The notes under the pieces were generated by a model. It saw only the letters and a program-made list of their open reading frames with translations, was not told where the DNA came from and did no database searches. Below, piece by piece: positions 1-64,000 of a stretch of DNA of 64,000 bases. The stretch comes from Akkermansiaceae bacterium (lineage in GTDB: Bacteria; Verrucomicrobiota; Verrucomicrobiia; Verrucomicrobiales; Akkermansiaceae), in assembly GCA_903919975.1 (NCBI GenBank), contig CAIXKE010000112.1:1-64000 (forward strand), given 5' to 3'. Numbering within the stretch: the stretch's first letter is position 1; every line of letters begins with the position of its first letter. The position numbers and the translations under genes were made by a program.

Positions 1-2
1 CG

Positions 3-339
3 GGCATCCTGCCCGTAGCCTTCTTTTTAGCTCTTGTCCTAACAGCCGTTTCCGTGTTCGCCCAAGTGGAGCAAAAAGCATGTTGGTTATTCCCTGGCAT
101 CTGATGCCAAGGACACACCAAAAGAAGTGCCGGTGTTCAAATCGGCGGAGACGCAGGTGAAGTTGCAGGTGGGTTTGGAAAATGTAATCAGTCAGCAGAA
201 AGTTCGTTTTCGCGTGCATCAGGGGAAGTCCGCGTTTTTCTCGTTTGCCTTGGTCGGCGCGGGTAGCGGCTTCGCTTGAATCGCTGTGCTGATTTGCCTA
301 CTTGTCGGAGCGATGGGAGCTGTGAAATGCAGGAAGTGA
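3..339 (+). pseudogene. Frameshifted remnant of a small secreted/membrane protein
   Basis: Frame 3 from the left edge encodes a convincing signal-peptide-like stretch (hydrophobic, ending VSVFAQ) and then stops at about 104. Dropping one A from the A5 run at 73-77 joins it to frame 1, which continues as a hydrophilic segment (KHVGYSLASDAKDTPKEV...) to a TGA at 277-279. Beyond that TGA the same frame is again hydrophobic (IAVLICLLVGAMGAV) until a second TGA at 337-339. The N-terminus lies outside the window. I do not recognise the family. The pattern suggests a decayed gene, or a homopolymer sequencing error plus a real stop. Confidence 0.35.
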
Positions 340-491
340 GAGGATTTTTTATCGAGCGAGACAATTGACGCATCCTGACTCAGGGATCGACAAACTTCGG
401 CGACAAGCTGCGGCTATTGTCCCTCTCACACAAGATTCCAGACAGCATTGTGTTTTCGCAGCGTTTAAGGGGGTAGTCAGATCAATTCCTC

Positions 492-2681
492 ATGAAACCA
501 TTGCCCAAATTCTTCCTTCCTGTCTGCTTAATCAGTTCCGGACTGATTGCCGTTGCGGCAGCCGCATTCGGTTTTCAGGCAAAGGAACCACTCGATGCCA
601 AAGAAACCGATGCCGTCATCACCGCGATCACGGCAGGGCTGCTCGAGAATTCGCAGTTCACTCATCAGAAACTCGACGAGCAGATCGCAGGCAAATTTCT
701 TGACCGCTACCTCGACACACTCGACGGCGGCCACATGCTTTTCCTGCAAAGTGATCTCGACGAATTCGCGGGCCATCGCGCGACGCTGGCCAAGACTACC
801 CGCAAGGAGGGTGACTCCAGCTTGGCGCATATGATTTTCAAGCGTTATCTCGAACGTCTCGACCAGCGCATCACATTCGCAGCCGGTCAGCTTAAGAAAG
901 AAAAATTCGATTTCACCTCCAATGAATCGTTTTCCTACGATCGCAAGAAAGCCGCGCGTCCGGCGGACATAGCTGCGGCCCAAGCGCTCTGGAAGCAACA
1001 ACTCCGCTACGCATACCTGCAAGAAAAGCTCGCTGGCAAAAAAGACGAAGAGATCGTGAAGACCCTGAGCCGCCGCGAGGAGCGCACCGCCGCAACCATG
1101 CGAAAGTTTAATGACGGCCAGGTGCTTGAGATGTATCTGGAGGCTCTTGCGCAAACGTATGACCCGCATTCCGACTACATGGGCGCGGAGCAGCTCAAGA
1201 GTTTTGAGATCGCCATGAACCTTTCGCTCGTCGGCATCGGAGCGACGCTGCATTCAGACGATGGCTATTGCAAGATCATGGAACTCGTTCCCGGAGGTCC
1301 GGCCGCGCGCAGTTCAATGATCCAGGTGGGAGACCGTATTGTCGGAGTGGCGCAGAAGGTCGGCGATGAATTCACCGACCTCGTGGACCTGCCGCTTTCC
1401 CAAGCCGTCGATTTGATCCGTGGGAAAAAGGGCACGCCTGTCATTCTCAACATCATTCCAGCGGATGCCGTTGACGACAGTGTCCGCAAAACCATCACCA
1501 TCATCCGTGAGGAGATCAAACTCGAGGAACAGCAGGCGAAGGCGCAAATCATTGATTTCCCCAATGGGGAGAGCACCCAGCGCATCGGCGTCGTCGATTT
1601 GCCTTCGTTCTATGCCGGTGAGGGTTTTGGCAAGGGATCGAAAGCCTCGGCCTCCGTGGATGTCGAGAAACTGCTCGGCAAATTAAAACAGGAACACGTG
1701 ACCGGCATCATTCTCGACCTGCGTCGCAATGGAGGCGGTTCCCTCCAAGAGTCCATTGATCTAACAGGATTATTCATCTCGACTGGACCGGTTGTCCAAA
1801 CCAGGAATCCGGAAGACCGCGTGGAACTCGGAATCGATCACGATCGCAAGGTCGCTTGGGACGGCCCGCTCGTGGTATTGACGAGTCGTTTCAGTGCCTC
1901 GGCCTCGGAGATCCTCGCCGGGGCATTACAGGATTATGGACGTGCGGTCATTGTAGGTGATAGCTCGACTTTCGGCAAGGGAACTGTGCAGACGATCATT
2001 CCACTGGCCAAGATAATGGCACAACAAGGTGTGGTCCCAGGTTCCGATCCCGGTGCATTGAAGGTGACCATCAGCAAGTTTTACCGACCCAGCGGTAAGT
2101 CGACCCAACTTGAGGGAGTTAAGGCAGATGTCGTCATTCCGTCCCTCTCTGACGTACCGGAGATCGGTGAATCGGATTTGGGAAATGCGTTGCCATGGGA
2201 TACCATCAAGGAGGCGGCTTATCAGAAGTCCGATCGTGTGGATTCAGCCCTGGCCACGCTGCGTAGCCGTTCGGGGCAGCGCCTCTCCGCCGATCCGGAT
2301 TTCACTGAATTAAAAACCGAAATTGAACGCATGCGCAAGATGCGCGATGAGAAGTCCGTCTCGCTCAATGAGGAGATACGTAGAAAAGAAAAAGATGAGT
2401 TGAAGGCCCGGAGGGACGTGATTCAAAAAGCGCGTCTTGCCCGCAACCAAAAGCCGCCCGCAGCCTATAAAATCACGCTCAAGAATGTCGGGCTACCAGG
2501 GCTTGGTGATCGCGTGAAACCAGACGATGCGAAGAAAATCAAGGATTCCGATCCAGACTCCGGAGAGGGCGATGATCTCGTCGACGCTCCGTCCGAGGAC
2601 TTCATTCTCGATGAGGCCAAGAAGATCTTGATTGATTACGTTGGCCTGACCGAGGCCAAACCCGAAGTTTCGCAGCGCTGA
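492..2681 (+). CDS. prc: Tail-specific (C-terminal processing) protease, S41A family
   Basis: Periplasmic serine protease of 729 aa that degrades or trims proteins from their C-termini. A short hydrophobic N-terminal segment (CLISSGLIAVAAAAFGF) is the export signal. The N-terminal TSPN-type region is followed by a PDZ domain (about 235-335, around LSLVGIGATL and VPGGPAARS) and then the S41 catalytic core. The Ser-Lys dyad is visible as SASASEI (Ser about 470) and STFGKGTVQ (Lys about 496), with the conserved QDYG between. The C-terminal about 150 residues match the DUF3340-type extension of long Prc/Tsp proteins. The length is close to E. coli Tsp. It stands alone and is convergent with nuoN, with stop codons five bases apart. 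Confidence 0.95.
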   Translation: MKPLPKFFLPVCLISSGLIAVAAAAFGFQAKEPLDAKETDAVITAITAGLLENSQFTHQKLDEQIAGKFLDRYLDTLDGGHMLFLQSDLDEFAGHRATLAKTTRKEGDSSLAHMIFKRYLERLDQRITFAAGQLKKEKFDFTSNESFSYDRKKAARPADIAAAQALWKQQLRYAYLQEKLAGKKDEEIVKTLSRREERTAATMRKFNDGQVLEMYLEALAQTYDPHSDYMGAEQLKSFEIAMNLSLVGIGATLHSDDGYCKIMELVPGGPAARSSMIQVGDRIVGVAQKVGDEFTDLVDLPLSQAVDLIRGKKGTPVILNIIPADAVDDSVRKTITIIREEIKLEEQQAKAQIIDFPNGESTQRIGVVDLPSFYAGEGFGKGSKASASVDVEKLLGKLKQEHVTGIILDLRRNGGGSLQESIDLTGLFISTGPVVQTRNPEDRVELGIDHDRKVAWDGPLVVLTSRFSASASEILAGALQDYGRAVIVGDSSTFGKGTVQTIIPLAKIMAQQGVVPGSDPGALKVTISKFYRPSGKSTQLEGVKADVVIPSLSDVPEIGESDLGNALPWDTIKEAAYQKSDRVDSALATLRSRSGQRLSADPDFTELKTEIERMRKMRDEKSVSLNEEIRRKEKDELKARRDVIQKARLARNQKPPAAYKITLKNVGLPGLGDRVKPDDAKKIKDSDPDSGEGDDLVDAPSEDFILDEAKKILIDYVGLTEAKPEVSQR

Positions 2682-2686
2682 GGTTT

Positions 2687-4156
2687 TCAGCGCAACAAGG
2701 AAAGGATCGGCTGCGGCCAGATCCCGAAGACGAGAGTGGCGATGGTGAGCAGGGCGACGCAGACTTTGCTGATGAGCGGCAGGGTGACGGCGGCGCGATC
2801 GCCGGGCTCGGCCCACCACATGGCGCGGACGACGCCGAGGTAGTAATAGAATCCGGCGGCTGCCGCGATGAAGGCGACACCTACACCGGCCCAGAGATGG
2901 GCTTCGACGGCGAGTGAGAAGACGAAGAATTTACCGATGAATCCGGCGGTGAGCGGCACACCGGCCAGTGCGGCTAACAGGATGGTGAGGGCGAGGGCGA
3001 GTAACGGGTTGGTTTTTCCGAGGCCGTTGAAGTCGGTGATGTTCTCGCCATCGCGTTGGATGCGGACTTGGGAGAGCACGAAGAAGACGCCGAGCGTCAT
3101 GATGAGGTAAGTGGCGAGGTAGAAGGAAACGACTTGGACTGAGCTAAGCGAGCCCGCGGTTTCCGAGGCTCCGGCGGCGAGTGCGAGGAGCAGGAATCCG
3201 GCGTGGGCGATGGAAGAATAGGCGAGTAAGCGTTTGAAATTGGTCTGCGGAATAGCGGCGAGATTTCCGAATAGGAGAGTGGCGATCGAGAGGATGATGA
3301 GAAGTTTTATCACCGGGCCGCGGGTGAGTTCGCTCGCGAGAAAGGGTTCGAGGAAACGAATCATCAGGATGAAACCGGCGGCTTTGGATCCTACGGAGAG
3401 GAACGCGGTGGTCGGAGTCGGGGCACCTTGATAGACATCAGGGATCCATACTTGCATGGGAACCGCGCCGATTTTGAAGCCGAGTCCGACCATGACGAGC
3501 GCGATGCCAAAGAGAAGAGAGAAGAGAGATTGGAGATTGGAGATTGAGGATTGGAGATTGGTGAGATTCATCGTGCCGGTGCTGCCATATACCCAGGCGA
3601 TGCCATAGACGAGGAAGCCGGTGCTGAGTGCGCCGAGGATGAGGTATTTCACGCCAGCTTCGAGCGAGCCGACGTTGCGGCGCATGTAGGCGACGAGGAT
3701 GTAGAAAGTGACGGTGACGAGTTCGAGCGCGACGAAGGCACCAGCGAGGTCCTTGGCGGAAGAGAGAAACATCATGCCGGCGCAGGCGAAAATAGGGAGC
3801 GCGTAGAATTCACCGGTGCCGTTTTCCGAACCCGGATGATCGGTGAAGCGGGCGAGGATTTTCCGGTAATCGACGGAGAGAAGGACGACGAAGATCGTGG
3901 TGACGAGGGCGAAGATCTTGTAGAAGCGGGCGAGGGAGTCGAATTGATAGAAGTTCCAGAGCGGCCATTTCGCCCAAGTGGCGTCGGGTTTAGCATCCGG
4001 GCCAATGGCGAGGGTCGTGAGAACGAGGATGACACCTAAGCTGATGGCGGCGGCGATGCCGACCCAGGCCTTGCTTTTCGTGGGCACGAAGGTCTCGGCC
4101 ATGAGCAGGATCAGGCCGAGGGTGATGGTGAGGGCTTCTAAATAGTAGGCGGGCAT
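2687..4156 (-). CDS. nuoN: NADH-quinone oxidoreductase subunit N
   Basis: Antiporter-like proton-pumping membrane subunit of complex I, 489 aa with about 14 hydrophobic segments. Family landmarks are the VALELVTVTFYILVAY segment, with the conserved Glu, and the GLGFKIGAVPMQVWIPDVYQGAP stretch typical of NuoN. It is the last gene of the nuo run, 45 bases after nuoM. The loop before the GLGFKIGAVP helix contains a short low-complexity insert (NLQSSISNLQSLFSLLF) encoded by a 7-base direct-repeat tract that looks like intergenic repeat DNA captured in frame. The assignment is secure; only the insert is odd. Confidence 0.96.
   Translation of the reverse strand: MPAYYLEALTITLGLILLMAETFVPTKSKAWVGIAAAISLGVILVLTTLAIGPDAKPDATWAKWPLWNFYQFDSLARFYKIFALVTTIFVVLLSVDYRKILARFTDHPGSENGTGEFYALPIFACAGMMFLSSAKDLAGAFVALELVTVTFYILVAYMRRNVGSLEAGVKYLILGALSTGFLVYGIAWVYGSTGTMNLTNLQSSISNLQSLFSLLFGIALVMVGLGFKIGAVPMQVWIPDVYQGAPTPTTAFLSVGSKAAGFILMIRFLEPFLASELTRGPVIKLLIILSIATLLFGNLAAIPQTNFKRLLAYSSIAHAGFLLLALAAGASETAGSLSSVQVVSFYLATYLIMTLGVFFVLSQVRIQRDGENITDFNGLGKTNPLLALALTILLAALAGVPLTAGFIGKFFVFSLAVEAHLWAGVGVAFIAAAAGFYYYLGVVRAMWWAEPGDRAAVTLPLISKVCVALLTIATLVFGIWPQPILSLLR
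3513..3563. repeat. Short direct-repeat tract inside nuoN
   Basis: The + strand reads repeated units of GATTGGA/GAGATT with small variations. It stays open in the nuoN frame and encodes the polar NLQSS-ISNLQS loop. The wording resembles the simple repeats found in the nuo intergenic spacers. Confidence 0.7.
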
Positions 4157-4166
4157 GGTGGAAGAA

Positions 4167-4196
4167 GTGAGCAGTGATCAGTGATCAGTGAGCAGA
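4167..4196. repeat. Simple direct repeat in the nuoM-nuoN spacer
   Basis: Tandem GTGATCA units (GTGAGCAGTGATCAGTGATC then AGTGAGCAG) fill most of the 45-base spacer upstream of nuoN. No hairpin with a T-run is present, so it should not end transcription. Confidence 0.6.
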
Positions 4197-4201
4197 GAAG
4201 A

Positions 4202-5635
4202 TTATTTCAGCAGATTGAGGAGGATGTTCGGATAGAGTCCGACGGCGAAGAGGGCTAGCACCAGGAGCACGGCGGGGATGCGATCGACGAGGGTGAGGTC
4301 TGCAGCGGACTCGGTGGATTTCACAGCGGGGCCTTGGAAGATGTTTCGGTAGGCGCGCAGCATATAAACGGCGGAGATGACGACGCCCCAGATCGAGAGG
4401 ATGCAGGCGATTTGCACGGGGCCTAGGCTGGCGGTGCCGTTGTAGCCCTTGAAAGCGGAGAGGAAGACGAGGACTTCGCCGGAGAAGTTGGCGAGACCGG
4501 GCAGGCCGATGGAGGCCATGGCTGCGATACCGAAGATGAAGGCGAGTTTGGGTGCTGATTTGGCGAGGCCGCCGAGGTCTTGGAGATCGAGCGTTCCGGT
4601 ATTGCGCTCGATGCGGTCGGCAAGGCCGAAGAGCAGGGCGATGGAAACGCCGTGGGCGAACATGAGCAAGACAGCGGCGGGTTGGGCGAGGGGATTGCCG
4701 GGAAAGGCGATGAGCGCGGCGATGGCGAGGAAGATGTAACCCATGTGCATGACGGAGGAGTTTCCGAGCATGGTATCGAGGCGTTTTTGGGAGATGGTGA
4801 CGAAGCCGACCCAGAGGATATTTCCTAATAAAAGAACCAGCAATGGCGTGAGCCAGGTTTGTAGGCCATCGGGCACGAGTGGGATGGCGATGCGGAGCAG
4901 ACCATAGAGGCCGAATTTCTTCAGGACGCCGGCATGCAGCATGGCGACCGGAGCCGGGGCGCTGGCGTAGGCCGGGGCGGCCCATGAGTGGAAGGGGAAG
5001 AGCGAGACGAGCGTGCCGAAACCGACGAGCAGCAGTGCGGCGATGCTTATTTGTGAGGCAGGATCGACCTTGTCTTTGGCGGCGATCATGTCGGCGATGT
5101 CGTAGGTGCCGGTTAGGTTGGCGAGCCAGACGAGTCCTGCGAGCAGGATGATCGAGCCGAGGCCGAGGTAGATGGTGATTTTCCAGGCGGTTTCCTTGCG
5201 GTCGCCGCGGCCGAGCATGCCGATCATAAGGAAGGTGGGGATGAGGGCGAGTTCGTGGAAGGCGTAGAAGAAGAACAGATCGGTGGCGGCGAAGGCCCCG
5301 AGTGCGCCAGCAGAGATGAGGAGGGATGATCCGAAGTAGAGTTTGTCTTTGCCTTCGGGGGCCTTGCCGGAAAGCACGGCGGCGAGGGTGACGATGACGG
5401 TGAGCAGCACCATGATCGCGCTCATGCCATCGGGAAATCCGAAGGCGAGGTTGAGTGCGGGTTTCTCAAGGACGGGCAGGGAAAGCGACCAGCAGGTGCA
5501 TTGCCATGAAAACGCGGCGTAGATGCCGAGCACGAGATTCGCAGCAGCCACGGAGATGGTGGTGAGGCGGGCGGGTGCGCCTAGCAGAATCGCGATGAAG
5601 GCGATGATGGGAAAGAAGACGAGGATTGCGAGCAT
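4202..5635 (-). CDS. nuoM: NADH-quinone oxidoreductase subunit M
   Basis: Antiporter-like membrane subunit of complex I, 477 aa, strongly hydrophobic throughout. Recognisable blocks are FFFYAFHELALIPTFLMIG, which contains the conserved Glu of the proton channel, and LFPFHSWAAPAYASAPAPVA with MLHAGVLKKFGLYGLLR, the NuoM/NuoL signature around the conserved Lys. The gene lies downstream of nuoL, with a small ORF6N gene placed between them in the same direction. Confidence 0.96.
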   Translation of the reverse strand: MLAILVFFPIIAFIAILLGAPARLTTISVAAANLVLGIYAAFSWQCTCWSLSLPVLEKPALNLAFGFPDGMSAIMVLLTVIVTLAAVLSGKAPEGKDKLYFGSSLLISAGALGAFAATDLFFFYAFHELALIPTFLMIGMLGRGDRKETAWKITIYLGLGSIILLAGLVWLANLTGTYDIADMIAAKDKVDPASQISIAALLLVGFGTLVSLFPFHSWAAPAYASAPAPVAMLHAGVLKKFGLYGLLRIAIPLVPDGLQTWLTPLLVLLLGNILWVGFVTISQKRLDTMLGNSSVMHMGYIFLAIAALIAFPGNPLAQPAAVLLMFAHGVSIALLFGLADRIERNTGTLDLQDLGGLAKSAPKLAFIFGIAAMASIGLPGLANFSGEVLVFLSAFKGYNGTASLGPVQIACILSIWGVVISAVYMLRAYRNIFQGPAVKSTESAADLTLVDRIPAVLLVLALFAVGLYPNILLNLLK

Positions 5636-5647
5636 GGGAAAGACTGG

Positions 5648-5983
5648 TTAGTTTGCCTTTTTTCGAGTAGTGCCGAGTTTGCGGGCGGGTTTTGAATTTG
5701 GAATCGTGTGAAAGCCTTGTTCGGTGAAGGCAAAGTGCCCGTAGCGGGAACCACCGTGTGAACTTGGGATCACAAATTGTGATCCCAAGTAAGAAACTTC
5801 GTCGGAGGTCAGTTCGAACATGAAATCTTCTGGGAAGCGGTCGAAGTTGCGTCGGACGGCTTGCTTGAGAGCGCGTGTTTCCTCTTCATACAGTTCGGCC
5901 AGTTGAAAATCGAGCATGACCCGCTGCTCCCGAAGGAGTAGGATGCGTTGTTCGACTTGGATAGAGAGCTTGGACGAGGGCAT
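5648..5983 (-). CDS. ORF6N-domain DNA-binding-like protein, internally shortened
   Basis: A 111-aa protein whose first about 85 residues match the ORF6N domain, a KilA-N-associated putative DNA-binding module common in phage and mobile DNA. The signs are ILLLREQRVMLDFQLAELY, ALKQAVRRNFDRFPEDFMF and YGHFAFTEQG. Full-length relatives continue after FTEQG with a serine- and leucine-rich helix (MLSSVLRS-like) and 50-80 more residues. Here the protein switches at once to a short basic tail (SKPARKLGTTRKKAN), suggesting an internal deletion. It sits between nuoL and nuoM, co-directional, with 12 bases to nuoM. It may still be made, but function is doubtful. Confidence 0.75.
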   Translation of the reverse strand: MPSSKLSIQVEQRILLLREQRVMLDFQLAELYEEETRALKQAVRRNFDRFPEDFMFELTSDEVSYLGSQFVIPSSHGGSRYGHFAFTEQGFHTIPNSKPARKLGTTRKKAN

Positions 5984-6082
5984 TGGAAGAAGCGGAACGT
6001 GATCAGTGGTAAAACGAGGCGAGTGAGTAGAGCGTAATTCTTTGGCTGTTCTCTTGTGTCCTGTGTCTTAAAGTCTTGCGTC

Positions 6083-7870
6083 TCATAAAAACACCGTGAA
6101 GTAGATGACGAGGATGACTCCTAGGCCGAATGCGAAGGAGTAGGCTTGGAGTTGGCCGGATTGGAGTTTTCGGAAGAGGTTGCCGGTGCTGGCAGCTCCG
6201 CGACTGAGACCGCCAACTAATAGGCCGTTGATGAGGAATTCGTCGAAGAAGTGGATGATGGCGGCGAAGGCGTCTTGGAAATAGCGGACGAGGAAGTGGT
6301 CGTAGATGCCATCGATATAGAAACGGTTTTTGAAGAGTGGGATGGAGAGCGGGTCTTTGTCCTTGCCTGCATAGAGGAGGAAAGCGGCTCCCGCGCCGAT
6401 GATGAGCGCGATGGCAGAGACCCAGAAGAGGAAGTTGAGATGGAACTCGCCGGCGTGCTCGGGTGCGGCAGGGGCGTATGCATTAACGAATCCGTAGCCA
6501 GCGATGAGTGCGAGAATGGAGAGTATCACGAGCGGGATGAACATCAGCGGGCTGACTTCGTGGGCGTGATCGGCGTTATCCGATTTGGCCTTACCGAGGA
6601 AGGCGACGACGAAGAGGCGCGTCATGTAGAATGGGGTGAGCACGGCGACGAAGGCGGCAATCCAGAAGAGGAGGGGTTGTTTTTCGTGAGCGGCTTCGAG
6701 AATGAGTTCTTTGGAGAAGAATCCGGAGGTGAAGGGCACGGCGATGAGCGCGGCGAATCCAAGGAAGAACGTGATGCCGGTGATGGGCATTTTTTTCAGC
6801 AGGCCGCCCATTTTCCAGATGTTTTGCTCGTGGTGGCAGGCATGGATCACGGCGCCGGAGCCGAGGAAAAGCAGGGCTTTGAACCAAGCGTGAGTGAAGA
6901 GGTGGAACATCCCGGCCTCACCGGCGAGCAGGCCAACGGCCATGACCATGTAACCGAGTTGGGAGAGTGTGGAGTAGGCGAGCACGCGTTTGATGTCGTC
7001 CTGTTGGGTGGCCATCAGGGCGGCGATGAGAGCGGTGAAGCCACCGACGTATGCGATGGTGGTTCCGGCAAATCCATCGAAGGCCTCGGTGCCGATTGAG
7101 AGTTGCACGCGGAACAGCATGTAAACCCCGGCGGCGACCATGGTGGCGGCGTGGATGAGGGCGGAAACGGGGGTGGGGCCTTCCATGGCGTCGGGCAGCC
7201 AGACGTGGAGCGGAAGTTGGGCGGACTTGCCGACGGCACCACAGAAGATGCAGAGGATAGCCGCACCGATGACACCGGAGGAAATGGTGGCAGGGACTGC
7301 CATTTCGGAGAAACTCAGGGTGCCGGTGATGCCCCACAGCATGAGGATGCCGACCATGAATCCGAAGTCGCCGACGCGGTTGCAGAGGAAGGCTTTTTTC
7401 GCGGCATCCGCGGCGGATTCCTTTTGATACCAATGGCCGATGAGTAGGTAGGAACTGAGACCGACCAACTCCCAGAAGATGAAGGTCATGATGAAGTTGT
7501 TCGCCAAAACGATCCCGGTCATCGAAAACATGAAGAGTGCGAGGCCGGTAAAATAACGGTTTTTTGCGCTGTCGTCCTTCATGTAGGCGAGCGAAAAGAT
7601 GTGGACGAGCGCGCCGACGCCGGTGACGACGATCATCATACCGGTCGAAAGTCGGTCGAGCTGGATGCCTATCTGGAGATTGAAGTCACCGATGGTCGCC
7701 CAGTTGAACGAATGGGTTTCGATTTTCCCGAGGAGCAGAAACGAGATGACGAGCGTGGCGACGGCCGAGGCGGTGGAGACGAGCGGGACTATGGGGCTTT
7801 TGGGCAGCACGAGTTGGCACGCAGCGGCTACCGCGAGCGGGAGGAAGAGGAGGATCCAGGCGAGGTTCAT
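6083..7870 (-). CDS. nuoL: NADH-quinone oxidoreductase subunit L
   Basis: Largest antiporter-like subunit of complex I, 595 aa. Diagnostic segments are FIFWELVGLSSYLLIGHWY (conserved Glu), LPLHVWLPDAMEGPTPVSAL with IHAATMVAAGVYMLFR, and the long C-terminal amphipathic and transmembrane region. The sequence VLAYSTLSQLGYM, with the pumping-channel residues, is also present. It follows nuoK by about 110 bases. That spacer carries a short tandem repeat, and the gene is followed by the ORF6N guest gene before nuoM. Confidence 0.97.
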   Translation of the reverse strand: MNLAWILLFLPLAVAAACQLVLPKSPIVPLVSTASAVATLVISFLLLGKIETHSFNWATIGDFNLQIGIQLDRLSTGMMIVVTGVGALVHIFSLAYMKDDSAKNRYFTGLALFMFSMTGIVLANNFIMTFIFWELVGLSSYLLIGHWYQKESAADAAKKAFLCNRVGDFGFMVGILMLWGITGTLSFSEMAVPATISSGVIGAAILCIFCGAVGKSAQLPLHVWLPDAMEGPTPVSALIHAATMVAAGVYMLFRVQLSIGTEAFDGFAGTTIAYVGGFTALIAALMATQQDDIKRVLAYSTLSQLGYMVMAVGLLAGEAGMFHLFTHAWFKALLFLGSGAVIHACHHEQNIWKMGGLLKKMPITGITFFLGFAALIAVPFTSGFFSKELILEAAHEKQPLLFWIAAFVAVLTPFYMTRLFVVAFLGKAKSDNADHAHEVSPLMFIPLVILSILALIAGYGFVNAYAPAAPEHAGEFHLNFLFWVSAIALIIGAGAAFLLYAGKDKDPLSIPLFKNRFYIDGIYDHFLVRYFQDAFAAIIHFFDEFLINGLLVGGLSRGAASTGNLFRKLQSGQLQAYSFAFGLGVILVIYFTVFL

Positions 7871-7898
7871 GGGAAGAAAAGAAGAGTGAAGAGTTTAA

Positions 7899-7929
7899 CC
7901 ACTGATTTCACTGATTTACTGATTTTTAG
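7899..7929. repeat. Tandem ACTGATTT repeat in the nuoK-nuoL spacer
   Basis: Three consecutive units of (C)ACTGATTT followed by a T-run (CCACTGATTTCACTGATTTA and so on). The wording resembles the dispersed CACTGA-rich hairpin elements at 18007 and 27491, so it may be a fragment of that family. Confidence 0.55.
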
Positions 7930-7982
7930 ATAGATGTTGGCGACGCGTTTGACGACGAGGGAGGCGGGTTTAAAATTCAGGA

Positions 7983-8300
7983 TTAACCCTTAAGTGAGGT
8001 CAACTCATCGGTATGGATGGTTTGGCGGGTTCGGTAGAGGGCGACGATGATAGCGAGGCCGACGGCGACTTCGGCGGCGGCTACGGTGATGACGAAGAAG
8101 ACAAGCATCTGGCCGTTGTAGTCTGGCAGGCCGTTGACGGTGTTGAAGCGTGAGAAGGCGACGAGGCTGAGGTTGGCGGCGCTGAGCATCAGCTCAAGGC
8201 ACATGAAGACGATGATGATGTTCCGGCGCAACACCACGCCGGCGAGGCCGAGGGCGAAGAGCAAGCCGGAGACGAGGAGGTAATCGTTGAGGGTAGCCAT
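7983..8300 (-). CDS. nuoK: NADH-quinone oxidoreductase subunit K
   Basis: Small three-helix membrane subunit of complex I, 105 aa from the ATG at 8300 ([12 protein letters not shown]). An in-frame ATG four codons upstream would add only MLHP, and the chosen start fits the usual NuoK length of about 100. The conserved buried glutamates are seen in [13 protein letters not shown] and [14 protein letters not shown], which is the family signature. It lies between nuoJ (48 bases upstream) and nuoL. Confidence 0.96.
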
Positions 8301-8348
8301 GGGATGAAGCATTAAATCTTAAGCACTAAATTCGAAACGAAGAGGACG

Positions 8349-8912
8349 TCACTCCGCCTGTTTTTTGGAGAGGGCGATTACGCCGATTGTGGCGACGAGG
8401 AGGAGGACGCCGAGGATTTGGAAGGGGAGGTTGTAATCGGTGAAGAGGGTGTGGCCGATGAGGTGAACATCGGGGAGGCGGCCTTCGATGAGAGAGGTTG
8501 CGATTTTCCCGCCTGCGGGGAAATGGGTGGCGGCTGCGGCGAGCGTTTGCTGGTCGAGGACGGAAGCAGACTTGTTCGGTGATTTCGAGAGCACGCCGAT
8601 GAGTTGCACGACAAAGGCAAATACCAAGACCAGTCCGCCGACGAGCGGGGCGAGGGATTTGGTGCGTTTTTCCTCATCCTTGAGGTCGAGCAGCATGATG
8701 ATGAACAGGAACAATACCATGATCGCGCCGGTGTAGACGAGGATCTGGATGATACCGACGAAGAACGCACTGAGGCCGACGAACAGTCCGGCGAGGCCGA
8801 CAAAACAAGTGACCACCGAGAGCGCGCTGGAAACCGGGTTGCGGAAGGCGATGACGGCGGCACCGCCGATCAGCATGATAGTTGAAAAAATCCAGAAAAG
8901 GTAAGAGGGCAT
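8349..8912 (-). CDS. nuoJ: NADH-quinone oxidoreductase subunit J
   Basis: Membrane subunit of complex I, 187 aa with five hydrophobic segments. The family block IIQILVYTGAIMVLFLFIIM with the following short charged loop (LLDLKDEE) is clear. The gene precedes nuoK and follows nuoI, but an unrelated four-helix-bundle gene is inserted between nuoI and nuoJ. Confidence 0.96.
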   Translation of the reverse strand: MPSYLFWIFSTIMLIGGAAVIAFRNPVSSALSVVTCFVGLAGLFVGLSAFFVGIIQILVYTGAIMVLFLFIIMLLDLKDEEKRTKSLAPLVGGLVLVFAFVVQLIGVLSKSPNKSASVLDQQTLAAAATHFPAGGKIATSLIEGRLPDVHLIGHTLFTDYNLPFQILGVLLLVATIGVIALSKKQAE

Positions 8913-8913
8913 T

Positions 8914-8943
8914 TGATAATTGGAAATTGGATATTGGATATTT
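8914..8943. repeat. Left flank repeat of the IVP gene (ATTGGA-rich)
   Basis: TGATAATTGGAAATTGGATA then TTGGATATT. The words AATTGGAAATT and ATTGGATA recur in reverse complement on the other side of the four-helix-bundle gene (9377-9405), so the gene sits between imperfect inverted repeats. Confidence 0.55.
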
Positions 8944-8947
8944 TAAA

Positions 8948-9373
8948 TTAGAGATTGAGGGGCGTTTCCGGCGTTTTATTTGTTTGCCCCTTGGCTTTGG
9001 CGGACCGCCTGAGCCAAGACATATAACCGTTTAGAATACGGAGCGTTTTGTTGAAGTGCTCGCGGCCTGTTTGATAGAGATTGTCGTTGATCAGTGAATC
9101 ATCGTTACAGGTAATGAGTAGGTCCAATACTTCGTTGAGTGAACCTCTTGCTTGGGAACAGAAACGGGAATTGTCCAGGAAATGGTAACGGCCATGACCT
9201 TCGGCAATGTTATGAGTCACGGAGCCAGAGGCACGTTTGATTTGGTTGCAGAGGTCAAATTCCTTGAGTTCTTTTAGTATCGGAGCGATCTGTCTAAATA
9301 CGAAAATGCGAAGTTCTCGGCCCGCTTTCCATGCCTCCAGCTCTTCGAATGTCCTCGTGGTTTGCTCTTCCAT
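8948..9373 (-). CDS. Four-helix-bundle protein (23S rRNA intervening-sequence / S23 family)
   Basis: A 141-aa protein with the IVP hallmarks: an N-terminal FEELEAWKAGREL motif, QIKRASGSVTHNIAEGHGR in the middle, and ARGSLNEVLDLL in the third helix. Members form pentameric four-helix bundles. They were first found encoded in 23S rRNA intervening sequences and are related to Avd proteins of diversity-generating retroelements. No reverse transcriptase or template/variable repeat is near. The gene lies between nuoI and nuoJ in operon direction, flanked by AT-rich imperfect inverted repeats. Its biochemical role is unknown. Confidence 0.88.
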   Translation of the reverse strand: MEEQTTRTFEELEAWKAGRELRIFVFRQIAPILKELKEFDLCNQIKRASGSVTHNIAEGHGRYHFLDNSRFCSQARGSLNEVLDLLITCNDDSLINDNLYQTGREHFNKTLRILNGYMSWLRRSAKAKGQTNKTPETPLNL

Positions 9374-9376
9374 ACT

Positions 9377-9405
9377 TAATTATCCAATTTCAAATTTCCA
9401 ATGTC
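9377..9405. repeat. Right flank repeat of the IVP gene
   Basis: TTAATTATCCAATTTCAAAT continuing TTCCAATG, the imperfect inverted counterpart of the tract at 8914-8943. Together they bracket the IVP gene as a possible cassette. Confidence 0.5.
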
Positions 9406-9408
9406 CTA

Positions 9409-9975
9409 TCACTTCAATTCATTCCATTTATTAACGAGGCCGATGCGTTTGCCGCCGATTTCGTATAGTCTTTTCTTGTTGTGGACCATGTCGGCGCGGT
9501 TGTAGCCGGTGATGAGGTAGTCCTTGCGGAGGTAGATCGCTTGTTCGGGGCAGACTTCCTCGCACATGCCGCAGTAGATGCAGCGGGTCATATCGATTTC
9601 GAATTCCTTAGGGCGTTTTTCGACTTTCGCCCATGGATCATCGGATGGGATTTCGCCGGGGGTGATTTTGATGGCCTTGGGCGGGCAGATGAATTCGCAG
9701 AGTTGGCATGAGACGCAGCGTTCGCGATCTTGCTCGTCGGTGACGAGGGCGGGGGCGCCGCGGTAGTATTCCGGGAGGTGGGAATCCCAGCGTTGTTCGG
9801 GAAACTGCATGGTCACGCCGAGGCCGGAGGATTCCAAGTCATGGGCACCCATGGATTTGCCACGCAGCGATTTCACGGCATGGGACATGGTGAGAAAGAA
9901 CCCCTTGATGAGGGCTCCGAAGTAGATTTTCTCACCGAAGTTGAGCTTCGGGCGTTGGAGTTTGATGACGGCCAT
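9409..9975 (-). CDS. nuoI: NADH-quinone oxidoreductase subunit I
   Basis: Peripheral-arm ferredoxin subunit carrying clusters N6a and N6b, 188 aa from the ATG at 9975 (MAVIKLQRPKL). A longer reading frame upstream runs through a repeat tract and is unlikely to be translated. Two classic 4Fe-4S motifs are present, CVSCQLCEFICP and CIYCGMCEEVCP. It is preceded by the nucleotidyltransferase pair that separates it from nuoH, and followed by the IVP gene. Confidence 0.96.
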   Translation of the reverse strand: MAVIKLQRPKLNFGEKIYFGALIKGFFLTMSHAVKSLRGKSMGAHDLESSGLGVTMQFPEQRWDSHLPEYYRGAPALVTDEQDRERCVSCQLCEFICPPKAIKITPGEIPSDDPWAKVEKRPKEFEIDMTRCIYCGMCEEVCPEQAIYLRKDYLITGYNRADMVHNKKRLYEIGGKRIGLVNKWNELK

Positions 9976-9993
9976 CTTGGAGATAGAGGATAG

Positions 9994-10016
9994 GGGATGG
10001 TGGATGGTGGATGGTG
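9994..10016. repeat. GGATGGT tandem repeat upstream of nuoI
   Basis: About three GGATGGT units (GGGATGGTGGATGGTGGATG) in the 44-base gap between the small partner gene and nuoI. Confidence 0.6.
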
Positions 10017-10019
10017 ATC

Positions 10020-10247
10020 TTAAGCCTGCGTGGATCTGGATGGTGGGATCGGGCAAACCTCGCCATATATGCGTTCATAGAGTTTGCGCATTCTTTCCTG
10101 TTTGGGTAAATTTGCAGGGATCGAGGACATAGCCAGTTGGCGGCCGGTGGCGAGCATTGAAAAACCCATGATTAAACGACGAGCTGGCTCCATCGCCATG
10201 ATGCGCTGATGGATGAATCGGTTCACTTCATCGGGGGTGTCGTTCAC
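10020..10247 (-). CDS. Small unknown protein coupled to a nucleotidyltransferase
   Basis: 75 aa from a GTG at 10247 that overlaps the stop of the nucleotidyltransferase gene (GTGA). That overlap is the reason for preferring this start to the ATG further upstream. The protein (MNDTPDEVNRFIHQRIMAME... through MGFSMLATGRQLAM) is helical and charged, without known catalytic motifs. Translational coupling to a MNT/AbiEii-like enzyme suggests a two-gene unit, perhaps toxin-antitoxin-like, but I cannot name the family. It is placed between nuoH and nuoI in operon direction. Confidence 0.7.
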   Translation of the reverse strand: MNDTPDEVNRFIHQRIMAMEPARRLIMGFSMLATGRQLAMSSIPANLPKQERMRKLYERIYGEVCPIPPSRSTQA

Positions 10248-10786
10248 GCTAAAGCCCGTGTCAGGATGTCGGTCAGTTGGAGTTTGGGTGCCCATTGTTT
10301 GAGGTATTCAAGATTGCAGCCTGATAATAGCAAGTTTCTGACGTCTGCCAGTTGCCGCTCGGACTCTGATTCACGCGCCCAAGCGAGCTTGGAAAGAATC
10401 AAATCTTCTTTGGAAACGACAAAGATCGGCTGATCTTCAATTTGGTGGAGTTGTTTTCTGGAAAATTCGTGAATGCGGTATTCGTCTGATTTCCGCACCA
10501 TGATGTCGATTTTCATCATGGTTGCGAGATGGATCAGGTTGAAGCACGAGGAAATGGCCACTGCATTGCGGGCGGCATCTTCTGATAGGTAGTATTGGTC
10601 CTCGGGGAAGATTTCAGGAAGTTGGTCCAGCAATTGATCCGTGACAAGGACTACCAAATCGATGTCGCGGGTCATTCTCGGAATGGCATGGAGGTTCATC
10701 GCCATGGAGCCAGTCAACATGTAGCTTGCTCCGGCGCTTTCCAGCTTGCGGGCGACTTCAAAAAGCACTGACAGTTCCTCGGTCAA
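10244..10786 (-). CDS. Nucleotidyltransferase (AbiEii/MNT-like fold)
   Basis: 180 aa. The DNA-polymerase-beta-type nucleotidyltransferase core is visible as GSMAMNLHAIPRMTRDIDLVV, with the Gly-Ser motif followed by the metal-binding Asp-x-Asp, and a third acidic strand MMKIDIMV. Such proteins occur as toxins (AbiEii-like) or as aminoglycoside-nucleotidyltransferase relatives. The family also includes many uncharacterised proteins paired with a small partner, as here, where the downstream gene overlaps by four bases. It is inserted between nuoH and nuoI. Substrate and role are not evident from sequence. Confidence 0.8.
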   Translation of the reverse strand: MTEELSVLFEVARKLESAGASYMLTGSMAMNLHAIPRMTRDIDLVVLVTDQLLDQLPEIFPEDQYYLSEDAARNAVAISSCFNLIHLATMMKIDIMVRKSDEYRIHEFSRKQLHQIEDQPIFVVSKEDLILSKLAWARESESERQLADVRNLLLSGCNLEYLKQWAPKLQLTDILTRALA

Positions 10787-10804
10787 AATAGGGTGGTGCT
10801 GATG

Positions 10805-12052
10805 CTAGGCGCGGAGTGGTTTCGGGTGTTCCTCGGAGACCTTGGCGACCCATATGACGGCGGCGGTGACGGCAATGAGGAGGACGGAGCCGATGGCAAT
10901 GATGGTGGCGGTGAGTTCCGGCGCGGCGAGGATAAGAGCGGCGAGGAAGACGTTGATGAGGGCGGCTTCGAAGAAGATGACCCAGCCGAGTTTCATGAGT
11001 TGATCGTAGCGGAAACGGGGAACGGTCCAGCGGACGAGGATGAAGAAGAGGATGAAGGCGATGAGCTTGGTGAGGAAGATTCCGAGGTGGATGAGTCCGC
11101 CAAAATAGAAGCTGCCGATGTGGAAATTCTGGATGTATTTGTCCAAGCCGAATCCGATCGACCATCCGCCGAGGAAGAGGGTGATAATCATGGCCGAGCC
11201 GATGACCATCGCGGCGTATTCGCCCATGAAGAACAGAGCGAATTTCATTGAGGAATATTCCGTGTGATAGCCGCCGACGAGTTCGGTTTCGCATTCGGGA
11301 AGGTCGAAGGGCATGCGGTTGGTTTCCGCGAAGATCGAGACGGTGAAGATAATGAAGGCGATGAAGGAGGGAATCCAGAAGAGGGTGGCTTGCAGGTCTG
11401 GGAGGGCAAGGCTGCCATTTTTCCAGAGAGGTAAGAGGAGCCAACCGTTGTCTGCCTGGAACTGAACAATTTTTCCGAGGTTAAGTTCACCGAAGTAGAG
11501 CAGCACCGGGATGATCGATAGACCGAGGGCTATTTCGTAAGAAATCATTTGTGCTGTCGAGCGGACGCCGCCGATGAAGGGGAACTTCGAGTTCGACGAC
11601 CAACCGGCGAGAGTGATGCCATAAACAGTTAGGGAGGAAACCGCGAAAACAAACAAAGGGCCGACGTCGAGATCGGCGATGAGGAGTTTTTCGGTGTGTC
11701 CGAAAATCGAGATTGGCGAACCGAATGGAACCACGCAAACGGTGATGAGTGCTGGGACGACGGTGAGTGCGGGGGCCAGCCAGTAGAATGCTTTGCGGAC
11801 GTGGGACGGGGTGAAATCTTCTTTGAGGAAGAGTTTAAGTCCGTCGGCCATGGGTTGGATGAGACCGAAGAAGTGGAAGTCTTTTTTAAATCCGAAAAGT
11901 GTGAGCGGGATGCCGACGCGGTTGGGTCCGACGCGGTCTTGGATAACCGCAGAGAAGCGGCGCTCGAAATAAACGGAAATTGGAACGAACGGCAGCACCA
12001 CGATGAACGTGAGGATGACGATTTTGGTGAGAATGATGGCGATGTCTAACAT
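10805..12052 (-). CDS. nuoH: NADH-quinone oxidoreductase subunit H
   Basis: Quinone-binding membrane subunit of complex I, 415 aa, slightly longer than the usual 320-400. Family blocks are ERRFSAVIQDRVGPNRVG near the N-terminus, GWSSNSKFPFIGGVRSTAQMISYEI, and AETNRMPFDLPECETELVGGYHTEYSSM lining the quinone site. The order nuoG-nuoH is standard. The gene that should follow directly, nuoI, is displaced by the two-gene nucleotidyltransferase insert. Confidence 0.96.
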   Translation of the reverse strand: MLDIAIILTKIVILTFIVVLPFVPISVYFERRFSAVIQDRVGPNRVGIPLTLFGFKKDFHFFGLIQPMADGLKLFLKEDFTPSHVRKAFYWLAPALTVVPALITVCVVPFGSPISIFGHTEKLLIADLDVGPLFVFAVSSLTVYGITLAGWSSNSKFPFIGGVRSTAQMISYEIALGLSIIPVLLYFGELNLGKIVQFQADNGWLLLPLWKNGSLALPDLQATLFWIPSFIAFIIFTVSIFAETNRMPFDLPECETELVGGYHTEYSSMKFALFFMGEYAAMVIGSAMIITLFLGGWSIGFGLDKYIQNFHIGSFYFGGLIHLGIFLTKLIAFILFFILVRWTVPRFRYDQLMKLGWVIFFEAALINVFLAALILAAPELTATIIAIGSVLLIAVTAAVIWVAKVSEEHPKPLRA

Positions 12053-12083
12053 CGGAAATTTGTGATGAGTTAAAAGTTATGGG

Positions 12084-13841
12084 TTACCCATTGATCTGCC
12101 CGGAGGCTTTCCGGGCCCGTTCGTTTTCGAGGAGCGGGATTTTATAACTGGTGTCGAGAATAGGAGTGCCTTGGTGGCCGATTTTGGAGAGGGTGAGGCC
12201 GTTGAAAGCTGGGACGGCTTCGGCGAGGGATTTGAAGACGTCCTCGATGTGGTGGACATCATTTTTCTCCTCGGTGATGGCGAGGATGAGGTCGCGGAGG
12301 ATTTCCCAATCGTCGTGAGCTTGGCCGGGCATTTCGATGGCGCGGTTGAGGCGCTGAAGGCGGCCGGAGAGGTTGACCATCGAGCCGCGTTTTTCGGCGA
12401 AGGCGGCGGCGGGTAGGACGAGGTGGGCGGCGAGCGCGGTGGGATTGGCGAGGATTTGGGATTGGAGGAGAAAATCGAGTTTTGCGAGGTCGGAGAAATG
12501 AAATCCGGCGTCGGTGATGAGATCCTCGCCAAGCACGAGGAGGGCTTTGATTTCGCCGTTGCGGACGCCATTGCGGATGGAGTCGAGTTTGGCGTAGGGG
12601 TCTTCGGTTTCGAGGACGAGTTTGGCGCCGGTGGTGTTCGGGTTGCGGTCGGCGGCGATGAGCAAGGCGTCGGGTTCTGCGAAACGTGGGACGAGTGAGA
12701 GGTGGGAGGTGCCGATTTCCGAGGCAAGGGCGCGGGTGAGGAAGAGTTCCTCATTGGTCATGCGGCCGGAGGCGACGATGGCGATTTGGTTGGGCGAGAT
12801 GGATTTCAGCTTCGCCGCGGCGGTTTTCAGGGCCTCGGGCCATGAGGTGGCGGAATGTTGGGCACCCTCCTTGGCGAGCGGTTCGGTGAAGCGTGCTTCG
12901 CCATCGATGTAATGGAAGTTGAGGCGGTGGGAATCCGGCATCCAGGCTGAGTTCACCGAGTCATTTTGGCGCGGGGTGATGCGGTGGATGGTATTGCCGC
13001 GGGTCCAGACCGTTATATTGGTGCCGGTGCCGCAATTGACGTCGATGGTGGGGGTTTCCTTGAGGAACCAAACCCGCATTTGGAAACGGAAGTCGTTGGA
13101 TGTGAGTGCTCCGACCGGGCAGATGTCTGCGGTGTTGAGCGAGTAATTTGAATCCAACAGGCGGCCCGGATGGACGGTGAGGGTGGTGTGGGTGCCGCGT
13201 TGGGTGAAACCAAGGACTGGATCACTGGCGACTTCGTCCATGAAACGAATGCAGCGGCTGCACATGATGCAGCGCTCGTCGTCGAGTCGAATGCGTGGGC
13301 CGATATCGACATTTTTCGGTTTTTTCACCTTCATGTCGACGAAGCGTGAGACGCCGCGACCGTGTTCGACCGAGTGTTCTTGGAGTCGGCATTCGCCGGC
13401 TTGGTCGCAGATCGGGCAGTCGAGTGGGTGGTTGATGAGGAGGAATTCCATCACGCCCTCGCGGCATTTTTCGACGAGCTCGCCGGAGGTCCGGATGCCC
13501 ATGTTTTCGGAAACCGTGTTGGCGCAGGCGATGACTGGGCGGGGAATCCAGCCGATCGGTTCATAGCCGGCGTCGTCGCGCTGGGGCTCTTGTCCGGGTG
13601 CCGGGCGTGGTGGCATGCCCATTTGCACGAGGCACATCCGGCAGTTTCCGGGGGAGCTGAGCTTCGGGTGGTAGCAGTAGTGGGGAACGATGGTGCCGGT
13701 GGAGCGGCAGGCCTCGATCATGCGAGTTCCCTTGGGGAATTGGTGCCAAACGCCGTCGATCTGGACGTTGACCATGCCTTTGGCGGCCGCAAGGTCTTTA
13801 GGTTGTTGGGGTTCTGTAATCGCCGAATGTGTGTCGCTCAT
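12084..13841 (-). CDS. nuoG: NADH-quinone oxidoreductase subunit G (short form)
   Basis: Fe-S subunit of the NADH-oxidising arm, 585 aa, shorter than the 700-900 aa enterobacterial form. Visible ligands are the N-terminal 2Fe-2S cysteines at about 45, 56, 67 and 70; the His-Cys3 cluster at His138/Cys142/Cys145/Cys151 (NHPLDCPICDQAGEC); and the 4Fe-4S set CIMCSRC at 191-197 with a distal ICPVG. A molybdopterin-oxidoreductase-like region without a cofactor motif follows. It heads this nuo run. The 131 bases upstream, before dapF, must hold the local promoter or link to transcription from dapF. Confidence 0.94.
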   Translation of the reverse strand: MSDTHSAITEPQQPKDLAAAKGMVNVQIDGVWHQFPKGTRMIEACRSTGTIVPHYCYHPKLSSPGNCRMCLVQMGMPPRPAPGQEPQRDDAGYEPIGWIPRPVIACANTVSENMGIRTSGELVEKCREGVMEFLLINHPLDCPICDQAGECRLQEHSVEHGRGVSRFVDMKVKKPKNVDIGPRIRLDDERCIMCSRCIRFMDEVASDPVLGFTQRGTHTTLTVHPGRLLDSNYSLNTADICPVGALTSNDFRFQMRVWFLKETPTIDVNCGTGTNITVWTRGNTIHRITPRQNDSVNSAWMPDSHRLNFHYIDGEARFTEPLAKEGAQHSATSWPEALKTAAAKLKSISPNQIAIVASGRMTNEELFLTRALASEIGTSHLSLVPRFAEPDALLIAADRNPNTTGAKLVLETEDPYAKLDSIRNGVRNGEIKALLVLGEDLITDAGFHFSDLAKLDFLLQSQILANPTALAAHLVLPAAAFAEKRGSMVNLSGRLQRLNRAIEMPGQAHDDWEILRDLILAITEEKNDVHHIEDVFKSLAEAVPAFNGLTLSKIGHQGTPILDTSYKIPLLENERARKASGQING

Positions 13842-13972
13842 GGCTTCAATGAACAGCCGGACGAGGGTGATGACATCGTCCGGAGGTGCGGGCGGACTAT
13901 GGGTTCCGGTTGCTTGCCGGGCAAGCGTGCTTTCGGGAAAAATTCGCCGGGTTTTGTGACAGCCCGGGACGA

Positions 13973-14794
13973 TTAGATTTCGATTTCTCCCTCGAAGACA
14001 AAATCGGCGGGGCCGGTGAGTGTGACGTTTTTGAACGAGGCATCGCCGGATTTTTCGAAGCCGATTTCAAGCGAGTCGCCGCCAGCGACGTCCACCTTGA
14101 TGGGGGACGAAGCGCCGGTGAGCAGGTGATGGATGAGTGCGCAGGCGACCATGCCGGTGCCGCAGGCGAGAGTTTCGTCTTCGACGCCGCGTTCGTAGGT
14201 GCGGATTTCGATATGGCCGGGTTTGATTACGGTGGCGAAGTTTGCATTGGTGCCGGCGGGGGAAAACGCCTCATGATTTCGAATGACGCGGCCAAGGGAG
14301 AAGACGTCGAGATCCTCGAAGGATTGGCCACCTTGGACGAAGGCGACGGCGTGTGGGACGCCGGTATTGACGAAATGGATTGGGGCTTCGAGACCAGAGA
14401 TTTTGACGCCGGTGTCGAGTTTGAGATCCTTCGGGACAGACATGGCGATGCTGACATTTTCACCGATCATTTCGGCGGCGAGAGTTCCTGCGATCGTCTC
14501 AAAGGTCACACGTTGAGGGAGTTCTGGCAAGAGATGGGCGGTGAAGCGGCCGAAGCAACGGGCTCCGTTGCCGCACATTTCGGCTTCTCCGCCGTCGGCA
14601 TTGTAGTAGCGAAACCTGAAGTCTGCGCCATTTTCCGCGGGTTCCACGGCCAATAGGCCATCGGCGCCGATGCCGCAATGGCGATCGCAAAGGGCTTCGA
14701 TGGTTTCGCCGTCGAGGGAAATCGAGAGGTCGCGGTTGTCGATGACGATGAAGTCATTACCGGCGCCGTTCATTTTGTAGAAGTGGAGGAGCAT
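13973..14794 (-). CDS. dapF: Diaminopimelate epimerase
   Basis: 273 aa, cofactor-independent epimerase converting LL- to meso-diaminopimelate for lysine and peptidoglycan synthesis. The start MLLHFYKMNGAGNDF is the classic N-terminus. Both catalytic cysteines are seen: in ADGGEAEMCGNGARCFG, and in ETLACGTGMVACA. It is read in the same direction as nuoG, 131 bases upstream. No other dap gene is nearby. Confidence 0.97.
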   Translation of the reverse strand: MLLHFYKMNGAGNDFIVIDNRDLSISLDGETIEALCDRHCGIGADGLLAVEPAENGADFRFRYYNADGGEAEMCGNGARCFGRFTAHLLPELPQRVTFETIAGTLAAEMIGENVSIAMSVPKDLKLDTGVKISGLEAPIHFVNTGVPHAVAFVQGGQSFEDLDVFSLGRVIRNHEAFSPAGTNANFATVIKPGHIEIRTYERGVEDETLACGTGMVACALIHHLLTGASSPIKVDVAGGDSLEIGFEKSGDASFKNVTLTGPADFVFEGEIEI

Positions 14795-15130
14795 GGAAAA
14801 TATGGGGTGTCGCGGGGAGCGATAGCGGTGGGTCGAACTTTCCGCAAGTCTGAGGATCTGATTTTGAGCGGCGCTGGGCCCGACAGGGACGTCAGCGCTC
14901 CCGATGGGGCTTCGCGCTTTGAGTTTGGGTTGTTCTATGGGCAGCTCATTGGCACCGCCATGCGGCGGATAAGCGGGCGGGGCGCGGCGGCCCAGCCCTA
15001 CCGTTTTTCACGGGCTTACCGACGGGGACGTAGCGCATCCGGGGCTTCTTGGGCTTGCATGGGGGGTGGTTTTTTTGTTGATACCTCTGTAGTTGGTCTT
15101 CTGCTTGGGAGCCGACAGCTGGTTTCTCTC
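14795..15130. other. 336-base intergenic region with dispersed hairpin-repeat fragments
   Basis: It lies between divergently transcribed dapF and the secreted-protein gene. It holds two degenerate copies of a GC-rich word, CCGACAGGGACGTCAGCGCT at 14880-14899 and CCGACGGGGACGTAGCGCAT at 15019-15038. A related inverted copy is at 25905-25928. GCGCTG at 14871-14876 can pair with CAGCGC at 14893-14898. No credible additional gene is visible. Confidence 0.55.
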
Positions 15131-16024
15131 ATGGTTTTTAGTAATTTTCACATTTCCAATTGGCGAGTGATCGTTCCGTTATGGTTCGTGGGGACGATTG
15201 TGGTTGGCGCGCAAACATCGGTTAGAGGTGGCTCTGGAGTGCCGCAGGTTATGGTTCCGACCGCTGCTCGGCCGGTGCCCCCGGTGGCTGGGGTTAGTGG
15301 ACCTGCGCGGATCGTCTATCCGTGGAAGACTCATGTGACTTGCACGGTTTTCTGGATTGGTGAGCAGCCGAGTGGTAAGAATAATACGTCTAACGAAAAA
15401 TCCTCATGGGACCAGCAGTGGTTGGCGAATTTTGGGGGCTATGACGATCCGGAGCCGGGCAATCGCATTGCTAACCATACGACAGGCGATTTTCGGCCCA
15501 AGGGGTTTGTGCCGAAGCTCAATCCCTTTTACATCGCGCTGCCATATAATGATGTGTCGGACTGGCGGAGTCACAAACCGGAGGCCTCGCGGGTGATTCC
15601 GTGGTTTTCGCGGATGCGGCAGGAACCCGGGAAAACCGTTTGCAAGGGCCGATGGATTCAGATTTTCCGAGGTGGCCGCAGTTGTTTCGGGCAATGGGAG
15701 GATTGCGGTCCGTGGGAGACGGACGACTGGGAGTTTGTTTTCGGGACCAAGCCGCCCAAAACGAAGGAAAATGGGGCGGCGGGGATCGATCTCTCGCCGG
15801 CGATTCGGGATTACTTAGGGCTGAAATCGGGTGAAAAAGTCCACTGGCGCTTTGTCGAGGCCGCGCAGGTTCCTCAGGGACCATGGAAAAAATACGGACA
15901 CGACGGGCCGGAGTCCCTAGCTACCGGGTCGAATGGAGATTTGCTCGCCCAGCAGAAACACATCGAGCGATTGCGCAAAATGCGGGACGAGCAATTCCTA
16001 AAAAAACCGCTCAAAGACTTGTAG
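15131..16024 (+). CDS. Secreted protein of unknown function, possible double-psi beta-barrel
   Basis: 297 aa from the ATG at 15131, chosen because it is followed by a signal-peptide-like hydrophobic segment (VIVPLWFVGTIVVGAQ). The upstream extension of the reading frame is only the antisense of dapF. The mature part begins with a Pro/Val-rich linker. It then contains a Trp/Gly/Cys-rich core (RWIQIFRGGRSCFGQWEDCG), and near the C-terminus GIDLSPAIRDYLGL followed by VHWRFVE. That last block resembles RlpA/expansin-like double-psi barrels, but this is only a resemblance. The tail is charged (HIERLRKMRDEQFLKK). It is convergent with the cyclophilin gene, 15 bases apart. Confidence 0.75.
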   Translation: MVFSNFHISNWRVIVPLWFVGTIVVGAQTSVRGGSGVPQVMVPTAARPVPPVAGVSGPARIVYPWKTHVTCTVFWIGEQPSGKNNTSNEKSSWDQQWLANFGGYDDPEPGNRIANHTTGDFRPKGFVPKLNPFYIALPYNDVSDWRSHKPEASRVIPWFSRMRQEPGKTVCKGRWIQIFRGGRSCFGQWEDCGPWETDDWEFVFGTKPPKTKENGAAGIDLSPAIRDYLGLKSGEKVHWRFVEAAQVPQGPWKKYGHDGPESLATGSNGDLLAQQKHIERLRKMRDEQFLKKPLKDL

Positions 16025-16039
16025 AGCGGGGCGGGTGTT

Positions 16040-16540
16040 TCAGCGATTCAGAATCGAGTTCCAATGTTCGACGTGATCCTTTTGGGATGTGAACAAATCT
16101 GCGGTGTCGTCGTGGATGGTGATGGAGGTGATTTTGTCGCCTTGTTTGATGGCATCGACGATGTGCTGGCCATTGGTGACTTGGCCGAAGACCGAGTGTT
16201 TGCCGTCGAGATGGGGGGTGGCGCCGTGGGTGATGAAGAATTGCGAACCGTTGGTGCCGGGGCCGGCGTTGGCCATCGAGAACACGCCGGGTGAACGGTG
16301 GCGGAGTTCCGGGTGAAATTCATCGGCAAACTTGTAGCCGGGACCACCGCTGCCGGTTCCGGTGGGGTCGCCGCCTTGGATCATGAAATTTGCGATCACG
16401 CGGTGAAACGAGATGCCGTTATAGTAACCGCGGCTGGCGAGATTGAGGAAATTCGCGCAGGTGAGGGGAGCCTTGGATGCGTAAAGCGTGGCATCGATAT
16501 CGCCAGCGCTGGTGTGAAGTGTGATTTTGATGTCGGACAT
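16040..16540 (-). CDS. Peptidyl-prolyl cis-trans isomerase, cyclophilin type
   Basis: 166 aa from the ATG at 16540 (MSDIKITLHTSAGDI). Thirteen further in-frame codons upstream look untranslated. The cyclophilin core is clear: YYNGISFHRVIANFMIQGGD with the catalytic Arg, TGTGSGGPGYKFADEF, FSMANAGPGTNGSQFFI and HLDGKHSVFGQV. No signal peptide is seen, so it is a cytoplasmic, PpiB-like enzyme. Confidence 0.95.
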   Translation of the reverse strand: MSDIKITLHTSAGDIDATLYASKAPLTCANFLNLASRGYYNGISFHRVIANFMIQGGDPTGTGSGGPGYKFADEFHPELRHRSPGVFSMANAGPGTNGSQFFITHGATPHLDGKHSVFGQVTNGQHIVDAIKQGDKITSITIHDDTADLFTSQKDHVEHWNSILNR

Positions 16541-16663
16541 GGCAGGGAGAAAACTCCGGATTCCGGCTGTTGGCAACAAGCGGTTTTAAAAACTGACTCG
16601 GGGGAGGCGGCAATGGAGCCACGACACACTTGTCGTGGATGCGGATGGATAGCCTTTGGGGAA

Positions 16664-16787
16664 GAGCTTCGCGCTTTTCAAAGACCTCGCATCCGCAGCA
16701 CCACAGGAGTGTGGTGCCTCCTTATGAGCTTCGCCTTTTCAAAGACCTCACATCCGCTTGCACCACAATAAGGTGGTGCCTCCTTAT
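16664..16787. repeat. Two tandem 62-base repeats, each with a hairpin
   Basis: Units 16664-16725 and 16726-16787 both run from GAGCTTCGC, through TTTTCAAAGACCTC, to GGTGCCTCCTTAT. Each holds an inverted repeat: GCACCACA/TGTGGTGC in the first, GCACCAC/GTGGTGC in the second. The second unit abuts the stop codon of the eboE-like gene. The hairpins could protect or end that transcript. Confidence 0.8.
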
Positions 16788-17932
16788 GTGAGCACCCAGC
16801 GGTATTCGCCGGCGATTTGTTGTTCGACTGGCCGTTTGAGGGTTTCGGGTAGGACGCCCCAAGTGTAGGTTTCGATCTCGAAATGTTGGCAGGCATCGGA
16901 GTGTGAGCGGCACCAGTCGAGGACGTCGCGGGCGTGGCTGAGGGTGGAGCGCAGCGGCGGAGCGGGCTGGGCATCGAGCGGAATGTGGAAATGCACGCGC
17001 GCTTCGTCGTGGGCGCCTAATGAGGGCAGAGCGGCGAGGAAATCCGGGAGATCGATAAAGCGGGAAATTTCGCCGGTGGGCGCGCGCAGCAGGACTTGGT
17101 GGAAATAAGTGGGTTCGTCAAAACGCCGGATTGCATCGATAGCGGCCGGATCCCGGGGATCGAATGCGAGGGCGCTGGAGATGTGGATTTTGGAAATCCG
17201 GATACCGGCGGATGTTAGATCATCGAGCGAGGCGCGGGGTTCGTCGTATTCCAGCGCGAAGTGGCAAGCATCGTAATTCACGCCGACGCGGCGACGGAGG
17301 ATGTCCGGGTTTTTGGCATCGGCATGGAGGCGTTCGAAAAACGCGAGGGTTTCGGCCGTGTTTTCGAAATGGCCGAGCGGTTCGGGTTCCATGCCAAGGT
17401 GGAAATCATGCCCGGATTCCTTGGATAGATCATCGAGCCATTGGGCGAAATCGATTAGATTTCCGCGGATCAGGGATTCATCGGCGAGGAAGGTTTTATG
17501 AGATCCAGGCAAGGTGGAAACGGAAGCACTGCTACCGGGCGGGGCGATGGCGGCGAGGATGCGGAAAAGGTTTTTGGTGTAGGCAACGCGGGCGGGATCT
17601 GTCCAATCCGGTTGGAAAACTTTTTCCTTCACCCGTGTGCCATGGAAGCTGCCGTAGGGGAAACCGTTGATGGTGAAGACGTAGGTATGCTTCGCCGCGA
17701 GCCATTGGCGGAAGCCTGCGAGGTTTCCAGGGTCCAACAGCAATTCTTCGGCAGCCACGGCGGAGAGGCGCAAGCCGATGGCAAACGGTTCCTGTGGCTT
17801 CAGTATCCCTTGTTCCCGCAGCAAATCACGGACGGCGAGCACGTGGCTCTGCAACATGATTTGCGTTTCCGCCCAAGTTTCCGCAGGGTGGATGTTGGTG
17901 CAGTAGGCGAGGTGGGAGTTCCGGAATTTCAA
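16784..17932 (-). CDS. eboE: TIM-barrel protein, EboE-like
   Basis: 382 aa with a xylose-isomerase-like TIM-barrel fold and no membrane segment. The N-terminus (NSHLAYCTNIHPAETWAE) and the internal YDACHFALEYDEP and LGMEPEPLGHFENTAE, with metal-binding-type Glu and His residues, match the EboE branch. EboE is part of the ebo gene set linked to export or membrane traffic of secondary metabolites. The rest of the set (eboA-D, F) is not adjacent, so the role here is uncertain; the fold is more secure than the pathway. The 62-base hairpin repeats lie immediately downstream. Confidence 0.72.
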   Translation of the reverse strand: MKFRNSHLAYCTNIHPAETWAETQIMLQSHVLAVRDLLREQGILKPQEPFAIGLRLSAVAAEELLLDPGNLAGFRQWLAAKHTYVFTINGFPYGSFHGTRVKEKVFQPDWTDPARVAYTKNLFRILAAIAPPGSSASVSTLPGSHKTFLADESLIRGNLIDFAQWLDDLSKESGHDFHLGMEPEPLGHFENTAETLAFFERLHADAKNPDILRRRVGVNYDACHFALEYDEPRASLDDLTSAGIRISKIHISSALAFDPRDPAAIDAIRRFDEPTYFHQVLLRAPTGEISRFIDLPDFLAALPSLGAHDEARVHFHIPLDAQPAPPLRSTLSHARDVLDWCRSHSDACQHFEIETYTWGVLPETLKRPVEQQIAGEYRWVLT

Positions 17933-18006
17933 GGATGCAGGGGTTGAATGGAGAAGTTCGAATTCAATATATAAGGCGTATTTTGGTTAGGCGACATGCG
18001 ATTTCA

Positions 18007-18088
18007 CCACTGAAACACTGTGGACCACTGAAAGAACTGAATTTTTACTTATTTTCAGTGTTCTCAGTGGTTCTCAGTGTCTCAGTGG
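18007..18088. repeat. 82-base CACTGA-rich hairpin element, copy 1
   Basis: Starts CCACTGAAACACTG and ends TCTCAGTGTCTCAGTGG, so its halves are inverted repeats around a T-rich centre. A second copy of exactly the same length lies at 27491-27572. It is located between eboE and pgi. Confidence 0.8.
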
Positions 18089-18147
18089 TTCCTTTCATGG
18101 ATTTGTGTTTGTTTCCCAAACTACGGACCTCACAGTAACGAATGAAT

Positions 18148-19701
18148 TCAGAGATGGAATGTGTCTTCGGCGGGAGTTGTGCCGAGTGAGACTTGGGCGC
18201 CGCCGTTGGCGGCGATGTGATTGAGGCAGTGATAGACATCCTCGGAATCGGAGCCGGTTTCGCTGGCAATTTGGTCGGCAGTTTTGGCCTGAGCGGTGAG
18301 GGCGGCGCGCACTTGGTTGAGGGTTTCGAGGAAAACGCCCGCAGCTTTTTTGCCGGCCTCGACGCCAGGTTGGTGGTAGGCGTTGATGTTCACGAGCGAA
18401 GCGTAGAACGAAACCGTGCGCTCGAAGAGGGCTATGAGCAGGCCTAGCTGGAAGGGAGTAACTTCCGGGATGGAAATAGTGAGCGACTTTCGAGCGGCTG
18501 CGTGCAGGGCCTTGCGGGTGCCACGGAAGAACCCTTGCAAGTAGTCCGCAGAGGTTGTGCCGGGATCTACTTCGATGCTTTGCCCGGCGCGTCCGGTGCG
18601 GACTTCGATGAAGCTGGCGAAGAAGTTGTTCACGCCATCGCGGAGTTGTTGGATGTAGGCATGCTGGTCAGTGGAGCCTTTGTTGCCGTAAACGGCGAGG
18701 CCTTGGTTGACGACCTTGCCATCGAGATCAAGCTCCTTGCCGAGCGACTCCATGACGAGCTGCTGGAGGTATTTTGAAAACAGGACGAGCGAATCCTTGT
18801 AGGGCAGGACAACCATGTCCTTTTCACCTTTTCCGTTAGATCCGTGGTGCCAGGCGAGCGCCAGACGCATGGCGGCATTGTTTGTGAAATCCGTCTTGCG
18901 GGTTTCCGCATCCATGGCGGCGGCACCGGCTAACAGCGCGTCGATATCGATACCCTGCAAGGCGGCGGGCACAAGGCCGACCGTTGAGAGCACAGAGGTG
19001 CGTCCGCCGACCCAGTCTTCCATCGGGAAGCGGGCGATGAATTGGTGTTGATCCGCGAATTGATCGAGCTTTGATCCGGTGCCGGTGACTGCGACGGCGT
19101 GTTTACCGAAGTCGAGGCCGGCGATTTCCCATGCGGCTTTTGCTTCGAGCATACCATTGCGGGTTTCCGGTGTGCCTCCGGATTTTGAGATGACGAGCAC
19201 GAGGGTTTTATCGAGGCCGGTGGAGGAAACCTTGGAGATGACCGCGTCCATGCCAGCGGGGTCGGTGTTGTCGAAAAAGAAGATCGGCATAAGGGCATTC
19301 TGGCCGATGGCTTCGGTCACCAATTGCGGGCCAAGCGCCGAGCCGCCGATGCCGATGAGCAGGATTTGTTGAAAATGGCCACCGTTCGGCGGGGTGACTT
19401 TTCCGGAATGGACGGCTTGGGCGAAATTTTTGAGATCGGCGAGCGGGTGGGTGATCGCTTGTTGGAGTTCGGGCGTGGGGGCGAGATCGGCGTTGCGCAG
19501 CCAATAGTGGCCAACCATGCGACCTTCGTCGGGGTTGGCGATGGCCCCCGCTTCGAGCGCTTTCATGTCGGCGAAGGCGCGCTGGATATTAGGCTCCATG
19601 CGGGAGCTGAAATCCGGAGCGATGTCCATCAGGGAGAGATCGAGGGAAAAGCCGAATTGCGGGTAGCGGAGGATTGATTGGTTGTAGGATTGCCAGGACA
19701 T
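18148..19701 (-). CDS. pgi: Glucose-6-phosphate isomerase
   Basis: 517 aa enzyme interconverting glucose-6-phosphate and fructose-6-phosphate. The SIS-type core is visible: ILLIGIGGSALGPQLV, LVLVISKSGGTPETRNGM, DWVGGRTSVLSTVG, and PYKDSLVLFSKYLQQLVMESLGKE with the catalytic Glu. The sequence NQGLAVYGNKGSTDQHAYIQQLRDG is also diagnostic. It is followed on the same strand by no close partner; the 82-base hairpin repeat lies downstream. Confidence 0.96.
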   Translation of the reverse strand: MSWQSYNQSILRYPQFGFSLDLSLMDIAPDFSSRMEPNIQRAFADMKALEAGAIANPDEGRMVGHYWLRNADLAPTPELQQAITHPLADLKNFAQAVHSGKVTPPNGGHFQQILLIGIGGSALGPQLVTEAIGQNALMPIFFFDNTDPAGMDAVISKVSSTGLDKTLVLVISKSGGTPETRNGMLEAKAAWEIAGLDFGKHAVAVTGTGSKLDQFADQHQFIARFPMEDWVGGRTSVLSTVGLVPAALQGIDIDALLAGAAAMDAETRKTDFTNNAAMRLALAWHHGSNGKGEKDMVVLPYKDSLVLFSKYLQQLVMESLGKELDLDGKVVNQGLAVYGNKGSTDQHAYIQQLRDGVNNFFASFIEVRTGRAGQSIEVDPGTTSADYLQGFFRGTRKALHAAARKSLTISIPEVTPFQLGLLIALFERTVSFYASLVNINAYHQPGVEAGKKAAGVFLETLNQVRAALTAQAKTADQIASETGSDSEDVYHCLNHIAANGGAQVSLGTTPAEDTFHL

Positions 19702-19769
19702 GGTGAGGAAAAAGTTATTGGTTAGACGTTATTGGTTATTGGGGAAGATGAAGAAGAGGAAGCGGAAAT

Positions 19770-20294
19770 TCAGTAGGTGAGGATGGAATGGATGGGGTGG
19801 GGGGCTAGTTTGGCGCGGCCATGCAGGAAGCTGAGTTCAATGAGAAATGAAATGCCGATGATGTCGGCGCCGAGTTCGTCGAGCAATTTCACTGCGGCGG
19901 CGGCAGTGCCACCGGTGGCGAGGAGATCGTCAACGAGGAGGATTTTTTCGCCGGGTTTCACTGCGTCTTGATGGAGTTCTACGATGGACTCGCCGTATTC
20001 GAGGGAATACGAAGTTTGGTGGGTTTTCCATGGGAGTTTGCCTTTTTTGCGAATGGGCACGAAGCCCGCGCCGAGGCGGTCGGCCACGGCGGCGGCGAAG
20101 ATAAACCCGCGGGCGTCAATCCCGACGACTTTGTCGATTTTCACATCGCCAGCGGTGGCGCAGAGCTGGGTGATGGATTCGCGGAAGAGCAATCCGTCGG
20201 CGAGAATGGGGGTGATGTCTTTGAAGATGATTCCCGGTTTTGGGAAATCGACCACATCACGGACGGCGGCGCGGAGTTGTTCGGCGGCGGGCAT
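19770..20294 (-). CDS. apt: Adenine phosphoribosyltransferase
   Basis: 174 aa purine-salvage enzyme making AMP from adenine and PRPP. The type I PRTase signature ILLVDDLLATGGTAAAAVKLL binds PRPP. The N-terminal DFPKPGIIFKDITPIL and GIDARGFIFAAAVADRLG are standard for Apt. It is transcribed away from the prepilin peptidase gene, 107 bases from that gene's start, and is read toward pgi. Confidence 0.97.
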   Translation of the reverse strand: MPAAEQLRAAVRDVVDFPKPGIIFKDITPILADGLLFRESITQLCATAGDVKIDKVVGIDARGFIFAAAVADRLGAGFVPIRKKGKLPWKTHQTSYSLEYGESIVELHQDAVKPGEKILLVDDLLATGGTAAAAVKLLDELGADIIGISFLIELSFLHGRAKLAPHPIHSILTY

Positions 20295-20400
20295 TGGGCG
20301 CGTAGCGTATGCAGCGGATGCGGAGAATGGAAATGCGAATTCGCGCAGGACGCAAGATCGCGGCTGGTGGCTTTGTTCTTGGCAGGAGGCAAATGGTCGA

Positions 20401-21537
20401 TTGAATGGCGGTGCTTTGTTTTACCCACCACTTGACCATTGGATTTGGCTGATTCCGGCGTTTCTCATCGGGGCCTGCATCGGATCGTTTTTAAACGTCG
20501 TGATTTACCGGGTCCCGCTCGGGATGTCGGTGAACGAGCCGAATCGTTCGTTTTGCCCAAAGTGCAAAAAATCGATTCCGATGTGGCTGAATTTCCCGCT
20601 GGTGAGTTGGTTGTGGTTGCGCGGGAAATGCCGGGAGTGCGCGGAGCCGATCGCATTTCGATATTTCGGTGTGGAGTTGCTGACCGCAGTGCTTTTCACG
20701 GTGGTGTGGTTTTTATTTCCGCCCCAGGTGGTGGTTTTCCTGTGGGCGATGGCGGCGTTGTTAGTGGCGATCACCTTCATTGATGCCGAGCACTTGATCA
20801 TCCCGACCGGCCTAACATGGGCGGGCTCGGTGATTGGTTTGGGCGCTTGCGCGGTTTGGCCGCAATTGCCGGTGATGGCGGGCGAAGCGGGCGATTGGCT
20901 GTCCGGACTGAAACACAGTGGCATCGGGTTTGTGGTGGGTTTCGTGGGGCTTTGGGGGGTGGTGGAGCTGGGAAAAATGGCGTTTGGCAAGAAAGCGATG
21001 CGTTTTGAACAAGCCGCCGAATGGCACATCAAAGAGCCCGAAGGCGATCAGGACCCAATGTGCTTTGTGATCGATGGTGATGAGATTCCCTGGTGGGATT
21101 TGTTTTCACGAAAAACAGACCAACTGCGGCTGGAAACCACTGATATCCTGTTGGATGGCGAGTCGGTAAGCGGCGGGAAACTGACGATCCGTGAGTTGGA
21201 GATCGAGTTGCCGGATGGGACAGTGAAGCAACTGGCCGACATGAAATCGCTGGCCGGAACAGCCACTTCGGTGGTGATTCCGCGCGAGGCGATGGGATTT
21301 GGCGATGTACATTTGATGGGCATGATCGGCGCGTTTTTTGGGTGGACCGGGGTGTTTTTCTCTCTGTTTTCGGCATCATTTTTCGCGATCATCGCGGCGG
21401 TGATCGGGCGGATTGGTTTTGGGAAGCAACTGCCATTTGGCCCGTTTCTGGCACTGGGCGCGTTGGCATGGGCTTGTGGCGGTTGGAAACTTTGGGTGTG
21501 GTATCTGGATTTCCTCGGGCCGGTTTGGATGCCGTGA
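20401..21537 (+). CDS. Prepilin peptidase (PilD/GspO type) with a large cytoplasmic insertion
   Basis: 378 aa from a TTG at 20401, chosen because AGGAGG (20384-20389) sits 11 bases ahead. A TTG at 20416 is the alternative. The membrane aspartyl protease cleaves and N-methylates type IV pilin-like leaders. Landmarks are IGSFLNVVIYRVP, the paired CPKC and CREC zinc ligands, and the catalytic Asp of FIDAEHLI (about 128) and of GFGDVHLMG (about 302). Between these Asp residues, at about 200-295, is an extra hydrophilic, beta-rich segment (EWHIKEPEGDQDPMCFVIDG and onward) not found in the 230-290 aa standard enzyme. No pilin genes are adjacent. Confidence 0.92.
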   Translation: MNGGALFYPPLDHWIWLIPAFLIGACIGSFLNVVIYRVPLGMSVNEPNRSFCPKCKKSIPMWLNFPLVSWLWLRGKCRECAEPIAFRYFGVELLTAVLFTVVWFLFPPQVVVFLWAMAALLVAITFIDAEHLIIPTGLTWAGSVIGLGACAVWPQLPVMAGEAGDWLSGLKHSGIGFVVGFVGLWGVVELGKMAFGKKAMRFEQAAEWHIKEPEGDQDPMCFVIDGDEIPWWDLFSRKTDQLRLETTDILLDGESVSGGKLTIRELEIELPDGTVKQLADMKSLAGTATSVVIPREAMGFGDVHLMGMIGAFFGWTGVFFSLFSASFFAIIAAVIGRIGFGKQLPFGPFLALGALAWACGGWKLWVWYLDFLGPVWMP

Positions 21538-21597
21538 GGTGTCGGCGAAAAATCCGCAACCATGGCTTGTGATCCAGACGTGATCTGTGTTAGCTAG

Positions 21598-23427
21598 TTG
21601 TATGTGAATGCGAAACGAAAAGCAGGCGATGCATCCCGCCCCGTGATCTATCAGCTGATGGTCCGGACTTTCGGAAACACCAACCAGACCCGCAAGATCC
21701 ACGGCACCATTGAGGAGAATGGTTGCGGGAAATTCGCGGATATCACCGCGGTGGCCTTGGATTCGCTTAGGGAGATGGGGTTTAATTGTCTCTGGCTCAC
21801 CGGCGTACTCGAACAAGCGAGCGGAACGGCGTATCCAAAGCGCCCGGCTGACGATCCGGACATTCTCAAAGGAATCGCCGGCAGTCCATACGCCATTAAA
21901 GATTATTTCGATGTGAACCCGGACTATGCGGTCGATCCGGATCAGCGTCTGGAGGAGTTTCGATCCTTGCTGGAACGTTGCCGGAATCGCGGTTTCAAGG
22001 TGATCATCGATTTTGTGCCCAATCATGTATCGCGCGCCTATGAGTCGGACATTCGTCCCGAGTTTTCCTTCGGCGAAGGCGATGACCGGAGCGTGTTTTT
22101 TAATCGGGACAACAGCTTCTATTATCTCCAACCGGATCATCCCGGTGGAGGCCCGCCGCTCAAACTGCCCACAGCCAAGCTGCCTGGATGCGACGGAAAC
22201 TTCGCTTTGGAATCCGAATTCGGCCGGATAACAGGCAACAATGTGGTTTCCTGGGCGCCCTCAATCAACGATTGGTATGAAACCGTAAAATTGAATTATG
22301 GACACGATTTCACAACCGGTCGCCACACGACACATTTGCCGGGGCCGACTGCTGAGCCTTCCGATGTACCGAAAACGTGGCGCACGATGGATGAAATCCT
22401 CGAATATTGGCAGGACATGGGAGTGGACGGATTTCGGGCGGACATGGCGCACATGGTGCCCATGGAGTTTTGGCGCTGGGTCGTAAAACGCTGCCGCAGC
22501 CGCGATCCCGATGTGTTTTTTTGCGCTGAGGCCTATGACAATGATCCGGCGAAGCTGACGGAGGGGCACGTGCTCGATGAACTGCTTCACGCAGGCTTCA
22601 ATGCGGTTTACGACGATCCCACTTACGACGTGCTCGAAGGGATATACGATGCTGGAAAATGGGCCAATGATCTGGACCCGCTCACCTTCACCGGAAGTCG
22701 TTTCCACAAGTCCCTGCGCTATGCCGAAAACCACGATGAGGTCCGCCTCGCCAGCCCGAAAGTATGGGGTGGGCACGGAATGGAAGTTGGCAAGCCAGCG
22801 TCCGCCGTGTTGTTCGCAATGGGCCGTGGGCCAATCATGCTGTATCACGGCCAGGAAGTGGGCGAACCTGCTGCGGGACCGGAGGGTTTCGGCGGCGACG
22901 ATGCGAGGACCACGATTTTCGATTATTGGTCGATGCCCGAGCTCAGCAAGTGGGTCAATGGCGGAGCCTTTGATGGCGGCGGACTCACGGCCGCGCAGAA
23001 ATCCCTGCGTGAGTGGTATGGCAAACTCATCCGCGCCACCCAAGTCCGCGCGTTCACTTGCGGTGAATTCTACGGTTTGAATCATGCCAACAAGGGAAAC
23101 CCGGGATTTGGGCGGGTAGGGGATGAGTCGGTTTCCGGCCATTGGCTCTACGCCTTCCTCCGCCGCGATAGCCGAACCGGCCATGCCTTCTTGGTGCTTG
23201 CGAATTTTCATCCCACGGAAACCCTCAAGGATGTGAAAATCCGGATTCCAGCAGACGCCCGCTTGTTCCTTGGCCGAAGCGGCCAGGAATCATGGACGCT
23301 TCGCGACCGACTCGATTCCGATTGGTCGATCACTGTCGCACCAGCGGAATTGGAAAATGAAGGCGCCACAATACCAACGATCGCTCCATGCTCAGCCATG
23401 TTGCTGGAAATCGGCGATCCGAGCTAA
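21598..23427 (+). CDS. GH13 alpha-amylase-family glycoside hydrolase or transglycosylase
   Basis: 609 aa (beta/alpha)8 barrel enzyme acting on alpha-glucosidic bonds. Conserved regions are VIIDFVPNHVSR (region I), GFRADMAHMVP with nucleophile Asp282, FFCAEAYD with acid/base Glu311, and YAENHDEVRLA with Asp380. The C-terminal beta domain starts near 500. No signal peptide is seen, so it is probably cytoplasmic and involved in storage glucan or trehalose metabolism; substrate specificity cannot be read from the sequence. The start is TTG at 21598 or GTG at 21604, without a clear Shine-Dalgarno motif. Confidence 0.9.
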   Translation: MYVNAKRKAGDASRPVIYQLMVRTFGNTNQTRKIHGTIEENGCGKFADITAVALDSLREMGFNCLWLTGVLEQASGTAYPKRPADDPDILKGIAGSPYAIKDYFDVNPDYAVDPDQRLEEFRSLLERCRNRGFKVIIDFVPNHVSRAYESDIRPEFSFGEGDDRSVFFNRDNSFYYLQPDHPGGGPPLKLPTAKLPGCDGNFALESEFGRITGNNVVSWAPSINDWYETVKLNYGHDFTTGRHTTHLPGPTAEPSDVPKTWRTMDEILEYWQDMGVDGFRADMAHMVPMEFWRWVVKRCRSRDPDVFFCAEAYDNDPAKLTEGHVLDELLHAGFNAVYDDPTYDVLEGIYDAGKWANDLDPLTFTGSRFHKSLRYAENHDEVRLASPKVWGGHGMEVGKPASAVLFAMGRGPIMLYHGQEVGEPAAGPEGFGGDDARTTIFDYWSMPELSKWVNGGAFDGGGLTAAQKSLREWYGKLIRATQVRAFTCGEFYGLNHANKGNPGFGRVGDESVSGHWLYAFLRRDSRTGHAFLVLANFHPTETLKDVKIRIPADARLFLGRSGQESWTLRDRLDSDWSITVAPAELENEGATIPTIAPCSAMLLEIGDPS

Positions 23428-24360
23428 TGCCAGAATTTGAGCCTAATCCGGCAGGGGGCTTGCTTGGGAAGCCTCACTTTGGAGACATAAAGGCGGCTCT
23501 TGGCAAGCGGACTATATGATTCCGCATTACATATATTGTAACAAGTAATAAATCGCATTAGCGAGGCGCGCAAGGTAGTCAATCATTGCTCTTGGAGTCA
23601 TTCCCGACAATGAATCAAATAGGATTAGCGAATAAAAAAAGTGAACGTCCAAAGAAGCGGCGGAACGTGTCCGCCGATGACTATGAAAGCCATTGTCACC
23701 TCATGATCAGCGTGAATACGCGACTTCTCGATGAGCACAAGCGACGAACGGCAAACTGTTTCGCTTTTCGTCGCGGCCAAAGAGATGCGTCCCAAGGTGT
23801 TGCGTGATCCCGAACGCGAATCCTTTAAGGCATTGGACTGAATCCAGCGCTCCGTGAGATGTGGCGGTTCATAGAGAGGTTTGAGTCGATGTATGAATTT
23901 TCCAATTAGTGAATACATCTTAAATAAATTTGCAAAATATTGGTTATCAACAAGTTGTTGTATTTTATAATGAGAAAAAAGCATGATTGAATTATCCCAG
24001 CATGGCGGCTATTACCCCTTGATTCTGCTTGTATTGGACCTGGATTTGATCGTGAAGCATATCGAATAGAGTCGTCCCGTATGACAATGTCGCGCACATT
24101 GTGCGATGAATCAAATATTTCAAACGATTGAATAAAACAACTTTATAAAACAGTTGATTGAATGCAAAAACAGTTGCTTGAAACATAAATTTAACCCTGT
24201 TGACTCTAATACCATCAGCGAGGCACAAAGCCAAAGCTCCGAGTCGGAATCAATCCAACTTCATGAGTGACACAAGATTAGACATTCCAGAGTCAAGCGG
24301 CGCTTCAATACTGCCGCCAAGAGCCATCGACAAAGCGGTTTCTCCCATTAATATCCCGCC
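23428..24360. other. 933-base gap, AT-rich, with repeats and no credible gene
   Basis: The first part holds a weak hairpin (GGCTT/AAGCC, about 23459-23475) after the GH13 gene and the GGCGGA palindrome element at 23657. From about 23880 the base composition turns strongly AT-rich. There are a palindrome CGCACA-T-TGTGCG at 24093-24105 and an iterated motif at about 24120-24185 (CAAACGATTGAATAAAAC, AAAACAGTTGATTGAATG, AAAACAGTTGCTTGAAAC) upstream of the S10 peptidase gene. Short frames here lack protein-like composition. It is probably regulatory plus decayed DNA. Confidence 0.6.
23657..23692. repeat. GGCGGA-ACGTG-TCCGCC palindromic element, copy 1
   Basis: GGCGGA (23659-23664) and TCCGCC (23670-23675) enclose ACGTG, followed by GATGACTATGAAAGCCA. 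Two further copies lie at 25970 and 26072. Confidence 0.75.
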
Positions 24361-25863
24361 ATGCGACACGCCATTCTGCCATTCTTTTGCCTGAGTCTGC
24401 TGGCTTTCGGCGCTTCAGAAACACCCCCGAAAGAAGACAAACCCGAGCCAAAAAAAGATCCGGAAAAAGTCATTGTGCCCATGGTGAAGGAGACCTCGGT
24501 GATGATTGGAGGCAAAAAAATCCCCTACAAAGTCACGACCGGCAAACTCCAACTCAAGAAGGACGACGGAAAGGTAAGCGCTTCGATCTTTCATGTCAGC
24601 TATGAGCGGACCGATACTAAGGAACATGCGGACCGGCCGGTCATGTTCGCATTCAATGGCGGTCCTGGCTCGTCGGCCGTGTGGCTTCACGTCGGCGTGC
24701 TCGGCCCGAAAATCCTCAAGCTTTCCGGCAATGGCACAGGCGCACCCGAGCCCCCCGTCCGGATGACCGACAATCCCCTGAGCATTCTGGATGTCTGCGA
24801 TTTGGTGTTTATCGATCCGGTTTCCACGGGCTACAGCCGTGCGGAAAACGACACCAAACCCGGAGATTTCCATGGCTTGAACGAGGATATCGAGTCAGTG
24901 GGAGATTTTATTCGGCGCTGGATCACTGAACACGACCGCTGGGCATCGCCCAAATATCTGCTCGGAGAATCCTATGGCGGCATTCGGGCAGCGGGGCTTT
25001 CACAGCACCTGCAGTCGCGTTATGGCATGAGCCTCAACGGCGTGGTGCTGCTCTCCTCACTGTTGGATTTCGCGACCCTTCAGCCGTCTGAAGGCAACGA
25101 TCTCGCTTATCTCGTTTATCTGCCATCATTCACCGGCACGGCGCATTTCCATGGGAGAATCAAGGGTGATCGGGACGCATTGATCCAGGAAAGCACCGAA
25201 TTCGCGTTTGGCGAATACGCGGCAGCCTTGCTGAAAGGCACCGCTCTGGATGAGCAAGCACGGACTTCCATCGCCGGTAAGTTGGAACGGTTTTCCGGAA
25301 TCTCCGCCGAAACATGGCTGAAATACAATCTGCGGATCGACTCCACGTTTTTCCGCGGTGAACTCCTTCGCCGCGAGGGTAAGGTGCTCGGCCGTTTCGA
25401 TGCGCGGGTCGCGTGGGATGCCACTGATTCATCATCACCTAACCCGGAATACGATCCATCGTATGCCCTGGCATACGGTGCTTTCTCGACAGCCATGATG
25501 GACTACCTAGGGCGCGAACTGGGCTACAAAGAAGACCAGCCATACGAAATTCTAACCGGAAAAGTGCAACCCTGGCGCTGGGATAAAACCAACGATAAAG
25601 TCAACGTCGCCAGCCGACTAGCCGTCGCGATGCGGGATAATCCCCGACTGCGCGTACTCATCATGGGCGGCCACACCGACCTCGCCACTCCGCCGGAGGG
25701 TATGGCCTATTCGGTCCGCCACATGCTGGACCTTCCGGTAGGCGTGCGTGGGAACATCATGACGACCTATTATGATGGAGGTCACATGTTTTATTTGAAC
25801 CCACCCGATCTGGAGAAAACCCGGGCGGATCTCGTGAAATTCCTCAAGGGTGAAAAGCCCTGA
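24361..25863 (+). CDS. Secreted S10-family serine carboxypeptidase-like protein
   Basis: 500 aa from ATG 24361. It has a short signal peptide (AILPFFCLSLLAFGASE) and then a Lys/Glu/Pro-rich linker, placing it in the periplasm or outside. The alpha/beta-hydrolase core has the oxyanion block FAFNGGPGSSAVWLH and the triad Ser204 (LGESYGGIRA), Asp440 (GGHTDLATPP) and His475 (YYDGGHMFY). The catalytic arrangement is that of bacterial peptidase S10 proteins, which remove C-terminal residues. A long AT-rich upstream region may carry its control sites. It is convergent with the NrfD gene. Confidence 0.93.
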   Translation: MRHAILPFFCLSLLAFGASETPPKEDKPEPKKDPEKVIVPMVKETSVMIGGKKIPYKVTTGKLQLKKDDGKVSASIFHVSYERTDTKEHADRPVMFAFNGGPGSSAVWLHVGVLGPKILKLSGNGTGAPEPPVRMTDNPLSILDVCDLVFIDPVSTGYSRAENDTKPGDFHGLNEDIESVGDFIRRWITEHDRWASPKYLLGESYGGIRAAGLSQHLQSRYGMSLNGVVLLSSLLDFATLQPSEGNDLAYLVYLPSFTGTAHFHGRIKGDRDALIQESTEFAFGEYAAALLKGTALDEQARTSIAGKLERFSGISAETWLKYNLRIDSTFFRGELLRREGKVLGRFDARVAWDATDSSSPNPEYDPSYALAYGAFSTAMMDYLGRELGYKEDQPYEILTGKVQPWRWDKTNDKVNVASRLAVAMRDNPRLRVLIMGGHTDLATPPEGMAYSVRHMLDLPVGVRGNIMTTYYDGGHMFYLNPPDLEKTRADLVKFLKGEKP

Positions 25864-25904
25864 TGGCCTGCGGCAAGCGATTACCCCAAGTCCCCTGCCC
25901 CACA

Positions 25905-26139
25905 GGTAGCGCCGACGTCCTCGTCGGCACGCCATTTAGACCAGTGAAGTGAGTGAAGCTCCCTCCGGAGCGGCGGAACATGTCCGCCGATGTCCATGAA
26001 AAGCCAATGAGATGAGCGAAGCGCTTCCCATTGGCCCTCATGGTCGGGCGATCATGCATCGCCTCTCCAGAGTGGCGGAACAACTTGTCCGGCGCAGCGA
26101 GGACGGGTGTCCGCCTATGTTCATGAAAAACACTGACTC
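25905..26139. repeat. Cluster of palindromic repeats between S10 peptidase and nrfD-like genes
   Basis: It contains: GCCGAC/GTCGGC hairpin at 25911-25928 (related to the words at 14880 and 15019); the GGCGGA-ACATG-TCCGCC element at 25970-26000; a hairpin GCCAATG/CATTGGC further on; and a third GGCGGA...TCCGCC copy at 26074-26115 whose centre is expanded by about 30 bases. Both GGCGGA copies end in a CATGAAAA word. It fills the space between two convergent genes. Confidence 0.75.
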
Positions 26140-26156
26140 TGGTGATCGATGGCGAC

Positions 26157-27452
26157 TCACTTGGTTTGATTGCCAATCCCTGATGTTTTGCCCGATACAT
26201 TCCCGGCAAACACCGGGATGGCGACCTTGAGCAACAATGTGTAAACCATCAAACCCGCAGCCCAGATTCCGGCCATGATTTTCCACTCGGCGGCGCTCGG
26301 AATGTATTCGACCCACTCATGCAGCGTGGATGGTACGAAGCCGGGAATGATCAAACCCATGCCTTTTTCGATCCAGATTCCCACAAACGCGAGCATGCAT
26401 GCGATATCGAGCGTGCGGAGATGATCATGGACTTTCGGGCGCATCAAGAGCACGGCGGCGGTGAGCATAAATGCCAGTGAAACCCATGTCCATGGCACTA
26501 GCGCTTTGAGTTCACCGTGACCGAAAAAAAGATACTTGATCGCGGTGGAGTGAGCACCGCCGGTGTAAAGAGCGACAAAAACCTCTGAACCTAACATCAA
26601 GAGGTCGATCAAAATAGTGATGCGCATGATGGCGACCAGCGTCTGAATCGAACCCGGGCCGATATTCATGCGCGTCATACGGCGGATCAATTGCAGCACG
26701 ACGATGATGAACGCCGGGCCGGCGACAAAGGCCGACGTAAGGAAACGCGGAGCCATCAGGGCCGTGTTCCAGAATGGTCGCCCACCGAGACCGCAGTAAA
26801 GGAAGGCGGTAACGGTATGGATGGAGATTGCCCATGCGATGCTTAGAAAAACGAACGGCACATACCAGCGCTTGTCCGGCGTTTCTCCGAGGAAACGCTT
26901 GTAAAGCATGTAACCGCAGATGTGAAGATTGAGCAAAAGATAGCCGTTCAGCACGATCACGTCCCAGGTGAGCATCGAAATCGGCCAATTGAATTTTCCG
27001 ATAAACGGCAGCATGTGCCAAAAGCGATCCGGCCGGCCGAGATCCGCCACCACGAACATCAGACACATGACAATCGACGCAATGGCCAACAGCTCGCCGA
27101 TGATCACTGTATCATGCATGTCCTTGTCATGATAGATATAAGCCGGAATCACCATCATTACTCCGCCGGCAGCGAGGCCGACGAGGAAGGTGAAATTCGC
27201 AATGTAGAGTCCCCACGAAACATGATCGGTCATGCCGGTGACGACCATGCCCTCAGCCACCTGAGTCGCCCATGCATGAGCGCCGACGAGGAATACGCAG
27301 GTCAGGACGAGCATCCAAACGTAGAACGTCCAGGTTCCCTCGGTCGCTAGACGAAAGGCGAGCCGCAGGAATTTCAGATAGCTGGTCGCGTGAAACTTCG
27401 CGTCGTGATGATTTACTTCCGATTTTCTCGCGGTTGAAATGGATGGATTCAT
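26157..27452 (-). CDS. NrfD/PsrC-family quinol-interacting membrane subunit
   Basis: 431 aa, about ten transmembrane segments, polysulfide-reductase NrfD family. The N-terminal cytoplasmic stretch precedes WTFYVWMLVLTCVFLVGAHAW. Family landmarks are VSWGLYIANFTFLVGLAAGG, in the first core helices, and DLGRPDRFWHML. Such subunits oxidise or reduce membrane quinones without haem and pass electrons to a partner Fe-S protein. Here the Fe-S and cytochrome genes lie upstream on the same strand, divergent from napDA. I infer it feeds electrons to the nitrate reductase, in place of the missing NapC/NapGH. Confidence 0.9.
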   Translation of the reverse strand: MNPSISTARKSEVNHHDAKFHATSYLKFLRLAFRLATEGTWTFYVWMLVLTCVFLVGAHAWATQVAEGMVVTGMTDHVSWGLYIANFTFLVGLAAGGVMMVIPAYIYHDKDMHDTVIIGELLAIASIVMCLMFVVADLGRPDRFWHMLPFIGKFNWPISMLTWDVIVLNGYLLLNLHICGYMLYKRFLGETPDKRWYVPFVFLSIAWAISIHTVTAFLYCGLGGRPFWNTALMAPRFLTSAFVAGPAFIIVVLQLIRRMTRMNIGPGSIQTLVAIMRITILIDLLMLGSEVFVALYTGGAHSTAIKYLFFGHGELKALVPWTWVSLAFMLTAAVLLMRPKVHDHLRTLDIACMLAFVGIWIEKGMGLIIPGFVPSTLHEWVEYIPSAAEWKIMAGIWAAGLMVYTLLLKVAIPVFAGNVSGKTSGIGNQTK

Positions 27453-27490
27453 ACTAAAGTTTGTCTTGCTGGGAGCACTGAATCATGGAG

Positions 27491-27572
27491 CCGCTGAAAC
27501 ACTGAGAACCACTGAATGAACTGATTTTTCTTTGGTTTTCAGTGTAATCAGTGGTGCTCAGTATCTCAGTGG
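27491..27572. repeat. 82-base CACTGA-rich hairpin element, copy 2
   Basis: Starts CCGCTGAAACACTGAGAACC and ends CTCAGTATCTCAGTGG, aligning over its full length with the element at 18007-18088. It lies in the 182-base gap between the Fe-S gene and the NrfD gene, inside a presumed operon. Confidence 0.8.
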
Positions 27573-27634
27573 TAAAATGCTTCGAACATGGCATTGCAGA
27601 TTATTTTACGGCTTGTCGTGAAAACATTCGGGGA

Positions 27635-28606
27635 TCACTCGTCGAAGAAGTAGAAGAAGCTCGGGCGGGTTCCCAATTCCTCCTTAAGAACGAAAACCCG
27701 CTTGTTGTCGATGACCTTGCGAATCTCGGATTCTGGATCCAGCAGGTTGCCGAAAACGCGCGCGCCAGTCGGGCAAGCTTCGAGGCAGGCTGGCATTTTC
27801 CCTTCGCGCGTGCGGTGCAGGCAGAAGGTGCATTTTTCCATCACTCCCTGTGGTCGGATGCGGTTGCTGAGATATGATTGATTCGGGTTGATTTCCTCCT
27901 TGGGAATTTCCGGTTTGGTCCAGTTGAAACGGCGGGCGTGATACGGGCAAGCGGCCTCACAGTATCGGCAACCGATGCACCAGTTGTAATCGACGACTAC
28001 AATGCCATCATCTTCTTTCCAGGTGGCCTCGACCGGACAAACGTGCACACACGGTGGGTTTTCGCATTGTTGGCATTGCACCGGCATGTAAAACTTGTCC
28101 GGATGCGGAACCGGGTGATCGTAATGGGCGTTTCCGTGCTCGATGTCCATCGAACCCTTCTGCATTTCAAGCACGCGGATATAACTGTTACCAGTTACGC
28201 GATCATGGTTGTTCTCATGGTGGCAGGCTTCGGCGCAACGCCGGCAACCAATGCACACGCTGAGGTTCAGCGCATATCCGAATTTAACGCCTTTTTGCGG
28301 TCGGTGGTCGCCGATCGTGACATCCGCTCCATAATCCTTTTTGGTGTCCTCCTCCAGATGTTTGAGCACGGCGGCAAGCTGCTCTTTGTCGAGTTCACGG
28401 TAATGCTGCTGAAGGAAATCATCGACAGAGAGATTGTCCCGGCTCCACGTGGCGAGTGGTGCGAGCGCTTTTGCAAAAGCGGCCGCGCCAAGCGTGACGG
28501 CCGCTCCCTTGAGCAGATTGCGGCGTGTCGAGCCACCGCGATCGACGGGCTCCTGATGGCATCCGCAGCCGCTACCGCATCCGCTGTTAGTAGGTTGGTT
28601 TTCCAT
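27635..28606 (-). CDS. TAT-exported four-cluster 4Fe-4S protein (PsrB/DsrO/HmeA type)
   Basis: 323 aa from the ATG at 28606; a TTG at 28627 overlapping the previous stop is the alternative. The N-terminus has an unusual CGSGCGCHQ motif, followed by a twin-arginine signal (STRRNLLKGAAVTLGAAAFA), so it works in the periplasm. Four cysteine groups are visible: CIGCRRCAEACH, CQQCENPPCVHVCP, CIGCRYCEAACP and CTFCLHRTREGKMPACLEACP. This is the usual electron-transfer partner of NrfD-type membrane subunits. The downstream nrfD-like gene and upstream tetrahaem cytochrome form one module. Confidence 0.92.
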   Translation of the reverse strand: MENQPTNSGCGSGCGCHQEPVDRGGSTRRNLLKGAAVTLGAAAFAKALAPLATWSRDNLSVDDFLQQHYRELDKEQLAAVLKHLEEDTKKDYGADVTIGDHRPQKGVKFGYALNLSVCIGCRRCAEACHHENNHDRVTGNSYIRVLEMQKGSMDIEHGNAHYDHPVPHPDKFYMPVQCQQCENPPCVHVCPVEATWKEDDGIVVVDYNWCIGCRYCEAACPYHARRFNWTKPEIPKEEINPNQSYLSNRIRPQGVMEKCTFCLHRTREGKMPACLEACPTGARVFGNLLDPESEIRKVIDNKRVFVLKEELGTRPSFFYFFDE

Positions 28607-28623
28607 GGGGGTGTGAAGAAATC

Positions 28624-29286
28624 TCAATGGGAAGGTTTGCCGTGCGTGGGAAGGACCGCCTCGCCGATCACCGGTTTGGGAGGAAAGACCGGCATGACTT
28701 GGGGATATGCCGGATGATGCGGATCATGACAATCCGTGCAATGATTCCGCTCGCGGGGGCCTTGTTTCAAATCCCAGTGACCGTTCATTCCGCCGTGGCT
28801 TCCATTCTGATAGTCCCGGTATTGAGGGCCATGGCATTGGGCGCAGAGTCGAATGCTTTCGGAAAAATCCAGTGACTGACCGTCGGCGAGTTTCAAGTTA
28901 TTATAATCTCCCGAATTATGACAACTCAGGCAGGTTTGCGATCCGTGCGCGTATTTCAAACCTTGGTGGAATTCCTTAAGCAAGGCCCCATCATTGGTCT
29001 TCAAATTCGCCGTGCGGGTGTCATGGCAGGTGGCGCAGGCAACCATGATTGGTTGGCCTTTCGTATCCTTTTTTCCTGAGTCCACCCATGGCTCGGCATC
29101 GGGTTTGCGGATCATTACCGGATGCAGAGTTTCACCAATCACCTTTTCAGAAAATGCCCGCCCGGGACGAACCCGATCCCGATATTGCTGCTGCCAGGAC
29201 ATTCCCAACGCACCGACAAACCAGAGTGCGATCACACCGATCACTCCGAAAAACATCCACTTTCCAAGTCGGGTTCCTGCGGCCAT
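28624..29286 (-). CDS. Membrane-anchored tetrahaem cytochrome c
   Basis: 220 aa. One N-terminal anchor (MFFGVIGVIALWFVGALGMSW) precedes a periplasmic domain with four CxxCH sites: CATCH, CLSCH, CAQCH and CTDCH. Extra histidines (GSHGGMNGHW, DPHHPAYP) could be distal ligands. Spacing and surrounding sequence do not match NapC/NrfH closely enough for me to use those names. As first gene of the minus-strand arm, divergent from napD, it is the likely soluble-side relay between the Fe-S/NrfD pair and NapB. Confidence 0.88.
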   Translation of the reverse strand: MAAGTRLGKWMFFGVIGVIALWFVGALGMSWQQQYRDRVRPGRAFSEKVIGETLHPVMIRKPDAEPWVDSGKKDTKGQPIMVACATCHDTRTANLKTNDGALLKEFHQGLKYAHGSQTCLSCHNSGDYNNLKLADGQSLDFSESIRLCAQCHGPQYRDYQNGSHGGMNGHWDLKQGPRERNHCTDCHDPHHPAYPQVMPVFPPKPVIGEAVLPTHGKPSH

Positions 29287-29386
29287 GAGAATTCTTGATT
29301 CGTAACAATTGGAGCATTGACGGCTCCGATGCGGAAGAGACTGAAAACAAGCGTGGTTTAAATCAAGAAAAAATATTCCTTTAATC

Positions 29387-29400
29387 TTGAATCAAATCAA
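29387..29400. promoter_or_regulatory. FNR/CRP-type palindrome between divergent arms of the nap island
   Basis: TTGAA-TCAA-ATCAA matches the FNR consensus TTGAT-N4-ATCAA at nine of ten positions. It lies 38 bases before napD and about 100 bases before the tetrahaem cytochrome gene, so it could act on both arms under oxygen limitation. No promoter was mapped and no fnr gene is in the window. Confidence 0.5.
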
Positions 29401-29438
29401 CAAGGTGCCAAAACAGCTCCCGGAAGGAAGCCAACTCC

Positions 29439-29696
29439 ATGCCTGTGAACGGACTACTATTGACGCTCTCGCCGGATCCCGAAATTGCGGATGCTGCGCT
29501 GGCGCGGATTTCCAAGCGCCCGGAAGTCTCTTTGGGAGATTCGCAGGACCGCTGGCAACCGATCGCCGTCGACACTCTGGATGTGCGGGCGGCCCATGAT
29601 TTTCACGAATGGCTCGAAGCGCTACCCGGCGTCGAGCATGTCGATGTGATTTACGTCGGCTTTGACGAAACCTTACTCACTGAAACCGCGCCATGA
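29439..29696 (+). CDS. napD: NapD, NapA signal-peptide chaperone
   Basis: 85 aa ferredoxin-fold protein. It starts PVNGLLLTLSPDPEIADAAL, the NapD-type opening that packs on the NapA twin-arginine signal, and ends with the usual GVEHVDVIYVGFDE strand. It is cytoplasmic, delaying export of NapA until the cofactor is inserted. The stop overlaps the napA start (ATGA), showing translational coupling. Confidence 0.92.
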   Translation: MPVNGLLLTLSPDPEIADAALARISKRPEVSLGDSQDRWQPIAVDTLDVRAAHDFHEWLEALPGVEHVDVIYVGFDETLLTETAP

Positions 29697-32083
29697 ATCT
29701 GATCGAACGCCGCACCTTCCTGAAAACCTCCGCGCTCGCCGCTGCCAGTGCCGCGGCAGCCGCTCGCGCCCAATCCCCTGCCCCGCCAACTGCAGCTGCG
29801 GATGTGCTAAAATGGGACAAGGCACCGTGTCGGTTCTGTGGAACCGGATGTCATGTGAAAGTCGGCGTGAAGGATGGAAAAGTCGTGGCCATCGCCGGCC
29901 ATCCTGATGCCGCCGTGAACAAGGGCCTGCTTTGTGTGAAGGGCTACCACGTCGGCGGCATCCTCTATGGCAAGGATCGACTAACCGATCCGATGCTCCG
30001 CCGAAACGGCGTCATGGAAAAGATTTCCTGGGAAGAAGCCATCGATATCACCGCTCGTCGCATTATGAAAAACCCCGCGGGTTTTGGCTTCTACACATCC
30101 GGGCAATCGACCATCCCCGAAGGCTACGCCGCCACCAAATTCATGAAGGGTGGGCTTTCCAACAACCACACCGAACCCAACGCCCGCCTCTGCATGGCCT
30201 CCGCTGTCACGGGTTACATCTCGACTTATGGCGTCGACGAACCGGCTGGTTGTTATGATGACCTCGATGCCTGCAATGTCTTGCTGATGTGGGGGAATAA
30301 CATGGCGGAAATGCATCCAGTGCTGTTTTCCCGTATCCTCGACCGGCGGGAACGCGGCCAAAAAGTCACCATCATCGACCTCGGAACACGCCGCACCCGC
30401 ACTTCCGAATTCGCCGATCACTATCTTGAATTCCGCCCGCAGACCGACCTCGCCATCGCCAACTGCATCGCCCAACAACTCATCGAAAGTGGTGCATGGA
30501 ACAAGAAATTCGTGGAAAACCACTGTGCATTTCGCGCCGACGCAGACATCACGAAACCCGACCTCATGGGGGTGGCGATTTCCTTCGATGACTTCAAAAA
30601 TCGCATCGCCGAATACACACCGGAATATGTCAGCGGACTCTCCGGATTATCCGTCGAACAGCTGAAAATGCTGGGCGACCTTTTCGCCGATCCCAACATC
30701 CGCATCACCTCCACTTGGTGCATGGGCATGAATCAGCACACCCGAGGCACCGCGATCAACCGTCTTGTCCACGGCATCCACCTACTCAGTGGGCACTTCG
30801 GCAAACCCGGCGATGCTCCGACATCTCTAACAGGACAACCATCCGCGTGCGGTACCGCTCGCGAAGTCGGCACGCTCTGCCACACGCTTCCCGGCGGACG
30901 CCTCGTTGCCAAGCAACCCCACCGCGAGCAGTGCGAGAAACATTGGAATCTCCCCGCGGGCCGCATCAAGGAAACGCCTGGCTATCACACGGTGCTGTTA
31001 TTCGAAAAGTTCTGCACGCCCAAGGATAAGGGTGGCGACATCGATACCATCATGGTCCAAGTGACCAACCCCGGCCAGACGTTGCCGAATCTCAAAAAAC
31101 TCTACACCGCCAAGATCGGACTCGAAGACAAGTTTCTGATCGTTTCCGACGTCTATCCGACCGCCTCCACCGAGATCGCCGACTTGGTCCTGCCAGCCGC
31201 GATGTGGGTCGAGAAAAATGGTGCGTATGGCAACTCCGAGCGTCGGACGCAGCAATGGTTCAAAATGGTTCAGCCACCTGGCCAAGCGCGTGAGGATGTT
31301 TGGATGACCATCGCCATCGCCCACCGCATGTTCGAACTCGGCCATCCCGGCATGAAGGACAAGGACGGTAAATTCATCTTCACCTTCAAAGATGATGCAG
31401 GAAACGAAGTGCCCGTATGGGATTACGCGCATTTCCACGACATCAATGCCGACCGCGTTCTCTATGAGGAATATCGCCCGCTCACCCACATCAAACACAA
31501 GCACGTCGCGCCCTATGACGAGCTGGTCAAAGCCACCGGAATGCGCTGGCCTGTTGTCGAGCAGCCCGACGGCTCCTATAAAGAAACGCGCTATCGATTC
31601 GTCGAAGGCGAGGATCCTTTCGTAGCCAAAGGCAAAGGGATCGATTTCTATCACTCCACCACCGACGACGGCCGCGCGCAAATCTGGTTCTGCCCGTTTG
31701 AACGCCACCCGGAAGAGCCGGACACCGAATATCCTTTCTGGTTGTGCACCGGCCGTGTCGTCGAGCATTGGCACAGCGGCACCATGACCATGCGCGTGCC
31801 CCAGCTCCGTGGTGCGATGCCGAATGCTTATTGCGAAATCAACCCGGCCGATGCCGCTGCAGCCGGCATCGGAAACGGTGATGACATCATCGTTGCCACG
31901 CGTCGTGGTGAAATTACTCTAACCGCCTGGATCAACGGTCGTGGCCGACCACCGAAAGGTTCCTTGTTCGTGCCGTTTTTCGACGAAAAGCGCCTGATAA
32001 ACAACATCACGCTCGACGCTTATTGTCCGATTTCCAAGGAGCCGGATTACAAGAAGTGCGCCGCCCGGATTCGTAAAGCCTAA
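29693..32083 (+). CDS. napA: Periplasmic nitrate reductase catalytic subunit
   Basis: 796 aa molybdoenzyme reducing nitrate to nitrite in the periplasm, close to the standard NapA length. It has a twin-arginine signal (ERRTFLKTSALAAASAA), a 4Fe-4S motif CRFCGTGCHVKVGVKDGKVV...GLLCVKGY, and NARLCMASAVTGY with the Cys expected to bind molybdenum. WGNNMAEMHPVLF, TSTWCMGMNQHTRGTA and the bis-MGD-binding C-terminal domain (VVEHWHSGTMTMRVPQL) are all present. The moa/mob/moe genes opposite the operon end supply the cofactor. Confidence 0.96.
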   Translation: MNLIERRTFLKTSALAAASAAAAARAQSPAPPTAAADVLKWDKAPCRFCGTGCHVKVGVKDGKVVAIAGHPDAAVNKGLLCVKGYHVGGILYGKDRLTDPMLRRNGVMEKISWEEAIDITARRIMKNPAGFGFYTSGQSTIPEGYAATKFMKGGLSNNHTEPNARLCMASAVTGYISTYGVDEPAGCYDDLDACNVLLMWGNNMAEMHPVLFSRILDRRERGQKVTIIDLGTRRTRTSEFADHYLEFRPQTDLAIANCIAQQLIESGAWNKKFVENHCAFRADADITKPDLMGVAISFDDFKNRIAEYTPEYVSGLSGLSVEQLKMLGDLFADPNIRITSTWCMGMNQHTRGTAINRLVHGIHLLSGHFGKPGDAPTSLTGQPSACGTAREVGTLCHTLPGGRLVAKQPHREQCEKHWNLPAGRIKETPGYHTVLLFEKFCTPKDKGGDIDTIMVQVTNPGQTLPNLKKLYTAKIGLEDKFLIVSDVYPTASTEIADLVLPAAMWVEKNGAYGNSERRTQQWFKMVQPPGQAREDVWMTIAIAHRMFELGHPGMKDKDGKFIFTFKDDAGNEVPVWDYAHFHDINADRVLYEEYRPLTHIKHKHVAPYDELVKATGMRWPVVEQPDGSYKETRYRFVEGEDPFVAKGKGIDFYHSTTDDGRAQIWFCPFERHPEEPDTEYPFWLCTGRVVEHWHSGTMTMRVPQLRGAMPNAYCEINPADAAAAGIGNGDDIIVATRRGEITLTAWINGRGRPPKGSLFVPFFDEKRLINNITLDAYCPISKEPDYKKCAARIRKA

Positions 32084-32089
32084 CCGAAT

Positions 32090-32923
32090 ATGGACAGCCA
32101 CGACATCGAAAGCTACTTCCGACAGCACCGCAAGACACTGGCGGTGGTCTTCCTCGTCGTGTGCATGCTGGCCGTATCAGGGTTTTTCATGGGGATGCGG
32201 CAAACCGAGCATCAGGCGATCCGCAACCAAACACCGACAACGGATCAACCCACATTTACCGCTGCGCAAATCCCCACCGCACCCAAGTATCGGGAAATTC
32301 CCAACACCGAGTGGCATGCCAACCGCGATTGGAAATTCACCCTAGCCGACCTACCACGCGCCGTCGCTCCCCCAACCGGAATTCCCACAGCCTCGCCAGC
32401 GGAAAACGCCGCTGCGATCGAACGACGGAAATTACTGCGTGCCTACGATGGCGCCCCTCCCGTGATTCCCCATGCCATCGATACCCTCAAGTCATCGGCT
32501 TGCACATCCTGTCACGGCGAGAACACAAACCTCGTCATTGGCGGCAAGCGCCCCGCTGAGATCAGCCATCCGTGGATCACCAATTGCACCTCCTGCCACG
32601 TGCCAGCAGACGGCATGCGTGAGCTTACGGAGCCACAGGCGCAGCGCTTGGTTGTGGAGAATGCTTTCGTCGGAAAATCATCAGCCGGTCATGGTCCTAG
32701 GGCCTATGGCACCGCACCACCCACCATGCCTCATGCCGTTTGGATGCGTCAGAACTGCATGGCCTGCCACGGTCCAGGACGCGAACAAGCGATCCGCACT
32801 TCCCATCCGGAGCGCCGGAATTGTCTCCAATGCCATGCGCCGAACGCCGCCTTTGACAATCGGGAAACCTACCTAACAAATCTCAAACCTCCGATCGATT
32901 CCCCGCGGCCACTTCAGCAATGA
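32090..32923 (+). CDS. napB: NapB-like cytochrome with duplicated unit and four haem sites
   Basis: 277 aa with an N-terminal membrane segment (LAVVFLVVCMLAVSGFFMGM). Standard NapB has two haems in about 150 aa. Here four CxxCH sites appear: Cys138/141, Cys166/169, Cys223/226 and Cys245/248. The NapB hallmark before the first haem, YDGAPPVIPH (His128), recurs before the third as YGTAPPTMPH (His215). After the second and fourth come CHVPADG and CHAPNAAF. I read this as two NapB-like halves in tandem. It follows napA by six bases and its stop overlaps the ferredoxin start. Confidence 0.88.
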   Translation: MDSHDIESYFRQHRKTLAVVFLVVCMLAVSGFFMGMRQTEHQAIRNQTPTTDQPTFTAAQIPTAPKYREIPNTEWHANRDWKFTLADLPRAVAPPTGIPTASPAENAAAIERRKLLRAYDGAPPVIPHAIDTLKSSACTSCHGENTNLVIGGKRPAEISHPWITNCTSCHVPADGMRELTEPQAQRLVVENAFVGKSSAGHGPRAYGTAPPTMPHAVWMRQNCMACHGPGREQAIRTSHPERRNCLQCHAPNAAFDNRETYLTNLKPPIDSPRPLQQ

Positions 32924-33276
32924 GCACCATCAGCCGCCGTGATCTTTTTCGCTCCATGCTCGGCCGGCATGCGGAACCCACTGCGCCATCGGTTGCCTTA
33001 CCCGTTAGCGATGAAGCCCCACAGCTAGCCCTCATTCTGGATCGCTTCTGTCTCGCCTACCAAGGATCATTCTGTTCCGTCTGCTCGGAACGCTGCCCGG
33101 AAAACGGCGCAATCGTTGTTGTACAGGGGAAACCCCATGTGAACCCTGATTTTTGCACTGGCTGCAAGGTCTGCCACGAAGTATGCCCAGCGCCGAAGAA
33201 TGCCGTGTTCCTCGTTTCCCGGAAACCTCGACAAGGCATGGTCGCTCGTCCTACCCCAGAACCAGAATCCCCGTGA
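32920..33276 (+). CDS. napF: NapF-like small ferredoxin
   Basis: 118 aa. The N-terminus SRRDLFRSMLGR is typical of NapF. Cysteine groups are FCLAYQGSFCSVCSERCP (C-x7-C-x2-C-x3-C) and CTGCKVCHEVCP, giving two 4Fe-4S sites rather than the four of enterobacterial NapF. NapF is a cytoplasmic protein thought to help mature NapA. The start overlaps the napB stop (ATGA) and the stop overlaps the next gene (GTGA), so it is embedded in a tightly coupled operon. It is shorter than usual, so the name is by similarity and context. Confidence 0.75.
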   Translation: MSTISRRDLFRSMLGRHAEPTAPSVALPVSDEAPQLALILDRFCLAYQGSFCSVCSERCPENGAIVVVQGKPHVNPDFCTGCKVCHEVCPAPKNAVFLVSRKPRQGMVARPTPEPESP

Positions 33277-34520
33277 AACCACTCCATTACACTGCTGTCA
33301 TCGCGCTTGCTTTCTATCAGTCAGCCTTCGCCCAGGCACCTGCCGCCTTCGAAGATGTGGCGGCTTTGAATGCCTCCGATCTGCTTCTCGCCGAAACACT
33401 GCTCGGACCATCCCATCGTGTGCGGAATCAAGTCATCACCGACGGCTACATGGCCCACTTCGAAATCGACACCGACTTCGGCACATTCAAAGCCATCGGA
33501 GTGCCACAAGCCAAACAGCGCATCACCGAAGCGCAGGCCATCCGAAAACTCGTCGAAACATCGAAGAGTGATTTGTTTGCTGAAGGACTCAAGCGATCCA
33601 TCGAGCAGCCGATCGATGCCGTGAAAAACATCGTCAAGAGCCCCGTCACTTCACTCAAACGTGCACCAAAAACCGTTGGCCACTTTTTCAGCAAAGTCGG
33701 ATCGTCCATCGAGCGAGGTGTGAACAAAGTGCAAGAAAGCGGCAATGACGGACAAGCCCCCACTGCCAGTGAAGTCGGCAGCACGGCCAAAAATATCGTC
33801 GGATTCGACAAGGCAAAACTCGACACCGCCAAACAACTCGGCGTGGATCCCTATTCGGACAACATCCGCCTGCAGGAGGAAATGGAGAAGGTCACCTGGG
33901 CGTTTTTCGCGGGCGGATTGCCGCTTCGCATCGGCGCAGCAGTGGCTTCCGCAGGAGTTGCCGTCGCAGCGACTAACATGGTTGGCATCCCCGAGGAAAC
34001 CTATGCGCTCACCCAATCCGAACTCGCCTTGCGAGGCCAACAATCGCTTACAGCCATGGGGTTGAAAAGCGCTGATATTCAAGCATTCCAAATCCAGCCC
34101 AAGCTCAGCACCACCCGTCGCCATCGCATTGTCAAATCACTCGAAGCTTTGCCTAAAGCTGCCGGGCGTGGACGCATCATCCTGCTCGCGAATTCCTGCG
34201 CCACGGCGGAGCAGGCAGATTTTCTGGTCGCTGCCTTATCCATGCTTGAAAGCCGTCAACGCGCGGGTGCCGCGGATTATAAAGATCTCCAAGTCTTTGG
34301 CCGTCTTCCCGGAGCTACTACCGCTTCAGGCACACTCGAAATTCCCGCGCCTGTCGATTACGTGACATGGACAGAACAAGTCGCGGAATTTGCCCAGCGT
34401 GATGATCTGGGAACATCGGCCAAACTGCTGGTTCATACAGGCAAACTTTCACCCTCTGCCGTAGCTGGGTTTACCTCAACCGGTTGGAAAATACTGGCAG
34501 TTCCCTACCCCGCCCGCTGA
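33273..34520 (+). CDS. Unknown exported protein in the nap operon
   Basis: 415 aa from a GTG overlapping the napF-like stop. A signal peptide (HYTAVIALAFYQSAFAQ) directs export. The N-terminal region (NQVITDGYMAHFEIDTDFGT) is followed by a basic amphipathic part with repeated Ile-Asp-Ala-Val-Lys and Lys-Ser-Pro words (DAVKNIVKSPVTSLKRAP). A likely transmembrane hairpin follows at about 215-245 (AFFAGGLPLRIGAAVASAGV), then an alpha/beta-looking C-terminal domain. No cysteine-haem or metal motif is present. I do not recognise a named domain. Overlapping starts and stops tie it to nitrate reduction, but its role is unknown. Confidence 0.85.
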   Translation: MKPLHYTAVIALAFYQSAFAQAPAAFEDVAALNASDLLLAETLLGPSHRVRNQVITDGYMAHFEIDTDFGTFKAIGVPQAKQRITEAQAIRKLVETSKSDLFAEGLKRSIEQPIDAVKNIVKSPVTSLKRAPKTVGHFFSKVGSSIERGVNKVQESGNDGQAPTASEVGSTAKNIVGFDKAKLDTAKQLGVDPYSDNIRLQEEMEKVTWAFFAGGLPLRIGAAVASAGVAVAATNMVGIPEETYALTQSELALRGQQSLTAMGLKSADIQAFQIQPKLSTTRRHRIVKSLEALPKAAGRGRIILLANSCATAEQADFLVAALSMLESRQRAGAADYKDLQVFGRLPGATTASGTLEIPAPVDYVTWTEQVAEFAQRDDLGTSAKLLVHTGKLSPSAVAGFTSTGWKILAVPYPAR

Positions 34521-34540
34521 AACCGCCGCAACGAGCCATC

Positions 34541-34855
34541 ATGAGTGAATCCTCACCTTTACCTGATCTCCATCAGTCAGAACTCGATGAAGCCACGCTA
34601 CGCCAGTTATTCGAGGATGTCCGCAATCACACCGAACTCATGGAGGTCATTCCGAAACACGCGGCCGCCGCTTACGTTCCGGAAATCGCCGCCATTACCC
34701 TCGCGGAGGGACTTGATTTTCTATTAGCCGGCAGTGTCCGCGCGTTGCAACTCCGCTACCGTCACAACGGCACGATTTGGTGGGACACCCTGATGCCCAC
34801 GCCGCAGAAAACGTTCCGTATCGTCCGCATTCAACATGATTTCTCCGATGCATGA
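34541..34855 (+). CDS. Small unknown protein in the nap operon
   Basis: 104 aa from the ATG at 34541 (MSESSPLPDLHQ); an earlier in-frame ATG lies inside the preceding gene. The protein is acidic at the front (ELDEATLRQLFEDVRNHTEL). It ends in a conserved-looking basic/aromatic segment (LQLRYRHNGTIWWDTLM, FRIVRIQHDF). It has no signal peptide or cofactor motif. It follows the exported unknown by 20 bases and is probably co-transcribed. Function is not recognisable. Confidence 0.75.
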   Translation: MSESSPLPDLHQSELDEATLRQLFEDVRNHTELMEVIPKHAAAAYVPEIAAITLAEGLDFLLAGSVRALQLRYRHNGTIWWDTLMPTPQKTFRIVRIQHDFSDA

Positions 34856-34975
34856 CCCGCAGTCATCCATACCACGAAAATGATTCCCTCACCTAGCGAT
34901 CAAACCAGATCGTCATGGCAGGAATTCCGCTTCAAATCTTCCCGACACCAAAATCCACAAAACCAAATCACCACT

Positions 34976-36223
34976 ATGAAAATGAAAACAGCAATCCTAT
35001 TGATCACCGCGCCTGCCGTTTGCGCAGGAACTACCGAAACCGCACCCGCACCGTCGGAGGACTGGATCAAACCAATCATTGACATCCGAGCTCGCTATGA
35101 GTTTGGCGATGTGGACGGTGTGGATACTTCCCACGCTTTCACCTTTCGTGAACGCCTAGGCCTCAAGACCAAAGCATGGAATGGTTTCAGTGCCTTGATC
35201 GAAGGAGAGTTCAGTCAGGTGGCTGTCGATGACTTCAATGCCAATGCCGGTCCGGAAGCCGATCCCTATGACTTAGCGAATACGGTGATTTCCGATCCCG
35301 AGACCAATGAACTCAACCAAGGTTATCTTCAATATGAAGGTTTTGACACGGTCGCCAGGGCCGGTCGTCAACGGATCATCTATGACAATGCCGCATTCAT
35401 CGGCAACGTTGGTTGGCGTCAAAACGAGCAAACCTATGATGCCATTTCGTTTGCCAACAAATCCATCGACGGATTCACCTTCAATTATGCCTATGTGGAC
35501 CAAGTGAACCGGATCTTCGGTTCGGACGCAGACTCACCGATCGGCTACACGCCGGGTTTCAGCAACGTCCAGGACATTGAATCAAGCGTGCATCTGATCA
35601 ACGCGTCCTTTACCGGAATCACCGGTGTCACGCTGGGCGCTTACGCTTATGTGATGAACTTCGAGGATCTCGGCACATGGGACAACAACACCTTCGGACT
35701 CAGCGCCAAGGGCAAGCTCAACGACATCGCCCTCCATGGTGAACTCGCATGGCAAGACAAGGCAGGAGTTTCGGGTGAAGATGAGGCGCTTTATGCTCAT
35801 GCAACCGCGACGAAGGCATTCGGACCACAGGCATTGACTCTCGGTCTTGAGCACCTCGATGCCGGGTTCAAAACCCCACTTGCCACGGTGCACGCTTTCA
35901 ACGGCTTCGCCGATGTCACTGATGCTGCCCGAATTTCAGGCGCGCATAACGGACTGACAGACCTCTATCTCTCGCACACGATGCCGATCTTCTGCGGCGT
36001 CAAGTGGATGAACGTCCTGCACTCTCTCGGAGACAACGCGATTTCGACTGGTTACGGCTGGGAATATGACTCCGTGTTGACCAAGAAGTTCAACGACAAC
36101 TTCACGGCCATCGCCAAGGTTGCGTTCTTCGAGTCCGAGGGAGATGACTACACTAGCAATGCCAAGAATGATAGTCTCCCGACCACCGCTCGGATCTCGC
36201 TTGAGATGAACTATACTTTCTGA
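34976..36223 (+). CDS. Outer-membrane porin-like beta-barrel protein
   Basis: 415 aa from the ATG at 34976, chosen because a signal peptide follows (KTAILLITAPAVCAG). The mature part has alternating hydrophobic/polar strands, RARYEFGDVDG and TFRERLGLKTKAW near the start, RAGRQRIIYDNAAFIGN, and a C-terminal strand ending in Phe (SLEMNYTF), the outer-membrane insertion signal. The closest recognised type is the alginate-export/OprB-like porin group. It is last in the nap run, 120 bases after the small unknown, and might admit nitrate; that role is inference. Confidence 0.8.
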   Translation: MKMKTAILLITAPAVCAGTTETAPAPSEDWIKPIIDIRARYEFGDVDGVDTSHAFTFRERLGLKTKAWNGFSALIEGEFSQVAVDDFNANAGPEADPYDLANTVISDPETNELNQGYLQYEGFDTVARAGRQRIIYDNAAFIGNVGWRQNEQTYDAISFANKSIDGFTFNYAYVDQVNRIFGSDADSPIGYTPGFSNVQDIESSVHLINASFTGITGVTLGAYAYVMNFEDLGTWDNNTFGLSAKGKLNDIALHGELAWQDKAGVSGEDEALYAHATATKAFGPQALTLGLEHLDAGFKTPLATVHAFNGFADVTDAARISGAHNGLTDLYLSHTMPIFCGVKWMNVLHSLGDNAISTGYGWEYDSVLTKKFNDNFTAIAKVAFFESEGDDYTSNAKNDSLPTTARISLEMNYTF

Positions 36224-36236
36224 TTCTGAAACGCGA

Positions 36237-36665
36237 TCATTGGTGGCCGGCACAATGATCACAGCGAACCCAGCCGGCATTTCCATCCGCAAAGAATTCC
36301 TTCTTCCAGACAGGAACGCGGGATTTCACTTCGTCGATAATGTATCGGCAGGCGTCAAACGCCGCGTCGCGGTGGGCGGAAGAAACACAGACATACACGG
36401 CCATCTCGCCGATTTCCAAGGGACCGGTCCGATGCACGCAAGCGGCATGCAGAATGCCGAAGCGCTGAATGGATTCTGCTAGAATGCGCTCGCCCTCTTT
36501 GATCGCCAGCGCGGCGTAGGCCTCGTACTCAAGTTTGAGCACCGGCCTGCCCTCATGCTGATTGCGCACCCAGCCCTCAAACGAGCAAAAGCCGCCCGCT
36601 GCAGGATCAAGCACTTGTTTCCGAACGGCTTCGGTATCGATGGGAGATGATGTGAGTTGAAACAT
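36237..36665 (-). CDS. moaE: Molybdopterin synthase catalytic subunit
   Basis: 142 aa large subunit that transfers sulfur from MoaD thiocarboxylate to cyclic pyranopterin. Conserved blocks are GGFCSFEGWVRNQHEG, LEYEAYAALAIKEGERI, HRTGPLEIGEMAVYVCVSSAHRDAAF and VPVWKKEFF with the catalytic Lys. It is last of the cofactor operon and convergent with the porin gene, 13 bases apart. Its small-subunit partner is fused to MobA in the gene just upstream. Confidence 0.96.
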   Translation of the reverse strand: MFQLTSSPIDTEAVRKQVLDPAAGGFCSFEGWVRNQHEGRPVLKLEYEAYAALAIKEGERILAESIQRFGILHAACVHRTGPLEIGEMAVYVCVSSAHRDAAFDACRYIIDEVKSRVPVWKKEFFADGNAGWVRCDHCAGHQ

Positions 36666-36683
36666 GATCGTGAATTTTGATCA

Positions 36684-37499
36684 TCAACCACCCGCGACGG
36701 GCGGGATGAATACGACTTCGTCGTTGGCGGCAATACGGGCACCCCAGTCCGAGAACTCGCCATTGATCGCCACCCGCAAGGTCTCGGTCCCGAGTGGCAG
36801 ACGGTGGCGAAAACACAATTCCTCATAAAGCCCGGCCGCCGTGCAGGCCAATGTTTCAATCGTCTCTTCATCGAGGCCGCGGGCCTCACGAAGTTTGGCG
36901 AAGTAGAGAATCCTAACACTCTTCGATGTGACGCCTTCAGTGATTTTCGCAAAACACTCGCTGAGGTCCGCAGGCGTGTTGGCATTGTCGAGCGCCGCCG
37001 GGTGCGGGAGATCGAGCATTACCGGATCGAGAGATTCCAGGAATTTCCTCGCGCAGCGATTGCCATCGGCGAGCGCGCTTGCGGCGAGCTCCAGTCCAGC
37101 CGTTTCATAGATCGCGCAAAGTGGCTCGGCCCGGCCATCGATCCGGTTTCGAAAACAGATCGCCTTACGAGACGGATCGCGATGCGAAATCAGGAATGCC
37201 AAGGTCTCGCGGTCCATTAGAAATAAATCGCAGCCGAGCACCAGCAAGGGTCCGCCACATGAGGAGGCGGCGGATTCCAACGCCGTGATCGGCCCATCTC
37301 CGGGGTGCAGATCCGGAATCACCGGCAGTTCGATGGTGATCGAGTTTTCATCCCAGAGCGAAAGAAAAACGCCCTCGCAACACTCGCGCGCCAGGCCCGC
37401 AATGTAATCAATCTGGCGGCTGCCATCGGGACGCTCGATGAGCGCCTTGTTGCGGCCCATGCGCTTGCTTTCGCCACCTGCTAGAATGATGGCGTTCAT
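36684..37499 (-). CDS. mobA: MobA-MoaD fusion: Mo-cofactor guanylyltransferase and sulfur carrier
   Basis: 271 aa from the ATG at 37499, which overlaps the moaC stop (ATGA). Residues 1-185 are MobA: AIILAGGESKRMGRNKAL binds GTP, followed by LVLGCDLFLMD with the metal-binding Asp. Residues about 195-271 are MoaD: VRILYFAKLREARGLDEETI with the ubiquitin-like fold, ending in VAGG, the C-terminal Gly-Gly that is adenylated and thiocarboxylated. The two functions are normally separate proteins. Bis-MGD made here fits NapA. Confidence 0.92.
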   Translation of the reverse strand: MNAIILAGGESKRMGRNKALIERPDGSRQIDYIAGLARECCEGVFLSLWDENSITIELPVIPDLHPGDGPITALESAASSCGGPLLVLGCDLFLMDRETLAFLISHRDPSRKAICFRNRIDGRAEPLCAIYETAGLELAASALADGNRCARKFLESLDPVMLDLPHPAALDNANTPADLSECFAKITEGVTSKSVRILYFAKLREARGLDEETIETLACTAAGLYEELCFRHRLPLGTETLRVAINGEFSDWGARIAANDEVVFIPPVAGG

Positions 37500-37969
37500 G
37501 GTGCGGCTTGGTAATCGGATTTCCCACCGGATTTTTCGACCAGACGGATGCCATCGATGACGATGGCGGGATCGAGCGCCTTGCACATGTCGTGCAAGGT
37601 CAATGCGGCGATGCTGGCACCGGTGAGCGCTTCCATTTCCACACCGGTGCGGGCGGTGGTTTTACAGGTGCAGCGGATGAGCGCTTGATTATCGGAAAAC
37701 GTTATCTCGATCTTGCAATCGTCGAGCGGCAGCGGATGGCAGAGCGGAATGAGCGAGGATGTTTGCTTGGCTCCCATCACGCCGGCAAGGATGGCGGTTT
37801 GAAACACCGGGCCTTTTTTCGAAATCAGGTCGCTGCCATTGAATTGCGCGGCGACCGCCCGGTTAACGGTGACGCGGGCTTCTGCCACCGCGCGACGGAC
37901 GGTTTCCGGCTTCGCCGAAACATCAACCATTGCGGCTTTGTTAGTGGAATCAATGTGAGTGAGGGACAT
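37496..37969 (-). CDS. moaC: Cyclic pyranopterin monophosphate synthase
   Basis: 157 aa from the ATG at 37969 (MSLTHIDSTNKAAMVDVSAK). It catalyses the second half of cPMP formation after MoaA. Conserved stretches include LCHPLPLDDCKIEI, TARTGVEMEALTGASIAALTLHDMCKA and LVEKSGGKSDY. The start lies eight bases after the moeA stop and the stop overlaps mobA. moaA is not in the window. Confidence 0.96.
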   Translation of the reverse strand: MSLTHIDSTNKAAMVDVSAKPETVRRAVAEARVTVNRAVAAQFNGSDLISKKGPVFQTAILAGVMGAKQTSSLIPLCHPLPLDDCKIEITFSDNQALIRCTCKTTARTGVEMEALTGASIAALTLHDMCKALDPAIVIDGIRLVEKSGGKSDYQAAP

Positions 37970-37976
37970 GGTGAAA

Positions 37977-39146
37977 TCAGGGAAACGGGTGATAGGCAAA
38001 GGATTGCCCGGGAGTGAAATCTTTTTCCGGCGGAATTTCAACAATTCCCACCGCTCCGGCAATGGAAACATAGTCGCCGGAATTCCTTGGCGGACGCGGA
38101 ATCAATTGACCGTTTGCTGCCACCGCCACGGGAAGCAACCACGAAAATCGCGGCAACGGAGTCAGGTCTTCCAAAGGAATGCGCAACATCAGAGGCGTGG
38201 AAAGTCCTTGGATTTTCAGCAGCGCGGGTAGCACAAACCGCGTAAATGTCGCCAAAACCGAGACCGGATTCCCCGGCAGAGCAAACACCTGGGGCGGGCC
38301 CGACCAATACGCCAGCGGCTTGCCGGGACGCAACTCAACCCCATGAAACGCGGGCGGTCCCAGACTCGTCTCCAGCAAACTGCGGACGTGGTCTTTTTTT
38401 CCCATTGAAATACCGCCACACAGAATGAGCAGGTCGGAATTTTCGAGCGCGTGACGAATCGCTTTGCCCGCCTCTTCAGGATCATCTGAAACATGAAGCG
38501 TTAGATTCGGGGCGCAACCGAGGCGGGTCAATGCCGCTTCGAGCATCGGGCCATTCGAGCGCCGAATCTGCCATGGTTCCGGCACCGCATCCACCGGCAC
38601 CGCTTCATCGCCCGTGGTGATCAGCGCCACCCGCGGGCAACGAAATACCTCGACTTGGGTTTTGCCGACACTCGCCGCAATCGCAATTTCCGCCAGGCCA
38701 AGGCGGTTTCCAGCAGAAACCAGCACATCCCCTTCCTGCGCATCGAGCCCACGCGGATGAATGAATTGGCCGGACTTGAATGGATCAGTTAGAGTGAATG
38801 ACTCCAAGAGGTCTTCATACGGAACCACCGTGTCGCAATCCGCCGGAAGCGCCGCACCCGTCATGATTTCCCAGGCCCCACCCACTTCCAATGGACGCGG
38901 TGGCGGATCCCCGGCGGCATGAAGCCCGGCGATTTTCAGTGCGGCCGATGCGCCGGTTTTCGCCGAATCGAAGGCGACGCCATCCATCATTGCGCGGGAA
39001 AATGGTGGCAACGCCCGATCCGCCACCAGTGGTTCGGCCAAGACCCTGCCGATCGCCCCCGCAAGCGCGGCGGACTCGCTACCGAGTGTCCGGCATGAAC
39101 TCAGAATGTGTGCCTCGGCGGCCCGGATTGAAATGAGCGGATTCAC
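37977..39146 (-). CDS. moeA: Molybdopterin molybdenumtransferase
   Basis: 389 aa from a GTG at 39146 (NPLISIRAAEAHILSS), the best start matching family length. No in-frame ATG sits closer. It inserts molybdate into adenylated molybdopterin. Signature blocks are PPFSRAMMDGVAFDS, GAALPADCDTVVPYED, VALITTGDEAVP, ILCGGISMGKKDHVRSLLE and FALPGNPVSVLATFTRFV. It is the first of the cofactor operon and is separated from upstream proS by a hairpin. Confidence 0.94.
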   Translation of the reverse strand: MNPLISIRAAEAHILSSCRTLGSESAALAGAIGRVLAEPLVADRALPPFSRAMMDGVAFDSAKTGASAALKIAGLHAAGDPPPRPLEVGGAWEIMTGAALPADCDTVVPYEDLLESFTLTDPFKSGQFIHPRGLDAQEGDVLVSAGNRLGLAEIAIAASVGKTQVEVFRCPRVALITTGDEAVPVDAVPEPWQIRRSNGPMLEAALTRLGCAPNLTLHVSDDPEEAGKAIRHALENSDLLILCGGISMGKKDHVRSLLETSLGPPAFHGVELRPGKPLAYWSGPPQVFALPGNPVSVLATFTRFVLPALLKIQGLSTPLMLRIPLEDLTPLPRFSWLLPVAVAANGQLIPRPPRNSGDYVSIAGAVGIVEIPPEKDFTPGQSFAYHPFP

Positions 39147-39222
39147 GCCGTGATGATCATCCGATCGCGCCCACTTGGCGACGCAAAATCCCGCGGTTTC
39201 ACAGACGCGCAAACGAAGCAAT

Positions 39223-39248
39223 GAGTGTGGACAGGAGTTTCCACACTC
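39223..39248. repeat. Hairpin GAGTGTGGA/TCCACACTC between proS and moeA
   Basis: A perfect nine-base stem (39223-39231 with 39240-39248) and an eight-base loop lie just downstream of the proS stop. There is no T-run. Its words (GTGTGG, AGGAGT) recall the hairpins of the 62-base repeats at 16664. Confidence 0.6.
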
Positions 39249-39254
39249 CTCATG

Positions 39255-40781
39255 TCAGTAACTCCGCCCCCAGAGGGCGTGTGTGGTGGCTAGTTCGCTG
39301 GTTAGGAAACACTTTCCGCTGGGAGATTGAGGCAGGGAAACCGACGGCAAGGGGATGCAGCGGATTGTGATTTTGTGCTGTTTGGACAGAACATCCTCTT
39401 GTTCGGGAGTGCCGGCCCACGGGGTGTGGAGCCAGCCTGGGTTTTCTTTGGACCAATGGGCATGGAAAGCCTCCAGCGAATCACATGGGGTGATGTGTGC
39501 ATCGCGAAAAGCGGTGGAGCGATCCAACATTGCGTGATGAATGCTATCGAGGATCTCGGTCGCGCTGCGGAGAAATTCGTCTTTGATCGGAAAATCTTTC
39601 ACGGAAACAGCTTGGTCGCGGCGTTGGACGCAAATTTTGCGGGTTTCGATATCACGCGGGCCGATCTCGATACGGATTGGCACGCCTTTTTTGATCCACT
39701 CCCATTTTTTCACGCCGCCGCTGAGGTCGCGGGTATCCACGTGGACTCGCAGAGGCTCTCCGTGATAAACTTGATGGCGGAGGGTTTCGGCCAAGGCCTG
39801 GCAGGAGGCGATGACGGCGTCGCGGGTGTCCTCTTTCGGGGTGATCGGCATGATGACGATCTGCTGGGTGGCCACACGCGGCGGAAGTATCAGGCCGTCG
39901 TCATCCGAATGCGCCATGATCAAGGTGCCGATGAGGCGGGTGGAAACGCCCCAGGAGGTGGTGTGCGCGTGCTGCACTTGGCCATCGCGACCTGTGAACG
40001 AAATGTTCTGCGCCTTGGAAAAATTCTGCCCGAGGTAATGCGAGGTGCCAGCTTGGATGGCTTTACAATCCTGGACCATCGCCTCCACGGTGAGGGTCAT
40101 GTCCGCACCGGGGAATCGCTCATTTTCGGTTTTCTCGCCGGGCATCACCGGGATGGCGAGGTGATCGCGGAGAAACTCTTCGTAAAGCCCATGAATCATC
40201 CTGGTTTCCACAATGGCCTCATCCTTCGTCTCGTGGGCGGTGTGACCTTCCTGCCAAAGAAACTCGGCGGTGCGCAGAAACAAACGCGGGCGCATTTCCC
40301 AACGCATCACGTTCGCCCATTGATTGATCAGCAGCGGAAGATCGCGATAGGACTCAATCCAGCGGGCGAAAGCCGCGCCGATGATCGTTTCCGAAGTCGG
40401 CCGAATGACATACGGTTCGGCCAGCTCACCGGTCGGAATCATCCGGGTTTTCCCCGTCACCTCATCCTTCACCACTTCCAGTCGATGGTGGGTGACCACG
40501 GCACATTCGGTGGCAAAACCCTCCGCATGCTCGGCTTCCTTCTCAAGATATGATAGCGGGATGAGCAACGGGAAATACGCATTTTGGTGGCCGGTGGCTT
40601 TGAATTTCCGGTCCAACTGCTGCTGGATCAACTCCCAAATCCCATAACCCCATGGCTTAATGACCATGCAGCCGCGGGTCTCCGAATTCTCGGCGAGATC
40701 GGCGGCTTTGATGACTTGTTGATACCACTCAGGGAAATCCTCGGCGCGGGTCGGTGTGATGGCGGTCTTTTCGGTGGACAT
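39255..40781 (-). CDS. proS: Prolyl-tRNA synthetase (short, type lacking the editing domain)
   Basis: 508 aa from the ATG at 40781 (MSTEKTAITPTRAEDFPEWY), the length of the archaeal/eukaryote-like class II ProRS. Motifs are GCMVIKPWGYGIWELIQQQL, the motif 2 region RPTSETIIGAAFARWI, NQWANVMRWEMRPRLFLRTAEF and GTSHYLGQNFSKA. The C-terminal part has PIRIEIGPRDI in the anticodon-binding domain and the zinc-like C-terminal extension. It charges tRNA-Pro. The gene is monocistronic or leads into moeA. Confidence 0.95.
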   Translation of the reverse strand: MSTEKTAITPTRAEDFPEWYQQVIKAADLAENSETRGCMVIKPWGYGIWELIQQQLDRKFKATGHQNAYFPLLIPLSYLEKEAEHAEGFATECAVVTHHRLEVVKDEVTGKTRMIPTGELAEPYVIRPTSETIIGAAFARWIESYRDLPLLINQWANVMRWEMRPRLFLRTAEFLWQEGHTAHETKDEAIVETRMIHGLYEEFLRDHLAIPVMPGEKTENERFPGADMTLTVEAMVQDCKAIQAGTSHYLGQNFSKAQNISFTGRDGQVQHAHTTSWGVSTRLIGTLIMAHSDDDGLILPPRVATQQIVIMPITPKEDTRDAVIASCQALAETLRHQVYHGEPLRVHVDTRDLSGGVKKWEWIKKGVPIRIEIGPRDIETRKICVQRRDQAVSVKDFPIKDEFLRSATEILDSIHHAMLDRSTAFRDAHITPCDSLEAFHAHWSKENPGWLHTPWAGTPEQEDVLSKQHKITIRCIPLPSVSLPQSPSGKCFLTSELATTHALWGRSY

Positions 40782-40974
40782 AGTGACTGGCGAAATAGGA
40801 ATCACGGAGCGGCCCAAAGAGCATTAAAAATCTCGCGGAATCGGTGAGTTTCCTCGTCTCGCCCAGCAAAATATCCAACCCGCACTAATTTCCGAAAAAT
40901 CCCGCACTGGGTGTTTGACAGCCGACTTGAAAATCTTCTTAATTACTCCGTTAAAGATACAAACCTGTGAGTGC

Positions 40975-41835
40975 ATGAGCGAAAACCAACCACCACTAAC
41001 TACTCCGTCCAAGCAAACTTCAAGCGTCCCACTCAAAAAGGAGACCGTGCGCGTGACCTTAAAGGCCTCCGACAGTCCGCCTGCCATGCCGTCCTCGGCC
41101 ATTCCGTCCTCGGCCATTCCAATGGCGCCACCGGTGAGACCGCCCGCACCAAGTTTGCCACCGACGGCCACTTTACCTTCCCCCGCTCCCCGCCCATCGA
41201 CTCCGGCTACCCCTCCCCCAACCGCGGCACTCCGCGCAGCTGGAGCCCCACCTATCGCAGGAGCACCTTTACCAACTGTTCCACTCCGCAAAGGTGGAGT
41301 TTCTACCGCAGGAGCGCCTGTTCCGACAATCCGCCTCGCGACCTCCACCGCACCCATCGGCGCGCCAACCGCGCCAACCGCGCCGGGCGCGTCATCGATC
41401 GGAGCACCGACCATAGCACTTAAACCGGGCACCGCAACAAAACCGGGAGCCCCCACAACACCGTTCGGAGCCCCAACCATAGCGCTCAAACCGGGCACGG
41501 CAACAACCCCGTTCGGAGCCCCAACCGTGGCACTTAAACCAGGCACCGCCCCAAGTTTGCCAGGCACTTCTGCGACACTTCCGAAAGCCACCGTCCAGCT
41601 TCAGGCTCCCACACAACCGCTTGGAACTTCTTTCCCCAGCGCCTCCAGAGCTGCGACACTCGCAGTGGAGGACGTGGAAGAAGAAGATGCCAACGTCGGA
41701 GTAGTCAAAATATTGGCAGGCGTTGGATTCGCCGCCGCAATTCTCGTTCTGGTGTTCCAGCTGATGCTCTCCAAAATCTGGATCAGCGCGGTAGACAACT
41801 CAAGACTGGGTGACTGGTCCCAGCTCATCGAATAA
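40975..41835 (+). CDS. Pro/Ala/Thr-rich repeat protein with C-terminal membrane anchor
   Basis: 286 aa from the ATG at 40975. The first 30 residues are charged (LKKETVRVTLKASD), then about 180 residues are almost only Pro, Ala, Thr, Ser and Gly. They include near-identical repeats of GAPTIALKPGTAT (three copies at about 140-205). An acidic stretch (VEDVEEEDANVG) precedes one hydrophobic segment (ILAGVGFAAAILVLVFQLML) and a short tail. There is no signal peptide, so the long linker is probably cytoplasmic and anchored at the C-terminus. No domain is recognised; proteins like this vary fast. Confidence 0.75.
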   Translation: MSENQPPLTTPSKQTSSVPLKKETVRVTLKASDSPPAMPSSAIPSSAIPMAPPVRPPAPSLPPTATLPSPAPRPSTPATPPPTAALRAAGAPPIAGAPLPTVPLRKGGVSTAGAPVPTIRLATSTAPIGAPTAPTAPGASSIGAPTIALKPGTATKPGAPTTPFGAPTIALKPGTATTPFGAPTVALKPGTAPSLPGTSATLPKATVQLQAPTQPLGTSFPSASRAATLAVEDVEEEDANVGVVKILAGVGFAAAILVLVFQLMLSKIWISAVDNSRLGDWSQLIE

Positions 41836-41857
41836 CCAACCCATTATCCTTATCACC

Positions 41858-41953
41858 ATGGCCTGGCCCATCATCAACACCCTGCTTGCCGCTGCCGTCA
41901 TTTATCTGGCCCACGCTGCTTGCGCTCTGCCTACCGGCGTCCCCGGACTCTGA
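41858..41953 (+). CDS. Possible 31-aa hydrophobic peptide
   Basis: ATG at 41858 opens a short frame (MAWPIINTLLAAAVIYLAHA then CALPTGVPGL), a single hydrophobic helix. It lies 22 bases after the Pro-rich gene and 82 before trxA, in the same direction. No Shine-Dalgarno motif is present. It could be a small membrane protein or chance. Confidence 0.25.
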   Translation: MAWPIINTLLAAAVIYLAHAACALPTGVPGL

Positions 41954-42035
41954 GTAATTCTCTCGGAGAGAGCCACTCCGCGATCATCGCAGGGTGGCTC
42001 TTGACGTATTCGGGTTTCGGGTCCAAAGTCACTTC

Positions 42036-42356
42036 ATGGCTCTTAACCTTACCGACGCGAATTTTCAATCCGAAGTAATCGACTCCACCGTGCCCGTCCT
42101 CGTGGACTTCTGGGCCGAGTGGTGCGGCCCCTGCAAAATGATCGGCCCGGTCATCGACCAAGTTTCCACCGAGCTCGACGGCCAAGCCAAAGTCGGCAAA
42201 GTAAACGTGGACGAAGCCCGTGAACTCGCCGTGAAATACAACGTGCGCTCAATCCCGCTACTACTGTTCTTCATGAACGGCGAAGTGAAGGACCAGATCG
42301 TAGGAGCCAGCGTCACCAAGGAACAACTCAAGGCGAAGCTGCTGGCACTCGCTTGA
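42036..42356 (+). CDS. trxA: Thioredoxin
   Basis: 106 aa from the ATG at 42036 (MALNLTDANFQSEVI). The redox motif FWAEWCGPCKM is intact, followed by the cis-Pro block VRSIPLLLFFMNGE. It is a cytoplasmic disulfide reductant without signal peptide. A strong intrinsic terminator begins 21 bases after the stop. Confidence 0.97.
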   Translation: MALNLTDANFQSEVIDSTVPVLVDFWAEWCGPCKMIGPVIDQVSTELDGQAKVGKVNVDEARELAVKYNVRSIPLLLFFMNGEVKDQIVGASVTKEQLKAKLLALA

Positions 42357-42376
42357 TCCAATTTTCATTCTCACCA

Positions 42377-42407
42377 ACCGGTCCGGAATATTCGGGCCGG
42401 TTTTTTT
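42377..42407 (+). terminator. Rho-independent terminator after trxA
   Basis: ACCGGTCCG (42377-42385) pairs with CGGGCCGGT (42393-42401) with one G-T pair, a seven-base loop, and a run of seven Ts ending at 42407. Confidence 0.9.
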
Positions 42408-42470
42408 ACACCCCAACCTTTCCACATCTCCACTTCCATTAAAGTTCCGGACATTGCATCCGCAGGTCTT

Positions 42471-44108
42471 TCACACAGCGGCACGGGCGTCTCCGCCCGG
42501 AGCCAAATTGGTTGAATCACAGAATCTCCGTGCCTGCCGCTGAGCCAGTGCAATGAGCAGTCGCCGCACGGTTTCTTCTGTAGCGCTTATGGTTAGAGTG
42601 CGGCAAGTATTTTCCCCACGTAGTTCATCGGGCTGTTCGTAGGCAGTATCCAACATCTCAAAATCCTCGCCACGCGCATCCGAGACCACGTTCCGCAGGC
42701 CCTCGCGCATTCGGAGTCGCTCGCGTGCGGTCTCATCATCCACCTCGGCGATGATCCATTTCACATGCGCATCCCCGAGCGTTTCGCGCAGGCGGTCGCG
42801 AAATACACGCTTGGAAAACGTGGCGTCAAGGATCACGCCGTGACCACGTCCTAAGGTTTCCCGGGCATCGCGGATCATCGTCTCGTAAGTCCGCTCCGTC
42901 ATTTCCGCAGCATAGAGGGCACGTCGGCTCTCGGCGTCGCCACGTTCGTGCAGCGGCACTCTTGCGAGTGTTTTGCGGAGTTTGTCCGAGGAAACCAAGC
43001 GCCATCCAAGTTCGCGCGAGACTTCCTCGGCGAGCGACGATTTCCCCGAGGCGACTCGCCCCATGAAAACCAACACCGCCGCACCCGCGCCACATAGCGC
43101 ATATTGCAGGGCCAGTTGGTAATACCGCCGCGCCCTGTCCACCGCCAAAGTTCGCTCTTCCACCCCGGCGATCTCCACCACGCTGTGCAAACTCTCCACC
43201 TTGCCCCGGACATATGCACGATAGCATTTGTAGAAATCCATCAGACTTGTCATTTTTTCGTCTCCTAACAATTGTGATACCCTCTCCACCAGAAATTGAC
43301 TGAGATCCGCCCGGCCGTGATAATCCAGATCCATCGCAAGAAACGCCACATCACTCACCACATCGACATATCGGAACCGATCATTGAACTCGATGCAGTC
43401 ATAAATATTCAAGGCGTCATCCGTGACATGCACATGATCGAGATGAAGATCTCCATGACAATCGCGAATCCAGCCCTCCGCCACACGTTTTTCAAACAAT
43501 GAACGCCTCCATTCATAACTACAGTCGGTGAATTCCCTGATCGCCTCAAAGGCGGCGCGCGAAATCGTCTTTCCGAAAAACGCCTCGGTTTGCGAGAAAT
43601 TCTCATTGGTGTTGACACGAATTTTATCAATCAATCCCCACTCTTCGATTTCCGGAACCGGTCGTTGATTCTGATAGAAATCCGCCAAGGCGCGGGCGAC
43701 CCGTTCGATCTCCGTCACACCGGCGGTCCCGTCCTTGACGCGCGCGTCCAGAAAACCATTGGCTGATAGAAGGTGCATCCTCACTGCGACCTCCACCACC
43801 GGACCATCCCCGCCGAAGGAGAAACCTCCACCCTGCCGCGTGATTGTCTCCACGCCGAGGTAAATTCCCGGTGCGAGGCGTGAGTTCAGCGTAACCTCTC
43901 GATCGCAAAAATATCGACGTTTCTCCAACGTAGAGAAATCCAGAAACCCTAGATCCACCGGTTTCTTGATCTTGTAAACATAGGGCGGAACAATGAAAAC
44001 CAGCGAAGCATGCGTATGCACCTCACTGACTTTCTGGGGGTGGTATGGATACGATTCCGGAGCCCGCAGAAACGCAAGCAGCTCCGGATCAAAGTGTCCG
44101 TCCATCAT
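42471..44108 (-). CDS. APH-like kinase fused to a P-loop ATPase/kinase domain
   Basis: 545 aa. Residues about 20-310 resemble aminoglycoside phosphotransferase-type small-molecule kinases, with the catalytic loop CHGDLHLDHVHV (His218-Gly-Asp220) and the metal-binding FNDRFRYVDVVSDVAF. Residues about 345-520 form an AAA/shikimate-kinase-like P-loop domain with Walker A GRVASGKS (350-357) and LRKTLARVPL. This two-domain architecture is known in many bacteria as an uncharacterised bifunctional APH/ATP-binding protein. Substrate unknown; nothing here points to drug resistance. It is followed by trxA in the opposite direction. Confidence 0.88.
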   Translation of the reverse strand: MMDGHFDPELLAFLRAPESYPYHPQKVSEVHTHASLVFIVPPYVYKIKKPVDLGFLDFSTLEKRRYFCDREVTLNSRLAPGIYLGVETITRQGGGFSFGGDGPVVEVAVRMHLLSANGFLDARVKDGTAGVTEIERVARALADFYQNQRPVPEIEEWGLIDKIRVNTNENFSQTEAFFGKTISRAAFEAIREFTDCSYEWRRSLFEKRVAEGWIRDCHGDLHLDHVHVTDDALNIYDCIEFNDRFRYVDVVSDVAFLAMDLDYHGRADLSQFLVERVSQLLGDEKMTSLMDFYKCYRAYVRGKVESLHSVVEIAGVEERTLAVDRARRYYQLALQYALCGAGAAVLVFMGRVASGKSSLAEEVSRELGWRLVSSDKLRKTLARVPLHERGDAESRRALYAAEMTERTYETMIRDARETLGRGHGVILDATFSKRVFRDRLRETLGDAHVKWIIAEVDDETARERLRMREGLRNVVSDARGEDFEMLDTAYEQPDELRGENTCRTLTISATEETVRRLLIALAQRQARRFCDSTNLAPGGDARAAV

Positions 44109-44168
44109 GTTTCAATCTAGTAGCCAAAACCCGCTTCCGCAAACGCGATCCCAAAGCCGCCGAGGCCC

Positions 44169-44882
44169 TCAACGGCGCTTTTTCCTCCGCTTCGGAGGTG
44201 TGAACGGGCGGCCCTTGCTCTTCGCGTGCTTGCCGACCCTTAAGCCAGGTGCCAGCACCGGCGGCGCTTCCGCAAACGATCCCGCCGCTTCCGCCGCCAC
44301 TGTCGCCCGCTCTTCATCAGCCGCGAAACGCTTCTCCCAATCCGCCAGAGCGGCTTCGTATTCGCGCTGGGCTATTTGCTGACAAATCGGCGAAAGATAA
44401 TACGCCACAAATTCCGGATCCTTCGCCAACTCGGGGTCGAGCTGGTTGACGTGATGGGGTTTGGGCGGCTTGGGCTTGGGGAATCGATAGTCCTCGCGCC
44501 GCGGTATATAAGGCTCCATGAGCTCTTTCATCGCCCGCACACTCGGCTTTTTCTGGTAAAGTCTCCACACGAGTTGGAATCCGTGGTCCAGCGACCAATG
44601 CTCCCGAGTCGGAATCAATACCTGCTCTTCAGGCGTGCTCGTGGAAACAATCCCGATGATTTTCTCCCTTTCCGCCTTTGTAAACTTCTTCGCGAATTTA
44701 TCCTCCGCCTGATGTTGAAAACGCTCCGGATCAATCGCCTGGTTTTTGAGTAGCGAAACATATGCGCGCGACACCCCGAATTCCTCTGCCAGTTGGGGCG
44801 CTTTTTCACCTGCCAGCACGCGCCGCGTGATTTCGTCGCGCTGCTCCTGGTTGAGGCGCTTCTTCGGATTGAGTTCAGCCAT
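44169..44882 (-). CDS. Helix-turn-helix protein of unknown role
   Basis: 237 aa, basic. An N-terminal HTH of the resolvase/transposase-like type is visible (RDEITRRVLAGEKAPQLAEEFGVSRAYVSLLK, about 16-47). It is followed by a region rich in aromatic and charged residues (EHWSLDHGFQLVWRLYQKKPSVRAM) and a Pro/Lys-rich linker, and ends in a very basic tail (PPKRRKKRR). The DNA-binding part is plausible; the rest is not recognised. No terminal repeats suggest an insertion sequence. It is divergent from opcA by 163 bases. Confidence 0.75.
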   Translation of the reverse strand: MAELNPKKRLNQEQRDEITRRVLAGEKAPQLAEEFGVSRAYVSLLKNQAIDPERFQHQAEDKFAKKFTKAEREKIIGIVSTSTPEEQVLIPTREHWSLDHGFQLVWRLYQKKPSVRAMKELMEPYIPRREDYRFPKPKPPKPHHVNQLDPELAKDPEFVAYYLSPICQQIAQREYEAALADWEKRFAADEERATVAAEAAGSFAEAPPVLAPGLRVGKHAKSKGRPFTPPKRRKKRR

Positions 44883-45045
44883 GGCAGGCGAATCCTAAAG
44901 AAACTACCGCCCGGAGATCAACTGCGAACCAACATCCGCACCTTTCCAACGAACGATATTCCTGCTCGCAATGCCTCACAATCATCCCCCACACGGTCCG
45001 GGCTCTTGCCTTCGCTTTTGATCTGTGGCTTCCTCTGCACCTCAC

Positions 45046-46116
45046 ATGACCACCGCCCCGGACTTATCCATCCCGCCCGTCTGCCCTGAATTGGGCATCG
45101 AAGTCTCGATCTCCGAGATCGATCGGGAACTCCGCAAACTTTGGGAACAGGACGAAGCTCGGACCAACGCCTCGTTGATGAATCTCGTCGTCTATTCCGA
45201 GAAACCCGGGGCCCTGCTGGAAAACTCGGCCATCATCCGCAATCTCACCACCGAACACGCCTGCCGCGCCATCCTCGTGGAAATCAACCGGGCCCAACCG
45301 CTCCCCGGTTTGCGCGCATGGATCACCGCCCATTGCCACCTCGCCTATGGCCGGAAATCCGTCTGCTGCGAGCAAATCGCTTTTTATCTAACTGGTAAAG
45401 TCACCGGACGTTTCCGCAACACCGTTTTCGCCCATCTAAACTCCGATCTTCCGCTCGTCTTCTGGTGGCAGGGAGAGCTCTCCGAGATCCTCACCGAGCG
45501 CCTCGTCAGCGTGATGGACCGCCTCATCATCGACAGCTCATCCTGGGCCGATCCCGCCGCCTCATTCCAACTCATCGAAGATGCCGCCCTTTCCAACAAC
45601 GACCTAATTCTCCAAGACCATGCATGGACCCGCACGTGGCAATTCCGCCTCGGCATCGCCAGCATCTTCGATGATCCCGCAGCTCAGAACGTATTGCCCA
45701 AAATCGATCACGTGGAAATCACCTTCCACCCAGCACACCGAAACAGCGCGCTGCAACTCCTCGCCTGGCTCGCCATCCAAGCCGGATGGAAAGACCGAGC
45801 CGGCACCGATCGTTTCGCCTTCGAGTCCACCTCAGGCACCGCCATTTCCGTGACCCTCCACGAAGATATCGCCGGACCGGCCCTTTCTTCGCTGATCCTG
45901 CAGGCCGGAGACAAAACCGCGCGCATCACCCAGTCCGCCGGCGCCTCACATGTCGAACGAAGGATCGATGCGCCGGGATACCATGTCACCTCGCTTTCAC
46001 CCGCCGATCCCTCGTCGCCCGAGGAACTCGTCGCCCTGCAACTCGCCCGCGGCGGACAAAACTCGTTGTTTAAAAAAATCCTGCCGCGCTTTCGCCAAAT
46101 GCTGGAAAGCCGATGA
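45046..46116 (+). CDS. opcA: Glucose-6-phosphate dehydrogenase assembly protein OpcA-like
   Basis: 356 aa from ATG 45046; an ATG seven codons earlier is the alternative. Typical blocks are NLVVYSEKPGALLENSAIIR, HACRAILVEINRAQPLPGLRAWITAHCHLA, FRNTVFAHLNSDLPLVFWWQGEL and IIDSSSWADPAASF. OpcA binds glucose-6-phosphate dehydrogenase and modulates its oligomeric or redox state in cyanobacteria and actinobacteria. zwf is not next to it here. Confidence 0.85.
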   Translation: MTTAPDLSIPPVCPELGIEVSISEIDRELRKLWEQDEARTNASLMNLVVYSEKPGALLENSAIIRNLTTEHACRAILVEINRAQPLPGLRAWITAHCHLAYGRKSVCCEQIAFYLTGKVTGRFRNTVFAHLNSDLPLVFWWQGELSEILTERLVSVMDRLIIDSSSWADPAASFQLIEDAALSNNDLILQDHAWTRTWQFRLGIASIFDDPAAQNVLPKIDHVEITFHPAHRNSALQLLAWLAIQAGWKDRAGTDRFAFESTSGTAISVTLHEDIAGPALSSLILQAGDKTARITQSAGASHVERRIDAPGYHVTSLSPADPSSPEELVALQLARGGQNSLFKKILPRFRQMLESR

Positions 46117-46180
46117 CACCAAACACACTTCTAACGGAGCGCTGGCTTCAGCCGGCGAGTCCATCATTAATCTTTGGAAA

Positions 46181-46915
46181 TCACTCGCGCCGATTGAGGG
46201 CGATCATTAGGAAATAAGCGAGCTGGGCGAGTGAACCGACGGCTGCGGCGACATAGGTCATGGCTGCCCAAAATAGCGCGTTTTTCGCTTTATCGTGCTC
46301 CATGCTGGCCGCAAGTCCGCTGCCCTCTAGCCAGACCAGCGCGCGGCGGCTGGCATCAAACTCAACCGGCAAGGTGATAATCGAAAACAAAGTGGTGACG
46401 CCAAAAAGCCCCACCCAGATCCAGAGCATGGTTGGGTTATTCATCAGGCCGATCCCGAAGAGACCCGCGATCATGATATAATTCAGAATCTTGCTGGAAA
46501 ACTGCACGGCAGGAACCATTTTCGAGCGAAATGCCAGCCACGCATACGCCTGTTGGTGTTGCAGGGCATGGCCACATTCGTGCGCGGCCACTGCCGCCGC
46601 CGCCACGGAATTCATGTGATACACCGGCTCACTCAGATTGACGGTTTTCTTGATCGGATCATAATGGTCCGTAAGCTGCCCGGGCACACTGACCACCCGG
46701 ACGTCGGTGATGCCATTCTGACGCAACATTTGCTCGGCCACTTGAGCGCCAGTCACGCGCAGCGGAATTTGCGAGTATTCGGTGAAGCGCCTCTTCAGCA
46801 TTCCGCTGATCAGCATGCTAGTAAGAAATGTCACGCCGATGATCGTGAGATACAACGGCGAGAAACCTCCGGGGGCGAATCCAATGATGGCGAGATTGAG
46901 CGTTTCCAATGTCAT
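46181..46915 (-). CDS. Membrane zinc metallopeptidase (YugP-like)
   Basis: 244 aa with several hydrophobic segments. The zinc motif AAHECGHALQHQ and the preceding SEPVYHMNSVAAAAVAAHE match the neutral zinc metallopeptidase family (PF04298 type). The N-terminus has one transmembrane segment (PLYLTIIGVTFLTSMLI) and two or three follow the active site. The substrate is unknown. It is read in the same direction as hisD, separated by a 26-base inverted-repeat element. Confidence 0.9.
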   Translation of the reverse strand: MTLETLNLAIIGFAPGGFSPLYLTIIGVTFLTSMLISGMLKRRFTEYSQIPLRVTGAQVAEQMLRQNGITDVRVVSVPGQLTDHYDPIKKTVNLSEPVYHMNSVAAAAVAAHECGHALQHQQAYAWLAFRSKMVPAVQFSSKILNYIMIAGLFGIGLMNNPTMLWIWVGLFGVTTLFSIITLPVEFDASRRALVWLEGSGLAASMEHDKAKNALFWAAMTYVAAAVGSLAQLAYFLMIALNRRE

Positions 46916-46993
46916 GGGCTAAAAATATCCGGTTTTGAAAACATCGCAACTGCAAGTGCGATGGAAATCTCCACCGTCTTTCCACTCACTCGT

Positions 46994-47098
46994 GGACTGC
47001 GGCAGCCTGCTGCCGCTTTGGTTAGCCAGCCTGCTGGCCTGTGGGTGTTTTGACGCAGCAGGCTGCGAATTTAAAGCGGCAGCAGGCTGCCGCAGTCC
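46994..47098. repeat. Perfect 26-base inverted repeat with nested palindromes
   Basis: The arm at 46994-47019 (GGACTGCGGCAGCCTGCTGC then CGCTTT) is the exact reverse complement of 47073-47098. Between them are shorter palindromes (GCCAGCCTGCTGGC and CGCAGCAGGCTGCG). It lies downstream of hisD. It looks like a composite REP/BIME-like element. Confidence 0.9.
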
Positions 47099-47120
47099 AA
47101 GGAGTCCGTGTATTCCATCA

Positions 47121-48410
47121 TCATTGCTCCAACCGGATCGCGGTGGAGCGCCCGTGTGCGTCCAATCCTTCGATCCGCGCAAATTCCTCAACCACCGGCA
47201 AGGATAATCTAACTGATTTCTTATCGAGCCGGACGATGCTCGTGCGGCGCTGGAATTGATCCGCGCGAAGGCCGGAAAACGAACGTCCCGCGCCACCAGT
47301 CGGCAACGTATGACTGGGGCCGGCTAGAAAATCCCCGACCGCGACGGGCGAATCATTTCCAAGGTAAATTGCGCCTGCGGTTCGGATGCGCGGCAGCCAG
47401 CGTTTTTCATCGGCGGTGATGAGTGATAGATGCTCCGGGCAAAAGGCATTGGAAATGGCCACGCCTTCCTCAAAGGATTTCAAATGCAGCAAAAAAGTAC
47501 CGGATTTCAGCACGTCACGGATGATTTTTCCGCGCGTAAGTGTGGCGATTTGTTTGTCGATGGCCTTGACCACCTTGCCTAACAAAGCCTTGGAATCGGT
47601 CGCAAATCCGACCACGCTGTCGCCGCCATGTTCCGCCTGGGCGAGCATGTCGGCAGCGATGAAATCCGGGTTTCCCGTCTTGTCGGCGAGGATCAGGATT
47701 TCACTCGGGCCGGGCAGGAGGTCGATGGAAACCGCTCCCACGAGTTGGCGTTTCGCCTCGACCACGAAGCGGTTGCCGGGGCCGAAGATGCGATCCACCG
47801 GCCGGATTGTCCGGGTGCCCAGCGCGAGTGCGGCGATCGCTTGCGCACCGCCAACCTTGATGACTTCGGTCACGCCTGCGGATTGCAGAGCATAGAGCAA
47901 GGCGGGATTCACCGATCCATCCGGCCCGCATGGCGTCGCGGCGATGATTTCCGGCACGCGGGCGGCCTTCGCAAACCCAGTGGTCATCAGCGCGGTGGAC
48001 ACCAGCGGTGCCTTGCCGCCCGGGACATAAACCCCCACCCGATCAAAGGGAATGAATCGCTCGCCGACCGTTGCTCCTTCCGCGTTTTTGAAAGACCAGT
48101 CCTTGCGCAAGCTGCGTTTTGCAAAGGCGTGGATGTTTTTCAAACTGCGGGAAACCGCCATGCGCGTGGCCGGAGTGACGGCTTTCCTTGCTGCCGCAAA
48201 CTCAGCGTCGGTGACAAACAAGCTGCCGGGCGTGAGCTCCGCGTTATCGAAACGTTTGGTGAGCGTGACCAAAGCCTCGTCCCCTTTGGCGGCGACTTGG
48301 CCAATGATTTCGGCAACCAAATCACGAACCCCATCCTCAGGAAGGGCGCGGCGATTGAGGCGGCGGACAAACGAGGCGTATCCGGAATCAATGTGACTGA
48401 GAATTTTCAT
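47121..48410 (-). CDS. hisD: Histidinol dehydrogenase
   Basis: 429 aa from the ATG at 48410 (MKILSHIDSGYASFVRRL), the family-standard length; the frame extends 26 codons further upstream without similarity. It catalyses the last two steps of histidine synthesis. Landmarks are VGVYVPGGKAPLVSTALM, VIKVGGAQAIAALALGT, FGPGNRFVVEAKRQLVG, DLLPGPSEILILADKTGNPDFIAADML with zinc-binding residues, and AEHGGDSV. No other his gene is near. Confidence 0.96.
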   Translation of the reverse strand: MKILSHIDSGYASFVRRLNRRALPEDGVRDLVAEIIGQVAAKGDEALVTLTKRFDNAELTPGSLFVTDAEFAAARKAVTPATRMAVSRSLKNIHAFAKRSLRKDWSFKNAEGATVGERFIPFDRVGVYVPGGKAPLVSTALMTTGFAKAARVPEIIAATPCGPDGSVNPALLYALQSAGVTEVIKVGGAQAIAALALGTRTIRPVDRIFGPGNRFVVEAKRQLVGAVSIDLLPGPSEILILADKTGNPDFIAADMLAQAEHGGDSVVGFATDSKALLGKVVKAIDKQIATLTRGKIIRDVLKSGTFLLHLKSFEEGVAISNAFCPEHLSLITADEKRWLPRIRTAGAIYLGNDSPVAVGDFLAGPSHTLPTGGAGRSFSGLRADQFQRRTSIVRLDKKSVRLSLPVVEEFARIEGLDAHGRSTAIRLEQ

Positions 48411-48554
48411 GCCAGAGGGTGGTGCGGGAAGATGGACGGACACTGCCCGTTCGCCAAGCATCATCCCGCTGATATTGTGAAAATTCATAGCTCGGGCGTT
48501 GACGTGGCCTAGAACGCACCTTTAGCTTCTCTTAGTTCAAATCCAACCAATCCC

Positions 48555-50399
48555 ATGACTCCATCCACCCGCGGATTCCGCGAGATGAAAGCAGCGGTTG
48601 TCCGCTTCGCCGGTGATTCCGGTGACGGCATGCAAATCGTCGGCGAACGCTTCAGCGACACCAGTGTCACCGTCCCGAATGCCATTGCCACCTTCCCGGA
48701 TTATCCAGCGGAAATTCGCGCCCCAATAGGCACCATCGCCGGAGTCTCGGCATTCCAAGTCCACTTCGGCAGCCAAGCGGTCCTGACGCCCGGAGATGAA
48801 CCGGACGCACTCGTCGCCATGAACCCGGCAGCTCTCGCCGTGCATCTCTACGACCTCGTGGAAGGCGGACTGCTGATCGTTAATTCGGCCGCATTCACCC
48901 CGGAAAACCTCGCAATGGCCGGATTCTCGACCAATCCGCTCGACGATCCGGCGCTCAAGAAAAAATACGATGTCATGGCCATCGACATCAGCGGCCTCGC
49001 CGTGGAGTCGCTCAAAGAAAGCTCGCTCACCATGCGTGACAAGCTGCGCACCAAGAATTTCTTCGCCCTCGGCTTCACCTACTGGGTCTATGGCCGACCA
49101 CTCGAACCGACTATCGAATACATCAATAACAAATGGGCCGTCAAAGCCCCGGACTTGGCAGAAGCCAATATCCGTGTTCTGAAAGCCGGCTATTTCCTTG
49201 GTGAAACCACCGAAGTCACCCGCAACCGCTACATGGTCGCCCGCGCGGAAGTCGAGCCCGGCACTTACCGGAAGATCTCCGGAAACGAAGCCATCGCCCT
49301 CGGTTTGATCGCCGGAGCGAAAAAAGCTGGCCGTGACTTATTGTTCTCCGGCTACCCGATCACCCCGGCATCCTCGATTCTCGAAGCGCTCGCCGGGTTC
49401 AAACACTTCGGCATCAAAACCGTTCAAGCCGAGGATGAAATCGCCGCCATCGGCGTCGCCATCGGTGCCAGCTTCGCCGGACAAATCGGCGTCACCGGCA
49501 CCAGCGGTCCCGGCATGTGTTTGAAGAGCGAGTTCATCGGACTCGCCATCTCCACCGAACTCCCGCTCGTTATCGTCAACGTCCAACGCGGCGGCCCGAG
49601 CACCGGTCTCCCGACCAAGACCGAACAATCCGACCTGTTAGAAGCCTTCTACGGCCGCCACGGCGAAAGCCCACTTCCGATCGTCGCCGCAAACTCGCCG
49701 TCGGATTGTTTCCGCGCCGCCTACGAAGCCGTCCGCATTGCACTCACCTTCTCAACCCCGGTGATCCTGCTCAGCGATGGTTATCTAGCCAATGGCTCGG
49801 AGCCATGGAAAATCCCGAGCGAAGACAGCCTCCGGGAAATCCACAAGCCCTTCGCCGATCCGTCGCAACCCTACGTCGCCTTCGCCCGCGATCCGGAAAC
49901 CCTCGCCCGCACCCAAGCCATCCCCGGCCAACCGGGACTCGAACACCGCCTCGGCGGACTCGAAAAGGACACCAAGGGCAGCATCAGCTACGACTCCGCC
50001 AACCACGAGGAAATGACCCGTCTCCGCGCCGCAAAGGTCGAGGCCGTCGCCAAAATCATCCCCCCTCTCCACGTCACCGGTGAAAACAAGGGGAAATTGT
50101 TAGTCCTCGGTTGGGGCGGCACTCATGGCGCGATCACCTCCGCCGTGCAATCCCTCGTCGCCGAAGGATTCGAGGTCAGCAGCACTAACTTGCGATACCT
50201 CAATCCCATGCCATCCGACCTCGGCGAGCTGATCAAAGGCTTCGACCAAGTCCTCATCCCGGAACTCAACTCCGGCCAATTATCACTCCTCATCCGCGCC
50301 AAATTCCTCGTAGATGCCATTTCCATGACCAAAATCCAAGGTCGCCCGTTCAAAGTCAGCGAAATCCGCGAACGCATCCTGCAACTCATCACCGCCTAA
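48555..50399 (+). CDS. korA: 2-oxoacid:ferredoxin oxidoreductase alpha subunit with fused gamma domain
   Basis: 614 aa. The N-terminal gamma-type domain has RFAGDSGDGMQIVGERFSD. The pyrimidine-binding alpha domain has SGYPITPASSILEALAG, QAEDEIAAIGVAIGASFAG and TGTSGPGMCLKSEFIGLAI. A C-terminal transketolase-C-like domain closes it (VLGWGGTHGAITSAVQSL). The arrangement fits 2-oxoglutarate:ferredoxin oxidoreductases, which couple acyl-CoA formation to ferredoxin. The beta subunit follows five bases later. Confidence 0.93.
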   Translation: MTPSTRGFREMKAAVVRFAGDSGDGMQIVGERFSDTSVTVPNAIATFPDYPAEIRAPIGTIAGVSAFQVHFGSQAVLTPGDEPDALVAMNPAALAVHLYDLVEGGLLIVNSAAFTPENLAMAGFSTNPLDDPALKKKYDVMAIDISGLAVESLKESSLTMRDKLRTKNFFALGFTYWVYGRPLEPTIEYINNKWAVKAPDLAEANIRVLKAGYFLGETTEVTRNRYMVARAEVEPGTYRKISGNEAIALGLIAGAKKAGRDLLFSGYPITPASSILEALAGFKHFGIKTVQAEDEIAAIGVAIGASFAGQIGVTGTSGPGMCLKSEFIGLAISTELPLVIVNVQRGGPSTGLPTKTEQSDLLEAFYGRHGESPLPIVAANSPSDCFRAAYEAVRIALTFSTPVILLSDGYLANGSEPWKIPSEDSLREIHKPFADPSQPYVAFARDPETLARTQAIPGQPGLEHRLGGLEKDTKGSISYDSANHEEMTRLRAAKVEAVAKIIPPLHVTGENKGKLLVLGWGGTHGAITSAVQSLVAEGFEVSSTNLRYLNPMPSDLGELIKGFDQVLIPELNSGQLSLLIRAKFLVDAISMTKIQGRPFKVSEIRERILQLITA

Positions 50400-50404
50400 C
50401 ACCC

Positions 50405-51436
<1,032 letters not shown>

Positions 51437-52048
51437 ACGATTCAAACCAATCGCGGGCTTCTAGCCAAATACCTTAAAGAATTCGCGTTCCAGCAGTAGC
51501 ATACAAGAAGCGGCGGATTGCCTGAAACCAGTGGATTGATTCAGTCAGGTCACTACGGGGCAAAGGACCCAAGCTGATTGGAGCCGCCTTGCATGGAGCC
51601 GTAAGCACCGTGGTGTGGGACCCGGGAGCTAACTACTCCCGGGGACCTGATTCGATTTCTTGAAGTCTTGGTTACCTATGAAATGCTTCTTTGATGCCAT
51701 CCCATCCATACTTAACTCGAGCGGCATCCCCCATAATTTCGCTGAATCCCTTCATGCTCCCGAAATCCCCCTCAGTTGGCATTCCGGTCGCGATGAGCAC
51801 AGTCGGAATTCCGTATTGGGTTTTTAGATACTTCTCAGCCTCATTCTTACCGAACCGCTCAATTATCTTCGGTGCCTCGTCGTCTGATGCCATAGCGGCT
51901 TCCATTGCGGCGAGCCTTTGCTGTGTAGCAGCTTTTACAGACGAATCTTTACACTACCCGATTCCCTCTCACGCGTACTTGAATATCATCGCCACATGGC
52001 GTATGCTTTATCGTTAATCGGGCAAGCAACCTTAAGCCGACATTTTTT
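51437..52048. other. 612-base gap with a strong hairpin and a possible gene fragment
   Basis: At 51621-51643 a perfect eight-base stem CCCGGGAG/CTCCCGGG closes a seven-base loop, preceded by GTGGTGTGGGA and followed by GGACCTGATTCGAT. The layout recalls the domain VI end of some bacterial group II introns, but I see no clear domain V and no reverse transcriptase. GGTC/GACC (about 51548-51569) can also pair. A small minus-strand frame (51672-51905) lies behind it. No tRNA fold was found. Confidence 0.45.
51672..51905 (-). CDS. Small hypothetical protein or C-terminal gene fragment
   Basis: 77 aa from ATG 51905. The composition is protein-like (EKYLKTQYGIPTVLIATGMP, MKGFSEIMGDAARVKYGW) with a beta-strand and following helices. 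The frame remains open nine codons upstream of the ATG until a TAG, reading as another amphipathic helix, so it may be the tail of a longer lost gene. No domain recognised and no neighbour reads in the same direction. Confidence 0.35.
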   Translation of the reverse strand: MEAAMASDDEAPKIIERFGKNEAEKYLKTQYGIPTVLIATGMPTEGDFGSMKGFSEIMGDAARVKYGWDGIKEAFHR

Positions 52049-53755
52049 ATGAACGTGGTCCCCCAGATCGCGTATTTCTCGATGGAGATCGCCTTGGAGC
52101 TGGAAATGCCCACTTATTGTGGCGGACTCGGCTTACTGGCTGGCGATATGCTGCGTGCCGCAGCAGACGGACAATTACCTCTGGTCGGGGTCTCACTCCT
52201 CCATCGGAAGGGCTATTTTTGCCAGAAACTCGATCAGCAAGGAACCCAATCCGAGCAACCCTGCGAATGGACGGTGGAACGCTTCGTCAAAGAATGCCAA
52301 GCACGCGTCATCGTAAAAATAGAAGATCGTGCAGTCCATGTCCGCGCTTGGCAATATGAAGTCAAAGGAAACAAAGGCGGCATCGTTCCGGTCTATTTAC
52401 TCGATACCGACCTCCCGGAAAACTCCGAGTGGGATCGACACATCACCGATCAATTGTATGGCGGGAACGAGTGGTATCGTCTGTGTCAGGAAATCATTCT
52501 GGGCATCGGCGGGGTGCGCATATTGCGGGCACTCGGCCATGACCATTTGACTCGCTATCACATGAATGAGGGCCACGCGGCCCTGCTGGCGATGGAACTG
52601 CTCGACGAACACGCCTTGGAAGCGGGCCGTCAAACGTTCAATCACGATGACATCGAGGCCGTCCGTCGCTTATGCGTATTCACCACCCACACCCCGGTCC
52701 CTGCCGGCCATGACAAGTTTCCTCTGCACATGGTAATATCCGCTCTCGGGCGCAACGAGGTGATCGAGATGCGTGAGGTCTTCTGTTGCGAGGGGGAGTT
52801 GAATATGACTTATCTCGCATTGAATTTAAGCCATTACATCAATGGCGTCGCCAAGAAGCACACCGAGATTTCCCAGCGGATTTTCGCAGGCTACAAAATA
52901 CACGATATCACCAATGGCGTGCATGCGGATACCTGGGCATCGCCTCCAATCCAGCGCATGTTCGATCGCTACATTCCCGGATGGAGGGAGGATAATTTCA
53001 ACCTCCGCCACGCACTGAGTCTTCCGGCGGCAGACCTATGGGATGCCCACGCGCAGGCGAAAAACTCGCTACTCGACCGAGTGAACTTCGAAACCAACAG
53101 CGGCATGGAAGCCAATGTTCTGACCTTTGGCTTCGCACGTCGGATTGCCGATTACAAACGGGCCGATCTGATCTTTCACAACATCGAACGGCTCCGTGAA
53201 ATCTCACAGGATACTGGCCCGTTTCAAGTGGTGATCTCAGGAAAATCCCACCCCGGAGACCCGGTGGGCCGTGAAACGATCCGAAAAATTTTCCGCTCTA
53301 TCAAAACCTTGAAAAACAGCATCCGAATCGCATACCTAAACAATTACGATTGGGAACTCGGTCGGCTCATGACCGGAGGTGTGGATGTCTGGTTAAACAC
53401 ACCCCTACCGCCCATGGAAGCCTCTGGAACCAGCGGCATGAAAGCGGCGGTGAACGGCGTTCCAAGTCTCAGCATCCTCGATGGTTGGTGGATCGAGGGC
53501 TGCATCGAGGGCACCACCGGCTGGGCCATCGGTGGCGCACCCAAAAACGAGAATCCAGCTCAACGCACGCCTGCCGACGCCGAATCACTCTACGACAAAA
53601 TGGAATACATCGTGATACCGCTCTATTACCGGGAGCGCGAAAGATTCATCGATGTGATGCGCCATTCCATCGCCTTGAACGCCTCATTTTTCAATACCCA
53701 GCGGATGTTGCTACAATATGTCTTGAGCGCTTACTTCGGAAATACCGAGGAGTAA
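52049..53755 (+). CDS. glgP: Alpha-glucan (glycogen) phosphorylase, short form
   Basis: 568 aa GT35 enzyme releasing glucose-1-phosphate from alpha-glucans. The N-terminus [20 protein letters not shown] with [10 protein letters not shown] is the short bacterial/archaeal type. Also seen are [59 protein letters not shown], and the PLP region [20 protein letters not shown] with the cofactor Lys. Together with the GH13 enzyme at 21598 it points to storage-glucan turnover. Confidence 0.93.
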
Positions 53756-53765
53756 TACTTTATCC

Positions 53766-54455
53766 TTAGCGCTTGAGCTCCCCAAGATGCTTGCGAAACC
53801 ACCCGGCACTTAACTCCGACATCTCCTCCAGCTTGCCAGGTTCACCAAACAAATGCGTAGCACCGGGAACTTCCACCAATTGTTTTGTGCATGCCAACCG
53901 AGCCAGCGCCTCACGATTCAACTCCATGCCCACTATATCTTGTTCTCCAACAATCAACAAGATAGGGCATTTCACATGCGACAAAGATTTGACGGCGAGA
54001 TCCATCCGCCCGCCACGGGAAACCACCGCACCCACCTTCGAGTTTCTGCGTGCGGCCGCAATCACGACCGCCGCGCCACCGGCGCACGCTCCAAAGTATC
54101 CCACCGGCAGATGATTGAGCTCCGATTGGCTTGCAACCCATCGCGTCACCTCAACCAAACGCTTCGCCAAGAGTCCCGCATCATGGCGGAATTTTTCGGT
54201 GGATTCATCCTCGATTTCTTCCTCTTCGGTGAGCAATTCACAAATCAATGTTCCGATTCCATGCATTCGGAGCACCTGGGCCGTATGCCGATTTCGCGGA
54301 TTATTCCGACTCCTACCGCTGCCGTAAGCGAAGATGACAAGCGCCACCGCCTCTTCAGGGATCTGCAGATCTCCCAATAAAAACAAATCACCCACCCGGA
54401 TCCGAACACACTTGTTGATCCTTTTGATCAGATGTTGTGTTTCCATGGTCTTCAT
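53766..54455 (-). CDS. Alpha/beta hydrolase, dienelactone-hydrolase-like
   Basis: 229 aa. The nucleophile elbow reads YFGACAGGAAVV, so Cys124 sits where most relatives have Ser. Cys is the nucleophile in true dienelactone hydrolases, but here the context is GACAGG rather than GYCLGG. VGEQDIVGMELNREALARL with the Asp and PGATHLFGEPGKLEEMSELS with the His complete the triad. Relatives are sometimes fused to phosphoribosyltransferases. Substrate unknown; tail-to-tail with glgP, ten bases apart. Confidence 0.85.
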   Translation of the reverse strand: MKTMETQHLIKRINKCVRIRVGDLFLLGDLQIPEEAVALVIFAYGSGRSRNNPRNRHTAQVLRMHGIGTLICELLTEEEEIEDESTEKFRHDAGLLAKRLVEVTRWVASQSELNHLPVGYFGACAGGAAVVIAAARRNSKVGAVVSRGGRMDLAVKSLSHVKCPILLIVGEQDIVGMELNREALARLACTKQLVEVPGATHLFGEPGKLEEMSELSAGWFRKHLGELKR

Positions 54456-54722
54456 GGTGATGGTTTTAAGGGAATTTAAAGATATTAAACCGGCTGTTTT
54501 TCTATGGATTCTATAGGTCGATTCTTTGTTTTGAGATAGCTTGCTACCCCATTACACAGATCACTCGCCGCGCCTATTTGTCAAATAAATCCCCTATTTC
54601 AAACCGCACGATTCTTGAGACTTCCACGCGAATGGGACTCGATTATTTTTTCCAGCGCGTGATTTAGGATCCCGCTTGATTTATTAAGGTTTCCTAAATA
54701 TTCTGTAATCCAAGTCCGTGCC

Positions 54723-55655
54723 ATGTCGAAACGACGAATCAAGCCCCCTGCCAAGCGCCCGTTGATCAATCAGCGGCGGACGAGGATGTCCTTCGCCGAG
54801 GTCTTGAGCTCCGCCAATCAACGGGCGCACGAACAGGCAAACCGACGCAGCGGCCGCCGGGAACTGAAATCGGTGAGAGCGGCGATCGCCGCCACGGAGA
54901 TGGACGAATATGACGAATCCGTGAATTGGGCAAAACGTCTGACGCGTTGGCTAATGGGGCTGATCATACTGCCACTTTGCTGGGTGACCATGTGGACGCT
55001 GCTTTCGCGGTTCTCCCATGCCACCGTGGATCAGGGATTTTGGCAAACGCCTGAGTTCTGGTATTTCGCCACGGGCGCGTTGCTGATGGCCGGGTGGCTT
55101 TGGTCCGGATTGATGCAGTCGTTTTTTCTCTACGCTTACGTGCTCGGACACGAATTGACGCATGCGGTCTTCGTGGTGATTTTCCGCGGTAAGGTCACTG
55201 ATTTTTATGTCAGCACCGAAGGCGGCTACATTACGACAAACAAAACCAATCTAGTGATCGCCTTGTCGCCGTATTTCGTGCCATTTTGGGCGGTGATCAG
55301 TGCGGTGATTTACGCTGCGCTGCGCTTTGCCGCGGATCCACAATCATGGTGGGATCTGGCGTTTTACGCAGTGATGGGGGTCACCTGGACATTCCACATG
55401 GCATGGACTTTGTGGATGATCCCGCGCGACCAACCGGATTTAAAGGAGAACGGCACCTTCCTCTCGCTGGTAATTATCTATCTTGCGAATCTGATGGTGC
55501 TCGCGGTGTTGCTATGCGCTGCCGAAGAGGCACCGCTACACAATAGCCGGGAGTTCGCCATGGAGTGGTTGCGCTATGCCGCAACTTGGGGCGATTCGGC
55601 GCTGCGCTGGACCATCCATGCAGTCTCCGAACTGCGCGCTTACGGAAAATTCTGA
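54723..55655 (+). CDS. Multi-pass membrane protein with HExxH motif, putative protease
   Basis: 310 aa. The N-terminal about 75 residues are basic and soluble (SKRRIKPPAKRPLINQRRTR). Then come six or so hydrophobic segments. The third carries LGHELTHAVFVVIF with His143-Glu144...His147, a zinc-metalloprotease-type motif inside or at the edge of a membrane helix, as in site-2 proteases. The second-domain Asp motif of S2P enzymes (NPDG-like) is not evident, so activity is uncertain. The desulfurase gene begins 64 bases after its stop. Confidence 0.75.
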   Translation: MSKRRIKPPAKRPLINQRRTRMSFAEVLSSANQRAHEQANRRSGRRELKSVRAAIAATEMDEYDESVNWAKRLTRWLMGLIILPLCWVTMWTLLSRFSHATVDQGFWQTPEFWYFATGALLMAGWLWSGLMQSFFLYAYVLGHELTHAVFVVIFRGKVTDFYVSTEGGYITTNKTNLVIALSPYFVPFWAVISAVIYAALRFAADPQSWWDLAFYAVMGVTWTFHMAWTLWMIPRDQPDLKENGTFLSLVIIYLANLMVLAVLLCAAEEAPLHNSREFAMEWLRYAATWGDSALRWTIHAVSELRAYGKF

Positions 55656-55719
55656 CTCATGAATGGTGTCACGCGGTTTTCCGAGTTGCCATCGGCCAAC
55701 GACGGGGAATGCTCTGTGG

Positions 55720-56880
55720 ATGATCGATCTGGATGCGAACGCGACCACACAACTGCTACCCGAGGTGCTGGATGCGATGTTGCCATGGTTGCGCGAAGGT
55801 TATGCAAACCCCTCCGGGGCGTATGCGGCAGCCAAAACCGCCCGCAAAGCCATCGAACAAGCCCGCGGCCAAGTGGCGGAGTTGATCGGCGCGGAGTTGG
55901 AGGAAATCGTCTTCACCGGGGGTGGCACCGAGAGCGTGAATACCGCGTTGCGCTCGCTCGATGCGCTTGCAGGTCCTGGCGCGGCCTATGTTTCGGCCAT
56001 TGAACACAGCGCCGTGCTACGCTGTGTGGAAAATCTTCCACGCCAAACCCAACTCTCCACCGTCAATGCCGGTGGGCGGCTGGATATCGATGCCTTCTCA
56101 TCGCGTCTGGAGGACGCCGCTTTCATTTCAATCATGATGGCTAACAACGAAACAGGCATCATTCAGCCCCTACGCGAGGCCACCGAAATCGCCCACGCCC
56201 GTGGCTTGCCCGTCCACTCGGATGCGATTCAAGCCGTTGGCAAAATCCCGGTGAACGTCCGCGAAATACAAATCGATCTACTTTCTATCTCCGCCCACAA
56301 ATTTCACGGCCCCAAGGGAATGGGCGCGCTATACATCCGACGCGGGTTGAAATTCAAACCCCTGTTATGGGGCGGCGACCAAGAATCGGGACGTCGCAGC
56401 GGAACCGAAAATACGGCCGGCATCGTGGGCATGGGCGCGGCGGCGGTTTGCGCTATGCGGCATCTTGCACATCCGCCGCAGACCCCGATGAGCGCAATGC
56501 GCGATGCCTTCGAAACCGGAATCCTAGCAGAATTATCGGGAGTCACAGTCAATGGCGACCGCACCCACCGACTGCCAAACACCAGTCACCTATCCTTTGA
56601 TGGCTGCGATGCCGCGGGCCTGCTGATTCTCTTGGATGAATCCAGCATCGCCTGCTCCGCCGGCTCCGCATGCATGACGGGAAAACAACGTCCATCTCAC
56701 GTCCAATTGGCCATGGGAATTCCAGAACAACGGGCAAAGAGCAGCCTGCGCATCAGCTTCTCCCAGCTTAACTCGATGGAGGATGCCCTGAATGCGGTTC
56801 AATCCGTTAAAAAAGCCGTGGAAAAACTTAGAACTGTGCAAGGACCGGGCGTCGGACCAGTCGTGGTCTATTCGCCTTGA
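55720..56880 (+). CDS. Cysteine desulfurase (NifS/IscS family)
   Basis: 386 aa from the ATG at 55720 (MIDLDANATTQLLPEVLDAM), the standard N-terminus; an ATG 19 codons earlier is less likely. The PLP enzyme moves sulfur from cysteine for Fe-S clusters or thio-cofactors. Visible are YANPSGAYAAAKTARKAIE, IVFTGGGTESVNTALRSL, Lys194 in ISAHKFHGPKGMG, and the active Cys312 in SIACSAGSACMTG. No iscU or suf genes are near. It could also serve thiolation of MoaD, but that is speculation. Confidence 0.93.
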   Translation: MIDLDANATTQLLPEVLDAMLPWLREGYANPSGAYAAAKTARKAIEQARGQVAELIGAELEEIVFTGGGTESVNTALRSLDALAGPGAAYVSAIEHSAVLRCVENLPRQTQLSTVNAGGRLDIDAFSSRLEDAAFISIMMANNETGIIQPLREATEIAHARGLPVHSDAIQAVGKIPVNVREIQIDLLSISAHKFHGPKGMGALYIRRGLKFKPLLWGGDQESGRRSGTENTAGIVGMGAAAVCAMRHLAHPPQTPMSAMRDAFETGILAELSGVTVNGDRTHRLPNTSHLSFDGCDAAGLLILLDESSIACSAGSACMTGKQRPSHVQLAMGIPEQRAKSSLRISFSQLNSMEDALNAVQSVKKAVEKLRTVQGPGVGPVVVYSP

Positions 56881-56903
56881 GCTAACAATAAAGGATTCGG
56901 CAA

Positions 56904-59711
56904 TTACTGACCCTTGCCCTTCGACGACTTCAGTTTTTTGATGTAGTCGATTGCCTTATCAGCACGCTGAGAAACCTTTGCATTATCAGAACTCTTAAAG
57001 CCTTCGAGAATTTTGATGGCCCACTCATCATCGAGAATCGCCAAGCTGTTGATTACACTAAGCTTCTCTTCTGGCGCTTTGGCTTGATCGACTAAGTCCA
57101 TCCATTGTTTTTGCGCTAGGATAGTGTCCTTCGAATTTGGTATTGCTAGAGCAAAGTTCACTGCAGAATTGAAGGCTTTTGCTCGGAGACTTGGATCTTC
57201 GGTGCTGGCAATAAAACCAATCAACAGCGGATACGCCGAATCATCCACCCAAGTTTCAATGGCAACAATCGCAGAGATCCGATCAGCTTTATCCGTGCCA
57301 TCCAAAGCCTTCTTGACCAAATCCAATGCTTTCGGACCACCACAACGACCTAATAAGCGCAATATCGCCTGGCGATTTTCCTGATTCAATTTCCCCCCGT
57401 AGGCCGTGACAAGCTGAGTAGCGAGATTGCTGCGGGTTTGGCTCTTTTTGATAATTTCCGCCAAGGTCTCTTCCGCAGCCTTGCGCAAGTTCGGAGGCCC
57501 CGAACCTACGACCACTTCAAGAAATGCATCACATTGCGAATCACTCGCCATGAAGCGGACCGCCTGAATTGCAGCAACCGCAGCACGCGTATCGCTAGTG
57601 GCACGGACGAATGCCATCAATGGCGGCACGATGGATGGATTCTTGCGCTTGGGCAAAACATCGCGAATCAGAATCTCCCGCACTTCAGGCGTCATGTCGC
57701 GCTTGGTAGCGAAGTCGATGATGACGGCATCGACATCGGTGCCATCCGTGGCCTTGGCAAGAACCAGAGCCTGATAGACCACCGTTCGATTCTCTACGAT
57801 TCCGATGCTGATAGCAGCTTCGAGAAGAATATCGAGGTCGATCTTGTTGACAGATACTTCGGCGGCTTCGGGTACAGCTGCGGCGGTAACCATTCTGTTA
57901 TAGGAAACCGTCCGACGGTTCTGTCCGCTGCGTTCTACAAGAGTCCAAGTGAGGAAAATCGTAATCAGACCAAGAACTGCGGAGATCATCACTTTCGCAG
58001 CAGTGGAAAGTTTGCGTTTTTCGGTTTTCGGAGCCTCCCCTGCGACAGAAGCGACAACTGCAACGGAAGCGACAGGAGCCGGACTAGTTGCTGCGGCTGC
58101 GGGCACAGGTTGAGATTTGGGCGCTGAAGAAATCAGCGGAGAATTGTGGACGCTCGGTTTCGAACCAACAGGCGGAGTCAATGGCTGCGGCGTATTCTTG
58201 GTCTTGGTGGGTGACAAAACAGCAAGAGGATTGGGTTTCGGGGCTTCCACCACAGAAGAAACGATGGGCGCGATTGGTGCAGGCTCGGGCTTCACCTCGG
58301 GCTCGGGCTTTACCTCAGCCATGGGGTTCGCCACAGGCATAGGTTTGAGCTCTAGCAAAGATTTCTTCGCAACAAGTGCAGGGGACTCTACAGCCTCGGG
58401 CTGCTCGACGACTTCGGGTTCCGCTATGATTTCAGGCTCCGCTGCTGGTTCCACCACGAGCGCGGGCTCTGCCACAGAAGCGCGTTTCACCAGAAGAATT
58501 GGTTTAGCCGCAGGCGCGGGCTCTGCTGCGGGAACTAGCACGGGGTCAGCAACAGAAACAGAAGCTGCCACTGACGTGCGTTTCACCATAAGAATGGGTT
58601 TTGCGGCAGCGACGGGCTCTGGTGCTACAACGGGTTCTGGTTCCATGAAAGGTTCAGGCGCTGCCACTGACGCGCGCCTCACCAAAAGCATGGGTTTCGC
58701 CACAAGCACGGGCGCCGAAATCGCCTCCTCCACCAGCACCGGCTCCTCCACAACCTGCGCAACAGGCTCGACCAACACAGAGGCAACTGCGGACAGCGGC
58801 TCGGAACCTGGAATAATTAAGCGCGGACGTTTCGGCGGGGCTTGATCAGTTTGCATGACACCAAGACTCATAGTGGGATTTGAAATTTTATCGTTTTCGA
58901 GGAAAATAGAGAGCGCGTCTCTCGCTGATTCCGGCCTGTCCTGTGGCAAACGATTGATTTGCCACATAATCCAATTGCAGGCCCACATCGGAATATCCGA
59001 ACGCAGATCTTGAATGGGAGTCACGGCATGATGGAGATGGGACGCCATAACCTCATTCCCGGTTTCACCATTGAACGGATAGACACCAGTGAGCGCCTGA
59101 TAATAAACACAACCCATCGAATACAGATCCGATCTGGCATCCAGTGGAACTCGCTCGAATTGCTCGGGAGCCATGAAGTAGATCGAACCGAACACCGCAT
59201 CAAGACTCTCGATTTCCTCCTTGGACTGGGATTGAGTGAGCGTGGCCAAGCCGAAATCAACGATTTTCAGCTGAAATTTCCCCGAAGGAAGCCATGTCAG
59301 CATCAGATTGGAAGGCTTCAAGTCGCTGTGAATCATGTCCAGCTCATGGGCTGCGATCAACGCCTCCTGACTCTGCAACGCGAGCTCGCGGAAATCCAGC
59401 CAAGTGAGCGGGGCCGCCTCGATCAATTCATCCAGCGTCTTGCCGCTGATCAGCTCCATGACAACGTATGGGCCGTCCTCATCCGTGCCGACATCGTAGA
59501 TCGTGACAATATGCGGGTGCTGAAGAGATGCCAACGCTCCGGCTTCTTTCATGAGTTGCCGAGTGGATTCCTCTTGAAGAGTCGGATCACCGACAGAAGT
59601 CAAAATGCGCTTGATGGCGACCTCGCGGTTCATCCGTGAGTCAAAGCCACGAAAAACGGAGCCAATTCCACCTTGACCGATTTTTCCCCGTATTTCGTAA
59701 CGTTCTTCCAT
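56904..59711 (-). CDS. Membrane Ser/Thr protein kinase with repeat linker and C-terminal helical repeats
   Basis: 935 aa. The kinase domain (about 6-265) has GKIGQGGIGSVFRGFD, VAIKRI with the ATP Lys, HSDLKPSNLML (Ser in place of the usual Arg of HRD), VDFGLATL and FMAPEQF. A long Pro/Glu/Val-rich linker (about 300-560) holds a motif KP-x-L-x-V-(R/K)-R-(A/T)-SVA three times, with Ser at 348, 380 and 412, exactly 32 residues apart. One transmembrane helix (about 573-593) precedes a C-terminal region of HEAT-like helical repeats (about 620-935), presumably outside the cytoplasm. The substrate is unknown. Confidence 0.93.
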   Translation of the reverse strand: MEERYEIRGKIGQGGIGSVFRGFDSRMNREVAIKRILTSVGDPTLQEESTRQLMKEAGALASLQHPHIVTIYDVGTDEDGPYVVMELISGKTLDELIEAAPLTWLDFRELALQSQEALIAAHELDMIHSDLKPSNLMLTWLPSGKFQLKIVDFGLATLTQSQSKEEIESLDAVFGSIYFMAPEQFERVPLDARSDLYSMGCVYYQALTGVYPFNGETGNEVMASHLHHAVTPIQDLRSDIPMWACNWIMWQINRLPQDRPESARDALSIFLENDKISNPTMSLGVMQTDQAPPKRPRLIIPGSEPLSAVASVLVEPVAQVVEEPVLVEEAISAPVLVAKPMLLVRRASVAAPEPFMEPEPVVAPEPVAAAKPILMVKRTSVAASVSVADPVLVPAAEPAPAAKPILLVKRASVAEPALVVEPAAEPEIIAEPEVVEQPEAVESPALVAKKSLLELKPMPVANPMAEVKPEPEVKPEPAPIAPIVSSVVEAPKPNPLAVLSPTKTKNTPQPLTPPVGSKPSVHNSPLISSAPKSQPVPAAAATSPAPVASVAVVASVAGEAPKTEKRKLSTAAKVMISAVLGLITIFLTWTLVERSGQNRRTVSYNRMVTAAAVPEAAEVSVNKIDLDILLEAAISIGIVENRTVVYQALVLAKATDGTDVDAVIIDFATKRDMTPEVREILIRDVLPKRKNPSIVPPLMAFVRATSDTRAAVAAIQAVRFMASDSQCDAFLEVVVGSGPPNLRKAAEETLAEIIKKSQTRSNLATQLVTAYGGKLNQENRQAILRLLGRCGGPKALDLVKKALDGTDKADRISAIVAIETWVDDSAYPLLIGFIASTEDPSLRAKAFNSAVNFALAIPNSKDTILAQKQWMDLVDQAKAPEEKLSVINSLAILDDEWAIKILEGFKSSDNAKVSQRADKAIDYIKKLKSSKGKGQ

Positions 59712-59773
59712 GACTCAAATGTGGCACAAAATGCGCACAAACTCGATGAATCGCAATCAACAAAACAAAAACA

Positions 59774-60700
59774 TCACGAAGCGGCGCGTTCGAGCCGCTC
59801 CCTTCGATACAGCGTCGGAGAAAGACCCACGATGCGGGCAAAACTCCTGTTGAATTGAGACAGTGATTGATAACCGATTTGAAATGCAATTTCCGAAATG
59901 CGCGCCTCGGGTTTCAGCAACTCGCGCTTCGCCCAATCGATGCGGCAGCGGTTGACGTAATCGGTGAGCGTGAGGCCGGAAGAATCCTTGAAAAGCCGGC
60001 AAAAGTGCGACTCGCTCAATCCTGCTTGGCGCGCAACCAAGCCGAGCGGCAACGGTTGATCGAGATTGGCATGAATATATTTGCGGGCCTTGGCGATAGC
60101 GGCAGGTTCGCTGCCCTCTTCAATGATGCAGAGTGAGTCGGCGTGTTCGCTGAGTTGTTCTGCGAAGCTCTGCAACAGCGTGACCATGCTCTGGTAGCGC
60201 AGCGGCTCCACAAATCGCGTCTGCAGATAGGCCGCCCTCAGATTTTCACGCGCCGCTTTGTCCAAGGTCTTACGGCCAAGCGCACCCAGAAGTTTTTCAA
60301 ACTGCTCCTCGGATGGAATCTTGCTGAAAACCTGACCGGTTTTAAGAAACCCAATGACCGAGGCTCCCATCTTCACCGGCAACGCCGTCGCGCATAACCC
60401 GGCAAAACAATGGCAAGTAGTCGGACCGCTGACTTCCGCTTCGTTCATCAAGCGACGGTTGGTTTCCACGCATGCCCCGCAAGCGCTACCGCAGAGGTTC
60501 AACGTCTCACAAAATGGACTCCGATTGACCTTCTGGTCGTCAAGGCACCAGCCGTCCGGATCCGCGGAAACGAGACGCAATGGCAGTCCGGTTGCCGTGC
60601 GAAACGCTTCTTGATACATCTTGTATCGATCCGAGTTACCGATTCGACAAAGCAGCGAGTTTTCGAACTCTTGGTGGGGTTGATTGGCGGTTGTCATCAT
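59774..60700 (-). CDS. AraC-family regulator with PocR sensory domain
   Basis: 308 aa from the ATG at 60700 (MMTTANQPHQEFENSL). The PocR-type N-terminal domain (about 25-180) is recognised by the Cys-rich FCETLNLCGSACGACVETNRR and CHCFAGLCATALPVKMG. The C-terminal AraC DNA-binding domain has LGLVARQAGLSESHFCRLFKDSSG and ISEIAFQIGYQSLSQFNRSFARIVG. The start lies 48 bases after the P-type ATPase stop, in the same direction. The ligand is unknown; PocR domains often sense small organic molecules. Confidence 0.92.
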   Translation of the reverse strand: MMTTANQPHQEFENSLLCRIGNSDRYKMYQEAFRTATGLPLRLVSADPDGWCLDDQKVNRSPFCETLNLCGSACGACVETNRRLMNEAEVSGPTTCHCFAGLCATALPVKMGASVIGFLKTGQVFSKIPSEEQFEKLLGALGRKTLDKAARENLRAAYLQTRFVEPLRYQSMVTLLQSFAEQLSEHADSLCIIEEGSEPAAIAKARKYIHANLDQPLPLGLVARQAGLSESHFCRLFKDSSGLTLTDYVNRCRIDWAKRELLKPEARISEIAFQIGYQSLSQFNRSFARIVGLSPTLYRRERLERAAS

Positions 60701-60747
60701 CAGATTAAGAAGAAGCCGCGCGAGGCTAATGAGCTTCCATGCGGAAT

Positions 60748-63117
60748 TCAACCATTGTTCGGAAATTTCCACTTTGAAAGACTCACCACGATCAAAATCG
60801 AGACAATCGAGCTAAGCGGCATCAGGATTGCAGCCAAAAGCGGACTCATTTTTCCCGCCATGGAAAACGCCACCGTGGTCAGATTATAAACCAACGCGAA
60901 GCCAAATGCCGCCCGCACCGCCGCCGCCCGCCCTGCCGCAGCACCCAGCAAATTCGGCAAAAACTCCAATCCGGCCCCCAATGTGAAAAAATCCGCCTTG
61001 GACTCCAACAAGCTGCGATCCACCACCGGCGTGCCCGTCACCAACGCCGCATCGAATGCCAAAGAATCGTTGGCCCCGTCTCCGAGATACAAGGTGTCCT
61101 GGCGGTCCAAGGCCTTGACCCTCAATGCTTTTTGTTCGGGAGACAAGCCGCCAATCGCTTGATTTTCAGGGATTTCCAGCGCTTCCGCCATCAGGCGGAC
61201 CTTTTCCGGGTGATCGCCAGATAGAATATGCAAGACCAGCCCGGAGCGCTCCAAACTCCGCAAAGTGGCCGCCGCCCCAGGACGAAGGGATTCGCGAAAT
61301 TGGAACGATGCCCGCAATTCCCCATTTTCCCGCAATTCACTGCCAGAGCTTTCCGCCGGAAAATTTTCACCCTCCGCACCAGTCCAACCCACCTTGCCGA
61401 GCGACCACTTCTCACCTCCGCCCGCAACCAACCAAACCCCCAACCCGGGAAATTCCCTCGTTTCCCCATCGCCCTGCAGCGCAAGCAACTTCTGCCCACG
61501 CGAACCCAAGGCCTCCAACAAACATCGCGCCGCCGGATGCAGCGACCCACGGGTCATTCGCGCCAAAGCCAGGGCCGACGCATCATCCAGCCCGGATACC
61601 TCCGCCGGATTCTCCAAAACCGGCCGCTCCAAGGTCAAGGTCCCCGTCTTGTCGAAAACCACCTTCCGCACCCGCCTCAAACGCGGCCATAGCGTCGCAG
61701 TCCTGACGAACACCCCCAAGCGCTCCAATGCCGTCGCCGCCATGTCATCTGCTAACGGAATCGCCACCCCCAACGCACACGGGCACGAAACCACAAACAC
61801 TGAAATCATCGCCTGCACCCCGGTCAACAAATCACCCTGATACCCCCAAATCCCAAACGCCGAAACCCCGAGCACCAATACGAGGCTTAAATAAACCCGC
61901 AGCAATCGATCCAATCCCGGCGACCCGCGATCGCCGTCACTGCCCGCCGTCAACTTGGCCAACAGCGCATCCTCCCACTTCTCACCTGCCTCCACCACCG
62001 CCGGCGTGCGACTCAATAAAATCGCCCCGCCCGGCAACCGCGCCCCGGCGGAAAACCGCACCGGATCCGCCTCACCGTGAATCCATTCCAACGAAAAATC
62101 AGCCTCACCAGCCGACAAAATCCCGCTCACCGGCATCGCCTGGCCCGGCGCTAACAAAAATCTCAATCCCGCCACAATCTCTTCCCGCCCCACCGTTTTC
62201 CCCTCGTCATCCGCACACGGCACCGCCTCCGGCACCGGCTGCTGCCTCACCAATCGCCGCCGATTCCGATCCACCGCAGCTGTCTGCAAATACCTACCAC
62301 CCAACATCAAAAACACAAAGATCGAGACAAAATCGAAATACATCAACCGCTCACTGCTGAGCACCCAACCGCTGATCGACCCCGCATAAGCCGCCACCAA
62401 TCCCAGCGCGATCGGCAGATCAATATGCAGCGACCCCACCCGCACCGCGCGCCATGCCCGATCCATAAAATACCCGCCACCCACCAACATCGAAAGCGTC
62501 GCGGATAAAAACGCAACCAACCGAAACAACGCCGCAAACTCAAAATCCGCAGGCATCCCAAGATAAATCGGCAGCGAAAACGCCATCGAGTTCAATGCAA
62601 ATGCCCCGCAAAGCCCCAAGCGCGCCGCCAACCTCAAGCGCTCATGATCTCCCCCCGCCGAACCCGCCGGTGCCGCAACATAACCAAATTGACCCAGCTC
62701 ACGCAAAAATGCCTCTAACGCACACTTTTCCGGCAGCCACTCAAGGTGCAAACGCCCGTTCGATGGATTCGCCGCCGCCCGGATACTCCCCGCATGCCGC
62801 GCGAACAATTTCTCCACCAACCACACACACCCCACACAGGAAATCCCCTCCAATCGCAAATCCAAACGCGCCGCATCCCCCCGCCCCAACGCCTTGCTCT
62901 CCGCCTCCTCCACCTTTCCACCCAACCACGTTAAATCATGCTCTTCAAATGGCCGACTCCGCACCGGTGCCACCGCCACCCCCTGCTTCAAATCGTAAAA
63001 TTGCTCGAATCCCTGCTCGGAAATTAAATCCGCCACATACTCACACCCCTTGCAACAATACCGCTCACCCTCCACCCCCGGTGAAAATTCCGTCCCGCAA
63101 TGTTCGCAACCTGTCAT
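60748..63117 (-). CDS. ccoI: Heavy-metal P1B-type ATPase, CcoI/FixI-like copper exporter
   Basis: 789 aa from ATG 63117 (MTGCEHCGTEFSPG). The N-terminus has the CcoI zinc-finger-like part (CEHCG, YCCKGCEYV) and an HMA domain with GISCVGCVWLVEKLF. Eight membrane helices follow, with the CPC metal motif in VVSCPCALGVAIPLAD, the phosphorylation site FDKTGTLTLERP and GDGANDSLAFDAALV. The actuator loop reads HGEADP in place of TGES. CcoI loads copper for cbb3 oxidase; no ccoNOP genes are in view, so the precise role is inferred from the N-terminal type. Confidence 0.88.
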   Translation of the reverse strand: MTGCEHCGTEFSPGVEGERYCCKGCEYVADLISEQGFEQFYDLKQGVAVAPVRSRPFEEHDLTWLGGKVEEAESKALGRGDAARLDLRLEGISCVGCVWLVEKLFARHAGSIRAAANPSNGRLHLEWLPEKCALEAFLRELGQFGYVAAPAGSAGGDHERLRLAARLGLCGAFALNSMAFSLPIYLGMPADFEFAALFRLVAFLSATLSMLVGGGYFMDRAWRAVRVGSLHIDLPIALGLVAAYAGSISGWVLSSERLMYFDFVSIFVFLMLGGRYLQTAAVDRNRRRLVRQQPVPEAVPCADDEGKTVGREEIVAGLRFLLAPGQAMPVSGILSAGEADFSLEWIHGEADPVRFSAGARLPGGAILLSRTPAVVEAGEKWEDALLAKLTAGSDGDRGSPGLDRLLRVYLSLVLVLGVSAFGIWGYQGDLLTGVQAMISVFVVSCPCALGVAIPLADDMAATALERLGVFVRTATLWPRLRRVRKVVFDKTGTLTLERPVLENPAEVSGLDDASALALARMTRGSLHPAARCLLEALGSRGQKLLALQGDGETREFPGLGVWLVAGGGEKWSLGKVGWTGAEGENFPAESSGSELRENGELRASFQFRESLRPGAAATLRSLERSGLVLHILSGDHPEKVRLMAEALEIPENQAIGGLSPEQKALRVKALDRQDTLYLGDGANDSLAFDAALVTGTPVVDRSLLESKADFFTLGAGLEFLPNLLGAAAGRAAAVRAAFGFALVYNLTTVAFSMAGKMSPLLAAILMPLSSIVSILIVVSLSKWKFPNNG

Positions 63118-63231
63118 CTGCAACCATTGTGACAAGCCAGCCCGCACAGGCAAATTCAAATCAAAACCGCCGACTTTTCCTCACACGGCACCCTTGCGCT
63201 CCCTCACCGCCCAGCCCTAAAGTCACCGCTC

Positions 63232-64000
63232 ATGCACGATCTCCTCGATGCCGCCATCGCAAAACGCAGCTCATTGCTCACAGCAGAATCCAACGCCATC
63301 CGCCTGATCGATGGCGCTGGCGATGGATTGCCCGGCCTGTTTCTCGAATCCTATGCCGGCCGCTGGCTACTCTCCACCACCACCGGAAACATCCCGCCAC
63401 CCTTCCGCGAATGGCTGCGCGACCAAGCCGTTTCCTGTTATTGGAAACGCCTCGATCAACACCAAAAAGAATCACCCACCCTCCTCTGCGGACCCGAAAT
63501 CACCGCACCATTCCTCATCCGCGAACATGGCTTCGCTTACGAAATCTCATTCCAATCCGGCTACTCCCAAGGCATCTTCCTCGATCAACGCGACAACCGC
63601 GCCCAAGTCCACCGCCTCATGCGCCCCGGCCTCCGCCTGCTCAACACCTTCTCCTACACCGGAGCCTTCTCCGTAGCCGCCGCCATGGCCGGAGCGGAAA
63701 CCACGACCCTCGATCTATCACAACCCTACCTCGATTGGGCAAAACGCAATTTCTCCCATAATTCGCTCAACCCCGCCGACCACCATTTCTGCAAAGGCGA
63801 CACCTTCCACTGGTTGCGCCGCTTCGCAAAACAAGGCCGCCTCTTCGATACCATCGTGCTCGATCCCCCCACCTTCTCCCGCGACGAAAAAGGCAAAGTT
63901 TTCCGCGTCGAGGAAAACTTCGGCGAGCTTGCCGCCCTCGCCGCCAACATTCTCGCCCCCGGCGGCTGGATGCTCTGCTGCACCAACTTCCGCGGTATTT
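63232..64000 (+). CDS. RlmI-like class I SAM-dependent RNA methyltransferase (3' end outside window)
   Basis: An open frame from ATG 63232 (MHDLLDAAIAKRSSLL) runs without a stop to the window edge, 256 codons visible. The front part is the small N-terminal domain typical of the family (RLIDGAGDGLPGLFLESYAG). The methyltransferase fold begins with IFLDQRDNRAQVHRL, then the SAM-binding NTFSYTGAFSVAAAMAG, DLSQPYLDWAKRNF and the catalytic DPPTFSRDEKGKVFRVEEN. Relatives methylate 23S rRNA cytosines. It is divergent from the P-type ATPase by 114 bases. Confidence 0.92.
   Translation, partial: MHDLLDAAIAKRSSLLTAESNAIRLIDGAGDGLPGLFLESYAGRWLLSTTTGNIPPPFREWLRDQAVSCYWKRLDQHQKESPTLLCGPEITAPFLIREHGFAYEISFQSGYSQGIFLDQRDNRAQVHRLMRPGLRLLNTFSYTGAFSVAAAMAGAETTTLDLSQPYLDWAKRNFSHNSLNPADHHFCKGDTFHWLRRFAKQGRLFDTIVLDPPTFSRDEKGKVFRVEENFGELAALAANILAPGGWMLCCTNFRGI

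Follow-up and report, generated by a model that had tools for sequence, protein, structure and literature searches.

The nap locus of this Akkermansiaceae bacterium raises the question of how electrons from quinol reach its periplasmic nitrate reductase. Pfam and NCBIfam scans of the nap cluster in the window (the whole analysed stretch of DNA, 64,000 nucleotides long, from a genome of 112 contigs with a completeness of 97.59) revealed no napC and no NapH, as had been stated in the initial annotation. The same annotation had placed three genes, for a tetrahaem cytochrome, an iron-sulfur protein and an NrfD-type membrane protein, on the opposite strand about 150 bases from napD, and had proposed that this trio feeds NapB and NapA. 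The arrangement is as described, with a divergent intergenic region of 152 bp (29287..29438), and comparative sequence evidence makes the proposed role likely. The trio is probably the dedicated quinol dehydrogenase of a periplasmic nitrate respiration that is independent of NapC and NapGH, the latter being judged by NapH.

On the plus strand, a napD-like gene (29439..29696) without a match in Pfam or NCBIfam directly precedes napA; we take its product to be the NapA signal-peptide chaperone from its size, its position and its likeness to NapD. The catalytic subunit NapA (29693..32083) was recognized by the models PRK13532 and TIGR01706 with 882.1 and 851.2 bits, below the respective cut-offs of 904 and 930.55, and is therefore a divergent NapA, which a tree places with NapA of E. 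coli and away from FdhF. NapB (32090..32923; PF03892, 43.2 bits over the cut-off of 25.1) carries four CXXCH motifs and thus four haems instead of two, confirming the annotation. Its halves align to each other with 99.5% probability and 38% identity, so that it represents a tandem duplication, and dihaem NapB chains of solved structures match one of its two NapB-like dihaem units. The four CXXCH motifs and four further histidines are invariant in 60 NapB sequences. The gene of a napF-like ferredoxin follows (32920..33276), with matches to TIGR00402 (23.2 bits) and NapG (31.9 bits) that are both far under the cut-off. Further on lies a gene for a 104-aa protein of no known family (34541..34855, plus strand) which accompanies this nap variant. 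Genes for molybdenum cofactor synthesis (moaE, mobA-moaD, moaC and moeA, by NCBIfam matches) are also located downstream of the nap cluster (36237..39221, minus strand).

The three genes of the trio are all encoded on the minus strand. The first product (26157..27452) is a DsrP-like integral membrane protein of the NrfD family, 431 aa in length, matched by PF03916 with 131.5 bits and by the NCBIfam DsrP model with 433.9 bits (cut-off 350). It has ten hydropathy segments, the NrfD family having 8-10 helices, and is the proposed quinol-oxidising subunit. Twenty residues of the quinone site and ion path of DsrP1 are listed in a review of the NrfD family (PMC8076601). Nineteen of them occur at matching spacing in the protein of the window when small spacing shifts are allowed, an equivalence by spacing because no DsrP sequence was aligned, and 15 of these 19 are invariant in an alignment. 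The same procedure applied to 300 shuffled sequences matched at most 12 residues (mean 5.8). These matches favour a quinol-oxidising role of the NrfD subunit and make energy conservation by it possible; judged from its relatives, the protein might also move protons.

The second product is a Tat-type iron-sulfur protein with four predicted [4Fe-4S] clusters (27635..28606), identified by Fer4 families and the DsrO model. Its open reading frame was listed as 27635-28627 from a TTG at 28627, but the ATG at 28606 is the more likely start. Sixteen cysteines in four groups and the twin arginine (RR35-36) are invariant in all 18 aligned sequences, which agrees with the earlier description of a TAT-exported four-cluster protein. 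The DsrO model scored 195.7 bits, just under its cut-off of 200, and the NrfC model 133.9 bits, far below 377.6.

The third product, a tetrahaem c-type cytochrome (28624..29286) with weak Pfam matches to c3/c7 cytochromes, is proposed to link the iron-sulfur protein to NapB. Its four CXXCH motifs and four further histidines (107, 114, 164 and 190) are invariant in 64 sequences. In this cytochrome as in NapB, the four additional invariant histidines would be enough for bis-histidine ligation of every haem, and such ligation would suit electron transfer rather than catalysis. Each of the two cytochromes also has one N-terminal hydrophobic helix (residues 11-29 in the tetrahaem cytochrome, 17-35 in NapB), which may be a membrane anchor or a cleaved signal. 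Structure searches with models of the tetrahaem cytochrome (pLDDT 83) and NapB (pLDDT 74) returned no believable relative, a result that says little because the models lack haems.

Gene content, cofactor motifs, conservation and linkage were read directly from the genomes, and from these we infer the direction of electron flow and the order of the carriers, as well as a complex with both cytochromes tethered to the membrane. The NrfD-family protein would oxidise quinol on its periplasmic side and hand the electrons via the four clusters of the iron-sulfur protein to the tetrahaem cytochrome. This would reduce the tandem-duplicated four-haem NapB, from which the electrons would reach the [4Fe-4S] cluster and the molybdenum site of NapA for the reduction of nitrate. 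Expression of the trio and nap genes is presumed. The divergent gap of the window has one imperfect FNR-like box at 29387; in 11 relatives a search of this gap with a similar pattern gave no FNR-type box.

If the trio serves nitrate reduction, the two sets of genes should occur together. Within the order, 288 genomes were searched for NapA and NrfD of the type found in the window; the NapA searches scored the best candidates of a first pass and may have missed some. NapA was detected in 25 genomes and NrfD in 30, with NrfD present in all 25 NapA genomes. In 24 of these, napA and nrfD are located on the same contig within 3.5 kb; the remaining genome (G215) has them on two contigs. Members of a single genus or family do not count as independent cases, and among the 55 genome handles that were searched for dsrA (see below) at least three genomes are present twice as the same DNA (G109/G640, G132/G639 and G157/G641). 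The divergent arrangement, for which a test of conservation had been suggested, is not kept as such. The fetched stretch includes NapA at 19 loci of the order: 12 of these are divergent, six form one operon in the order nap-cytochrome-FeS-NrfD (in one of them napA is cut by the contig end), and in the last, at a contig end, NrfD directly precedes napD in the same orientation. As both divergent and single-operon layouts occur, the linkage is more than an inherited neighbourhood. The annotation had also considered that the trio might occur mainly without nap in relatives. This is not the case in the order, where 25 of 30 NrfD genomes carry NapA. Two of the other five (G007 and G065) encode an HAO-like octahaem protein beside the trio, and three (G071, G241 and G279) have neither NapA nor an HAO-like protein on the fetched stretch, the trio of G071 starting at a contig end.

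In a sample of 387 genomes of the phylum, NapA (E <= 1e-100) was found in seven genomes, all with NrfD. Of the 17 NrfD genomes in this sample, 10 lack NapA. Beside these ten trios a DmsE-like 7-haem protein was present in six, an HAO-like protein in one and neither in three. In the NrfD tree (126 of 157 rows after near-copies were left out, with long-branch warnings) the NapA-less copies that are included as rows sit apart from the nap-linked copies of the order; the copy of the window is represented by relatives at 78-80% identity and is not itself a row. Related trios are thus also found where nap is absent (in 5 of 30 NrfD genomes of the order and in 10 of 17 of the phylum sample), and the module type as such is not tied to nitrate.

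For named genomes the scan covered the best 80 of at least 570 confirmed NrfD loci, and at least nine of the 80 are DNA already contained in the order sample. NapA above 400 bits was present at 69 loci, an HAO-like protein at one and neither at ten; of these ten, three carry pieces of NapA, six are contigs with a length of 3.5-8.1 kb, and in the last the trio stands at the start of the contig. Every NapB frame above 150 bits among these 80 loci has four CXXCH motifs. By label, the loci belong to Verrucomicrobiota, Planctomycetota and Myxococcota, with one Acidobacteriota, one Sumerlaeota and two Pseudomonadota MAGs.

Samples centred on NapA were drawn from 255 Planctomycetota genomes (51 matched) and 195 Myxococcota genomes (38 matches in 32 genomes). 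Across all samples, two loci without NapA on the stretch (L070 and L073) were left out of the NapA tables, and a further locus (L141) has a broken napA. The loci were divided at 1000 bits against NapA of the window, a cut set after the scores had been seen, for which a NapA tree was made as a check. Above 1000 bits, at least one trio gene was present at 22 of 23 loci in Planctomycetota, the exception being a contig of 8.7 kb, and at 12 of 12 in Myxococcota plus one with a split NapA, many of these being close relatives. Below 1000 bits, trio genes were found at 7 of 28 loci in Planctomycetota (six with an HAO-like gene on the same stretch) and at 0 of 24 in Myxococcota. For loci with at least 6 kb on both sides, the full trio accompanied NapA above the cut at 11/11 and 10/10 loci (plus one split NapA in Myxococcota), and below it at 3/19 and 0/17, respectively.

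The NapA tree has 111 rows including the window and was built with a quick method, without bootstrap and from NapA frames longer than 600 aa; three of its loci (L074-L076) have identical NapA. A branch of 56 rows (SH-aLRT 100) spans Verrucomicrobiota, Planctomycetota and Myxococcota, and 54 of its members have an NrfD or Fe-S gene nearby. The two exceptions (L250 and L266) are short contigs, the former with the cytochrome gene. Over the tree the presence of an NrfD or Fe-S gene requires seven changes, against a mean of 35.8 after shuffling. Together with the locus counts, this means that a distinct branch of NapA keeps the trio across three phyla; the trio is also found with a few other NapA, and most other NapA types are without it. 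The 104-aa protein, which gave no match in Pfam or NCBIfam, was encoded at 47 of 54 loci with NapA above 1000 bits and at two loci where a NapA of this kind is cut or split, and at none of the other 55 NapA loci.

These distributions bear on the alternative that the trio is a general hub from quinol to the periplasm with several acceptors (nitrite via an HAO-like octahaem protein, porin-cytochrome conduits and nitrate), nap being one customer among them. Related trios beside HAO-like octahaem proteins (PF13447) and beside the DmsE-like 7-haem protein in six of the ten NapA-less genomes of the phylum sample would fit such a role. However, such copies are placed elsewhere in the NrfD tree, apart from the nap-linked copies of the order, and the trio is a near-constant companion in the NapA branch of the window, so a general hub appears unlikely here.

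Other quinol dehydrogenases were searched for in the whole genomes. NapH over the cut-off was found in none of the 25 nap-bearing genomes of the order; weak NapH matches occurred in 22 of them and in 12 of 14 control genomes, and the genome of the window has two, neither over the cut-off and one scoring as NuoI. NapC-family matches were present in 4 of the 25 genomes (three over the cut-off), and the NapC/NirT-family match of G132 adjoins an NrfA-like frame. The genome of the window is another of these four: its one NapC/NirT-family domain is located on a different contig from nap, within a 508-aa frame (translation of 500 aa with six CXXCH) that is preceded by a small cytochrome and a putative outer-membrane barrel. 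The annotation had named a napC or napGH elsewhere in the genome, co-regulated with napDA, as evidence against its proposal; the genome of the window has no NapH over the cut-off, and its NapC-family protein is not encoded with nap. For 30 named genomes with both nap and the trio, taken from the best 80 loci, a NapC-family match was found in 23, in 22 of them over the cut-off. All but one of these 23 genomes have at least one such match next to a second frame (413-656 aa, 4-5 CXXCH motifs), an NrfHA layout by size and haem count; the exception (G643) has a 22-haem frame instead. Some further NapC-family matches in named genomes fall within larger multihaem frames.

NapC-family proteins or alternative complex III (ACIII) could in principle feed NapB, and ACIII is the main other route to consider, as the genome of the window encodes it on contig C38 (ActD 207 bits and ActC 588 bits to solved ACIII). 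ACIII or another cytochrome c reductase would then supply NapB via soluble cytochromes and the trio would have another role; transfer from a menaquinol-cytochrome c reductase to Nap has been published for Campylobacter jejuni (PMC6195509). The location of the ACIII genes on a contig other than that of nap and the linkage of trio and nap in three phyla both speak against this route, which is distinctly improbable. That the trio belongs, like DsrJOP, to a DsrMKJOP complex of sulfur respiration, as suggested by the DsrP score over its cut-off and the DsrO score just under, was set aside after the dsrA search and is a very remote prospect, since dsrA (TIGR02064) over the cut-off was found in 0 of 55 genome handles and 0 of 14 control genomes in a search without positive control (weak matches in 12 of the 55, no match at all in the genome of the window), the cytochrome is a tetrahaem one and its NCBIfam matches include no model named DsrJ.

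Modules of NrfD, an Fe-S protein and a multihaem cytochrome are an established class, and the preferred reading, a dedicated quinol dehydrogenase for Nap, has several relatives among known systems. NrfBCD of E. coli, which connects menaquinol to NrfA, likewise combines a multihaem cytochrome, a four-cluster Fe-S protein and NrfD in the service of a periplasmic N-oxide reductase; its cytochrome is the pentahaem NrfB, its acceptor is NrfA, and the NrfD protein of the window has no match to an nrfD equivalog in NCBIfam. The subunits NrfD and Fe-S have their highest-scoring NCBIfam models in DsrJOP of DsrMKJOP, whose residues of the quinone and ion path are kept by spacing but whose cytochrome is trihaem; the partner in the window is NapAB. 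The NapC- and NapGH-dependent systems share the catalytic task and NapD-, NapA-, NapB- and NapF-like proteins, whereas in the window the quinol dehydrogenase is of another protein family and NapB is duplicated. Clusters of the same composition in Methanoperedenaceae and MBNT15 have been proposed to be quinol:cytochrome c oxidoreductases and, in the available text of these reports, are not tied to periplasmic nitrate reductase (PMC7327174, PMC9386147). The Nap of Caldithrix abyssi is also without NapC and has a tetrahaem carrier and an adjoining HAO-type gene, but it has no NapB; it comes with NapGH, NapM and Rieske/cytochrome b, and NapGH or Rieske/cytochrome b is the proposed donor (PMC5317091, available text).

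The initial annotation did not recognize this route as described. A search of the open-access literature, a scope without preprints and most subscription journals, found no paper proposing the trio as the quinol donor of Nap, and the main text of the NrfD review contains neither 'Nap' nor 'nitrate reductase' (PMC8076601). A cluster of this kind was noted in 2023, when multihaem, 4Fe4S and nrfD genes were reported near nap in the Planctomycetota MAGs OFTM8 and OFTM33. These genes were assigned there to a similar cluster, with actD and near nap and a putative nxr, which was read as serving respiratory electron transfer in general, and the available text does not propose it as a quinol donor of Nap (PMC10732223). 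In our samples, the loci from the MAGs of these names (L165 and L166) carry the trio beside napA and napB.

The earlier proposal is thus well supported by comparative evidence and reaches further, to at least three phyla, than first thought. A more extended reading is put forward tentatively and is rather doubtful as a whole: the Nap branch of the three phyla could be driven by a proton-translocating NrfD-type quinol dehydrogenase with direct energy conservation, in one supercomplex of NrfD, the Fe-S protein, a tethered tetrahaem cytochrome, a tethered four-haem NapB and NapA, aided by the 104-aa protein. The quinol dehydrogenases that drive Nap are generally regarded as not conserving energy (PMC6195509). 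If the donor is of the NrfD type and has the proposed ion-path residues, nitrate respiration in these bacteria would have to be credited with a different energy yield. The trio can serve as a genomic marker for this type of Nap, with the warning that the NCBIfam DsrP model would name these proteins as subunits of sulfate reduction, and it offers an answer to how nitrate may be respired in such genomes without napGH and mostly without napC.

The nap variant of the window is accompanied by a 104-aa protein (34541-34855, + strand) with no match in Pfam or NCBIfam. Using a profile that was itself built from matches at loci of this variant, the protein was found at 47 of the 54 loci with a NapA scoring over 1000 bits against that of the window (a cut chosen after the scores were seen), at two further loci with a cut or split NapA, and at none of the 55 remaining NapA loci. 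In an alignment of 56 rows, residues D26, L61, Q70, Y73, W80, D82, T83 and R96 are invariant.

The Fe-S protein of the divergent trio (27635-28606, - strand) carries a Cys-rich N-terminal stretch with the pattern CGxxCxC upstream of the twin arginine, in which two Cys are near-invariant among 18 sequences. At the locus of Rubritalea profundi (L141), napA appears to be split over several broken frames, low scores were obtained for napB and the tetrahaem gene, and the NrfD and Fe-S genes are intact.

Eight loci fetched from other genomes (L118, L268, L270, L279, L281, L284, L292 and L293) combine an HAO-like octahaem protein, NapA and genes of the trio in one stretch, the PF13447 check among them having been done on the octahaem protein of L118. 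Such loci possibly represent a complete nitrate-to-ammonium unit sharing one quinol donor. At L271-L273, L277, L278, L282 and L287, a NapA of another branch has as its neighbours an octahaem protein of HAO-like type and a NapB with four haems; neither the trio nor NapG or NapH was found within these fetched stretches.

In another family of the same class, a DmsE-like 7-haem protein lies close to a related trio (L122, L124, L126, L128, L130 and L131), a possible link to extracellular electron transfer. At L122 this region is followed by a protein resembling an outer-membrane barrel, for which no Pfam match was found.

The NCBIfam equivalog model for DsrP (NF045798, cut-off 350 bits) accepted all six Nap- or HAO-linked NrfD proteins tested, including that of the window (26157-27452, - strand), with scores of 415-434 bits. 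Annotation of these proteins may therefore wrongly imply sulfate reduction.
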